This document shows positions 1-64,000 of a stretch of DNA of 64,000 nt, piece after piece. The notes below the pieces were generated by a model, which made no database searches, was not told the origin of the DNA, and saw only the letters and a list, made by a program, of their open reading frames with translations. A program made the position numbers and the translations under genes. Origin of the DNA: Sialis fuliginosa (Eukaryota; Arthropoda; Insecta; Megaloptera; Sialidae); the NCBI GenBank assembly GCA_961205875.1, contig OY540819.1, positions 8,682,501 through 8,746,500 on the forward strand, read 5' to 3'. Each line of letters starts with the position of its first letter. Within the stretch, counting starts at the first letter, position 1.

Positions 1-152
1 AAATATCGTTACATTGATTTTAATGTCAAAACTAAATTTATTTAAAACAATTTCTATATAACCTAACGACGATAAAACGAAAAAAATTTTGATCGTATAT
101 AAAAATGTTTTATTACGATTTAAATATGAAATGATAATTTGTATACTTACAG

Positions 153-373
153 GCCCAGGTCCTGGTGGACGTGGATGTCGATACCCAAGCGGACAATCCT
201 ATCTTACCGACAGATACTCAAGAAGTCCTACAGACAATGTGTTCACAGAGATCTTAGATATAGAAAAGAATCTTGCAATTATGTTTGCATTCTCTGTAGG
301 GATGATTCTCTTTAATAAATTGTTGTATTTAATGCCTTTACCTACTTATGTTAAAGCAAAATTCAGAGAATGA
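153..373 (+). CDS. Terminal exon of an unrecognised protein with a C-terminal membrane segment (partial gene)
   Basis: A pyrimidine-poor but usable acceptor (tatacttacag, AG at 151-152) precedes an open frame to TGA at 371-373. The exon enters one base into a codon, so at least one upstream exon lies outside the window. The frame encodes about 73 residues. It starts Gly/Pro-rich (PGPGGRGCRYPSG), continues with a polar Ser/Thr/Asp stretch (SYLTDRYSRSPTDNVFTEIL), and then has a hydrophobic segment (LAIMFAFSVGMILFNKLLYL) followed by a short basic tail ending KAKFRE. This looks like one transmembrane helix near the C terminus with a short tail, as in tail-anchored or small integral membrane proteins. 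I do not recognise the family. Codon use is coherent and the splice site is plausible, so I think it is a real exon; the function is unknown. Confidence 0.6.
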
Positions 374-1115
374 ATTGAATAGTTAGTTATGTGACTTTTG
401 ACTAATTAGTTTTGTAATTAATATCAAATATTTATACAGTTTTATTGTATCATTAATTAGAAGAAATTATTTTGTAATTATTTAAGTCAATTATATTGAA
501 ATATAGGTGCTGAATTTTTTATTAAACTGCGTGTTATTTGGAAAACTACAATACTAAATAACATTTTCAATATTCATAAATGTAAGTAAGATCGAAAACA
601 GAAACTGAAAGGAGCGACTTTTAATTAGAATTTGATGGAACAATATGAGATTATTTAAAATTATACGTATTTCATTTTGAAGCCAATTAACTAAAGTTAC
701 TTATTAATCAAAATTTTTACAGTTATCAATATATCCTTGTGCTGTATTTGTTTAAATTATATACTTACATAGATTACAAATTATAATTATGTAAATAATA
801 CATAGGTGATAAGTTGTAATTTACTGTAGCTGAGGGGTTATTTTAATATGCAATTGTAGCTTATTTGTGCAGCTCTGAAATTAAAATGCGCAGTTGTAAA
901 AGTAATTTTGGGCAGTGCTAAAAATAATTGGTTCTAAAAAAAAGTAATTAAATTTAATCTAGAAAAATTAACTTAAAATAGCTCCTGCTGTAGCTGTTAC
1001 ACTCGTATAATATATACAAAGTTTATTAAAATATAGTTTTTTATTTAACATTTATACACTGTATACATAAACAATAACAAATTTTATTCTTGTTAATAAT
1101 AAAATGTAAAATAAA
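374..1115 (+). other. 3' UTR zone of the plus-strand gene, convergent with SCOT
   Basis: No open frame of interest is present. Plus-strand AATAAA hexamers occur at 1098-1103 and 1110-1115. Minus-strand AATAAA hexamers, serving the SCOT gene, occur at 1083-1088, 1040-1045 and 1022-1027. The two transcripts therefore probably end in the same 100 bp and may overlap at their 3' ends. The assignment rests on hexamers only. Confidence 0.4.
1040..1088 (-). terminator. Candidate polyadenylation signals of SCOT
   Basis: Read on the minus strand, AATAAA occurs at 1088-1083 (about 108 nt past the stop codon) and again at 1045-1040. No other hexamer lies nearer the stop. Cleavage sites cannot be seen from sequence. 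Confidence 0.4.
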
Positions 1116-1195
1116 ACAAATTATATAAAGTTTAAAAATATTGTTAGTTTTTTGTTCTTAAAACATATGCATATAAGTAAAAAATATTGTATTTT

Positions 1196-4100
1196 TTATT
1201 CACAGACTTGTTGCATTAGTTTAACATTTGGTGATATTTCAAATTCGCAACCAGTCGATGAAATGATATCTTCTACAGGAACACCTTCAGCGATTTCAGT
1301 TAATGTTAAGCCTCTTTCGCCATCAACTTCAAAAACAGCCTAAAATAAATTATTATCAAATAACATATTTAAAAAAAAAATAATAACAATTTATTTATTA
1401 CATTTTTCAGTGAGATAATGAAGGGAGGGGGGTATGAAGAATTTTATATAATATTACTGTTCATCCTGTATAAAAATTCACGACATGTTACTGTAACTAT
1501 TTTTCAATAAAACTGATTTTATTGGATATAGGAATAAAATATGAAAAAAATTCACTACCACGTTTTTTAACAGTGTATTTTAATGTAATTAGATGCAAAT
1601 TCATTCCCTAATCACATATGTGTGTGTGTGTGTAGCACGTGTATATCATATTTGTTTATATGTAAAAATAAATAAAGGTCAACTACTATTTTTGATATAA
1701 TAAATGTTATTTTTACCATTTCTTATAGTATATTTTCATACTCACGTAGTAAATGTATTATGCATAAGTTTTTAAAAAAAATTATTTAGTATTCTCGAAA
1801 TATCAATATATAAAAAAAATCTACATTATTAAATCGTGGTTTTTGTAGTGCGCGTCAATACCGTATCTAGGAATATATTTTAGGTGGAGGGGGGGGGGGG
1901 GGTACATATCATTAACATTAATATAGCCTAGACTCAGACTTTTTTAAAATCTGTATTTAGTTTCAATTTTCAAGTTTCATGCATCCTAATATATTTTATA
2001 ATTTAACTAACAAGAATTTCAAGGGGGGGGGGAAGCTGACTGCAGTTCTGGAGAGCGTTAACAGTAAGAAAAACATATCGATTATAATTACATCGTTATA
2101 ATTTCAACAGAAATAATTTACTCGTAGGTATCTACTTACTTTTTCTGTAATAATCATGTCGACACATTTTTGACCAGTAAGAGGAAGGTTACATCTGGGT
2201 AGTATTTTGTGGCTTCCGTCTTTGGCTGTGTGTTCCATTGTGATGACAACTTTAGTTCCTGGTGCGGCCACCAGGTCCATTGCCCCTCCCATTCCTTTCA
2301 CTAGTTTACCCTTAAAACATAACGAAAAATCGCTAATCAGTTTTAAAGTTATTTTGTATCACTTGTACTCATGGCCCCCACATAATATTGCGGGCCCCCT
2401 CTTGATAAATATTTTTTTGCCGACGACCAAAATAAAAAATTGTCAGAATTAAAATTATTCATTTTCACTATTTTGTAATTTTTTCTTAAAAAGAAAACTA
2501 GAATACAAAAATTCACTCACAGGGATCATCCAGTTCGCCAAATCGCCATATTGTGATACTTCCATAGCTCCTAATATTGTTAAATCAACATGTCCACTGA
2601 AATTTATAAAAACATTGATAAAATAAAACACACAAAAAAATAATGCAGTAATATTTACCCTCTAATCATAGCAAAACTTTCATCACTGCTAAAATAAGAC
2701 GCACCTGAAATTAAAAATTTAATTTATGGCCAAAATAGACATACTAATTTTTGCATCACGATAGGATCGTTTGGAGATCGTTAAAATTAGCTATCAACAG
2801 CGTAGGCCCACAAATTGCTTACTAAAATCAGCGACAATCGTTAAGCGTTTTGGCTTGCACGTTTTTGAAACAAAAAGTACCATGTTTTCTTTGGCCCTTA
2901 CGTCCACACCTTTAATGGCATGGTAGAGCAATGATTTCAGTACCTAATCTATTACTATTACTTTTTTATTACTTAACTTGAGTAAACGTATACTAACAAA
3001 ATAAACCTGACCTTTTATGTAATCTTATCTAAAGTAAAACTCAGATATCTTTAAATAATATTTTACATATTTATTTTACAAATGTTTTGCTAAAATAACA
3101 GTAGCTAATGAGTGCTTATAAAAATATTTTTTTGTGTAAGATATAATAAAAAAGAGACAAATATGCACAGTAATAACTGTGCCTCAACTAAGAACGTAGA
3201 GCTATATGTATATCACAAAGTATATTCATGTACACAATCTTATCAAAATTATTTTAAGTTTTTTATGCTACTGCATTTAAGAGTTGAGAGATGAACAATT
3301 TAAACATTTTATTATAAAATGAACTAACTATATAATCTATCTTTTGGCGTTTTATTTATTGCTCTACGATTATTAGTTTCGGAGATATAAGCTTTCAAAG
3401 CGTCACATAAAATTCCTGCATTCATGTTTATAAAGTTCCCCCTAATACCGCTGAAGAAGACGTAATTTTACGTCAGAAATTTAATTTCAATTTTGCAAAA
3501 GTGTTTTTCAAACATACCTGGTATGACTGTAACCGTTTCTTTCCCGGCGTTGATGAGATCTGGGTCGACGCATTCTTCTATGGGGAAGGGTCCCAGACCC
3601 AGAATACCGTTCTCTGACTGTAGCTGCACATTAATGCCGGCAGGGATGTAATTGGAAGCTAACATCGGCATACCGATACCGAGATTTGCTGTATAGTTTA
3701 TCAGTTAAGAATTTTTGTATTTGATCACGTATCAATTGATTTAAGATTCAATAGAATCTCGATATAAAGGACTAATTGGAGAAGGTGAGGGGGGTAGATG
3801 TCCGACGAAGCTAATAATTTAGGTTTTATAAACGCATATGTTCAAAAAGTAAAGATGATGTACATAAACTAAAAAATGTACAGTACAGTAAAATTAGCGA
3901 TAAAATTCCCTTAATAAGGAAAAATTGGAAATATTAGAAATACCTTCTGTAATGGCTTCAGAAATACTTAATATTTAAGAAACCGAAATAAGCGACGAAG
4001 CTATTCTTGATTCTTATCACTTACCGGCTCATCGTGTTCTACAAGCAAATTTTATGAAAATTGGATAAAATATGTCTCATAGAATATAACCGTGCTATTT

Positions 4101-7100
4101 TATTTAAAATAAACAGCTTTGAAATAGCATTTTTTACTTTATTAACGAAATTTTTTATCTTTTCCGCTCTCAATGAATTTTTTTCGAAATATATAGTAGA
4201 AATTGTGTACGTTGTATATCCGATGTCCGTTATATCGATGTTTTACTGTACTTCATTCGAAAAACTACTATCAATGGTCGATTTTTCCGTCTTCACTTAA
4301 AACGCTGCGGGGTACCAAACAATCCACGCAGTAAGTCTTAGTTATACGGCTTTTTATTTGATACCCTGTTGCGTTTTACGCGATGAAATAGATCAAAACA
4401 TACGGCATGCGGCGCTACAATGCTTACATGCTTGGTCTTAACGTTTTAAAGGATACCGTACATTCCATCTTTGAATTCGACAGCTGCTCTCTTGATAATT
4501 CTTTCCCTGAGTAAAGCAGCGGGTGTTGTTTTTGTAATCGAATTTTTGTTTTCATCAGCTGGTTTTCTTAACTTTAATTTCTGAAATATTCAGAAGTAAA
4601 ACTCAACCTTTCGAAGGAAATTGTTAAAACAAATGAATTCATACATAAATAAGATAACAATTGAAATTATCGGAATATATTTCCTGAGACCTTGAACTAC
4701 AATACTGAAGAACAAAAATAATTTACGTGTTTAAATTCAGGGTAAATACAAATTTTTGTATTAATTTATTTTGTAAAAATGTAGACTGAATTTCGACATA
4801 ACTTTCAAGCAAATATTGAATAGTTTTACCTAATATTTTCAACAACAGATTAAAACATTTACGAATTTGAGGGTAGATGTTAAATATCAATAATTCTAAA
4901 TACAACTGTTTTTGAAGTAAAATTACCTCTATTCTCTTTTCATAAGTTGGCCCCTTAATCAAACGATGTACAAAGATACCTGGTAAATGAACATCATCAG
5001 GGTGTATATCTCCAATCTCTACAATTTCCTCAACTTCGACAATTGATATTTTGGCTGCTTTGCACATTGTCGGATTGAAATTTCTTGCAGATTTTCTATA
5101 TATGTATTATAGCAAAAAAACTTTATTGATTTTTCAATAATGATAATAATATCAATATCAGTTTGAGTTTAATTGATATATTAATATTACGTAAGAGCAA
5201 ATATGACAATGTTTGTTTCATTTAATTTAAATAGAAATAATAACAATTTATTCTTAGAATGATTATTAACTTCTAAGTTACCAGTTTGTTACAAATCTGT
5301 TAGATAGTAAAAGCTGGGTTCTATTTGGAGATTTACATGGCAGTTACAATAACAGATTTTGATAAACTGGGGGTAATAGTCTTGAATGTGCAATCAAATA
5401 TAGAATTATACCTTAAATCAGTAGTTTTCAAAGTTAAAAAAAATATCATAATCTTAAACACAAATTGCATATCTGAAAAAATTCTGACCTCCGACATTGA
5501 AACCGTATTTAGTGGAATAATCCATGACCAGATTCTGAAAAAAATTGTATGGGACAACCTTGGGAGTATACTCTTTCAAACAAACAAAAATCATCCAAAT
5601 CGCCACGTGCTTCCTCGTGCTAAATTCACTAAAACCGATAGTGTTCAGATAAATTGCCTGGCATTGGTTAACCATTTAATTTTTATACAAATTTTACTAA
5701 AAAATCTTAGTTCGAAATTTTTCTTAAAACGCACCTGAATATTTTTTCATATATTTTTAATTTTTTGACAATTTCAATCTAAATCTAAATTTATGCAAAT
5801 GTCAAAATGACATTTAAAACGTCAAAGTGACATTTAAAACGCCAAAATGACATTTAAAACGTCAAAATGACATTTAATATATCCAATCAAATATCAATTT
5901 AGAAAAACAAAACACGAATTTTTAAAATAAATTGAGATAAATCTTTGTAAGGGAATATTTTACAACAAACGTAGTAGACCTATATTATACGAAATTTAAT
6001 GCTCTACAAAAAATATTATATAAAATTTTCTTGTAACATGTGTCCTTCTTGAGATATCTTGAAAAAAGAAATATTTTGGGGTGTCACCCCTCCCCCTTAC
6101 ACACGATTTTGAAATGGGACCGTCCTCAAACCAAACCTAACTTTCCGACCAAGTTTCAATAATATCGGTTCAGTGGTTTATGAGTTATACGTGTGACAAG
6201 AATTGAGAGGACAGACGGACGGACGGACGGACACGGAACGAAAAGTGTTTGTCTTGACGTGAAACGGATAAATCAATTTAAAATTTTAAAATTGGAGAAC
6301 TTTTTTTTTGTCTCAATTTGAAACGATCACATAGCTTCTCGTATCTTCGATATTGCGAGGAAGCAAAATATATATTGTCCTTTTGAAGTCGGTTAAAAAA
6401 ATTAAATAAAATTATACTTCTAGTTTATCACATTTCCAAACATTGTAAAAATATCACGTTTATCAATTTTATAACCTACCTGAACAGTAAATTCCCAGCT
6501 TTATCCGCTTTCCACGCTTTAACTATCGCATAGTCCCCAGTGATCGCTTCCTCCATAACGTACTCCTTCCCGTTAAAGGTCTGTATTGTTCTGCGGTCAC
6601 TGGCTATCTCCACCTTACCGTCAGATGTATATTTGATTGGTGCACCACCTTCTTGCACCAAAGTGCCGAACCCGGTGGGTGTGAAGAATGCGGGAATCCC
6701 AGCACCGCCAGCACGGATTCTTTCTGCTAACGTGCCCTATAGTGGAGTGGTTGCAATGAGGGGGTAAAATAACTACGAATATTTTTAGAGGTTGTATATC
6801 CATATATTAATTGCTAGGCCAGTCTTATGATAATCCTTAGTTAAGTGAATTAACTCGTTTTCGTTTCTGAACAATTAACCTTGCCACATATTATTAGATT
6901 TTATATTAAAAAACTTTTTAAGAAAAAAATAAAACTTCAAAAAACTATAAAAATACTGAAAAATATACAAAAATTAACTCTAACAAGTTTTGAAGTCGGT
7001 TTTATTTTTTTCTTAAAATATTTTTTAATTTTCCCTTTTGAGTGGCGCATCTTCAAAATCCATGGCCAGATTCTGATCAAATTTGTATGGGACAACTTTG

Positions 7101-8407
7101 GGAATATACTCTTTCAAACAAACAAAAAATCACCTAAATAGGTGCATATTTGTCAAAATTATGCCCGAATATACATAAAAAAAATAATACATTGTCGAAT
7201 TGAGACCCTCCTCATTTTTTTGAAATCGGTTAAATAAACACGTTTGTGTACATAGAAAAATGTCATTTTTTCGAGAAATTTTAAAATCAACATTTTATTA
7301 AATCACTTTTGCGAAAATTGACATTTTGAGACAAAAATATAACGTGTAGAGTGTAGAGGAACAGTAAATATTCACTGACCTGTGGTGTAAGTTCGACTTC
7401 AAGATTTCCAGATAAATATTGTCTCTCGAACTCTGCATTTTCCCCGACATACGAACCGATCATACGTTTGATGAGTTTCTGTTTTAGCATTAAACCCAGA
7501 CCAAACTTGTCAACACCCGCATTGTTTGAAACCACAGTTAGATCTTTAGCACCGTGTTTTATCAGAGCTGATATCAAGTTTTCTGGGATTCCGCATAATC
7601 CGAAGCCTAAGATGATATTTTTGAGTTTGAGAAATTAAGTATTCATTTTATTATTTCAAATGTTCTGTTGTAGTTAAGATTACGATGATAATACGTATAA
7701 AATTGTAATTTTTAATAGTGTATATAAGTGCATTTATAATTACTATTTTATTAATAAGAATAACTAGAATAACAAGTTACTTTTTTATTATGCTTATGCT
7801 ATAAATGTTTTACATACTTATCTAGTAAGTAATGAAGGTTGGCTTAGTTGGGTGGGTGGTGGTGGAGAGGGGGCATTTATTTAATTCAATATTATCTAGT
7901 TTTTACTTAATTGTATGTAACTATATATTTATAAAAATCACAAATCTTGGAATTACTGTCAAAATTAGATTATAAAAAAAATCATTTACCTCCCACCAAA
8001 AGTTTAGCTCCATTTGGTATATCATGTACAGCATCAAATGCATTTTCATAGATTTTCGTTCCTTTTCCAGTATGTTGTGCATTTATACAAAAATTACAAC
8101 ACAGAACCTATACAACAACATTATATCATTATTCATAATAATTATCATATAAAAGACAACTCAAAATAAATTCAACAAGTTCCATTCAAAATTTGCATGC
8201 ACGATTTTATTAAACTGGAACTACTTTACGGCGTATCCCTGACATTGAATCTAACCTCAAATTATTTATAATATTTCATATTGTCTATTCAAAGTAAACG
8301 GCATATAAATTATTAGTTAATAATGGCTTTATAAGTACCTTAGATGTGTCGGATACATTTTTAAATGTTCTTTGCCTGCTTAATATCCTCACAAACACAC
8401 GGTTCAT
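1196..8407 (-). CDS. OXCT1: Succinyl-CoA:3-ketoacid CoA-transferase (SCOT), mitochondrial; 11 exons, 523 aa
   Basis: The enzyme moves CoA from succinyl-CoA to acetoacetate in the mitochondrial matrix, the key step of ketone-body use. Exons in transcription order: 8407-8339, 8107-7990, 7606-7380, 6736-6480, 5095-4927, 4580-4457, 3688-3518, 2704-2659, 2596-2521, 2310-2140, 1339-1196. All junctions are GT-AG, and phases join to 1572 nt without a stop. The first 23 residues ([20 protein letters not shown]...) are Arg-rich with almost no acid, fitting a matrix presequence. The CoA-transferase alpha half has [14 protein letters not shown] (about 61-74), [21 protein letters not shown] and the block from [13 protein letters not shown] to AGNLLFR. 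A Lys/Thr-rich linker (about 281-305) leads to the beta half, with ANLGIGMP and [10 protein letters not shown]. By family comparison Glu347 in SENG is the catalytic glutamate that forms the CoA thioester. [10 protein letters not shown] and the end [17 protein letters not shown] are also present. Length matches animal orthologues (about 520 aa). It looks intact and functional. Confidence 0.97.
1619..2032. repeat. Simple repeats in SCOT intron 10
   Basis: The intron between the last two SCOT exons holds a short (TG)n tract starting near 1619, a run of 14 G at 1889-1902 and a run of 10 G at 2023-2032. The first G run follows TAGGTGGA, resembling the degraded hAT-type remnants elsewhere in the window that carry G runs. 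No gene is seen here. Confidence 0.6.
5519..6400. repeat. Dispersed repeat E, copy 1, split by element C copy 1
   Basis: Positions 5519-5604 match 7060-7145 closely (both contain TGTATGGGACAAC and CTCTTTCAAACAAACAAAAA). The family's other end, with GAAGTCGGTTAAA, resumes at about 6378-6395. Element C (5608-6365) sits between the two parts. The repeat lies in SCOT intron 4, between the exons at 6480 and 5095. It is non-coding, and the open frames here are chance frames. Confidence 0.65.
5608..6365. mobile_element. Element C, copy 1 (short-TIR non-autonomous transposon)
   Basis: The ends are inverted: TGCTTCCTCG at 5608 and CGAGGAAGCA ending at 6365. The body is nearly the same as 32503-33297, including a tandem array of a 19-bp unit (AAAACGTCAAARTGACATTT type) near 5800-5880 and a (GACG)n tract at about 6211-6235. 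I see no target-site duplication, so the superfamily is not assigned. No transposase is encoded. Confidence 0.75.
6985..7240. repeat. Dispersed repeat E, copy 2 (uninterrupted)
   Basis: The repeat is bounded by GAAGTCGGTT near 6992 and GAAATCGGTTAAA near 7221-7233, and shares about 85 bp of clear identity with 5519-5604. It is located in SCOT intron 3. No coding capacity was recognised. Confidence 0.55.
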
Positions 8408-9861
8408 GTTTACCACTGACATCTTTCACGCACCAAAACTTCACACTAACTAGAGACATCTAGCGGTTAGTATTTATACTGAAATGTTACACTGTTATTT
8501 TAAAAATATAATTTTGCTTATCAATTTAATAAATGCGTTTCAAAATATGTATTTGATGGATTAGGTATGTAAATAAAAAAATAACTTTATAAAATTGATA
8601 CATTCAAAACAATTTTGCATATTTTATTTTATTTAATTTATTAAAAATTACATCGTTTAAGGCACTGGCATAAATCATACACACATACTTAATTAATTAA
8701 AGTAAATATTATTTAAAATAAAAATTATATTTCTATTGTTATTTTTAACAATATAAATTACAAATCACACATTGAATTAATTTTTTTAAATGAGACAATC
8801 ATTTATTGTTCTCATTTAAAAAGGGCAAAAAATAATATTTTTTTATTTCATAATACACATTTTAAGGCAGTTTATGAAATTTTGAATGTAAATAAATTAA
8901 TAAAGAATATGTTTTCTGATTGAAAGAATAAATCAAAGCTAATTTTTATTTTGGTATAAAATTTTAAGACATTAAAAATTATAACTACTTATAAATACCT
9001 AACTCACTTTACTAATTATCTTATTTATTTGGTATTTAATAAAATTATTTTTGATACTTACATAAAAGGTGTAAAAGTTTCAATGTTATTTCAGACATGC
9101 AAATATTTTTTCTCTAGTTAAAACTGCATACTTTAAATTGAATTTTATTCAAAATCCTAGGCCTTAGGTAAGCTATTTTCTGCAATATGTCTGAAATAAT
9201 ATTGGATTTTCTTAGGTATATATAATTCAATCGTTGCAGACCACATTACTTTTGATAACTTTTCTTGTAATTAAAAGTGTTAAGATATAAAAAAAATAAA
9301 ATAAATCACTCATATTCAGAATCACACAAGATATCGATTTCGTGAGGCCTTTTTAAAATTTATCATAACTCCAAAGAAGAGGAAATAATTTTCAGTCTTA
9401 CAGAATGGACAGGTAGGTCATTAAAAGTTGTTTTTCACTTTGGAGGCCCCCCGAATCCGACACTGATAGCACATACTTAAATATTTATTTACAATAAAAT
9501 TCTATCTTGTATATGCATAAGTACAATCAATATAATTTCAATATATTTAATACTAAAGCGTAGTCCCGCATTGTTAAAATTAACAGTTTTTGGGAGGAGG
9601 AAATCGAGGTAACAACCCCATTGTTACCATTATTTATTACCCCCTTTCCATTGTAAATAAGAATTATAAATACAACCTAATTTTTTAATCTTTCTATCAA
9701 ATAAATTTATAGTAACAGAAAATAAAAATAAAACTAATTTTTCTTTATATTTAAATAGTAACGGTACTGACTAATGATTGATAAAAATAGGTCGACCATT
9801 GTATACCTATTTCTAAAGTATGACGTTACCAAATAATTTTTCCATAATGTCAAACATTTAA

Positions 9862-10135
9862 TGTCGGGTATTATAAAGAATTTGCTCGAGAGTAAAAGCT
9901 AATCTAACGTTATCTTAAGGGGTATTAAATATAAATGACAGCCCACTGACAGTTGTAATCAATAGTATATTGATATATATATAAATGAACGATCTAAAAG
10001 CACAGGTAATAGATGCATATCATAGAATGCATATAATAGCATTTAAAATATTATATATTTATTACCACTGGTCTAAAATTCCAAGCAAGTTAATAATGCT
10101 TTTGCTCTAGAGCAAATTCTTTATAATACCCGATA
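9862..10135. mobile_element. B-family MITE
   Basis: Inverted ends: TGTCGGGTATTATAAAG at about 9862 and CTTTATAATACCCGATA ending near 10135. Inside are GAATTTGCTC and its complement GAGCAAATTC. Related sequences occur at about 17618-17774, 34468-34617 and 54144-54477. It encodes no protein. Confidence 0.7.
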
Positions 10136-10478
10136 TATGGCTATAAAATCATTGTTCCTTATTTCGTTTAACACCAAGTAAATTAATTTTGAAAACATAA
10201 ATCATTAAAACAAAAAAATATATAATTTATTAATTTCAAAAAATAAATGTACACGTATCTCTATTTTTTATAATAATTATTTATTTTAATTAATCTTAAC
10301 ATACAATAGATTATAATATATGATATCTAATAATTTATCTCTTAAATTGAAAATTAAAAAATATAGTCAGTCACTGAAATGACTAATATTACATTTATAT
10401 AATGTATTTACATATCAATGTATAGAAAAAAATCACTAACATAGAAGCCAAAATAATTATTTTCAATTCTAAGAATCG

Positions 10479-10484
10479 TTTATT
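10479..10484 (-). terminator. Candidate polyadenylation signal of GIPC
   Basis: On the minus strand AATAAA lies 62 nt beyond the stop codon ending at 10546. It is the nearest canonical hexamer. Confidence 0.45.
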
Positions 10485-10545
10485 TTGACTTCTAAACAGT
10501 TCATATTTGTTCATTTTGTGAATATAATTTAAATCATAGCTCAAA

Positions 10546-13500
10546 CTAAAATAAATTGTTTGAAATTCGACCTGCCCTAACGTCAGTTATAACACCCCAT
10601 AGTTCTATAATGAAGTCGTCCGAAAACCCGAAATCTTCAAGTTCGGAGTTATCTATTGCTTCCGCGAAGTCCATGGAGTTGGTTTTGCCAGCAGATGTTT
10701 CCCAAATCAACGTTGCCAATTCTGAATCGTTTATTCCCATAAATGATTCCAGTAAGTTGTTTATTCTTTCTACTCCTAGTTCCATCGTGTCATCCTGAAA
10801 AATAAATTATTATTATTTTTGTGTTTCACAAAAATCCGTTCAGCGGTACATTATTCCGAGATTTTTTTTTGTATAATTGGGCTCCACTATAACTAAGAAA
10901 ATAGATTTTGATAGAAGTAAATATCCATTTTAATTATTTAATATGTAAATAATGAAATTCTTTTTGAATTCACTTTTGACGAGAGGTTTTATGAAATATA
11001 ATTTAATATTAATAATTAATATCTCTGGTATAAAATCACACAATCTGTGTATGTTTTAAATTAGGTACTTTTTAATAAACTACTTCTAAAAATAATCTGT
11101 TATCAGCAATGTTAATTTAGATAGTTAAATGTTAAATAAAAAACTCAAAGTACACAAATAGATGTATACAAACATTAATTAATTTAAAAATTACGTGTTA
11201 TCACAATTCACAATTTAAGATACTTATTTTTATATATATTTTTTTAGAAGAAAATATTTAAATTTTAGGTTTAAGTATTTTTACATGCTCTATATTTAAG
11301 AGTCTTTCAGTATATTTCCAACAAGCAGGTTTCTTGAGTGTGTAGCGGTTGACTACATATTTTCACCATCTTAATCTTACAAGAATTATGAGTGGAATAT
11401 AATGTTCTTAAAAAACACTTATGTTAATTATCATAACTAGAATATTATAAAGTAGTATATGGGCAAATCCACAGAACGTGGCCGCTTTTTGGGAACGGCA
11501 ATAGTGCGCGTGTGGGAATGTATATTACCCACCCATAAGTACACGAACTCAAAGTATACTTTATTGTGGATGTAAACATGGAGTTACAAGTCGATTGCTT
11601 GATTCATATAAAAACTGCAGCACAATTTGCATTGAAAAATCGGTTATTTTCACGTTTTCAGAATGGAACTTTAAAAAAAAGAAATTCATACCCCCGCAAT
11701 TTTCTCAGATTCAAACCAATGAATCTGAAATTTTTACTGGACATGTTTTTTTGGTACAATGAACCTTTTCCCGGAGTTTCAAAGGCGCACACCTCTTACA
11801 TTTTATATGCGCGATTGTTTTATCCAGCGAACGGCAATTTCAGCGTTTTTTATTTGGTTTATTTGCTGTAACTTTTGGAACATCCGAAACACACTCCTGA
11901 AATTGAGACCAATTATTCTTCTCTTTGTTACGAAGATTTTCAGACGACATAGAAGAGTGTGCGTTCAATGCTCCATTTTGAAGAAGCATTTGAGTATTTT
12001 AATTTAAAGCTAATGCGGCCACGTTCTGTGGATTTGCCCATATACATTTATATAAATATTTTTAGATTTTTAAGGTATCTATAATACAAGTTATTCAGAA
12101 AAATGTTCACGGAAAAAATATACTGTAATGATGTGTTTACACCAGAAAAATCAAAACAGCAACATCGTGTCTTTTTGACAAAAGTGCAATAAACCCTATG
12201 CATTTTTAAATACGATGTGTTTTCAAACACCGTGTTGCTGTTTTGTTTCTTTGGTCTAAACACGGCATAAGAATTACAATTTTTCTTGTCTATCCCGGAT
12301 AGTAAGCGAAAACATATAATATTTTACTCTCTGAAACTGTAATAATATAATTTTAATTTGTAATGTAATATAATATTCAATATAAATTGATAGATAAACT
12401 GCAAACATTATAGCCTAAAATTATATTATTACCTTTTCAGACAGTAAAATATTATAAACTGTAATTTTTACAGTATATTTTTTTTCGTGTTGAGTTTTAT
12501 TTGTTTTTTATGGAACTTAAATATATAAGTATTAGTTTAAACAATTTAAAAAATATATATTTATTGGCATTTTTGTCAATACAGCCAGTAAGTTCTATTT
12601 ATCTAATAGATTCTATCCCACACCTGACTAGGATTACTTGAAGGAAAGGGAGTTGCTTGGGGCGATCAAGGCTGGCGACATTCACGAGGCCCGGGGATAA
12701 CGGGGAATTTACTATGTTTAATTTTAGGTTCTGAAATACTTAATGATTAGTTATTTACTCATTATCAAATGGTGGCATCTTTCAGTTACCCTTTAATATT
12801 ACAATTTTTGCTGTCTTATTCTTACTGGCTGTTACAGTTTAAACAATTAGTAAATAAATAATTGTGTTTTATTTATTTTGAATATCAGTCATTAAAACTT
12901 TTGTAATTTGCATTTATTTATCAAAAATATTTATTTTCATGTGTACTAGTTACAACAAAAGTCGAAAAACATTTTTCATGCATATTTCAAAAAATATATT
13001 TTTAAAACAAGTGTAGGTATATTATATTTTTATTACCTTTTGTGCAATTTCTGCGTTACCATTAGCCTTAAATCTTAACGTTTCTTTCCCACTACCGTAA
13101 CTCTGTTTTTTACCACCTCGCATTCCACGCGGGTCTCCTCGGGGACCGATAGAACCGAAACCATTCTTCATAGGTTCAACCAATCGAATCGTGAACAGAG
13201 TATCTTTAGGAATCTCTTTAAGCATTTTGGCTACTTCGAAGTGTCTTCTTCCTACTACATTTATTCCGTTTAGTTTTTCAATATGGTCACCAACCTGCAA
13301 ATATTGAATTTTTGAAATTTATTTATAAAACGTAAAAATATGAAGAAATTATTAACATTTATCAATGCTGATTCAGCAAAAATATGTTTATTTAAGGAAG
13401 TATCAGCTACTATCTCTTAAGCAATTAGGAATCCACTGACTTTGTTCCGGGGTTGAGGGGAATTTCGGGATGCAGGGGAGAATATTCTGAATGAAAACAC

Positions 13501-16500
13501 ACAATGGGACGAAAATATTTTGAACAATTTGACCAATATTATGTATTTATTTACCTCAATATGTCCTATTCGTTCAATAATTGAACCTTCTTTAATTCTT
13601 TTTACAAATGAATATCCAGCTCCGTTATCTGTTATCGTAAGACCTAATGAATCTTCATTTTTGATTATTTCAATTTCCTTTGGTCGACCTGCAACAATAA
13701 AAATTACTTATAATTTCATTAGTAAAGTTTACTAACTTAAGAAATTATATACATTTTACGCATTTTTTCCCAATGTATCATTCCCATACCGTGTTTACCC
13801 CCCACCTCCTCAAAAAAAAAACAGTAAATGATACAATGATAACAAAACTTTACATTTTTAAATTCGACTTGATTTAAAAACATCGTGTTGTTTTAAAATT
13901 TTGTAATGTTTTATCTTTTGGTGTAAACAATAATGCATAAAAATAAGCACTTAAAAAAAACTCCGTACTATACATTATTTCTAAATCCAATTATTTTTAC
14001 AAACAAAAATAATGTTTAAATTTTCATCCGAATTCACTACGGCATATAAAGTCATAAATTTTTTTAACCGTAATAAATATATCCACCTTGAAATTGACAG
14101 GGATAATGATAGAGAACACTTTAAGCAATATATGCGATTTTATTCGCCCCCCCCCCCCCCAATCTTAAATAAATGTATCAATGCATTTAAAAAAGATATT
14201 AAAAAATGATAAGGTCTTAAAAAGTACATTACAGTCAATTTAAGTAAAATATTTACATAAACACAGTAAATGCATTAACTTTTTATTTTATTGTTAAATA
14301 GACGATTAATTGTAAGTAAACAAAGCATTTTTCCATGTAAAACGTTAAATGCAAAGAGGTTCTTGTAATTGAGAAACTAAACAATTTCTTGTACTCATAA
14401 AATTTTCAGAAATACATAAAAAAACATGCCCTCTAGACTTTTGTGCCAACTATAATTTACTTTTAATGCCCGTCTCACGTGATGTATAAAAAATATTTAG
14501 TAGCAAATTTCTATCGGAAATACGTAGTAAATAGTTAAAATATTTTAAATTTTATAATTGCGTTTAATAGGCTCATCTTTAATAAATGTTACCTAGACCT
14601 ACTATGATTATCTAAATAAGATTACACGCATTACATCTTTAAATAGGTATGTACGTGATATGTATGTATATATTTATTTACGCATTTAAGTATACAGTGG
14701 CGTCTAAAAAATTTAAATCTGAGAAATAAATTTAATAAATATTTTTTTTAATATAGTGTTTCTAGAACTTATTCTGTCGTGGAACCCTTGCACGTTTTTT
14801 CAAAAATTGTGGAACCCTAATCATATAACAAACAACAGACAAAAACTATGGTTATGAATTATCAAATAAAAATCCACTAATTATAAAAAATGTAAGAGTA
14901 TTTAGGACTCTTATGTTGATATTATTGCTACTGAAAACTCTTACAATTTTTATGGTTAGAGAATTTGTATTTGGTCACTGTAACCTTTAGATTAGGAAAG
15001 ACTATGGATATATAACAACTAATGCTAGTCCGTATATGAAACTGTTACCAAAATTTGACGGCGGTCATCTTTTCTTTGTCAAACACTTCATGAAATTTCA
15101 AGAAAACTGTCAGATAGGTTTGACCCCTCTCCTCCTGTTGTGACGTCATACAAGTTTCAAAACAATAAGTAGGTACTCAAAATCAACGAAAAAAAAACAA
15201 AAGAAATATTCTTTCATTGTCCTAATTTTATTTATATAAAACTTCTTCGTTTATTAATAAAAACTATATGAAATTTGATATTTTCTTCATCGGTCTCGAA
15301 TTACTAACAAGATAGTAATTTTTCCTCAAATTTTTGCTCTAAGAATTCATATAAATTTTTTTTTAGATGTGACGTCACGAAGCTTGTGACTCCTGCCCCC
15401 TTTTGTCAAACTTTGTATACCCCCCCCCCCCCCATCTCACTCAACGTGTGACGTAATTTATGAATGGCCCATAGTACCGGACATTATTTTAATAAGTGAG
15501 ACCGCCACTGTCAAAAAGAGATTAACTAAAGGCAGTTTGACAAGCTGCGTTGTCTTCGCCTTGGGCCATCACAAACATTAGACATCTTTTTGTTAGCGCA
15601 AAACGAGATTCCCTGCAGTTAAAATTCCATAGCCTACCTTTCCTGTGCGCAAATATGAAATCGTCCAATCCTATTTGCCCACCGAGGAGTTTTTTCATGT
15701 CGATTTTGTGCGTGTTCAATGTACAAAACAGAATCTGTAACAAAAGAAAACCGTCATTGTATTATGTACAGATAAGCTGTAATCCTTTTAATCAGTTTTG
15801 TCAGCGAACTGATAGCATGTGAAAAACATTTGTTTTATCAATAAATGAGATAACTAGAAATTCCTTTTAGATAATATAATTTGTATTAATATAGTGGTTA
15901 ATTTAAATACTTAATAAAATGTGTGATTAAATTATTAAAGAATATATGTATACAGTAAAAGCTCCTTATTCGCGCTTCCTTCATTCGCGTTTTCACTATT
16001 CGCGGATTAAAAAAATGCGACCCAATTCCTATATTCGCGGTTAAAGATTTCTTTATTCGCGGATCATATCAGTACATACATAATAATGAAAAGGAAAATT
16101 GATCCGTCTATGGAACGAAGTCTTATTTTTAAGAGGCAAATTGCTAATGCCACTGCTGAATATCAGTCTGAATTGAAGGAGCTTTTAAAAACTGCCAAGC
16201 AAGAAAAAATTACAAAATTCTTTAAACCATTGCCTAAGACTGAAGATAATAATTAATCAATATGGTCAAAAACTTCAATTAAATTGATTTTTTTATATTG
16301 TATTTGTTTATTTATTTTGTCACCTAAGAACGTATCCCCTATAATCCCATATAAATTACCATTCCGTATATAATACCCCACGAATAAAGAGCTTTTACTG
16401 TACCTACATATTTTTTACAAGAGTAAGTATGATACCCTATCTATATTAATATCATAATGAAATTTCTTGCAAGCAAAATCAAATTCTAATTTTTCACATG

Positions 16501-19500
16501 GTATTTCCAGTAGGGTTGTCAATTTAATTATGTTATCTATGAATTGTAGCAAAAGAAAGCAGTTTTATAGATAGCATAACTAAGGTTACACACGAGACAA
16601 GACGAACTAAAACTTAGAAAAGTCTCGTCTTATCTCGGAGCTTTTCTGGCTGACTCGATTTTATAACCGACAATGTCTATATTTAAACGATCTAATCTCG
16701 TCAAAATGCATGTAACATTATACATTCAAACATTCTTTTCATTCAAACATATGATAAATATTGTTTACATTGTATATTACGTCATCAATGAGCCTAGAAT
16801 TCGTTTAAATAATATGTATTGACAATTTCTTGAAGCTGAGAATCTTAATAAGAATCTTGATGACGCTATATATAATGTTGATATTGCATGGTATGTTTAT
16901 TTGTCTATTCTCGTCATTTAATACGGTACTATCTTAGTCTTGTCTTCTTGTCTAAGTTGTTTAAGTCTCGTCTTTCCAAAATTTATATTTGTCTCACTGT
17001 GTTTGCAATTTAATTAAATATGTCCATATTGTCCATAGCAACGAGGATGGTATAAAAACAATAAATTATTATAATTTTTAAACCAATTCTATTATTTTTT
17101 TGGAGGATAATATAAAAAAGAACAGTTATTTCCTAATTACCTACAAAATAAAACTTTTACAGAATATTTTAGATTGTATTTAATTGAAATTCTATATTTT
17201 AAAAATTAATTGCAAATCTGTATAATACTGAAAGGTATTATTATTAAATCAACAAAAAAAATATTACTAATTAATAGCACTAACTAACCGTAAAAGTATT
17301 ATTATTTTATAAGTAAAATGCAGTTTTATTTAAATAAATACATAAGTGAATGCGAAATATACTTTCGCTTCATTTGTATTAAAAAGGAGCTTGTTTTTTT
17401 TATATGGTGATTTCAGGTCATCCGTTCGTTGTATTTTTTGTTCGTGTGACATTAAAATTGATTTTCGAAAATATTTATTTTAACCTTAATCCGCACAGAT
17501 TATAGAAAACATACATCAAATTACATGTATAATTTCTATATTAAAATTAAAAAATAATATACTTCATATTTACATTATTTATTGTTTTGATAGTGGACAC
17601 TGTTATGCACTGATGTACAAATGGTTGTACCTCATAAAATGTATATCATTTACATTATTATACATTTATTACTATTGCTCTGGAATCCCGAGAAAATTCA
17701 TAACGATTTGACACCTAGAAGATAGCATTAACTTAGCTTTTGCTCTCATGAAAATTCTTTATAATACCCGACATATGTAATTCACATATAATTCAGATTA
17801 GCAGGGCTGTAACTAGAAGCTCTGGGGCCCCGGGGCAGCACGTAATCGAGGGGCTCTTATTATATGTAAAATATAAAAATTGAAGATAGATATATTACTA
17901 CTTCAATCCATGATTTTACGTTTGTTACTAAATTCAGTGACATTTTTTTTGTTCCTCAATCTTGCCGACCCCAATTTTTACGTTGCTACGGGAGTGGGGG
18001 GGGGGGGTACTGCCCCACCTGCCTCGGTGGTAGTTACGGGCCTGCAGATTAATCTTAAAATTACCGTTGTTTTACGTATTAAAATTTGAAATCATAATAA
18101 TTAATCGCTTATTAGTTCTAGTGTTTCAAGTAAAGTACATATATTAAAAATATGGTCTATTTATAAATATTTTTATTTTTTCATTATAATTGACACCAAA
18201 TATTAAACTTGTAACTACTACCACATTGTGTTATAATAATTGTATTTGAGTTAGGTCGTGAGTATTCGTGAGAAAATACAAATAATGCATTGTCATGCGT
18301 TGCAGTTGGTACATAAAGATTAATATGTGCAAATAAACGATGAAAAGGAAGTAGAATAGGATGTAGTCAAAATATGACCTTCTAGTATTCTATATACATA
18401 ATGCATATGTATATGAAAATTAATAAATTCAGTGAATTTGGTAGATTAACAATAATTACCATACCTATTTTGTAAGTACATATATATTGAATATTTATAG
18501 AGGGACAAAATCACTTTCAAGAAGAATGTACTAATCACCATCATAGGTATTTAATGTTGACTAATCAATTATTTATGAAAAACATATTTTATGGGTGATA
18601 AATATAAAAACATATTAACAGGACCAGTATACACATATGTTTGATATGTACCTATATATTTGAATCTTACAGCATCTTCCTACAAGATGTCAATGACTCT
18701 ATATGCCCATGTGGGCTTGTATACAGTAACGAAATTATATGAATTAATTCTTAGAACCCACGAGGTGAGTTGTGCAGCATCATTGATATGCGAGCACGGA
18801 TCTGGATTTCAGAATAAAAATTACTGCTTTCTGATTGATTACTAGGTACATATAATAAAATATCGGTATGGAGAACCATACATGACTTCCATGTTCTTTC
18901 TATCTTTTTAAATAATTTTTAAATATACATTTTTTTAAATATTTTATTTATATAACCTACTACTATGAATATACATATCGTAATACATTAAAAAACATAT
19001 ATACTTACAACGGTTACAGCTCTTTTTGTAATTTTGCAATTTGTATATAAATATTAGTTTTCTAATGTTAAAAACATAATTCACATTCGTAGAAAAACTA
19101 ATTTGACAATTTGAATTTAGTTGCATTTGTTTCCAAGGCAACATGAATTAATGACGTATTAGTATTTAAAATTCAAATTTTAAGTGTGTTTTTCATCCCT
19201 TTAATGGCTGTTTAGGCACGTACAAATAATAAATGTCCCTTAGATTCAATTGAACTGCAAATGTACCAAATCTTATCAAAATTAGTGAGATAATACTCGC
19301 AATATTCATTTTTTTGACGAAAAAAGTTACAAAATTTCGAATATTTCCAAAACCCCTTATCCGATTAGCACCAAAATCAATAGGTCTGGAGTACTCACTG
19401 AGACAAATATTTTCCCCAAAAATAATTCAGATCGGTGCATTTTTACAGTAGTTATCGTGAACGAAAAAAAAATCTACATCCTGACAGACAGACACACAGA

Positions 19501-22500
19501 CACACAGACACACAGACACACGCACAGCAGCCATGCGGAAATTAACTTTTCTTTACGTTTTGAAGTTAGTACAATCAGAATTTGTCATTTTCTCAGACAC
19601 GATTTTTCGATGGTATTACAATACTTCCATTTCTTTCAGAACATGGAAGTAAAAACAACATATGTATTTAGATCTAGGGATTTCCTATTGTTAAATAAGG
19701 TACTAACACCAGTCTTGGATATGACCCCAGTATTAATTAATTAAATGTACTGAATTAGAAATATTTTTGTTGATATTTGATTATATTAAACTGTCTTACA
19801 GCGTGATTTGATGACAATCGGCCAATAGGTGTCAAAATGGTGGACATTTAAACCAATTATTAGTACAATTTATTTATTAATTATTATATGTATTATCACA
19901 GCAACTGCTTTACATTGTTTCAAATTTGACGATTCTTTCTTTTATATATTTTGTGTCGTAGTACTTATCATTTAGTAATCATTAGCAAGTGTCCATCACA
20001 GCGTGCTCATTATATATAAATAAAAGGCTATAATTAAAAAAACAAACTACATTTGCGGACTTTGGTAATTAACTTGATTAAATAAAGTCTTACTTGTTTT
20101 ATTAGTTGCATGAGTTCATGAGAATTACAGAAAAGAAGGCCGTTAATCACAAAAATAGTAAATCTTGCTCTTATAGCAGCCATAACTGGTGCCAGTACCT
20201 TATAGCACTGCAAAATTTAGTTTGCTCAAATTGTTTATGTGTTTTCATGAAAGTTTTTCATTTTGAATTATTCACACAATCAATTTTATTACAAATTTTC
20301 TTCATTATAATATTATTTTATTCAATTAAATTATAATTAAGGAAGTATTCTCTATTTATGTATGTTTTTTTAATGATAATATAGTATTTCAGTTTCTCTT
20401 GAAAGCGTTATAGGTACAGTAGGCAAATTAGAAAATTGCTTAGAGCCATGAGTTAAAGGGGGAGGGCCCTGAACAGAGACAATTTCACATATATTTTTTT
20501 GCTAAACATTTTCAATTTATTTATTTATTCTTTGTATTAAATGGGGCTAGTGGTATAGCTACAGATCGCTGCGCCCCCCGCAAAAATTGACCCCCACCCT
20601 TTTAAACTTATATCACTGGTTAAATAGATGTAAGAAAGAAATAATTGAAAAATTATTAGTGGTTGAAGAAATTGAATCTACTCACATAATATATACATAC
20701 ACGTGCAGTGGGGCCGGAACCAATTTTTCTAGGGGGAGGGCAGTACGAATCTTAAAAATTAAGCTTAACTTTACTTGGCGTTCTTAAAAAATATTGAAAA
20801 AATTTAGTGATTTCTTAATTTTGGAGTTGAGTGTACAAAAACAGATTTTTATAATTGCACGTCATTTAAAAAGCGTCCAAAAAACAGGATAAAATTATTT
20901 TTTTTTTGGCGCTACTGTAGATGTGCATATATTTTAATCTTCGATCAATAGGATAAAGTAAAAAAATAGTTACGATGTCAGTTACAACTAGGGTTTGCAA
21001 TCCCGCAATGCGGGATCCCGCATTCCCGCGGGATCCCGCACGTTTTGGAGATCTGCGGATCCCGCACTGAAAATGCGGGATCCGCGCGGAATTTTTTGAA
21101 CATTAAATTTGTAGGTCGCGTGCGTTTTGAATACTTTTAAAGCGTAAATATGAATAAAAAAGGTAACAATTTTGAAAAAAAATATTAAGGTTGAGATGAC
21201 TGAATATGAAACTAGTGAAGTATATTATATCTCTTGTTCACGATTAGTTAAGTGGTTACACTGAGTGCGACTCAGGCGACGAAAGAAGCTCGAACAGCCC
21301 CCAGATTACAAAAAAAACATAAAAAATACAAAATACAAAATACAAAAATTTAGAAGAAGAATAGCAGATTAAATGAAAGTTAACCATAAAAATTTAATAC
21401 ACAAAATTCGATCTACACGATATTTTTTTAACAGTATTATCCCTAAAATACAACCGTAAATAATGATATTTAGTGGTTTAGTTTTACGTGACATACCGTA
21501 TATACCTACTAGAGTGTTTTTTAAAAATTTTTTTTTTTTTTAATTTTTTCGATCCCGCTAGCCTATGTTTTAGCTTTGGATCAAAAGTTAATTGTCCCAA
21601 AATTTCAGACTCATAGATCAAACCTGTGGACGGCGCAAACCGATTAACATGGGAAAAATTACTTTTTTACTTATGCGTGAATATCTCGTTGAAAAATTTA
21701 TTTATTTTAATTTATTACAGCAGCATATCATAGAGAATTAAATTTCTTACAAAAAAGATCCCAAGTGCTCAAATCATAGATCGAATATTTTTAAAGATAT
21801 GTTCGTTTAAGCATTATCATAAAAAGTAATTGGATTTATGAATTGAACACTTAATTCCCTACAAAATATTCCCCTGAGAAATTTTCAAAAAAAAATTGTT
21901 TTCAACGAGATATTCACGCGTAAGTAAAAAAGTAATTTTTCCCATGTTAATCAAATGGGAAAAAGACTCGGTTTGCGCCATTCACAGGTTTGATCTATGA
22001 GTCTGAACTTTTGATCCAAATCTTAAAAAAACATAGGCCTGCGGGATCGAAGAAATAAAAATTAAAAAAATTAAAAAAACACCCTAGTATATACCGGCGC
22101 GGCGCGGTGCAACGTAAAAGGTGACCTACGTATAAAACAAGGGCTAATTTATACGCAATCAAGAAGTTAAAAAAAATTGAAATGAATAATCGAACAAAAA
22201 GACAAAAGTAGTTAGTAGCATCTTGTCCTTGTACCTAACATATTAGACAACCTCCTATTTACAGGTGTATTTTATGGATTTTTCATCGGTCTATACAATA
22301 CGAGTTACGTTTACGTATCATATGTTACCACTATGAAAATATTTTTCATTAGTTAATTGTCATGTTAACTAAATAATAGTAACTTTAAATATGAATAACA
22401 AAATTTTTGGAAAAACTGCGGGATCCCGCGGAATCCCGCGGGATTTGAAAATTTCCCGCAAAAATCCCGCGGGAAAAAAAAGTCTGCGGGATTGCAAACC

Positions 22501-25500
22501 CTAGTTACAACAGTCTATGCACAAGAAACGGACTTGTTGAACTGGAAGTAATGATAATTACCTACTAAATAGGAAAAGCGGTAGAAAGTTGTAATATCCC
22601 TGTGTTAGTGACATTCACACTAACGCGGATTTCACTAGTTCTAGTTAAAGTCTAGACAAGTTCTAGTGTAGGGCTCATAGCGGAAATATTTTATTATTTT
22701 TTTTATATCCGCTGTATTGGCAATGCTATCCAGATAGATTTTTATATAGGTATAATAGGTCATAACCAACAATTCGATTTTTATACAAATCAATCGACAC
22801 AAATTTTTAATAAGAATTCTAGGTTTAAAAAAAATATATTTAACATTTTAACGTGCATCGAAATTTATTCAGAGGACAGTGCATTACATTTTAAAATTAA
22901 CACTATATTTAATGTCTTTGTTTTGTTTATTTATACATAAATATTTTTATGACGTTTAATGGGATCAAAAGTAGGGCCAACTGTCTTATTTCAATTAAAA
23001 ATGAAAAATCGATTTACTAAAGAAAATGAAATTTGATTCAATATAGAATTATCTACCTATTTTATCTTATCTCTCAAGACCAAAAATTTTATATAGATAC
23101 TTTAATTATAAATATAATATGTAGCTATATTCAATACATAATAAGTGTGTATATGTTTTTATATGTCTTCTGGATGTCCTCGTAGAATTTGTATTTAAAA
23201 AAAATCTAATAGATTTTTCGGGATACAAAGTAGCCTATGTCCGTCCTCAGAATACAAGCTATCTCCCTGCCAAATGTCATCAAGATCGGTTTGGCGGTTT
23301 AGCCGTGAAAAAGTAACAAGCAGACAGACATAATTATTTTCACATTTATAATGTTAGTATGGATAGTAATAAGAAAAACTTTAGTTAATTCTAGTAGAAT
23401 TTGGCTATCAAATTGGGGCATACTAAAAATTAGTTACTTTATAAGTTTCAGACTGTATAAAATATGTATATAAACGTAGGTAATAAGTATAACAATAAGT
23501 ATAATAACGTAATCTCATTTTGAATTGAAATATTTATGAAACAATAGGCCATTAATAATTATTATGAAAACACTAATCACCAATGTTGTTGAAATATACC
23601 AGTATATTTGAATTTAGTTTCTTGTATATTTTGTCAAATAAAAACAATCTTTTTGATGTTTCCCCAAACAGCGCTATTGTTTATAAACTTACAGCAATAA
23701 TAACATACAATAATTTCAGTTTTTATTATGATCGATTTTATTTTTAAACCCCAACCAAAAAAAGGGATTATGTATTTCGAACATACATATGTAGGTACAT
23801 TTGTTTGTTCGTACAATTAAATGAATTAACCGATTTCTTGCTTTTTTTTGTTTTGTTACGTTTTCACCATAGTTAGATTTTTGTTTTAGAATCCCCATGT
23901 TAATAAGTTTTTTTTGTTAGAAGGTAGGTGTTTTTTCCCCAGTCCCTTCAAAAACGTACTAACGAAGTTCCACTATATGAAAGTGGATTTCCTTAGTTAA
24001 GATATTCGCATTATTATTTGATTTAAATTTAAAAAAATAGAAAACAATATATTACAATATTCTTCAAATATTTTATGTATCGATGATTGACTTCCCCTCT
24101 TACGCAAGGTATTAGTCAAATCACATATTCTTACATCCAGTATTATTCATAGAACATGTTGTATATACTCTATAAAATATTCTCACCACATATGTGTGAT
24201 ATAATAAAAATATTCTACTTGTAAATTTTTATTATGTCTATTAAATAATTATATAGAAATATAAAATACTGTTCATGGATCTATGTATGTACCGACTTCC
24301 TGGCTGATTTTTTTTATAAATACGTTTTAATTATTTATAATTATTGTATATAAACTCAAATTAAATGTGATAAAATATTTAAGTTAATTTAAATTTATTT
24401 AACCAGAACAGTTGATTTAAAATCGTTTTATTTTGTTGCAATTTAGGTCGTTTAACTTCATCAGACATTTTTTTTATTTCACGGTTAATTTGTTTCATTT
24501 GTTTCGAGCTGTTTCGGTTTCTAATAAAATAGAAGTGGATATTTTATTTGAAATAAAATTATTGAATATTTATTATATTACAATAGCTGTTAGGAACAGG
24601 CGCAAATCTAGGTTTACAATTTGGGGAGGGGGGGTTCATGGACAAAAAAGTTCTTTTAATGTATTTAATAAGTATTTTTCTATTTAATTTGCTTAATTTT
24701 CTGAGATTTGGGGAGGGGGTCATGTCCCACATGATCACCCCTCTGGATCCGCGCTTGGTTAGGAATGTATAAGTGTGAATATAACATTTAAAAATTCAAG
24801 CTCGTTCTATATTGATAAGATGAACATAATCAATTAAATAATTGGAATATTTTCTTATTGTTTTAATTGAGTTTATTTTAAAATTCGTTATCACAAAGGA
24901 CGTATTATAGAATTTTAAGTTTTATTAAATACAATAAGTATTGTTCGTTAATCTTTCCTTTTTTATGCAATTATTTTATTAGAAAATATTGATACGTGCC
25001 TGATTTTCTAAATCGATTTTTTGTTATAATATATACGTTAAAAATGACTTTGTATCCAAAATTAAATGTTTGTATCCAAACAATCAAACAATAAACGATC
25101 GCTACTAGAATTTCAGAAAGAAAGATTCTGTAAAGGAAGATATATTGTACTACATAAAATTTGTAAAGATTTTTCTTACAGAACATTTTTCACCTGACGC
25201 ATTTTTCTTGAAATATTTTGAAAAAAAGGATACCATCCCATATCTTTCACAAGATTTTGATAATTTTTATATACATAGTGCCTTCTATATTAGCCAGACC
25301 TTACTAACAAACCAAGTTTCATTAATAATATATTGACGTGAAATGTTCCATACATTGATATGTGTATATATTATATCATTTAACGAGCAGATACTTGACG
25401 TGTGCTATTGCTACTACACATGTACACATACAATAGCAAGTACATATGTTACACTTGTTACTGTAGCAGTGACATTACATACACACACACACACAGAGTG

Positions 25501-28500
25501 ACAATGTGTGTTGACACCGGATACATGCATAAGCGATTTTGTCAGGAAGTGCTATATGGGCAGACGTCCACCGTACACCCAGAGGAAAAATGCGTACAGC
25601 ATACACACACACCTAACATATGTACTTATATAAAATACATACCTACATACATAAGTGCCGACTTCATTTATTTCGCGGGGCGAATAGTACTACATAAAAA
25701 GTTATTTTTCGTTCATAATAAAAATTAAGAAACATTAAATTTATAATTACATACAAAGAGAGACAGCTAGTAGTTTTTATTTTCAGGAAATAGGGGAAAG
25801 TATGGTATATTGGACCATTCGCTAAATTGGACCACCCTTATATCTCGAAAAGTCGTTTTTTGATTTCTTAAATAGCAACACAGTGCGATAGATGCCTAAC
25901 TTTATTGCATATCGACTATATTGTTTTCCTTGATAAGTTGAATGTTTTGTTTCCACAAATGTAAATAAATGATTTTTGATGTAATTTTGAGTGATTCGTG
26001 TTAAGGGTGCAGTTAGTACAAAGGTAAGCATACAGCGTTTTTAGTTTATAGTTTGCAGCAGCAATTTATCAACAATTAACTGGCGGCTTTGATAGGTTAT
26101 GTTTTTGTTAGATTTTTTCATCACTTTTCACACTGTTGGTTAAAAAGGACCGCACGTAGTTACCATAACTGGAATCATGAAACATGTACCAATAATTTGT
26201 CTAAACCTAAAACTACTAAGTATGCTAAATTTATATCTTATTTTTTTTAAATGGTCCAAATTAACCAATTTTCCCCTATGTATATGCCAGATAACTGCTT
26301 CTTTATTAAAATCGAGCATTAGTACTTTAAATTTATTTTTCTTTAAGATTATTCATCACAGAAATTTTTATTGTTACTTATTTTTTTTAACTAGTAAAAT
26401 TATGAAATTTGTTGGTTAACTGCTTCTGTGGGGTCACGCGTGGAATCGGCGCCTATGCATTTGTCATAAAGATCGGATTGAATTTTTCCCATGGGTTCGA
26501 ACAATTCATTGATTATCTATTATTTTTGTAAACTAGTTACAAATATGCTTGATTGACATGTAGTTATGTTTGTTAATGCTTTATTAGACCAGTTTTGGTT
26601 ATTCATTAGTTTTAACATATGTATCTACAATATGTGTACATCTTTTTTCATCCTTTAATTACAAAAAAATTCCACAACTGTAGATATTATTTTCAGCATT
26701 CTATTTCATAGAAAAATATTTTTTAATTAGATGAATATGTTTAAAACCATCGTTAGGTTTTTATTTATAAATATACTACGTATACCTGGTTAAGTTATAA
26801 CTTTTCGAGTATGGAGATTTCAGTATCTATAAGAGATACAGATTTGAAATTAATTATTTGTAAGGAGGGGGAGTAATACTACCTTAAAAAAATTCAAATA
26901 AATCCATGTGGTTTATTTTGAAATAGTAGGTATATAGATAAACAGAAAAATATTGTTGTATTTTACAGGTAAAGTAAATGAATACAAATAACGCACACGC
27001 CATCAAAAAAAGAATGTAGTAAAATGTATGCGGTTCTTGGAAACCGCTCTACTTTACTATTTCATTAAAACAGAAGTCTTGTAAACAATGAAGCCTACCA
27101 GAACTAATTCCTCTAATTGAATGATGGAATTATGGATTCCGAATGCATATACCAGTGTTAACAAACAGGTGTAACATTTTTTTTATAAATATTTGTATGT
27201 TTATTATTTTATAATATTTTTATTGAAATATGTATTTAGGTAATTATTAATAATTATATCAAAAACACAGCTACACAAAAAAAAGTGTGGAGCCAAAAAA
27301 GCGACCTATATAGCATTGTAGTATTGGTTGAGCATAGTCTCAATCCAAATTTTTGGAAGTTTCTGATTACCAGTTTTTTATTTTTTTATTTGAGCTCAAA
27401 TAAAAAAAAACGGTAAGCAGAAAATTTCAAAAAAAATTTTCACGTTAATTTAATAATTATAATTTATTTATTACTTAAACCATTAGTACAGATATTGGAT
27501 ACAATACGATTTAACAATGAAAATTATTAAATACTTTAGAGTTTCTTTTAAATTATAATTTAACAAATATGAGAGAGAAAATTAAAACTTACATTAGGAA
27601 CACTTAAAATAGACTAACTTCAAGTATTTCGAGACTACATTACATTCTAATTACTTTATGTAACAATAAATTATTTATTCATTTCTAGATTCAAAAATTA
27701 AATCTGAGTAAGAATGGTTACTCATTATTTTGGATACCAGTAATATTATAAAATTGAATAAATTTACAAATAGTAGAACCGAAATAACAAGAGATGGGAA
27801 TAAAATTAAAAACATTTAATTTATTTTAATTTTTCACCTCTTCGGATCTAATATTAAATATTATAAATCTTCAATTAAAAAATTAGTTGAAACAAATTAT
27901 CACTGTACTTTGTGTAAATATAAAATTTTAAAATTAACATCAAGTAACAAACTCGTATATAAATATTAAAAACTCTCATATTCGCGATATTTCACTTTTC
28001 TTTTACTGTTAATTACATCAATTATTAATTTTATGTAGGTATGTATGTAATGTTATACAGATATTTTCATGGTACTTTAAACACGAGAGTAAGTTCTGAC
28101 GTAGGAAAGTACAAATATTACACTTTTCCGAATGTTAATTATATTAATATAACATGTTTATTGTATCACAAATAGTTATTACGTTTAGTCTATTTGGTCT
28201 TTTAGCACATATTTCTTTCATATGAGGCTTTTTTATGCTATTATACAAACAGACAGATGAAAGTTAGGTTAATATAGTGTGGTTCCTATTGTGAATCTTC
28301 TCTTCTCCTACATGACCACTTACTTAAACGTCCAGTATTTAAAAAAAAAGTCTCGAAATAATGAAACCGATACGAGATTGACTTTAATTCAAATGACACA
28401 AATCTGAGTTGAGGCAATTAACATAAAACTATAAAACACACAAATTTTTAATGTTATTTACAGAAATACGCCGGCTATTTTTAGATTCAAATTACTTCAA

Positions 28501-31500
28501 AATATATACGTTCAATTTGACAATAAAAATTATATTTATAGGAAAATATTGAATTTCCAATTTTCGATTTTTTTTAAATTTTACTCATTTACAATAACAC
28601 ACATTCTCCAAATAACAAACAACCACGAAGAAGCTGTCTGAATGAAGAAAATAATATTTACTTTAATCCGTATGCATATTACCTACATAAAAAATATGAT
28701 TGATTATTAAAAAAAATTAACAAATAATGAATGTTAAGTTTCTTGTAACTCTGTCTTAAAATTCTATTTATAAACACATTTATATTTATGAACCTATAGT
28801 ATTTATTAATAGTCATATGGAAATACATACACAACTAAAACTACTACTTCAAAGAAAAAATAAAATAAATGAATACAAAATTATTATATTTTTATGCTAA
28901 ATTAGTAACATAATACTAATAATACACTATAAGTTAACGGATAGTATACATATTTGTGAAGCTAATATTTAAAGAAAAACAATACTAATTGCAAGAATAT
29001 TTTCTGTTAGAATTAATGCAACCTACTCAATCCTGTTTTACATTTTAACGATGTACTCCTATAGACAGATTGTTATTATTATTATTAGGTATATTTCATT
29101 GTTTTATTTTTAATTCATATAATATAGGTACATTGTATCATATATTTACCTAATCAGTACAATTAGAATCTAGAGCAATTATGGTATAAGTACCGATATA
29201 ATTCCGGAATGTGATATAAATAAATAATTTTTATTTACAGTATAAAAATATACATTATTAGAACGTATTGTAATGTATTTTCTCCATTGTTGTCTGTCTG
29301 TGTTTCTGTATACGCTGTAATCCAAAAAAGGCAAAATAGACGATTGAAATTTTATATTTTGGATCTTAAAATAGATCAGCAGGAAAATGACTTGGAAAAA
29401 CTCCAGTACAGTTTATTGTTAGTTTATTTACTAAATTGGTAGATAATTTATTAATTATTAAAAATATACAATAAAATAATAACGTTTTACTTGATTTAAA
29501 AAAAATATTAGTAATAATAATTTATTTCATCGAGAATAATAATTTGATATTTTTTAATAAAATATATAAATAAAAAAGTAAAAAAACTGTGGAGATCTGC
29601 TAGTATGTAGTATAATCAAGGGGCAATTGTTGTAGAACCAATATTGATGTCATCATTATGTATTCAAGTGAGTATAATCTTATTTCATGATGACTAAAAA
29701 AAGTTCATCATACGATACGATAATTTAAATTCTACAAACGTCAACAGTACACAGATGTATTTTGAATGGACTATTTTGTACGTGCTTTAAATGAGATCAT
29801 ACAATTTCACAATAGTTACTCTGATACAATAATTATTTTGAAGATTTTTGATCGTGATAACGCACTAGCCCGTTCATTGTGAAGCGATAATAAATTTTCA
29901 TTGTCCTATACGGTTTTTAGCGACATTTTTCCACAAAACTAACCTAATGAATATTGTGGTACAAACTATGATCTATTAAGTATTTAAAAATACCGGTTTA
30001 AATTTCGACGAGACGAGACAATAATAGTTTTTGACGAAACTGATTTTCATTTCTATTATACTTCTTTGGCATAGTGACATCTAGCGTGCAAATTTAAAAT
30101 CTGTTTTACCGGTTATCATAACAAAAATCTGTATTATCCATAGGTATAGAGCATGGACCGCGCATCTGAGCCGTTTCAAAAGAAAATGGTTTGAGATAAA
30201 CTTACCCTTATTTAAATAGGACTAACTATTTCATTCTTCTTAGAAAAAGAGATAGATATATCCCAAACGTCACCGCATCTCTCTCACTGTTATGAAGAAA
30301 TGTTACACCATTATGTTAATACAGAATGCTCAGTCCATGCTCTATGTCTATGGTATTATCTACACCTAACCTAAATTGTCAACGTGTATTTCATCTTCGT
30401 TTCGTTACTAATATTTCACCCTGAACGTGCCTATAGAAGTGTAACTTCAAAAATGTTCTACAATATAATTATCGGGCCACGGGAATATTTAACGGAAAAA
30501 TATTGCATGCATCATAAAAACACATATTTAACAAATAATTACCCTTAATCCTCCGTTAATTTCTTAATAAAAAATAAGAAGTCTGAAATATGACGAAACG
30601 TTTATATTAATAAATAATGTTATAACACATACAACGATTTTATTGACCTAAAAACCTCGAAGCAAAACAAAATAAAATCAAAAATGGTCATTTTCTAAAA
30701 TTCTACATAAAAAATAAAGGTTAGGTTAGGTTAGGTATAACTGTTTTAATGACCTAAAACCTCGAAGCAAAACAAAATAAAAAATAAAGTTAACCTTTTT
30801 GGCTTCAGAACGTCTTATTTCATCCACGAACTACCATTGACTGTCAAACTAAAGCAGTTTTAGTTTCCTCGACCTAATTTCTATTTGCACGACCCGTGTA
30901 CTTAATTGTGTTTGTTATTTAGATAAACTAATGGTGATGCCGAAACCGTTCTCGTTACAGTTTGTGTGTGTGTGTGTGTGTAACAGTACACATTGGACAC
31001 AATAACACAGTTTCTCATCAAAACTAAAAACAACAACCGCTACGCATTGAGCTGATGTTCATCATCAGGTCAAATAGGTCACTCGAATTATTCTTATACG
31101 GTTGGTGAAATGTTACCATAAAGTACTCACGATTTCAACGCTCAATTTTTGTGTCATTGTAATAAATATGTTTTATGAATGTAAAAAGTATAGTGGCTAA
31201 GCATTATTTCATTTTTTTATTTGGTGATGAACGTTTTGTCAGCTGGATATTATCTTTTTCTGAGAGCTTCTTCGTGTATTCATTTATTTATTTATGTACA
31301 AAATGCATGGGTTAATAAGTCGTTCATTTATGATTGCATTTAGTGTTTTTTATATCTCACTAGCGCATTGGATCCGGTGTTATTCGGGTTAATATTCACA
31401 AAATCATAGTGACCTAAAATATTCAACATGCCCACCTAACATACTCACCCAGCATGCCTACCCATAACACACGGTTCACCACGAATTGTTTTTTCCCGGA

Positions 31501-34500
31501 TTCGTGAAATTTACACAAAATATTCACAAATTATATACCTAAACATAACCTATCCATTAGTGAAAACCGGAATAAAATCCGTTCAGTAATTACTGAGAAA
31601 ATCGTGTAAAATTATATTTTCAAACTCCCAGGAAACACCAGGTCCCATCTTAGAATTTGTATGAAAAAAAAAAATAACAAATCATAAATATCGATTTTAC
31701 CTTTTTTATTTTGACTAAAACTACAAAATCCTATGAAAATTAACGTAAATTCTTTATGCTATACCTATAGTGTATTTAAGCTATCTATTGGCGATTATTT
31801 ATTGTTCTATGGTTATTAGTTTCTCAGAGATATAAGCTTTCAAAAGGTGACACTATTACTATGTATATTATATTCATGAAACAAAGCTATAGAACTCACA
31901 AAAAGTGGAGATATTCACTTTAGGTTTCAGATCTAAGACAAGTCACTCAGTTGCCAATGCGACTAAGTACATTTTAAAAATTATTTTTTAGTTTCAGCAC
32001 CAGTAACATTTTCTAATAAATTGAAGAAAAAAAAACATTTTTAATAAGTAAGTTTGTATACCTATAAAATATTTTTATTATTCTTTGATATGTGGGTCTG
32101 CAGATTTAGCACTATCATTAATATCAGGAGATGATTAATTTCGGCAGCATCTTGGCCATTCCTAGTATAAATAATAAATTAACCCCTCAAATGAAAAGCC
32201 AATAAACTCGTTCATGCGATATGCAATAACCTCTATATACATATGTACGTACAATCACATATTCAGTACGACGATGGTGAAAACGCCGCTATTACGTTCA
32301 GAACAATGTAATATATTCATGGGAGTTCGTTGATCTGTTTAAATCTCTTCGCGGGCTTGAATTATATATGACAGAACACATTATCCGCGACTGCTAGAGG
32401 GGGTCGTAAATAAAAAATATGTAAAAAATTAATTTTGGTAATTGTTTTTAAACATTTTATTTAATGCAGGCCTATAAAAACATCTGCCAAGTAAATGCAC
32501 AGTGCTTCCTCGTGCTAAATTCACTAAAACCGATAGTGTTCAGATAAATTGCCTGGCATTGGTTAACCAATTAATTTTTATACAAATTTTACTAAAAAAT
32601 CTTAGTTCGAATTTTTTCTTAAAACGCACCTGAATATTTTTTTATATATTTTTAATTTTTTGACAATTTCAATCTAAATCTAAATTTATGCAAATGTCAA
32701 AATGACATTTAAAACGTCAAAGTGACATTTAAAACGCCAAAGTGACATTTAAAACGTCAAAATGACACTTAATATATCCAATCAAATATCAATTTAGAAA
32801 AACAAAACACGAATTTTTAAAATTAATTTAGATAAATCTTTGTAAGGGAATATTTTACAACAAACGTAGTAGACCCATATTATAGGAAATTTAATTCTCT
32901 ACAAAAAATATTCTATAAAATTTTCTCGTAACATGTGTCGTTCTTGAGATATCTTGAAAAAAGAAATATTTTGGGGTGTCACCCCTCCCCCTTACACACG
33001 ATATTGATGATTTTGAAATGGGACCGTTCTCAAACCAAACCCAACCATCCGACCAAGTTTCAATAATATCGGTTCACTGGTTCATGAGTTATGCGTGTGA
33101 CAAGGATTCAGGGGACAGACGGACGGATACACGGACACACGGACACACGGACAGACAGACAGACACGGAACGAAAAGTGTTTGTCTTGACGTGAAACGGA
33201 TAAATAAATTTAAAATTTTGAAATTGGAGAACTTTTTTTTTGTCTCAATCTGAAACGATCACATAGCTTCTCGTATCTTCGATATTGCGAGGAAGCAAAA
33301 TTTAATATTTTTTATGTAAGATTGTTGCCCAAAAAATAATAAATTAATATTAACGATATTTTATAAACTTTTTAATTTTATTTAGTATTCAGTAATACAG
33401 CATATGCTAAATTGAAGAAAATGGAGGTATATCATACTTAATTATTGTCAATGTCATAAGGCTTCCGGTAGAATCAAATAACTGACATAATCTAATTTAA
33501 TCTGACTAAAGATATGATTTATACTGATAAAAAAGCTATTTTTATATTCTGTCAAGCTAGCAATTCTCCATAAAAAGTGGTATGGTATCAAATTATTTTT
33601 TTTTTTACTTTTTGATCGAATAAACTCTATTGTAGTCTACTGAACTTCGCTAGCTTGGGTCCTCCTTTATCCAGAGCCCTAGGTAGTTGCCTAAAGTACC
33701 TTATACTGTGTCACTAGATATATACAGTTAACTCGGACTTCGATATCTCGAACTTAAAATTTTCCGAAAATAAATTTAATTTAGTAACATTATGCCATCC
33801 ACATGCTAGTTAGTAGGTTAAACATGTTATATAAGTAGTGTAAGGTCTAGACATACTTATTGTTGTCATAGATTCGATTCAGACCCTGAACTACTCTATT
33901 CTATGGATATACTTCAGAGCTGCACGTGAGATTGTTGTTTTGAAGCAACATAAAAATTATTCACGGAAAAAGTGATATCTTAGTAATAGTGTCAATTTTA
34001 TGTGTGCATGATATGTATGTTTATATAATCACATTAAAGTATACAGTGTATTCCAAGTTTATTAAGATATAGGAAATTTAACATGAGGGCAATTAGAAAT
34101 GTTGTAGTAACCTTTGGTCAAATTTAACGATGTATCATTGCTGCATTTTGAAATGCCGCGACAAAATTTAATAAAATAGTAGGTAATTAGTATTTTGTTT
34201 TCAAATTTATATCTGTCCAAAAATATTATTATAATTTTATCTAGGATGTTTACTTTAAGTTGAAAACAAAATACTGTTGATTAATTTAAAATTTATCAGT
34301 TAGTTTCGAGGCGGCATTTCAAAATGCACCAATGATATATCGTTAAATTTGACCAAAGGTTATTACAACATTTCTAATTGTCCCCAAGTTAAATTTCGTA
34401 TGTCTTAATCAACTTGGAGTACACTGTATAATATTACTTAAGATAAGTATATTGTTTTCATTTATCATGTCGGGTATTAGGTATAAAGAATTTGCTCTAG

Positions 34501-37500
34501 AGCAAAAGCTAAGCTAACATTACATGCTAGGCGTCAAATCATTGTGCATTTGTCCGGTATTTTAGAGCAGTGGTACCTAATAACTGTATAGTAATGTATA
34601 TGTTATGAATTTTATGATATACTATTGATTTCTACTTAACGCGCAAGCGTCGAGTTCATTCATATGAACCATCATATCATTCATTAAAACTGTCATTAAG
34701 CTGTCGTTTATATTTAATACCCCTGAGATAAATTTTTTATAGTAGATCTCGGATATTAGACACAACTTTATTTCCCGGATTTTTCGTAACTCAGACAGAC
34801 CCATAACTTTTTTAAAACGATAAATCGATAGTTGACCGTACTGTAGATCCAAACAACATTGATAAAAAACAGTATTGAAGTTCCACTAGTTATTTTTTAA
34901 TTTTATATTAGGATCATTTTAATTGAAGTTGTTTGGGAACCATTGCTCAAGATATTTATGATTATTTTATATTAATTAAACTGAAATCACACCTTAACCA
35001 CAATAAAACAATTCACAAGAAGTCCTCATCAGGAGCCTAACAGTATCAATCAAAAATGTAAATAAAATCCAATTAAATAGCCAATAGTGGATATTTTCAA
35101 TTACTACTACAGATTAATTCAAATTAAACTACCAACCTCAACCGATTTGCATATAGATAATAATCTTAAACACCAACCTCTTACAATTATCTTATTATTA
35201 ATAATAACACTTACAAGTACAATTAACTTTCAGAACGTCCATCCCTCGCCCATATTTCAAAGACTGTAAGGCATTAACATATGGGCATATTTTACTTGCT
35301 TATCAACAAAAGCACATTAGTGTTCCGTACTTTGAATCCGTTACAAGTTGCACAGCTGCATTCTGCTTTTCTTGTTTAACCGCAGAGATATGCATGTAAT
35401 TTTTAATAGCCTGTCTTCGATTAATATGCGTTCGTAAGAAGGTATATTTTCGATCGATGCATCTAAGGTTGCATTTGTCCATATGTCGTTTGTGTGTGGC
35501 CTTAGAAAAGTTATGCGTTTTAAAATTTATGAATACCTATCCGGTATTATGAACGATAAATACATCTTCGAGTAGAACAGTGGTCGGTAAACTGTGGCTC
35601 TTTGCGTACATAATAAAAATGTCATTTTATTCAGAGATCAATAATTCCACATTTTTTTTAGTTCTGTACCGAAATCGGAAATATAGAACACTTAAGGAAT
35701 CTGTCTGTCTGCTACAGCTTTTTTAACCACTAAATCTAAAACTGAGATTTGCATAATAGGCATGATGCCAGTAACAAAGTATCACTGAAATTATGATTTT
35801 AAATAATGAAATAAGTTAAAAAGATTCTAAAAAATGTATTTATTTTTATATCAAAAGCGAGATTATTATGATTTTTGTTAAAATAAAAACGCAAAATACA
35901 ACAATCCGCCATGTTTGATAAAACACCAGTCAGAGTGGATGACGTCACGGCTACGTAAACGTCATTTCTGTTTCATTAATATCTGCACTGTTTATACATT
36001 ATTTTGTGGTTTTAAATTATCAATTTACTCAGTTTTGTGTTACCAAAAGTAAAACCAAAAAACATTAGCGATGGAACAAGGATTTATTATAGTTGACAAG
36101 GAGTGTTTACATAGGCGTGACGTCAAAAATGCGCCATGACCCATGCGAGTGTTTTGGCGTCAAATTCAAAATTAATTTTAAAAGGGCCAATTTTTGTGAT
36201 TAAACCTTTATTTTTTGCAGAAATAAGCATTTGTTTGGAAATAAGAGACACGTAAGATGCCTATTATGAAGGACAAATACATCTTCGATTTACTGAGTAA
36301 AACAACGGTCCGTAAACTGTGGCTGGACCTTCAATATATTGCAACGCCGGCATGATATTGTTGGGGATTTTTTACAAGTTATTTAAAACACCGTAACGAA
36401 GGTACCGTGTATACAAAAATTCAGCTAACTGCTATTTTTTTCGCAGTTGAAATCTAAAATTACTGGACTAAACACACAATCTGTCTGTCACAGCTTTTTT
36501 AACTACTGAATCGTTTGTATTTTATACAAAACTGAGATTTTGCATAATTGGTGAACCAGTATAGATATGAATTATAAAAATATAAAGAAAGTTTTGACGC
36601 TTTTGTGGGGGGAAAATGGGTAGCCAAAATTTTTTTTTAAATTAAATCCCAGCGAGTGAGGTAGTAAATGAAAGAAGTTAATAGAATTTAAATATGTGTG
36701 TAAATGATTTGTTGTTATCAAAATCTTAAAAAAATCGAAAAAATATTTTGTCCCCTGCTCATATCTCCGACAAACCAAGACTAAAACTTTTATCATGTGC
36801 AAAGCTCTAGAGCTTGTATTCTGATAATAAATGATTTTTATTAATTTTTCAAATTTTATATGTAAATATTGTATGCAATAATTTTAAGCATTTTAATATT
36901 TTTTGTCGAATTTTTAAGTAATTTAATTCAAGCCCCTCGAGAATTTTTATAATATCACACCACTGAATACAATAACCATGATTTTCGTAATAATATAGCT
37001 TTGTATTGTTCTGTCGTGTTCAGCGTAAAATGATAAAATTTTGATAAGAAATTCGAGTTTGATGATAATTTTAAATCTATACATATTAATGTATGTATAT
37101 TATAACGATAATATTTATTAAAATGTTATCTTGTAATATGATTAAATGTGCAATTTTAAATACTTTTAATATACATTTAAGTAATTGCAAATCACTTGAA
37201 ATGAAATATTTTGTCCGTTTAATACACTAAAAAAATTATTGCTTAAACAGATGAGGACAACACGAATCGTATGAATTTTTCCATCATTAATTATTGTTTT
37301 ATTTAAATAAATATTATACTCGTGTTCTGTATCGAAATCGAGTCATAGCCTTGTAACTACTGAAACTTTGCCCTAAAATACATATTTTTACATTTAAAAA
37401 AAATCCAAATTTATTTAAAATCTTGAATTCATTGTGCTGCCACCTTTTTGATAGTATTGAAATTGCTATACTAATTGAATTTTCTGTAAGTATTGCTTTG

Positions 37501-40500
37501 ATTGTGTTATCGAATAAATTGAAAAACTGTGGTACGAGACACTAATATGCGAGGGACGACTCGCCCTTGACAATTTTTTTAAAGAAAATTGTAGAAATGG
37601 ATATTTCCATCTGTTTTATAGAGAATATATGATATTTTCCACTATTATATACATTATATCTAATTGGTTCAACAAAAATGCCATATTCTTTCGGGAATGT
37701 CATCTAACTTATACAAAATTTAACCTTTGGCTCTTATTTTAGTCATGGGCAGTCTTTCATTAGGTATATTTTTATACGAACGAATTATACATTTCATAAA
37801 AATGTCTAACATTAAAACTTTTTATTGTATTCTGAGTGCAGATATGGTCATAAAATTATAGTATAATACATAGAGGTATATTATGTAAATTTATTTGTTC
37901 AAGCATTAAGAAGAAAAACTCTCCATTTTATGCACTTCAAGGTTTTTTATTAGAATATTTATATGCCATGATACTTCCTTGATACAAAATTATAAATAAC
38001 TTCTTCATATGAAGTTTAAGCTAGATGAGTAATATCAAAAACAAAAAATTATTATTTATACATGCTTACAAAAATGTATATTTTACAATAAGATATATTT
38101 ACCGATAACATACCTATATTAATGTATAGATATGTAATTTTTATCAACTGCATTGTTTTATTAATATTGACATATTAGAAACCAATTAAAACACTTCACA
38201 ATTGTATATTTCATTATAATTTTATAATCGAAGAATCGGAAATAATATCCATATAAATAACCCTATCTTTAACTGCGTTACTTATTTGAATTTCTGATAA
38301 TAACGCCTCCCAGGCCTGGTGATAAGGTAAATCAGGTAAAATCTAGCAACGACGACAACGAAAGTAACAGACCCGAATATTTCTGTCGCCAGACCTGATG
38401 TTTTTATATTGTACTCTATGAACTTTATGCAATAATTCAGATCACGTTACTTTTTATGAAATGAAATGGTCAAGCAAAGACAGTTCTCAGAATGTTGGCC
38501 ATGAAGATTCAGAAAGTCGTGGGTCACGACACGAATTTAAAAAAAAACATTCCATAGATCATCGTGAAGGCTTCAAAAATCATCAATATCAAATTTTACT
38601 TTACTTTAGATCAGAAAAAGTTAACAAAATTTTAATTGAAATAGTGTGTAATTACTGCATAATATGCGTTTTTTATTTGGGCATTGCTAATTAAAAAAAA
38701 TTCATATGCATTTATGGTACAAGGTGGGGGATTCGTAGTTTTACGAACTCCCTCCTCCCAAAAGTTGTACGTAATTAATGGATACTTCCTTACTAATATT
38801 ATAAAAAACTTAAAGTAATTTTTAAAGGAACTGTTCATTATTATTATTTTTTAAGTTCTTTACGTTTTTTGTTAGTATGTATATAAACGGTGATGCTTAA
38901 AGACACATTTCTTCCAGGGAGGAGAAGGGGTGTACTAAAACTGCAAAAAAATAAACAGTAGGTATAATAATGGCAGAAATGAATATTTTTTTACACATGA
39001 ATTAAAAATGCCTACATAGAAATATCAATGGGTAAGACAATTGCCCTGTTTTGTACATTAGTCCGGACGCCCATGTTAGTAAACACTTTTAGTTTCGTTG
39101 TCAAATATTAGACGTTATTATCAGTTTAGTAATGACATATTATTTGAACATACAGACATATAATATAGATAATGTTTGTTTTACACCAAACTGACAAAAC
39201 AGAAACACTGTGTATTTAAAAACAATTGTATGTAGATTTTGTTTTAAAAACTTTTAGTTTTGTGTAAAACTTGTATTCGAAGTTTACAAAAATATGTATG
39301 TAATATAGGTATAGATACTCTATTTTCAATAAATTGCAGGATATCTTTATGAATGTTTATATGTCCTTCAAAATTACTCATTCAGTATGTCAATATTTTT
39401 CCCAAGAATTCTTATTACATCTAGAAATCGACATACTCCTATTTTTAACAAAACAATTAAGAAAAGCTATAGAACCTGTATTAAATAAACTTGTATTTGT
39501 ACTCTTTTTGCATAAAAATATTATAACCGCATTTATTTAAAGTTTAAATAATTAATTGACAATATACTTCAATATTGACTTATTTCAAAATAAAAGTATA
39601 ATGACAACAAATAGATATCAAATAGTTGTAGAAAGAATTTATCACCTCCATACCAGAATTTATGGCGGGCCTTCTTTCGTTAAGAAATTTAAGAATTTTT
39701 TTAAGATTAAAAAATATATATTTCGTCGCACCGGGCCCACAGGCTAGATCCCTATCCAAAAAAGATATCTTAATAATCTTATTTTGAAAATAGTGTTGAC
39801 GTTTAGTTTTGATTTGTAAAATAATTTATAATACAGTCAAATTAGATTTTGAGCGGAATTCTCTGGGAACAGTATAATTTTTTTATGCCATAATGTAGGG
39901 GAGACATTGTAGTTTCACCACCCAAAAGTCCCACGAGTTAACTCGGGGAACCCCATTCAAAGTTTGGATTTTATGTAATTTGTTCATTTTCCTAGCTTAT
40001 AAAAATACAGCTATCTCGAGAACCGAAGTAGATATCGAAAATTGCTATAAAATACCCAACAATATGACTAAATAATATTATATTATAACCTTTACTCAAA
40101 CGTTTGGTGTCACGTTCATCTGTTTACCAAAAATCGCTATAATTTAAATATATATTAACACATTTTGACTTATAATTATTAACTTAACTTAAAATAAGCT
40201 ATGGCTTTAACACATACCTCACTGGAAGGTATTTCATAACACTCAGCAATTTTTTGGTAGAGTTCCTTTACATTTGAAAACCCAGAAATCAACCCCGTTG
40301 GACTCCCATGTGCTAACTGGCAATGAAACACCAACTGCGGCCTTCCCACAGGAGATTCTACAGAAGGACTCGTCGGAGTTATCGGGATAATAGAACTCAC
40401 TGTTGACATCTTCTTCATGATCGATTTCTGCTGTACCCCGTTGTTATTAACACTCGCATTCGTAGTGAGATAATTCGGACGTTGTGGTGGTTCCAGAACA

Positions 40501-40538
40501 TTATTATTTAACTTAGCTTTGTTAGATTTCTTGAACAT
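10546..40538 (-). CDS. GIPC: GIPC-family PDZ adaptor protein; 5 exons, 352 aa
   Basis: GIPC proteins link cargo-receptor tails to myosin VI on endocytic vesicles. Exons in transcription order: 40538-40218, 15734-15638, 13688-13555, 13294-13037, 10794-10546. All junctions are GT-AG, and phases join to 1059 nt with one terminal stop. Residues 1-65 are a Lys/Asn/Ser/Pro-rich, probably disordered leader. The GH1 region starts at [17 protein letters not shown], followed by [13 protein letters not shown] and [20 protein letters not shown]. The PDZ domain (about 142-224) has carboxylate loop LGLTITDNG and ends FTIRLVEP. A Gly/Arg-rich linker follows. The C-terminal GH2 region (about 271-345) has [13 protein letters not shown] and [19 protein letters not shown]; in the family GH1 mediates dimerisation and GH2 binds myosin VI. 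Length is close to vertebrate GIPC1 (333 aa). The start at 40538 is the first ATG of a frame open through the conserved block. Invertebrates usually have one GIPC gene, so no number is given. Confidence 0.95.
11460..12040. mobile_element. TIR transposon remnant in GIPC intron 4 (TA-flanked)
   Basis: Near-perfect terminal inverted repeats of about 28 bp begin TGGGCAAATCCACAGAACGT at 11460 and end with the complement at 12040. Both ends are flanked by TA (11458-11459 and 12041-12042), consistent with a TA target. On the minus strand 11989-11840 encodes a hydrophilic 49-residue frame (starts [20 protein letters not shown]). A frame-shifted continuation ([13 protein letters not shown]) follows immediately after its stop. 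This looks like the remains of an internal protein, but I do not recognise the family. Confidence 0.75.
12126..12268. mobile_element. Short MITE with inverted arms
   Basis: The left arm (GTGTTTACACCAGAAA, then CAAAACAGCAACATCG) pairs with the right arm (CGTGTTGCTGTTTTG, then GGTCTAAACACGG). Related fragments appear near 13870-13933 (ATCGTGTTGTTTT and TTTTGGTGTAAAC) and 39173-39280 (GTTTTACACCAAACTGACAA and TTTTGTGTAAAAC). No target duplication could be fixed and there is no coding capacity. Confidence 0.55.
12310..12470. repeat. Imperfect inverted repeat
   Basis: ATATTTTACTCTCTGAAA followed by ATAATATAATTTTAA pairs with TAAAATTATATTATTA followed by TTTCAGACAGTAAAATAT. The arms are about 40 bp with mismatches. 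It may be another eroded MITE; no target duplication was seen. Confidence 0.45.
14147..15433. repeat. GIPC intron 2 with C homopolymers and TE debris
   Basis: This part of the intron between the GIPC exons at 13688 and 15638 contains runs of 14 C at 14147-14160 and at 15420-15433. The second run lies in a block from about 15040 to 15480 with several TGACGTCA-like motifs and a CTCACTCAACGTGTGACGTAA end, which looks like an eroded mobile element. No coding exon was found here. Confidence 0.45.
15953..16400 (+). mobile_element. pogo/Tigger-like miniature transposon
   Basis: Inverted ends start CAGTAAAAGCTCCTTATTCG at 15953 and finish with CGAATAAAGAGCTTTTACTG at 16400. Both are flanked by TA (15951-15952 and 16401-16402), the target of Tc1/mariner-pogo elements. 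TIRs beginning CAGT and a few tens of bp long fit the pogo/Tigger group. Several ATTCGCG motifs follow the left end (15968-16065), possibly transposase binding sites. The element is too short for a transposase but keeps one small intact ORF (separate entry). Confidence 0.85.
16086..16256 (+). CDS. 56-aa ORF with a PCNA-interacting (PIP) motif inside the pogo-like element
   Basis: ATG at 16086 opens 56 codons to TAA at 16254-16256. The peptide is charged and helical-looking ([20 protein letters not shown], then [11 protein letters not shown]). Near its end it carries QEKITKFF, an exact match to the PIP-box pattern Q-x-x-[ILM]-x-x-F-F, followed by KPLPK. Drosophila pogo transposase is known to bind PCNA through such a motif near its C terminus. 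I infer that this is the C-terminal tail of an ancestral transposase left by internal deletion, with the first ATG possibly an internal Met of that protein. The frame has no stop and no shift. Whether it is translated is unknown. Confidence 0.55.
   Translation: MKRKIDPSMERSLIFKRQIANATAEYQSELKELLKTAKQEKITKFFKPLPKTEDNN
17618..17774. mobile_element. B-family MITE, half copy
   Basis: Only one arm is kept: it runs from GTACCTCATAAAATG to the end CTTTATAATACCCGACA at 17774. It matches the right half of the full copy at 54144-54477. Confidence 0.6.
17802..18044. mobile_element. hAT-type MITE with 8-bp target duplication
   Basis: Inverted ends are CAGGGCTGTAACTA at 17802 and TAGTTACGGGCCTG ending at 18044. 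Flanks are CAGATTAG (17794-17801) and CAGATTAA (18045-18052), a 7-of-8 match as expected for a hAT duplication that has drifted. The interior is unusually GC-rich near the ends (CTCTGGGGCCCCGGGG) and has 12 G at 17996-18007. It is non-coding. Confidence 0.8.
18850..18905. repeat. Dispersed repeat F fragment
   Basis: TATGGAGAACCATACATGA and the following TTCCATGTT recur at about 45430-45475 with two or three changes. The complementary motif ATGGAAGTCATGTATGG is found near 61290. It is a fragment of an interspersed repeat; its class is unknown. Confidence 0.5.
19195..19660. repeat. Interspersed repeat with (CAGACACA)n microsatellite
   Basis: The block ends with a microsatellite at about 19480-19525 made of CAGACACA-type units, and a short inverted pair (ACTTCCATTTCTT and GAACATGGAAGT) at about 19622-19653. 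Sequences ending in CAGACAGAC-type arrays recur at 23.3, 33.1, 35.7, 36.5 and 45.5 kb, a pattern seen at the 3' ends of some insect retroposons. The open frame through the microsatellite is not a gene. Confidence 0.45.
19698..20200 (-). mobile_element. Family A MITE, copy 1
   Basis: The element starts AGGTACTAACACCAGT at 19698 and ends ACTGGTGCCAGTACCT at 20200. It is flanked by TA on both sides (19696-19697, 20201-20202), consistent with a TA target. The body matches copies at 42.5, 52.1 and 56.9 kb, including TTTGACACCTATTGG on the other strand and a block near CGTCAAATTTGAAAC. It lies in reverse orientation to the 42.5 and 52.1 kb copies. Confidence 0.85.
20989..22503. mobile_element. hAT-type non-autonomous transposon with nested insertion
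   Basis: Ends are TAGGGTTTGCAATCCCGC at 20989 and its exact complement finishing at 22503. The element is flanked by a perfect 8-bp duplication GTTACAAC (20981-20988 and 22504-22511). Eight-bp duplications and YAGGG-type ends are typical of hAT elements. Subterminal repeats built on GCGGGATCCCGC are dense at both ends, plausibly transposase binding sites. I find no transposase frame. A second element occupies 21509-22087. Without it the host element is about 930 bp. Confidence 0.9.
21509..22087. mobile_element. Foldback element with TA target, nested in the hAT-type element
   Basis: The left end CTAGAGTGTTTTTTAAAA at 21509 pairs with a right end finishing TTAAAAAAACACCCTAG at 22087. TA flanks both (21507-21508, 22088-22089). 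The arms stay paired inward for about 190 bp: for example CATGGGAAAAATTACTTTTT near 21649 against AAAAAGTAATTTTTCCCATG near 21927, and AGACTCATAGATCAAACCTG against CAGGTTTGATCTATGAGTCT. The loop is about 21720-21880. It is non-coding. Confidence 0.8.
23195..23365 (+). mobile_element. RTE-like LINE 3' tail (truncated)
   Basis: The stretch includes AGTAGCCTATGTCCGTCCTC, CAAATGTCATCAAGATCGGT, TTTAGCCGTGAAAAAGTAAC and an ending TATAATGTTAGTATGGATAG. This string of motifs is characteristic of 3' ends of RTE-type retroposons and their SINE partners in insects. There is no reverse transcriptase frame upstream, so it is a 5'-truncated copy. The class call is from memory of the motif pattern, not from a search. 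Confidence 0.6.
24597..24757. mobile_element. hAT-type MITE with perfect 8-bp target duplication
   Basis: Ends are CAGGCGCAAATCTAGG at 24597 and CTGGATCCGCGCTTG at 24757 (imperfect inverted repeats). The target duplication GTTAGGAA is exact on both sides (24589-24596 and 24758-24765). The interior is G-rich (GGGGAGGGGGGG, then GGGGAGGGGG). It is non-coding and 161 bp long. Confidence 0.85.
25793..26276. mobile_element. TA-flanked MITE with GGGGAAA ends
   Basis: The left end GGGGAAAGTATGG at 25793 and a right end finishing CCAATTTTCCCC at 26276 are imperfectly inverted. Just inside, ATTGGACCAT on the left pairs with ATGGTCCAAAT on the right. TA flanks both. No coding frame is recognised. Confidence 0.6.
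26500..30100. other. Intronic stretch without recognisable features
   Basis: This is part of GIPC intron 1. It is AT-rich DNA with a small palindrome around TTTGAGCTCAAA at about 27392-27403 flanked by T and A tracts. I see no gene, structured repeat or transposon end. Confidence 0.5.
30145..30355. mobile_element. Family D element, copy 1 (uninterrupted)
   Basis: Ends are GAGCATGGACCGCGCATCTG near 30150 and CAGTCCATGCTC ending near 30341, inverted to each other. The body includes AGAAAAAGAGATA and CCCAAACGTCACCGCATCTC, shared with 41301-41751. It provides the empty-site version for the MITE at 41416-41662. Confidence 0.7.
30645..30783. repeat. Short direct repeat bracketing an interstitial TTAGG tract
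   Basis: ACCTCGAAGCAAAACAAAAT with neighbouring bases occurs twice, about 100 bp apart (near 30652 and 30757). Between them, at about 30719-30737, is GGTTAGGTTAGGTTAGGT, about 3.5 units of the insect telomere repeat. Confidence 0.7.
30962..30981. repeat. (TG)n microsatellite
   Basis: A short uninterrupted TG tract within GIPC intron 1. Confidence 0.7.
32503..33297. mobile_element. Element C, copy 2
   Basis: The ends TGCTTCCTCG (32503) and CGAGGAAGCA (33297) are the same as in copy 1 at 5608-6365, and the body is collinear with it at very high identity. It has the same 19-bp tandem array (about 32696-32768) but a longer GGAC/GACA microsatellite (about 33114-33170). There is no E-type flank, showing that C is a separate mobile unit. 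The small open frame through the microsatellite is spurious. Confidence 0.8.
34044..34426. mobile_element. TA-flanked MITE with long inverted arms
   Basis: The left end CAGTGTATTCCAAGTTTATT at 34044 pairs with a right end finishing AACTTGGAGTACACTG at 34426. TA flanks both. Arms extend inward through ACCTTTGGTCAAATTTAACG (left) and CGTTAAATTTGACCAAAGGT (right), then ATTTTGAAATGCCGC against GCGGCATTTCAAAAT. This is a Tc1/mariner-type MITE by target. It is non-coding. Confidence 0.8.
34468..34617. mobile_element. B-family MITE, half copy
   Basis: It starts TGTCGGGTATTAGG and includes AAAGAATTTGCTCTAGAGC and GAGCAGTGGTACCTAATAAC, matching one arm and the central part of other B copies in reverse orientation to 17618-17774. 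Confidence 0.55.
35530..36560. repeat. Eroded repeats with duplicated motifs
   Basis: TACATCTTCGA plus GTAAACTGTGGCT occurs near 35561-35603 and again near 36270-36325. CTGTCTGTC followed by ACAGCTTTTTTAAC and ACTGAGATTTGCATAAT occurs near 35702-35760 and 36480-36548, with a weaker copy near 45497-45566. These are copies of interspersed repeats; their ends could not be defined. No gene is present. Confidence 0.45.
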
Positions 40539-40830
40539 TTTACACTGAATTATATATATATATTTTTATCCAAACACAAGTACACTTGAGCACGGTTGAA
40601 ACTACACTACATAAGTGGCACCGAACATGTCGATATCGCGATTTATTAATTCACATTATCTGTACGTTGATAAAGAACGAACGCGCGGTTATCTCGACCG
40701 TATGAAGTCCGAGTGTGTGTTTGTGAAGTCGCGAAGTTACAAACCAACAGGTGGGAGGTGTGTGGACATGGTGACGGCAGAACTGTGCACAGATGGCGGG
40801 CTGCGTTCTGTTGCACGCATGGGGTAGATT
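40539..40830 (-). promoter_or_regulatory. Probable GIPC 5' UTR and promoter region
   Basis: Immediately upstream of the GIPC start codon is a (TA)n tract (about 40549-40562). From about 40620 to 40830 the DNA is much richer in CpG than its surroundings (CGATATCGCG, GAACGAACGCGCGG, ATCTCGACCGTATG, AGTCGCGAAG). Constitutively active insect promoters often stand out this way in AT-rich genomes. The transcription start cannot be placed. The plus-strand open frames here are shadows of this composition. Confidence 0.45.
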
Positions 40831-41300
40831 TATTTAATGATATTAGTTTTACTTCCGTGTGTGGATTTAAGGAGAAGCAATGGGGGCTATGGCCTAGGGC
40901 GGAAGGCTGAGAGGGGCGGCATATTCTTTAGTTTCTTATGTTAAAAAAAATAGGAAGACAAAAAATTAGCAGTGTGACTAAAAAAAAGGTCTTCAAGTTT
41001 TAATTTACCTAATCCACATTTTTTGTTTAATAAAATTAGGAATTTCAATTGACGTGATCAAAAAAAAAAAAAACGGTCTCCAGTTTTTAATTTATATTAT
41101 ATTTTGTTTTACATCACTTATAAAAACAGTTATCACTTTTCAGTTCATATAGTAATTCTGACTTCTATCAAAAATAAATTATATTTTCCCTTGGTAGAGG
41201 GACGGCAATTTTTTTTTTGCCACGTAAATACGCCACTGGGGAGAAGGGATCAAACGGGACTTTTCTTAAAACGACAGTATCTAAAATTTTGCCATTTATA

Positions 41301-41751
41301 GAGCATGGACCGCGCATCTGACTCGAAAACAGAACGGTGTCAAAAGAAAGAAAGAAAATGGTTTGGGATATAGGAATGTAATTATCTCATTCTTCTTAGA
41401 AAAAGAGATATATACAGGGTGTATCAAAAAAATGTACTCACACTTTAACTGTCGTTAACATGTTGCTTTTTTTATATTGCAGGTGTAATTAATTAATCAC
41501 AGCATGGCAGGAAATCAACTTAGTTTGGAACGTTAGTTGAACATTTACGAACATTATTCTTCAATTACATCTGTATTCGAAGCTATTTCATTTCAATTTA
41601 TGCTAATAAATAATATTTTTCTCGTCATTCGAAGTGTGAGTACATTTTTTTGAGACATCCTGTATATATCCCAAACGCCACCGCATTTCTCTCACTGTTT
41701 TGAAGAAATGTTACATCACTATGTTAATACAGAATACGCGGTCCATGCTCT
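41301..41751. mobile_element. Family D element, copy 2, split by a mariner-type MITE
   Basis: Ends match copy 1 at 30145-30355: GAGCATGGACCGCGCATCTG at the left and CGCGGTCCATGCTC near 41738-41751. The body is broken between AAAAAGAGATATATA and TATATCCCAAACGCCACCGC by the MITE at 41416-41662. The uninterrupted copy reads straight through this point. Confidence 0.75.
41416..41662. mobile_element. Mariner-type MITE nested in element D
   Basis: The left end CAGGGTGTATCAAAAAAATG continues into TACTCACACTT. The right end is AAGTGTGAGTACATTTTTTT, then GAGACATCCTG. About 31-bp inverted repeats with two mismatches are flanked by TA (41414-41415, 41663-41664). CAGGGTGT ends are typical of mariner-like elements. 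The length of 247 bp leaves no room for a transposase. Confidence 0.85.
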
Positions 41752-42490
41752 ATGTCTATGGGCCCTGCCATATTTTAGATCAAGCTGCGGCCCTCGAGGA
41801 CTCTCGGTGCGGCGAGCATAAATAAAAAAAAAATTGATGATAATAAATGTGCATAGAAATTAATATCTACAACTAAAAAAAAAAAAAGGTCTTTCTTAAT
41901 CTCTCTATTTATTTATTTATATTTATAATATTAATTAGGAATTTAAATTAAAGTGACAAAAAAAAAAGATCCTCAGTTTTATATTGTAAGCTGCGGCCCT
42001 TGGTAAGCTAAATAAAATAAAATTTTTGCTATGCGGCCCGAGAGGTTCAAAAGGTTCTACACCTATGTTTTAGATAATAATTTAATACTACAATAAATTC
42101 TATATGTTGTTCAAGAAAACAAAGCATGTATTGTTCTGTCTTTAATTTTCCACCCGTAACTAAAGGTGATACAGAACACGGACAACAGGTTAGAGCGAGT
42201 ATTGAACACGCGGATGGCTCATTTAACCGCGTTTTGAAATGTAGGTAAATGTTAATTAACTCACTAACGCTCAATACTGCAGTCCCTTGATGCACACGTT
42301 GTTATCTTCTTCCATCGACTGTTCCGATGCAATTTCGACATATTATTTTGTTGTTTTATATATATAACTAGGTATTTGTGAATCGATCATTATTTTGGCA
42401 ATTATATGTTAGAATTAATAACCCAAGAGCTGACGGTTTTCTTGATATATTCATTTACTAAACGAAAATTTTAAAAATAATATAAAGTAA

Positions 42491-42959
42491 AGGTACCAGA
42501 TATGGCCGCTATAAGAACAAATTTTCGTTTTTTTGGATTAATGGGCTTGTTTTTTGTAATTATCATAAACTCATGTTACTAATAAATTAAGTAACTTTTT
42601 ATTTAATCAATTTAATTATCAAAGCATTTTATTTTGTTTGTGTTTTTTCTTCAGTAATGGATAAAGTAAAACCAGTAATGAGCACGCAGTGATGGAAACT
42701 TGCTAATGATTACAAAATGATAAGTACTACGACACAAAAGATATAAAAGAAAGAATCGTCAAATTTGAAACAATTATAGTTTAAATGTCCAACATTTTGA
42801 CACCTATTGGCCGATTGTCATCAAATCACGCAGTTAAATGTATATAGATTAATATTCAGAAATGATAGTAATCAAATATCAACAAATATTTCGAATTCAG
42901 TACATTTAATTAAACAATTTCCATTACTGGGGTCATATTCAAGACTGGTGCCAGTACCT
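42491..42959 (+). mobile_element. Family A MITE, copy 2
   Basis: It starts AGGTACCAGATATGGCCGC at 42491 and ends GACTGGTGCCAGTACCT at 42959, followed by TA. The left TA has drifted to AA. The body matches 52113-52675 with some deletions in the middle (the segment after TTTGAAACAATTATAG is shorter). Confidence 0.8.
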
Positions 42960-43534
42960 TATATCCTTTAAGCGAGCAAGCTATGGAATGTCTGGTAATA
43001 CTGTGTCGGTGGGGTTGGCACCCCTAATTTGTTAAAGCAGCAAAAAAGGCTAATATAGAAATACAGATTAAGGACTGAAATTTTGATAGCTAGATGATAC
43101 TTTAAATATTATTATATATAAAGAGGGGGGGGGGGGCTGAAAAAAGATACATTTTTCGAAGCAATTGGCCTTCAAAACAGTGCATTTTTGTCATTTTGTT
43201 AGCGCCCATATTCCAGATCAAAAGAAGCATTATATTATTTTCTAACAACCATTTATATTTTAAATTCGTTCATGGAATGTACCTTCATAAAATAAACTTA
43301 CATATGTGATCATTGAACAAGCGTGTTAGTAAAGTTGTGTATAGATAATTTAGTAAAATAATGTAGTAAACATAAATAAATAAATACTATAATCATTTTT
43401 ATTGTATTTTTTATTATACCTTATCGTGTATGTACCTAGTATATTCACGGTTCCGTATTTATAAAACAATTAAATTATTTATTATCATTTGTTATTAGTT
43501 ACTTACTTAACTTAATAAATTAGTATATAGTTAG

Positions 43535-44205
43535 TAGAGATTGAAAATAGTTTTTCAACTATTGCGAAAAATGCAACTATTATAATTTTAATTACATATC
43601 ACCATCGATTTCAGAAAACTGGTTTGATTGAACCCAATTTGAAATCAACTATTTGAAACTATTTTACCTTTCCAACTATTTTTAAACTATTTGCCTTTTT
43701 TTATCAAACAAAACAAAAATTTTGTATTGATAAAAAGTCATAAAGACAAAGTTTGAAATAATTCTAATTATTAATATTGATTTTTTTCAAAAAAATAAAA
43801 AACATTAGACATGTTTATAGATAATAAACATAATATATATTTCTTGTGATTTCCTAATAAGTTTGAGTTTTATTCATACAATTTATTGTAGATTTTTTTA
43901 GTTTTATATATTTTTAGAAATACATTTTGTCTATTATACAGATATTTTTTAATAGATATTTATGTTGTGTTTTTACATAATCGACCATAACATGTTTTCC
44001 TCAAAAATTTCGGATTTGACACTTTTTTCTAATACGTTTATTTCACCAATTTATTGATTAAATCGAAAAAAAAATTATTATTGTAAAAAAATTCACAACT
44101 ATTTTGATTAAAAAACACTATTTGCTAACTATTTTACAGAAAAAAAATCAACTATGTATATAGTAACTATTTCATTTAAAATAACAACTATTTTTCCAAT
44201 CTCTA
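43535..44205. mobile_element. hAT-type MITE with perfect 8-bp target duplication
   Basis: Ends are TAGAGATTGAAAATAGTT at 43535 and AACTATTTTTCCAATCTCTA at 44205. An exact duplication ATAGTTAG flanks them (43527-43534, 44206-44213). Inside, CAACTATT or its complement is repeated many times near both ends, plausibly as binding sites. No transposase frame remains. The element is 671 bp. Confidence 0.88.
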
Positions 44206-44213
44206 ATAGTTAG

Positions 44214-47200
44214 TTAATCAAAAGTTTATTAGCTACTTATTATTTATGGTGAACATACAACATAGTGTCTTGGCTCCTCTAATCGAATAAAAATAAATTA
44301 TATGCTCATTAAAATTGAAAATTTATTTACATTTGTATTTTATATTTCTGCATATTTTTTAAAACTATACAATACATTTTAAAAACAATAATATTTCAAC
44401 ATCAATACATGACTTCTATTGGTCTAAATAAGAGAAAAAAATTGTATATTTCCTGAATCATGCAGTGGGACGTAAAAATACATAATATTCATTGTTTATG
44501 TTAACACAAATAATAATTTAATCTACAATTTATTATTGCTAACCTTTTTATATGTATATTATAGCATTTTTAATGTCCATAAAAATATAATATGTTTAAA
44601 GTCGTATTATATGTAAACAATATGCACTAATTTAAATTTAATGATAAATAATAAACATTTGGGTCACTCTTAATGATTTTTTTATGACACTTGTGTTATA
44701 ATTATTATTATATTCTATTGAACGGTCAAATTTTTTTTCAGTATTAAAACATTTTTTTGAGTCTTGACTAACCCTTAAAGGACCGGTTAATACCACAGAA
44801 AAATCATTATGTTTTACTCCTCCGCGTTCAAAAGTCACGGTTATTTTTTTCCAAAATTGGAACGACGCTATCGAAACTTACTGGAGTGACTCTAAAGTAC
44901 CTACCTTGGTCGACTATGGCAGTTACGTCCCTCCTTCTTCATCGAAGATAATGCATTCATTTCCCTATACATTTTTTAAATAGTTCATAAAAAATAAGAA
45001 AAAAAATGTTCTGTATGTACAATGGTATATATGATAAGATTAATTTTGATAACAACGAATTGATAACATTATTATAAATAAAAACGGTTAAATGACTAGA
45101 CATATTTTTACATATGATTTATATTTTATTCAATCGTCAATAATATGTTTATAGTTTAAAAACATGTCAAGCGTTATTAAACCAAATTGTTATTTTTGTT
45201 GTGAAATTAATTATTGGTTATATACTTACAGTTGAACGTATAGCGGATTTTTTTTTATTATCAGGTATTGTTAGTTTAAGTACAATTGATAATTTTATTT
45301 TTTAAATATCATATATCTAATGTTCTTACACCTTTGTATTTGTATTGTATTGTTTACTTTTTAATTTTTTTGATTTAATACATTTTATCGAAAAATATTG
45401 TAGGAATATTACTTACAATAATTATAAAATATCGATATGGAGAACCATACATGATTTTCATGTTCCATATGTTTTTTTCAGTGCTGTGTGTCTGTCTGCC
45501 TGTCTATCTGCCACAGCCTTCTAACTATACTGAAACGTTTGATCGAGAAAGTTGAGATTTGCATATAATTATAGTAAATAGTAAATAATTTTTTTTAAGT
45601 ATTTGGCGTTTTTAAGACAGCAAATTAATTACAATATTTTTTTAATTTAACTATGGCGAATCAGGTATATCATAAATGAAGACATACAAACTACAAACAG
45701 ACACACGCATCTCGGACTCGATTTTTGAACCCTATCACTTTATTTCCAATTTAATTTTTATACACAGTGGAAGTAATGCTTTATCAAATATTAAAATTAC
45801 GACCGTTCAATACACACAGAAACGAATTCAAATAATATTTTGCGTACCTAATATAAATATTATTTACAATTAAACAAGTTATAAAAAGAACGATTAAATC
45901 CGCGATATTTTCTGTTTTTCATAACTTTTACTCTGGGAGAACTACAGGGTTTATAATCGGTTTTAAAATTTGCCTTGTCATTCATGGACCGCGACCATGA
46001 AACTGAATCAAGAAAAAAACTAGTCATGATTATTAAATATTCACTCAGTACAACAGTGAAGCTGAATATATTACAGTACATTTATTATTATTCTTTCAAA
46101 AATGATACGTGAAATACGTATATTAAATATATTTATGCGTGTGTTGTTCATATGACACGCCAACATAATCCGAACGAACTAGATTCAAAATGGCGAACGT
46201 TTCCATACATCTGTCAGGACGTAATGAAAAACTGCATGTTTTTCCTTCTGTTTTCTCAATTATTGGTTAAAATAGTTTTTGTAAGTTATGTGTACAAATT
46301 TAGTGTTAATGTGTTGTGATTTTACCTATGCGCGACGTGTTTAGGTGAGTTTAAATACTTTTTATATTATAGTTAATTTGTTTGTAGGTTAGGATTTTTT
46401 ACACTTTCTGTTAGTTGCATATTTTTTAAATTTATTTATTGGATTCGCATTAATTATAATTTACTTAAATAATGTATAATATCATTATTAATTTTTTTGT
46501 ATATTATCTTAAATAATTATACTAATTAAACAATTCTAAAGTAATACCATTCTTTCATATCATTTATTGATTGCATTTAAAAATATTTTATTATTATTTA
46601 CAATACTACACGGGTTTTATAATCTGAGAAAATGATATTATTCACAAGAACAATGTAGATTAATATTTAAAACCAATATAATGGTTTCATTTTCAATGAC
46701 TAGTATACAAACATGAACATGTAGGTTTATTTTTAATTGTATCTGTTCAACAATCTTGTTCGTTCTATTTGATAAAAATTAATAAGAAAAGTTATGGATA
46801 ATATTTCAATTTGCTCCATTGCATTGTACAATTTATTTTCGTCTTTTATAATGCAGAAATATTTTAATTGTGTTTAAATGATTTATGAAATATGTTTATT
46901 TTATGTAAAATAATTGTTTATTAGAAGTTATATACCTATTTTATTTTTTAAATAGTTGATAAAATTTTGTAATTAGGGGGTGTACACTACACATACAAAT
47001 ACTTTTAAATAATAAACAGTATGAATAGTTTCTATTGTATTCATATTAAATTAATAAGTTATTCATAATTAACTATTGAACTTCTTATTTATTTTATTTT
47101 TTATAAGCCATTGGCACCAAAAAATTGGTTTAAGTTATCATTTTCTTATCGATAATTACGTACTTATTTCTAATTTTTAAAGGATATTATATCATCTGTT

Positions 47201-48685
47201 TGTATACGTCAAATAGTTATTAAAAAAATAATTAACAAGATAGATAAGTAATAAAGTAATATCTTAATAACATCTAGTTTAAACTCAAGATTTGGTTTTG
47301 CATCCAAAAGATGCCTGGGGACATTGCCCCTAAAGAAATAAAATTGTACCGAAATATATTATTTTTGGCCAAATAAGTTATTTAAATGTCAAGTTTTTAA
47401 TATAACCAATGGTCATTGTATAAAAAAATAAACTACTTAAAATATTAATATTTTTATGTTATGGAATTTATTTAATTTTGCTTAAATTACATTCATGTAC
47501 TTAATTTTTGAGCAGAATGTAGAATACTACAGGGATACAGTTGGAATGGGAAGTTGCTGATGAGCCAATCATAGCAGGAGAAAACGAATAGAGTGATCGG
47601 GATAATAGGAATTTATTTATTATTTTTATTAAAAATGTGATTATGTGGGTATAGAAAATATGTCATTTATATCAAAATATTCCTTGAAATGTCTGACGAC
47701 ATGAAATCAATGTTCAAGTGGTGTTATTGAAATACAAGTACAGATGCATTAGTAAACAATAGTTATACTTATTACTGATAATATATATTTTTTCAGAAAA
47801 AATAAATATGATATTTTCTAACATGTTAAATTTTAATTTAAAAGTCGTAAGGTTAAAAATATATAGGCAGTCATGTCGTATGTGGTCTACAGAAGATATA
47901 GTCCCATTTTTATCTAAAATAGATCGCAGCTGCGTTATCGTAAATTGATTGACAGAAATAGTAATAAATTATTCATCTTAAATTTTTCTCTAAATTATTT
48001 ATGATTCGTAATCAAAATTAAAAAATGCATGCTCATGCAGGTAGGGTAGTTTTTTCTGCGGTCAAGAAGCGGAAAATACTTTTTCCGTCATAATTAATTA
48101 AACAAATTACAATGCTTTGAATACAACTAAACAAATGTATAAATATATTTTTTTATATTTCATTTCAATTATACTTATTTGTTATACATATAGTTAATAA
48201 AAATCGCATGAAACAAAAAACGCTGACATCAATACATGACGTTGACATATCAATAATTACAACATATTTACGTAACATATGTTAAATAAATAATATGAAC
48301 ATATATATAGTATTTATAATAAAGAATATAGCGGTTCTTTTCGTAGAAATTTTCAATTAGATAGTTTTTAGTATTTGTATGTAGGTGGTAGTCGTGAAAA
48401 TACGAAGAGAGGTCGAGGTACTAACTTTAGAGGATCTTTAAATAAATAAATTTAAAAACCAAGTTTAAAATTTGTAATATTTAATCATAAATAAAAAATA
48501 GATTTTATGTAATACTGACATATCTAAACAACATAGGATAAATTAATAAATGCTTCAAATTTTTAGATAAATGTTTTTAAATAGATAGGTATTATTTACA
48601 TACAAAAATGTGCTATATTGGATAATTTATATTATAACTGAATTTATATATATTTATTTAAAGTAGGTCATTATTAACACTATTT
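44214..48685. other. AT-rich region with one candidate 5' exon
   Basis: Apart from the CpG-rich block at 46140-46346 (separate entry) and an F-repeat fragment at 45430-45475, I see no gene, transposon end or structured repeat here. Open frames at 44638-44838 and 45860-46081 show no recognisable domain. Confidence 0.4.
46140..46346 (+). other. Candidate 5' (untranslated) exon with splice donor
   Basis: This block is CpG-richer than the surrounding kilobases (ACACGCCAAC, ATCCGAACGAAC, ATGGCGAACG, ATGCGCGACGTG). It ends in a good donor, GTTTAG followed by GTGAGTTT (GT at 46345-46346). It holds a 26-codon upstream ORF, ATG at 46190 to TAA at 46268-46270. This is the pattern of a first exon of a plus-strand gene whose coding exons lie further right or beyond the window. 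I found no matching downstream coding exon, so it could also be a non-coding RNA or chance. Confidence 0.25.
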
Positions 48686-48693
48686 ATCTAGAA

Positions 48694-48897
48694 CAGCGGT
48701 TCTTAAACTTATGAGGTCTAGGGACCCTCTTTTGAACAATTATTTTTCAGGGACCCCTTCTGACAGAAAAACAAAGAAGGTCGTTAAATACTAATTAATC
48801 ATTGGTAAATAGAAATGTAAAAGTACTTTAATTTATGCCAAATATGTTTCACGGACCCCTGCCAAAAGTTCAGCGGACCCTAGTTTAAGAATCGCTG
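48694..48897. mobile_element. hAT-type MITE
   Basis: Ends are CAGCGGTTCTTAAACT at 48694 and AGTTTAAGAATCGCTG at 48897. Flanks are ATCTAGAA (48686-48693) and TTCTAGAA (48898-48905), a 7-of-8 duplication. Subterminal GGGACCC, GGACCCC and CGGACCC motifs occur on both sides. CAGNGGTTCTTAAACT ends are widespread among animal hAT elements. Non-coding. Confidence 0.85.
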
Positions 48898-49261
48898 TTC
48901 TAGAATATTTGACGTGATGAGAAAGTATTTTAATCGAAAAGTACGTACTCAACTGAAAGTTTAGAATTTAGGTGTATTATGTAAGAAATATTTATATATG
49001 ATATGTGCGTATAGACATTGATACCTATTGAATTAATTAGAAAGATCAACGAACAGAAAAGAAAATTATGATATTTGTGAAAACACAATTTATACAATTA
49101 GTTTTTTTTCAAGGAATTGAGTTTATTTGTAATTTAACAAATTAGATTTTTTTATTTTGCTGGATTCTAGTATTTGAGAATAGGATTATCAAAGTATATA
49201 CATATTTTGTAGGGCTTTCTAGTTTTTTAATAGTTATTGTAACAAGGCGATAAAGTATATA

Positions 49262-50640
49262 ATGTTTTCGTTTTTTTTGGATTAATGAGATTGTTTTTTG
49301 TTATTCTCATAAACTCATGTTACTAATAAAACAAGTAACTCTTTATTTAATCAATTTAATTACCAATTATAATTTAATTACCAGTATAGCTTTTTATTTT
49401 GTTCATGTTTTTTCTCCAGTAATGGCAAAGGTAACACCAGTAACTAGCACGCAGTGATGGACACTTGCTAATGATTACAAAATGATAAGTACTACGATAC
49501 AAAAGATATAAAAGAAAGAATCGTCAAATTTGAAACAATGTAAAGCAGTTGCTATGATAATATAATAATTAATAAATAAATTATACTAATAATTAGTTTA
49601 AATGTCCACCATTTTGACACCTATTGGTCGATTGTCATCAAATTACGCTGTAAGACAGTTAAATAAATGTATATAGATTAATATTCAGAAATGGTATTAA
49701 TCAAATATCAACAAATATTTCTAATTCAGTACATTTAATTAAAAAATTTGCCATTACTGGGGTCCTTTACTAACAAGGGGAAGCAACAGTACGGTCCATG
49801 AGAATTTCAATGAGCTTGTGGTATGTAACTAGGGCAAAAATAAAAAGACACGTGTCCAACAATTTGATCTCATAGGCCTTAATTACAAAGATAATTAACT
49901 TTGAAAATTTGTGTATTCAATATAACCGTGTATTATGTTCGCTCGAAATATAAGTGTGTTGGCCCTACGGTCAACGCGCTGGCGTCTCGCCTGGTTTTAA
50001 GATTTTGATTTTGATTTTTATTTACAATTATTTTTTATTTTTTTGTACACATTACCTCTCCCACTTGCGTAAAAATCGATAAATTAGACATAAATAAAAC
50101 ATATATTATTATTGACAATGAAAATATTGATATATACGCCAGTACATAATTATTAATTTGTTTTAAAGTAAATTTAATTTATTATTGACACAACTCATTA
50201 GTTTTTAATTAATAAATTGAAAAGTTTTAATAAAAAACAAACTTGAAAGAAACCACAAACATCTATTGTCAATAATAATATATGTTTTATTTATGTCTAA
50301 TTTATCGATTTTTACGCAAGTGTAGAGGTAATGTGTACAAAAAAATAAAAAATAATTGTAAATTAAAATTAAAATCAAAATCTTAAAACCAGGCGAGACG
50401 CCAGCGCGTTGACCGTAGGGCCAACACACTTATATTTCGAGCGAACATAATACACGGTTATATTGAATACACAAATTTTCAAAGTTAATTATCTTTGTAA
50501 TTAAGGCCTATGAGATCAAATTGTTGGACACGTGTCTTTTTATTTTTGCTCTAGTTTGACATACCACAAGCTCATTGAAATTCTCATGGACCGTGCTGTT
50601 GCTTCCCCTTGTAAGACTGGAGCCACTACCTTACCTATAT
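49262..50640 (+). mobile_element. Family A MITE, copy 3 (lacks its left end; split by a foldback element)
   Basis: The left part (about 49262-49765) matches copy 4 from TTTTTTGGATTAATGAGATTG through the family body to GCCATTACTGGGGTC, but the AGGTACC end is missing. The right end, GACTGGAGCCACTACCTTA, reappears at about 50616-50634, after the foldback element 49771-50614. Confidence 0.75.
49771..50614. mobile_element. Foldback element with two ~350-bp near-identical inverted arms
   Basis: The left arm 49771-50119 and right arm 50265-50614 are reverse complements with only about six to eight differences by eye. Outer ends are ACAAGGGGAAGCAACAG and CTGTTGCTTCCCCTTGT. The spacer is about 145 bp. 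Each arm holds a GC-rich segment, GGCCCTACGGTCAACGCG followed by CTGGCGTCTCGCC, that faintly resembles the D-arm and anticodon region of a tRNA-derived SINE head; no B box is seen. It interrupts a family A copy. There is no coding capacity. The superfamily is unknown. Confidence 0.8.
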
Positions 50641-52110
50641 TATATATATTTATATTTTGGCTTTAAATTGCTTTGTTTTACCATAACTTATTAATAAAAG
50701 AAGAGCTCTTTATCATTAAAACAGTTTTTTATGTATTTTCTCTCTAAAAATATTTTAGCCCCTTTATTATTTTAATGAGTGTATTGTAATTTGTACCGAC
50801 GATATATTAACGATACCTACTTATTACTATCTTGTGACGTAGAAAAAGTTATGACTGTATTCTAAGATTTATACTGATTATTTTATATAAAAAATTGTCT
50901 CCATCATCATTTTTCAGATAATATAAATCGGTTAATTTTATTCACCTGCATTACGTGTCTATTTGCACATAAGTAAGCGTTGAGACGTATTAAAAATTCA
51001 AGAGGTCCTAAAGAAGAAAAATAAGAACATATTCAAATATTCTAAATATACAAAAAATATTTATTTGAGGATTTTATCTATGATATCGTTTTAGTTTATA
51101 ATTGTTTTATAATGAAAACTTAATGCCAAAAGTATGGTTATTTTAATATAAACATTAAAAATTAATATTAATAAATCTATAGTAATTTGTGACGAAACAT
51201 TGACCAGAAATCTACAAGAAGAACCCAAATATATATAAGTACATTACGCGAAGATGGTTAAAAAAATACTTGAAATATAAATATCTAAGTGCAATATGGT
51301 AGAATTATGCCAATGTAGTTTATTTTTAATATATTTTATCAATTATTCATGGACATATCTCCCTTTTACTTAAAATAACTTATTTATAAGCACAGGATGT
51401 GGTATTGGTGTGGAAATAAATTAAATAGGCTATTATTTTTATCTTATTTTGAACAATGAAATTATTTATCTTTTGTACATTGATTTTTAAATAATTTTGA
51501 TTTCAAACAATGTGGAATTCTGAGAGTTTACTTCGAGAGGGGTACTGGTGGAAGGAGAACATTTTGAATAAAAAATTCAAATCAGCGTTGTGAAAATTCA
51601 AAAAATTCTATAATATTTATATATACTATATTAAATATTTTTTCACCGGGTCAGGGGTGGGGAGAGCCCCCCTTTAGATTCAATATTGGTTTCAAATAAA
51701 ACTAATATAATAAGTTTATAAATAAATAACTTTATTGCCCGATATAAAAAATAAAATATAAAATTTCAAAAACGTTAAGATTACAATTTCGAATTTTTTT
51801 TAATGTGTTCTTTCACACATCATAACTTCCTAATATTTATATTGCATACAATATAATATGAATTATGCTGAAATAAATTTAATATTGCGTAAATATAGTT
51901 AAACTAAACTGTAAAACTTATCAACATTAATGTAATTAGTAACCTTGCAGGTATATTGTTTAAACATTTTAAATTGTTTATCTACAATTATTAAAATTAT
52001 TACAGTTATAATTGTATTAAAATACATATTATATTCTAAATTTTAATTTTTAAATTGGATAATGTATTAAAAAAGATCTCTTGATATATCTTATCAGTTA
52101 CAAATTTTTA
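50641..52110. other. AT-rich region, nothing recognised
   Basis: No open frame with a recognisable domain, no transposon ends and no notable repeat, apart from a short GC-richer patch (TTTCACCGGGTCAGGGGTGG) near 51641-51660. Confidence 0.4.
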
Positions 52111-52112
52111 TA

Positions 52113-52675
52113 AGGTACCGGCACCAGTTATGGCCGCTTTAAGAGCAAGGTTTACATTTTTGACAGGCTTCTTTTTTGTAATTTTCATCAATTCATGTTA
52201 CTAATAAAATAAGTAACTCTTTATTTAATCGATTTAATTACCAAAGTCCACAAATAAAGTTTTTTTTGTATTATAGCCTTTTATTTTGTTTATGTTTTTT
52301 CTCCAGTAATGGTTAAAGTAAAACCATGTAATGAGCACGCAGTGATGGACACTTGCTAATGATTACAAAATGATAACTACTACGACACAAAAAATATAAA
52401 AGAAAGAACCGTCAAATTTGAAACAATGTAAAGCCGTTGCTATGATAATATAATAATTAAATTATACTAATAGTTACTTTAAATGTTCACCATTTTGACA
52501 CCTATTGGCCGATTGTCATCAAATCACGCTGTAAGACAGTTAAATGTACATATATAGATTAATATTCAGAAATGGTAGTAATCAAATATCAACAAATATT
52601 TCTAATTCAGTATAATTAATTAAAAAATAGCCATTACTGGGGTCATATCTAATTGTAATACTGGTGTCAGTACCT
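52113..52675 (+). mobile_element. Family A MITE, copy 4 (best preserved ends)
   Basis: It runs from AGGTACCGGCACCAGTTATG at 52113 to ACTGGTGTCAGTACCT at 52675, with TA on both sides (52111-52112, 52676-52677). Length is 563 bp. Internal landmarks shared with other copies include GAGCACGCAGTGATGGACAC, TCAAATTTGAAACAATGTAA and TTTTGACACCTATTGGCCG. It is non-coding. Confidence 0.88.
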
Positions 52676-52677
52676 TA

Positions 52678-54143
52678 TTGGAATTTCAATTGTGAAGTTA
52701 TTAATTAAATTTCATTATAAATGCGTATGGCTGTTAATGACCTGGATTTTTAAGAAGTGAGAAAAAATTACAATCAACAGCTTATTTAATATTTCAGTAA
52801 AAGTGCACATATTATACATAATATAATACCTATGTATATTATTGTATATATTTAATATTATAGTATGTAGACACTCAAAAAAAACTAACGTTGAAGTTAA
52901 TTGTTGTGTATTATTTTCATATTATTATACTAGGAAACTAGCGTAATTTATTTTTGAACCGTTAAAGAAGGGGCACTTGACTCATTATAGCTCCGAATAA
53001 ATATTTGGCATGATCTAAAGCGACATAAGAGCTAGAGAGCTACATTTGACCTAAGTATTTTCGCGATTAGGACGCTCTTTTGCGCCCTTCCTTGACTTGG
53101 GCTAAGAAATCCTTGTGTTAGACAATTACATAACGAAAACAATATTTTCTTAATATAAGAATATACTCTTAATTCAACTATATTAATTAAATTCGTCTGA
53201 CAATATTGCTTTAAAGAGAAATAATAATATAGTTGGATATTCTATATAAATATACTTATGAAAAACAGTAGAAGTTGAACATGATACACTTTTATGATGA
53301 GTGCATTAATAACTCCCCACTCTATAACTATAACATAATATACATTAATATACGTTCTCCTAAGTCATATTATGTTGATAATGTTTATATTGTTTGAGTA
53401 CGTTTAAAAATTGGGGATTTCTGGTTTATTAATCGGGCAACGATGATTCAACAAAATTACTGGTTTTAGATAATTACTGAGAGTGTTATTACCATCTCTT
53501 TCTTACGAGTTTTCCTCATATATATTAACATAGGTCATTTCAGGAATTGGTTTAAATTATCAGAAGGTTAAAAATCGGTTTTGTTTACTTAAGTCATTTA
53601 ACTATAATAAACAACTTTAATGTTTTAGTTGTATTTAATAAGTAGATACTTGTTATACTTGTACAAATAGTGACGATGTATTTTAAGTTGCTTATTGACT
53701 TGAATAATCGATTTGTACTTATGTTCATTTTTTACCTGCTATTAATCTTTTAAGAAGATTTTTTATATGTTTTGTCTAGACTCTAGACTAGACTAAATTA
53801 TGATTTTATTTATGAAAATAATACTAATAAACGTGTTTACAATGTTGCAATCCGCTTATCACATTCAATACATGCAAAATTTCCACCATATAAGGTACTC
53901 ACATGTGTTATTCAATTATTGCGATTTAAAGTAATTTAATTTCTATATCTGGGTTTTCCGTGTTCTGATTTTACGTTTAGAACATCTTATGATCGGTTCT
54001 ATAAAGAATTTTTTTACAAACAAAATTAAACTAAAAACTGTTTTCGAGGTAATCAGTGTGGTTGATAGCTGTATTGTGTAGTCTATGGATTTTAGACATT
54101 CTGTAAATGCAAGAACTCAATTTAACAATCATAAACAATTTTT
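52678..54143. other. AT-rich region, little recognised
   Basis: Near 52970-53110 there is a GC-richer patch with CTCATTATAGCTCCGAATAA and GCGCCCTTCCTTGACTTGGG that may be repeat debris. I see no gene. Confidence 0.35.
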
Positions 54144-54477
54144 ATACCCGGTATGCTTGAGAGCCAATGCAAATTAGCTTCCAGCTAACGTTATCTGCTA
54201 GGTATTAAATATAAATGACAACACACTCACAGATGTAGCGAATGAAATCGTACATATGATATCTATGATGCATGCGCGATAAGTACAATCAGTGACTTAA
54301 AATAAGTGCTGCCAAGTGTACCTCATAAAATGCATAGCATTTATATTATTATACATTTATTACCACTGCTTTAAAATATCGAGCAATTTCATAACAATTT
54401 GACACCTAGCAGATAGCGTTAGCTGGAAGCTGATTTGCATTTGCACTCAAACAAATTCTTTATAATACTGGGTATTA
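54144..54477. mobile_element. B-family MITE, full copy
   Basis: Both arms are present. ATACCCGGTATGCTTGAGAG and TAGCTTCCAGCTAACG on the left pair with CGTTAGCTGGAAGCTGATTT and TTTATAATACTGGGTAT on the right. The centre holds GTACCTCATAAAATGC and ATTTATTACCACTGC, shared with the half copies. Terminal bases have drifted. The small frames at its right end are not a gene. Confidence 0.7.
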
Positions 54478-55172
54478 TTGTTCTAATAACATTTCATTGT
54501 TTGACACTAATATTCCTAAAACAGTTTTTTGATAAAAAGGACAGTATTTTTTCCAAAAATTTCCCTAAATGTTTTTTTGTCTATTTGTATAGTTTTGGCG
54601 TTTACAGCAAATGTTCTTTCCAGCATCGATATTTTATTTATTTTAGTCACTTATCTGGTGATTCAAATTTTTTGGGGAACTATAAACATAAATATGTACA
54701 TAATAATCATTAATCTGTTTAAAAATACAAAACAACCTTTCGCAGAATTACATTATGTTTCTTATTAAGTATTTATTGGGGGGATACTGTTTTTTTTCTA
54801 TTCTCAAAATAATGTTGTTTATCAAACGTAATTGTAATCAATAAGCAAAGGTCGATTTGTTACGATGACAGAGTTGTTTAACTAACTGATAACAACAATG
54901 TTCATCATTGTTAATTTACTATATACTATGTTCATTTATAGATCATTAAAGTGTTTCTTATTTATGCATGTATTGTATATTATTTTACCCAATCATTCTA
55001 TATTTCATGTCATTTTACATTTGAGGCGGTGAGTTTAATATAATTTTTGGCATTATTTGATATTGTAATGTCACTTTTGAGTAAAATTCGCTTAATCATA
55101 ATATGATTGACTGAGTTTTGCTCAAAACTAATTTAATTTAATTCTGGACCACTTGATATGGATTGACCCTTA

Positions 55173-55495
55173 TGTCCGGTATATTATAAAGGAGCTCGCA
55201 AATTTGCTAGCTTGCAAGCACTCTCAAATGAGATACCAAATTTATATGACAGTTCTCTTTGAGTTTGTTGAAGACTTTGACAAGTTTCACGCACGTGTTG
55301 TAGGTAAACACCAACAGTATTAAAACAGTGGTGATATTATGAAAATTATTTTGTACGGTCAAAGTCGCCAACTGTGTTCCAATTAGTTGAAGTGCCACTG
55401 CTTTAAATTCCATAGATACTAGTGCAGAATTAATATCTCATTTGAGAGTCCTTGCAAGCTAGCAAATTTTGCGAGCTCCTTTATAATACCGGACA
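55173..55495. mobile_element. TGTCCGG-ended MITE with TTA target duplication
   Basis: Ends are TGTCCGGTATATTATAAAGG at 55173 and CCTTTATAATACCGGACA at 55495. Both are flanked by TTA (55170-55172, 55496-55498). Arms continue through GAGCTCGCAAATTTGCTAGC and its complement. Three-bp TTA duplications suggest the PIF/Harbinger type, although the end bases are not the usual GGG or GGC. It is related to the copy at 56020-56314. Confidence 0.82.
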
Positions 55496-55498
55496 TTA

Positions 55499-56019
55499 AT
55501 TAAGTGTTCCTATATAACCAATAAAGTTTGTAGCTGCTACGAAATACAACAATTACTGTCTGCTAAGTATAGTATAGTAGCTAAGTCATGCTACCTAAGC
55601 ACTTACTGCACTCCTGTGGAAGCAAGGTTGTTGTGACGGTGCGGTGGTTATCTTTTTAATTAATATTTCCTACGATTTGTTATAGCTTGGGCAGGTCGTG
55701 CAAAATCTAAAAATAAAAATGCGACATAATTGTTGACATAAGATTGTTTTTAATATTTGAGTTGTGGTATTTTTGTTAAATTTGTCGCAATTTGTGATGG
55801 CAGTTCAAATACTAGTTGGGGGTGTGGACAGGCGTGTATTGAGGGATATTTAGGTGGGTTTATGAGCGGTTTAGAAAACGAAATTGATTAATTTGAATTT
55901 TTGTCGTTTTTTTATTTTTCTACTTCCTCTTCTTATTTTTGTCAATTGGATTGGAGTCTTTGTAGACATCCTCTTTGTTTATTTCGTAGTTTGGTTGTAT
56001 AGTATGTGTGTGAGTGTAA
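55499..56019. other. Spacer between two related MITEs
   Basis: About 520 bp with no clear gene. A slightly GC-richer piece near 55795-55865 (ATGGCAGTTCAAATACTAGT, then GTGTGGACAGGCGTG) has a short frame that stops after 18 codons; I do not call it. Confidence 0.35.
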
Positions 56020-56314
56020 TGTTCGGTATTATAAACACAATAATTAAATTTGGTAGCTAACAAATATGACAGTTCCCTTGAAGTATCATGAAGTGTTTGA
56101 CAAGTTTCTCGCACGCACGGTAACTAAACATCGGTATTAAAACAGTGGTAATATGTAATATATGAAAATTATATTGTACAGTTAGAGGCACCAACTGTGT
56201 TATAATAAGTTGAAGTATCATTGAGTTAAATTTTTTTTAAATCCATAAAAAAAAATCCCGTTGAATGTGCTTGTTAACTTATAAATTTTGTTAGCTCCTT
56301 AAAAATACCGGACA
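56020..56314. mobile_element. TGTTCGG/TGTCCGG MITE, second copy
   Basis: The left end TGTTCGGTATTATAAACA and right end TTAAAAATACCGGACA (to 56314) bracket an interior matching 55173-55495: ATATGACAGTTCCCTTGAAG, TTTGACAAGTTTCTCGCACG and CGGTATTAAAACAGTGGT. The right flank is TTA while the left is TAA. Confidence 0.65.
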
Positions 56315-56897
56315 TTAATGTAACTGTTTGGGAACATGTGAATACAGGAAAGATTGAGATATTGCTATTGAGTCGATCATAGCACGTTTCGATAAACAAA
56401 GAGGTCATCTTTTATTTTTTTGAATACGTATTTGATAATTAAGATATCGGATATAACGTATCAGATATGTGTGATTTTCAATCAAAATTAAAAGAAAATA
56501 TTTGCATTGGAAAAAAAATAATTAGTCCGACTCTGTTTATTTATTATTCTTAATTTATAATGTAAATATTTACATGAAAAATATAGAGACTTGGAGAAAG
56601 TTGTTGAATATAAAATAATAATAATTATTGTATTTCGGTACACGCCCGCCACTGAAGAATTTATATTTTTATTTAAAATAAAATGAATGATACGAGTTTT
56701 TGTATGTTTTTTTTTCTACGAATAATGACTTGCTTTGTTAATATTTGCACATAATGAATGCTTTTAGAAAACAGGATAGAAAATATTGTTTTATTAATAA
56801 AAAACAATTTTGCAACTAAAAACCGTTGATTTTTTCAAATATATGTTATGTTGTTTTAGCTTTGAAGAAAAAAGAATATATTTTATTAGCAAATATA

Positions 56898-57443
56898 AGG
56901 TACTGGCACCAGTCTTGGATATGACCCCAGTAATGGCTATTCTTTAATTAAATATACTGAATTAGAAATATTTGTTGATATTTGATTACTACCATTTCTG
57001 AATATTAATCAATCTATGTACATTTAACTGTTTTACAGAGTGATTTGATGACAATCGGCCAATAGGTGTCAAAATGGTGGATATTTAAACTAATTATTAG
57101 TATAATTTATTTATTAATTATTATATTATCATAGCAACTGCTTTACATTGTTTCAAATTTGACGATTCTTTCTTTTATATATTTTGTATCGTAGTACTTA
57201 CCATTTTGTAATCATTAGCAAGTGCTCATTACTGGTTTTACTTTATCCATTACTGGAGAAAAAACATAAACAAAATAAAAGGCTGTAAATTAAAAAACAA
57301 ATTATATTTAATTAAATTGATTAAATAAAGAGTAACTTGTTTTATTAGTGATATGAGTTCATGAGAATTACAAAAAATAAGCCCGTCAATCACAAAAACA
57401 GTAAACCTCTCTCTTATAGCGGCCATAACTGGTGCCAGTATTT
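56898..57443 (-). mobile_element. Family A MITE, copy 5
   Basis: It starts AGGTACTGGCACCAGTCTTG at 56898 and ends AACTGGTGCCAGTATTT at 57443, where CCT has decayed to TTT. TA lies on both sides. It is in reverse orientation to copies 2-4 and in the same orientation as copy 1. Confidence 0.85.
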
Positions 57444-57611
57444 TATCCTATTTTGCTAAAACTTACTTTTAAGTAATTTTCTCTAAATAGAGCAAGTAGC
57501 TTCGTCACTGTGTTAATGTACGTACATATATTAATGATAAAATCATTGTAATGGAAAACACCTACGAAATCGAGAACAAATAAGTACCTAGTACCTACAT
57601 CTATTCACTTA

Positions 57612-57848
57612 CCTCGGGTTGCATAAAGCAAAATTAACCACAATTAGTTAATCAGTTATTTTCAAACCATGATTAATGTTAATTCTAATCTTAATCTCAA
57701 TTTGTAAATTAAGAATTCACTAAATATGCTGATTTTTTACCTTATAAAATTTATCATAAATGTGATTGTTTTTTAGAATTGACGTAATAATGGTTTTAAA
57801 ACAAGTGATTAACTAATTGTGGTTAATTTTGCTTTATGCAATCCGAGG
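57612..57848. mobile_element. MITE with TTA target duplication
   Basis: Left CCTCGGGTTGCATAAAGC followed by AAAATTAACCACAATTAG pairs with right CTAATTGTGGTTAATTTTGC followed by TTTATGCAATCCGAGG. TTA flanks both ends (57609-57611, 57849-57851). Its length is 237 bp and it is non-coding. PIF/Harbinger-like by target; the sequence is unrelated to the TGTCCGG elements. Confidence 0.82.
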
Positions 57849-57851
57849 TTA

Positions 57852-60800
57852 ATGTTGTTATGCGTACATTGTTAATTGAATGGTTTATTGTCATCGTTTG
57901 AGTGTATCAATGATAACTCTTTATCTTATAATTAATTAGTACATGTATATAGAATATATACGTTATTATTACTTATTTTAATCTATTGAAATCAGAACCG
58001 TATTAAGACAAATATACTAAAGGGCTTTTTGCAAGAAAAAGTACAAGGACGGCGAAAATCGCTTAGAAATAGGTATTATTGATTTAATTAATTCTTTAAA
58101 ACTATATGTATGGTGAGAGCTGGCCTTAGCAAGCGAGATTTATTTTTCCGCCCTCTCTTCCCCTAAAAAAATGTTCAAAAATCACCGAAAATGCCAATTA
58201 AAATTGATAAATTAACAAATAAGTTGAATAGTTAATATCTCAGCTTGGCGCGATCCTACAGACTCAATTTTTTTAAATGTAGCTTACATTATTAAATTTA
58301 AGACTATCAAATACCCTAGGACCGTCGAGACCCCCTTCCCATATTATTAACATTTTAGGTCTCCTAAAATGCAACAAAAATTGTTAAATGACCTTAGGAT
58401 TTTAACCTCAGTCATGATATATTTGCGTTCAAAGTCATTATCAGAGAAAATATTTAATTAATTAAATAATATTATACTCAATGCTTGTAAATTAAAAAAA
58501 AAATACATAAATTCAACCAGTCATTGTATTATTTGATATAAAAAACTGTTTACTTTGAAATATTAATCATTGACAAAATATTTTATAAGAAGTATTCAAA
58601 TATAAGATTATAAATAATAATAATTGTTTGTAATGGTCACTTGAAGAAAATACAAATAATTTTAAAAATAAAATCAAAAGGTGTCGTAATTATACATATT
58701 ACACATTTTCGTAGTTTTTAAATAATCAAATTGAAATATTATAAATTGTTAATGTAATAATGTATATTGAAAATATATAAAATACTATAAGAGATAATAT
58801 TAGCAATATCGTGAGCACCCCCCCCCCCCCTTTCCCCCTACCCTAATAAACCTTTATAAAAAGTATGTAAGCGATACTTGAAAGATAAATTACTTATTTA
58901 TTAAGAACAATGGGGCGTAACAGAGGCACCTCCTCGAAGTAATGCCTGCTACAGATAGTTTTTTAGTCGGTTAGAGTCCGACACACCAAATGGTGCTAGT
59001 GCACGACGCATTTTTCTCCCCGAAAAAAAATACAGTCATTTTATTAAATAATTAGACCACAGAAATTTTTTTTTATAGATTAAATGCACACTAACCGCTA
59101 TTTTTACTGACTTTTTTGTTTTATTTATTTTTTGCGTAAAAAGTTCACTTGTTGATAAATTGACGCCTAAATGGTAAGAAACAATAAAATTATTTTAAAA
59201 ATCACTTAACATTTAACAACTCCAAACAATGAAGTAAAAATTATCTGTATCAATTGTGTGTAACATTAAAAAAAGATAAACAAACAGTAATGCTTCATTT
59301 TTATGTTTACATCTGCCTATATTAATAGTCACATTATACAAAAAAAATGGAGTAAGCGATTTTGCAGATTTACCTGACTTAATAACTTATGTTAGTTTAA
59401 AATTTGTAACGCCCGTTTTTACAAATCTAATAAGTGTGCAAAATTCTCCTTTTAACATAATGCAGTTAATACAAAATCAGTTCCTTTTCAGATGTTATTT
59501 TATATTAATATAAAAAAATATCGTTTTGATTATCATAAACTTGTAAAATTCATTCCATGTACTCACCCATAAGATAGATATCATTTTAACTGTCAGGAAT
59601 TATGAAGTGACCTAATTTTTTTTCTAATTAAGTAATAAAGATTTTGTTATAAATTTTTACAATCTATAAATCTGTCCCATTTGTAAAGTTAATTTAAAAC
59701 TGCATAGATATGCACCGTTTGGATTTAACGAGCCAATTCCTGCAATAAATAACTAATGGTACATTGCAATTAAACTGTGTATATTCATGCGTTGTTCGGC
59801 GTTGTACGTACTAAATAAAATTATTTTGTAATTGTTAGTATTGAAAAATATCACAGTATTGTGTTACATGTGTTTAAAAAGGTTGACTGACTCTGGTTTA
59901 TTGTGGGTGAGTGCGTGTTGTGCTTTTTTATACGCAAGACTGTGGAGGAGTTTTGGATATTTACTTTTTGGGTGAGAAATAGTATCTAATATCTTTAAAA
60001 GCAAGGACTTGAACCTTAATCCGAGTACGAAACCTGAAAAAACAGTATTTTTTATTAACATGAACCCGAACCGAACCACTATATTTCAAACTCAATGAAT
60101 CTGAACACGAATCCGAACATTTTCATGGATAACCGGTAACCATATATTTTTAAAAGGTTCAATAAATTTTTTTTTCTCTAATGATATTTAAAAGAGATTG
60201 TAAAATATATTAACTCTAAATCTTGGTATGATGTGAGTTATCTATCAAGTCCACTACTAAAATTTACATATTTTTTACTTTCTTTTTTAATTCTATAAAA
60301 AAAATCTGAAAAGTAGAGATTTTCAGTCTTTAAAGTGTAATTTTACATCTTATCCTTTTTTCTAGCCATATTTTAATGGCTATTAATGTTTTTTTCTTCA
60401 GAAAATGTTTATTTGTTAATTATAATTTTTTTCAAACAAAATAATTTTCTTTCAATTACAAACTTGAACCCGAACCTGAACTAGTTTGGATCATGCTGAA
60501 CCCAAACCCGAACCAAAATCTATGTTTGATCCCGAACTATAAATAAATTCCGGTTCTAGTCCCTGTTTAAAAGGATTATGAATGCCAAGAAAAATTTTCG
60601 GTAAAGTTTTTAAAACTTTTAACTCTCCGTTAGGAGCGCGGTTACATGCGTAAGCCACTCTTGTATTTGATTCGCTATAATTCACGATATCGCACTAAAA
60701 CACTTTAACTAACTAACTAAGAATGTACAAGGAAGTGTTTTTAATAGCTACTCAAAAGGACACTTGTATAAATAGGGTATAAGTATTAGTTATAACAGTT

Positions 60801-61905
60801 TTTAAAAGAGTAGTTTACATACGGAGGGTTAAAATAATAGAAAGTTAGTGCTATATGTTGCCGAAAATTGTCTGGTTGGTAATATTCATAAATACGTCAA
60901 AAATAGTCATTTTCGGCACTTTTAGAATATTATATTACGAGAACCCGAACTAAAAATTGTAAATTGAAGAGAAAAGTATGATCTAAAAAAGTCATTCATT
61001 CGATTTGATCAAAAAAAAATTTATCACGACTTATGTAAGCTCTCAAAATTGATAACCCTTACTTAAAGAATTTTTCATCCCTTATAATTGATAAATATTG
61101 TTATATCTTCTAAAATACAAACGACAAATTAATTGAATTTGCAGTTTTTTTACGAATCGCCCAAATTAGTTTTTTCTCTTCCCCTACATACTCCCCTCTG
61201 TAGGTAATAGATTTTGATATATATTTTTTAAATGATTTATTTCATAGTTTTTTTGGTAATTTTTTTTATTATAAAATTGATTTATGAAACATGGAAGTCA
61301 TGTATGGCTGCCCACACAGTTTTTTAAAATCTGTCGCCAAAAACAATAGATCGTTTTATTTTTATGTTAAAAAAATATTCAATAAAAATAAAATTAAATG
61401 TTTAAGGTTTCTGCTATTTTTAAAAATATCTTATTTGAACGTCATTTTGCTTTTATATTTGCTACATAATACAGTTATCTATTCTTAGTAAAAATATGTG
61501 TACTCAAATCATACCTGTAAAAAAGATCCGTAATCTCTAGCTATTATTGTTGCGAATTGTATAATTGTATTTTTTTTAATTAAAGGCTCGTTGGACTTTG
61601 GTTCGTAAATTACATCATTTTTTTTTCTAATAAATGTTTACGAGTATTTTGTGTAAACCACATGGCAATCTGCGAAGTTTCTGAATAATCATCATATCGT
61701 CCAAGGTTAATTTTATTGACATTTGGAAACAATAGACTGATTTGAATGTTAAATTTGATAAACTGTATTTGGATTTAATAAAGAAAATGTACAATCATAG
61801 ATTTAAAAAAATACAAATCATAGTTTCACATCTAAAAATAGTATTATGGTAATCTGCTAGCTGCAAGGCTTCCGCGGTGATCTTAGAATGATTATTATTC
61901 GTTAT
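57852..61905. other. AT-rich region without recognised genes
   Basis: A run of 13 C lies at 58818-58830. From about 59990 to 60560 there are scattered AACCCGAACC-type motifs on the plus strand (for example GAACCCGAACCTGAAC near 60466-60481, AACCCAAACCCGAACC near 60499-60514). These read as Phe/Gly-rich chance peptides on the minus strand. I see no gene. Confidence 0.4.
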
Positions 61906-62910
61906 TGAATATGTTTACACAGCGCTTTTTACTGTAACCGATGTAGTTAAACCGTTTTAAACTATGCTGTTTACACATACGAGAATAAGTAACGTCAGCT
62001 GGAATTATAATTCCGATTTAAAGTACATTATAAGTTTGATGGCGTACCAACAAGAAATCCCAAAAATACTTTGTCTCCTCTACGTTCCACGAATCACGCT
62101 TTCTTTTGTTTTCAATCTCTTCGTCTCAGGTGTTTTAACCATGTTTTAACTGACGACGCTTTTTCAAATATTAATGCGAAGTGCATTTCGATAAAATCTA
62201 TACACTCTGTAGATACTTATATTTTTTGGGGTTGGCTAAATAGATATAACTATGTCCCTGCTCTATTCCGGGTTAGTTATGTCAGGTTTAAAGCGCCATC
62301 TACACCTGGTTTTATTACATCGGTTACAGTAAAACTGGACTAACAGCGCTATGTAAACATACTCATTTTATTCCGGTTTAACTATAACCGATGTAATAAA
62401 ACCGGATGTAAAAGTCCGTGTAAACGGCACTTTACACCCGACATAACTAATCGTGTTTAGTTATGCTATTCCTCTTGGTCTACGGGAATAGCATTAGTAA
62501 ACCGGAATAGAGCAGGAATAAAAATGCGTGTAAACTGCATGGACATAGTTATACCTATTTAGCCAACCTAAAAAAATATAAGTATCTACGGAGTATAGGG
62601 ATTTCATCGTACTGCACTTCGCATTAACGGCATTAACATTTGAAAAAGCGTCGTCAGTTAAAATATGGTTAAAACACCTGAGACGAAGAGATGGAAAACA
62701 AAAGAAACGTGATTCGTGGGACATAAAAGAGACGAATTATTTTTTAGATTTCTTGTTGGTACACCATCGAACATACAGCGTATTTCAAATCGGAATTATA
62801 ATTCCAGCTGACGTCACTTATTATCGTATGTGTAAATACTACCACTTGAAACGGTTTAACTACATCGGTTATAATATAACCGGAATAACGGCGCTGTGTA
62901 AACGTACTCA
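61906..62910. mobile_element. 1-kb palindromic element with mirrored coding-like remnants
   Basis: Outer ends TGAATATGTTTACACAGCGC at about 61906 and GCGCTGTGTAAACGTACTCA at 62910 are inverted, and the arms stay paired to a centre near 62366. Another copy of the end motif (CAGCGCTATGTAAACATACT) sits at the centre, so a shorter unit may have been duplicated in inverted orientation. Reading outward from the centre, both arms carry a related peptide: right arm (+) KRDSWDIKETNYFLDFLLVH, left arm (-) KRDSWNVEETKYFWDFLLVR. This faintly resembles the start of a Myb/SANT-like domain, as found in proteins of Harbinger-type transposons. Stops and a frame slip interrupt the left copy upstream of this block. 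Confidence 0.6.
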
Positions 62911-64000
62911 TTGATTCTTTGTATCAATCAAATTAATGACCAAAATGACGCAGTTAATGTAAGGGGAATTCTCACTCGGAATTTTTAGAATTTGATAGAT
63001 TTTTAATACCTGGGGCCTGAGGAAAAATTATTTAATTTTTTGTAGATTTTTAATAAGTTATAACGCATTGCTATTTTAATAATTTTTTAAATATATTTTT
63101 TTCATTTTTGTTATTTGTTCAAGGTCAATATTGATTCGGTTTATCTGATCTAACATATGAATTCCCCAAATTCGCAGTAATTTCATTGCATTCTATGTAT
63201 GATCGTGCAGTCCAATGTCTACAGTTTATATATTCATATCAGTTTTTATATTATTTAACTAATTATTTAGAAAAAATATTTTTATAACAGATATGTTAGT
63301 TTTACTTAAATTTTTTCTTGTATAATTAGTATATATGTATCTCTATTTTGTAAAGAAATCGTTAAATTATCTTTTATTTAAACGTATTTCTCCAATAAAT
63401 AGAATAGAATAGACTAAACGAAAAAATGCACATGACCTAATACAATTGACATAAAAAATATTTATTCTAGATTATAAAAAATTTTCTCACGACGAAAATC
63501 AAACAAAAATCATTTTACGATGTATTTCTGACCCCCCCCCCCCCCCCCAGAGATGCCACTGGTAGAGATGAATATGAAGAGCAAAAAAAACTCTCACATT
63601 ATTATTATCTCAAATTGTGAGTTCTAAATTTTCCTTAACCCTTAGTATATATCTACATAGGATTTTGCATTTTATAAAATAAGTTCGGTTTAGAACATAT
63701 GGATACTATGTAAGGTGATCAGGTCTCAGGTTTTGACCCGGAGTCTCAGAGTTTGCATACTGGATCTCCGGGTTCAGGGTTCCGGTGTAATTTCTCCGGG
63801 TTTTGCAAAAAATGATGACGACCAAAAAAAAGGTCGTCAAAAATAGAGCAGGGGGCACAAAAGTGCAGATTATGGTAATACATTTTATGAAAATAAAAAT
63901 AAACAAGCTTGGGGTGGAGTGAGACCCTTTAGGTCCACACAATCAACTTTCCAACACGGTATGATTATAAATACGTACGTACGTACATACAAACACACAC
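62911..64000. other. Window end, repeats only
   Basis: A run of 17 C lies at 63532-63548. A GC-richer patch is at about 63718-63800 (GGTCTCAGGTTTTGACCCGG, then TCTCCGGGTTCAGGGTTCCG). A short (TACG)n tract lies near 63972-63986. No gene is recognised. Confidence 0.4.

Follow-up and report, generated by a model that had tools for sequence, protein, structure and literature searches.

A Miniature pogo-Like Element of Sialis fuliginosa With a Probable Remnant of the Transposase C-Terminus

INTRODUCTION

Does an intact short reading frame inside a defective transposon indicate a peptide that is in use, or a copy that has not yet decayed? This question is raised by a 448-bp element on contig OY540819.1 of the megalopteran Sialis fuliginosa (assembly GCA_961205875.1), within the 64,000-nucleotide stretch from positions 8,682,501 to 8,746,500, hereafter the window. 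The original prediction described a non-autonomous, pogo-like element containing an open frame of 56 codons that ended with a motif of the type that binds PCNA (PIP box), and it took the frame to be probably a transposase tail that had survived internal deletion. Two readings of its intactness were offered: that the peptide is expressed and competes for PCNA, or that the copy is simply young.

PMC5371812 gives the PIP consensus as Qxx[ILM]xxF[FY], names the Drosophila pogo transposase as an interactor of PCNA by yeast two-hybrid, and describes the pogo PIP box as conserved in Tigger and Lemi1, with its relevance unclear. pogo itself is a large and widely spread group (PMC7325037), and Tigger elements are characterized by TA duplications, ends of 8–33 bp (about 20 bp) and a CENP-B/HTH plus a catalytic domain (PMC9219625).

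MATERIALS AND METHODS

The genome (392 Mb, 20 contigs) was searched with the element at the DNA level (45 matches from 40 scored of 500 candidates) and with the 56-residue peptide at the protein level (150 matches from 150 scored of 479 candidates). We compared 91 distinct copies, comprising 40 that resembled the focal element in DNA sequence, 21 more from the best protein matches, and 30 picked by hand from the protein list, mostly for unusual frame lengths. All copy samples were found with tail-containing queries and favor intact tails. Tests of constraint used 33 of the 40 DNA-ranked copies, or 77 of all 91, after removal of copies with an unrecognized end or a length outside 400–900 bp. 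A search of the genome with Pfam DDE_1 (PF03184) returned 100 matches, the top seven of which (L110–L116) were fetched and, together with 210 shuffled controls, served as the comparison set for the tail.

RESULTS AND DISCUSSION

The Element and Its Copies

The predicted element was confirmed, with inverted ends that differ at two positions and a TA on both sides (Table 1). At up to three mismatches, the 5′ end (CAGTAAAAGCTCCTTATTCGCG) matched the window at two places only, both of them ends of the element, and shuffled sequences yielded 0 matches in 100. Inverted ends starting with CAG are a trait of the pogo/Tigger family. Repeats of the TATTCGCG type are unevenly distributed, with five at the 5′ end (one of them CATTCGCG) versus one at the 3′ end, and the 5′ subterminal region is putatively bound by transposase. 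Compared to longer copies, the focal copy carries a deletion near its 3′ end that took out the second 3′ TATTCGCG repeat of those copies.

Elsewhere in the window, an interspersed repeat of ~800 bp occurs at 5607–6376 and 32502–33309 (92% identical), and both copies hold a 20-bp × 4 minisatellite (AAACGTCAAAATGACATTTA). Host gene exons were also identified on the minus strand, one for a CoA-transferase (PF01144; window 4726–5106) and one for a GIPC GH1-domain (PF25083; window 40182–40565).

Table 1. Coordinates of the element and its parts within the window.
Feature	Position	Strand	Description and basis
Left target-site duplication	15951..15952	.	TA, read from sequence
Whole element	15953..16400	+	448 bp, 22-bp inverted ends, TA flanks
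5′ terminal inverted repeat	15953..15974	+	CAGTAAAAGCTCCTTATTCGCG, 22 bp, inverted-end scan of window
5′ subterminal region	15953..16062	+	Five TATTCGCG-type repeats (one is CATTCGCG) at element positions 15, 30, 45, 80 and 102
56-codon ATG frame	16086..16256	+	Codons 4–56, C-terminal tail of a pogo-like transposase; codons 1–3, of 5′ non-coding origin
Private A-to-G substitution	16088..16088	+	Creates the ATG; G in the focal copy alone
Internal-deletion junction	16094..16095	+	5′ part / transposase tail, 2-bp overlap (GA), alignments
PIP box	16200..16223	+	QEKITKFF, fits Qxx[ILM]xxF[FY]
Deletion site near 3′ end	16369..16370	+	~34 bp relative to longer copies, alignments
3′ terminal inverted repeat	16379..16400	-	Two mismatches to the 5′ one, inverted-end scan
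Right target-site duplication	16401..16402	.	TA, read from sequence

The focal element is one among well over a hundred short defective copies. Both ends were recognized in 79 of the 91 copies compared, 24 of which are exactly 534 bp long and form the main length class. TA flanked 77 of the 91 on both sides; 12 had one or both ends unrecognized and two had one side that is not TA. The two-ended copies display 39 internal endpoint pairs, some of them set apart through later indels or nested inserts, and the largest class comprises 33 copies. Their deletion junctions often show an overlap of 1–5 bp. Such a variety of endpoints between shared ends is the pattern that arises when a longer parent is internally deleted again and again. 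Since the element is short, non-autonomous and repeated, with shared ends and a preferred length class, it has the properties of a miniature inverted-repeat element (MITE). Two copies, L081 (1661 bp) and L092 (1432 bp), contain unrelated inserts inside the MITE.

The Frame Derives From a Transposase C-Terminus

QEKITKFF fits the PIP consensus, as had been predicted, although it does not end the frame, which is open over 56 codons and continues for ten residues past the motif. On its own the motif is weak evidence, because a relaxed PIP pattern occurs in 3 of the 222 ATG frames in the window that reach 30 residues. Searches of Pfam and PDB with the 56-residue peptide and with a longer, 142-residue form of the tail returned insignificant matches only.

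This longer form was available because the frame runs further upstream in longer copies, with 142 residues open in L073 (about the first two from 5′ non-coding sequence) and 125 in L074. When compared to the seven fetched transposases, the 142-residue tail matched L113 best (33% identity over 123 residues, E 3e-15), followed by L115 (28%, E 9e-12) and L116 (26%, E 5e-8), so that a C-terminal match was found in three of the seven; the best shuffled control reached E 0.32, as did L110. The focal frame alone matched L113 at 42.5% over 40 residues (E 3.6e-5), and L113 carries QRLITDFV exactly opposite QEKITKFF. These comparisons make QEKITKFF, as judged by homology to transposases, a real relic. 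They bear out the predicted origin of the frame as a transposase tail that outlasted internal deletion, and also the assignment of the element as pogo-like and non-autonomous, with a tail homologous to PF03184 transposases and no catalytic domain in the copy.

A full PIP-type C-terminus was identified in three of the seven transposases, belonging to two families: L110 and L112 end in QTSITEFFRKIN and L114 in QKKLTDFFK. It is absent from L111, L113, L115 and L116; L115 and L116 end before the position of the PIP box or lack the motif. L110 encodes CENP-B_N, HTH_Tnp_Tc5 and DDE_1 domains. The focal copy lacks both the CENP-B/HTH and the DDD catalytic domain, as expected of a non-autonomous derivative, and is therefore classified as such rather than as an autonomous pogo element.

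The original prediction had looked to a full-length relative with the same C-terminus. Relatives with a matching C-terminus were found, but not a full-length parent. A search with the 63 residues upstream in the tail gave seven places from nine candidates, all scored, and no full-length transposase among them; this search thus did not find the direct parent in the assembly. The ends of the element were not detected in the seven fetched transposases when 4 of 18 positions were allowed to differ, so that none of them is the parent by that criterion, and relaxing the scan to 6 mismatches gave only chance-like matches with 5–6 mismatches.

Two observations concern these transposases in their own right. 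L110 and L112 are ~99% alike, with L112 broken by a deletion and a rearrangement, and this transposase was possibly active recently. L113 (G000:C14:5356600-5358700) has a 611-residue frame with an extension of 50-odd residues past its degenerate PIP box, and may represent either an intact transposon or a gene adopted by the host.

The Start Codon Is Private and Sibling Frames Are Altered

The site of the start codon is retained in 31 sampled copies, of which the focal copy alone has ATG; the other 30 have ATA. If this codon is discounted, the next in-frame methionine is at codon 9. The first three codons correspond to non-coding 5′ sequence in other copies and lie ahead of the internal-deletion junction. 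The overlap of 2 bp at that junction is likewise found in the sibling L002. All three sampled siblings that share the junction are altered: L002 by a frameshift, L003 by loss of the stop and L035 by loss of the 3′ end.

Seven substitutions over the 448 compared positions are private to the focal copy, one of which changes P to T in the tail. This low number favors the proposal that the copy is simply young as the better of the two readings offered. Broken frames in other copies, which had been named as grounds for dismissing an intact frame, do exist, yet they are a minority, 4 of 91, in a sample biased toward intact tails: 87 of the 91 have a frame that starts with ATG and includes the PIP motif, the exceptions being L002, L004, L018 and L030. 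In the main class, the frame has a native methionine, covers 63 residues (MANELCDFF...) and is identical in 33 copies. Similarly, none of the 150 protein matches has an internal stop, but ranking by protein score favors such copies.

No Significant Constraint on the Tail Relative to the 3′ UTR

An open frame is expected because the focal copy is little diverged. In neutral simulations at 1.7% divergence, 67% or 51% of runs left the 53 tail codons open, and 58% or 44% left them open with the PIP motif kept, with assumed indel rates of 0.1 or 0.2 per substitution, respectively.

Among the 33 DNA-ranked copies, divergence of the tail (16 changes in 5222 cells) did not differ significantly from that of the 3′ UTR (24 in 5839; p = 0.43). 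The comparison of synonymous and non-synonymous change proposed at the outset likewise failed to reveal a significant synonymous excess: 6 of 16 distinct tail changes were synonymous in these copies, versus 23% expected (p = 0.23), and 17 of 47 in the 77 copies, which were partly chosen by protein (p = 0.055). The tail was less diverged than the 5′ end and UTR taken together (p = 0.0007 for the 33 copies; p = 7.5e-6 for the 77), because the 5′ end is fast, likely due to CpG decay in its TATTCGCG repeats. A count over 70 of 71 copies gave 0.0036 changes per tail site versus 0.0106 per UTR site, a contrast that is inflated by protein-based choice of copies and by a few copies with foreign 3′ ends, which raise the UTR figure. 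These leans toward a conserved tail may reflect how the copies were chosen.

Weighing the Explanations

Collectively, these observations suggest that the focal element is very probably a miniature non-autonomous pogo-like DNA transposon whose frame is a remnant of the transposase tail that has yet to decay. A full-length pogo-like parent would have lost most of its interior in separate deletions, presumably through faulty repair, leaving the same two ends with different breakpoints. Transposase acting in trans would then have mobilized some of the products, which inserted at TA. In the focal lineage, one deletion would have placed the final 53 transposase codons directly behind 5′ non-coding sequence, and the PCNA-binding-type motif near the end of the tail would have come from the parent. 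Drift after insertion may account for the rest, with one of the seven private substitutions creating the ATG and another the P-to-T change.

The suggestion that the intact frame hints at an expressed competitor for PCNA is not supported by these results. Such a peptide, whether the 56-residue form or the 63-residue form of the main class, would bind PCNA and compete with transposase or with host partners. The consensus motif, the prevalence of ATG-started PIP frames and the two-hybrid interaction of the pogo transposase (PMC5371812) speak for this reading, but the prevalence comes from a sample that favors intact tails, the focal start codon is private, codons 1–3 are not derived from transposase, the frames of same-junction siblings are altered, and constraint relative to the UTR is not significant in the DNA-ranked copies. 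We consider it highly improbable, and a conserved mini-ORF was rejected given the private ATG, the altered siblings, the similar divergence of tail and UTR, and the simulations. A broader idea, in which a 63-residue peptide translated from a native internal methionine titrates PCNA, or access of the transposase to PCNA, and the MITE family thereby acts in trans as a regulator of pogo-like transposition, would be a very long shot. Nothing that we found suggests that the focal peptide has a job of its own, and we infer that it has no function.

Retention of the 3′ part, including the tail codons, as DNA needed in cis for transposition rather than for protein is unlikely, albeit worth considering given that every sampled deletion breakpoint spares the bulk of the tail DNA along with the 3′ UTR. 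However, tail-containing queries would miss copies without a tail, the focal copy itself dispenses with ~34 bp of its 3′ subterminal part, and part of the tail is missing in L030. A chance origin of motif and frame, unrelated to transposase, might draw on the relaxed pattern in other window frames and on the lack of anything convincing for the peptide in Pfam and PDB, but it is refuted by the homology to transposase C-termini (E 3e-15 versus 0.32 for the best shuffle) and merits next to no credence.

Comparison With Known Systems

Like members of the pogo/Tigger superfamily, the focal element has a TA target site, short inverted ends beginning with CAG, and a tail with homology to PF03184 transposases from its own genome; unlike them, it encodes no DNA-binding or catalytic domain, and its direct parent was not found in our search. 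The C-terminal PIP motif is shared with the Drosophila pogo transposase, which is a full transposase, whereas the focal frame would encode a remnant peptide. The PIP box of the Drosophila protein was reportedly described by Warbrick and colleagues in 1998. PIP boxes are reported in pogo, Tigger and Lemi1 in PMC5371812, and the focal element has one as well. That at least two families of pogo-like transposases in this genome carry PIP-type C-termini fits the view, taken in that paper, of a conserved motif.

The significance of this locus is modest: a readable transposase tail in a MITE, made and broken within one genome. It also carries a caution, namely that an intact mini-frame in a little-diverged copy should not be taken as a sign of function. 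In the literature searched, mostly at the level of listings, we found no report of a MITE-encoded PIP peptide. The Emigrant MITE family of Arabidopsis is related to Lemi1, a pairing that is said to go back to work by Feschotte and Mouches in 2000. Both Emigrant and the elements described here are short, high-copy, internally deleted derivatives with common ends; they differ in host, and in the focal element a stretch of the transposase tail can still be read. By this comparison, the Sialis copies are an ordinary pogo-derived MITE family with an identifiable fossil of the transposase tail.
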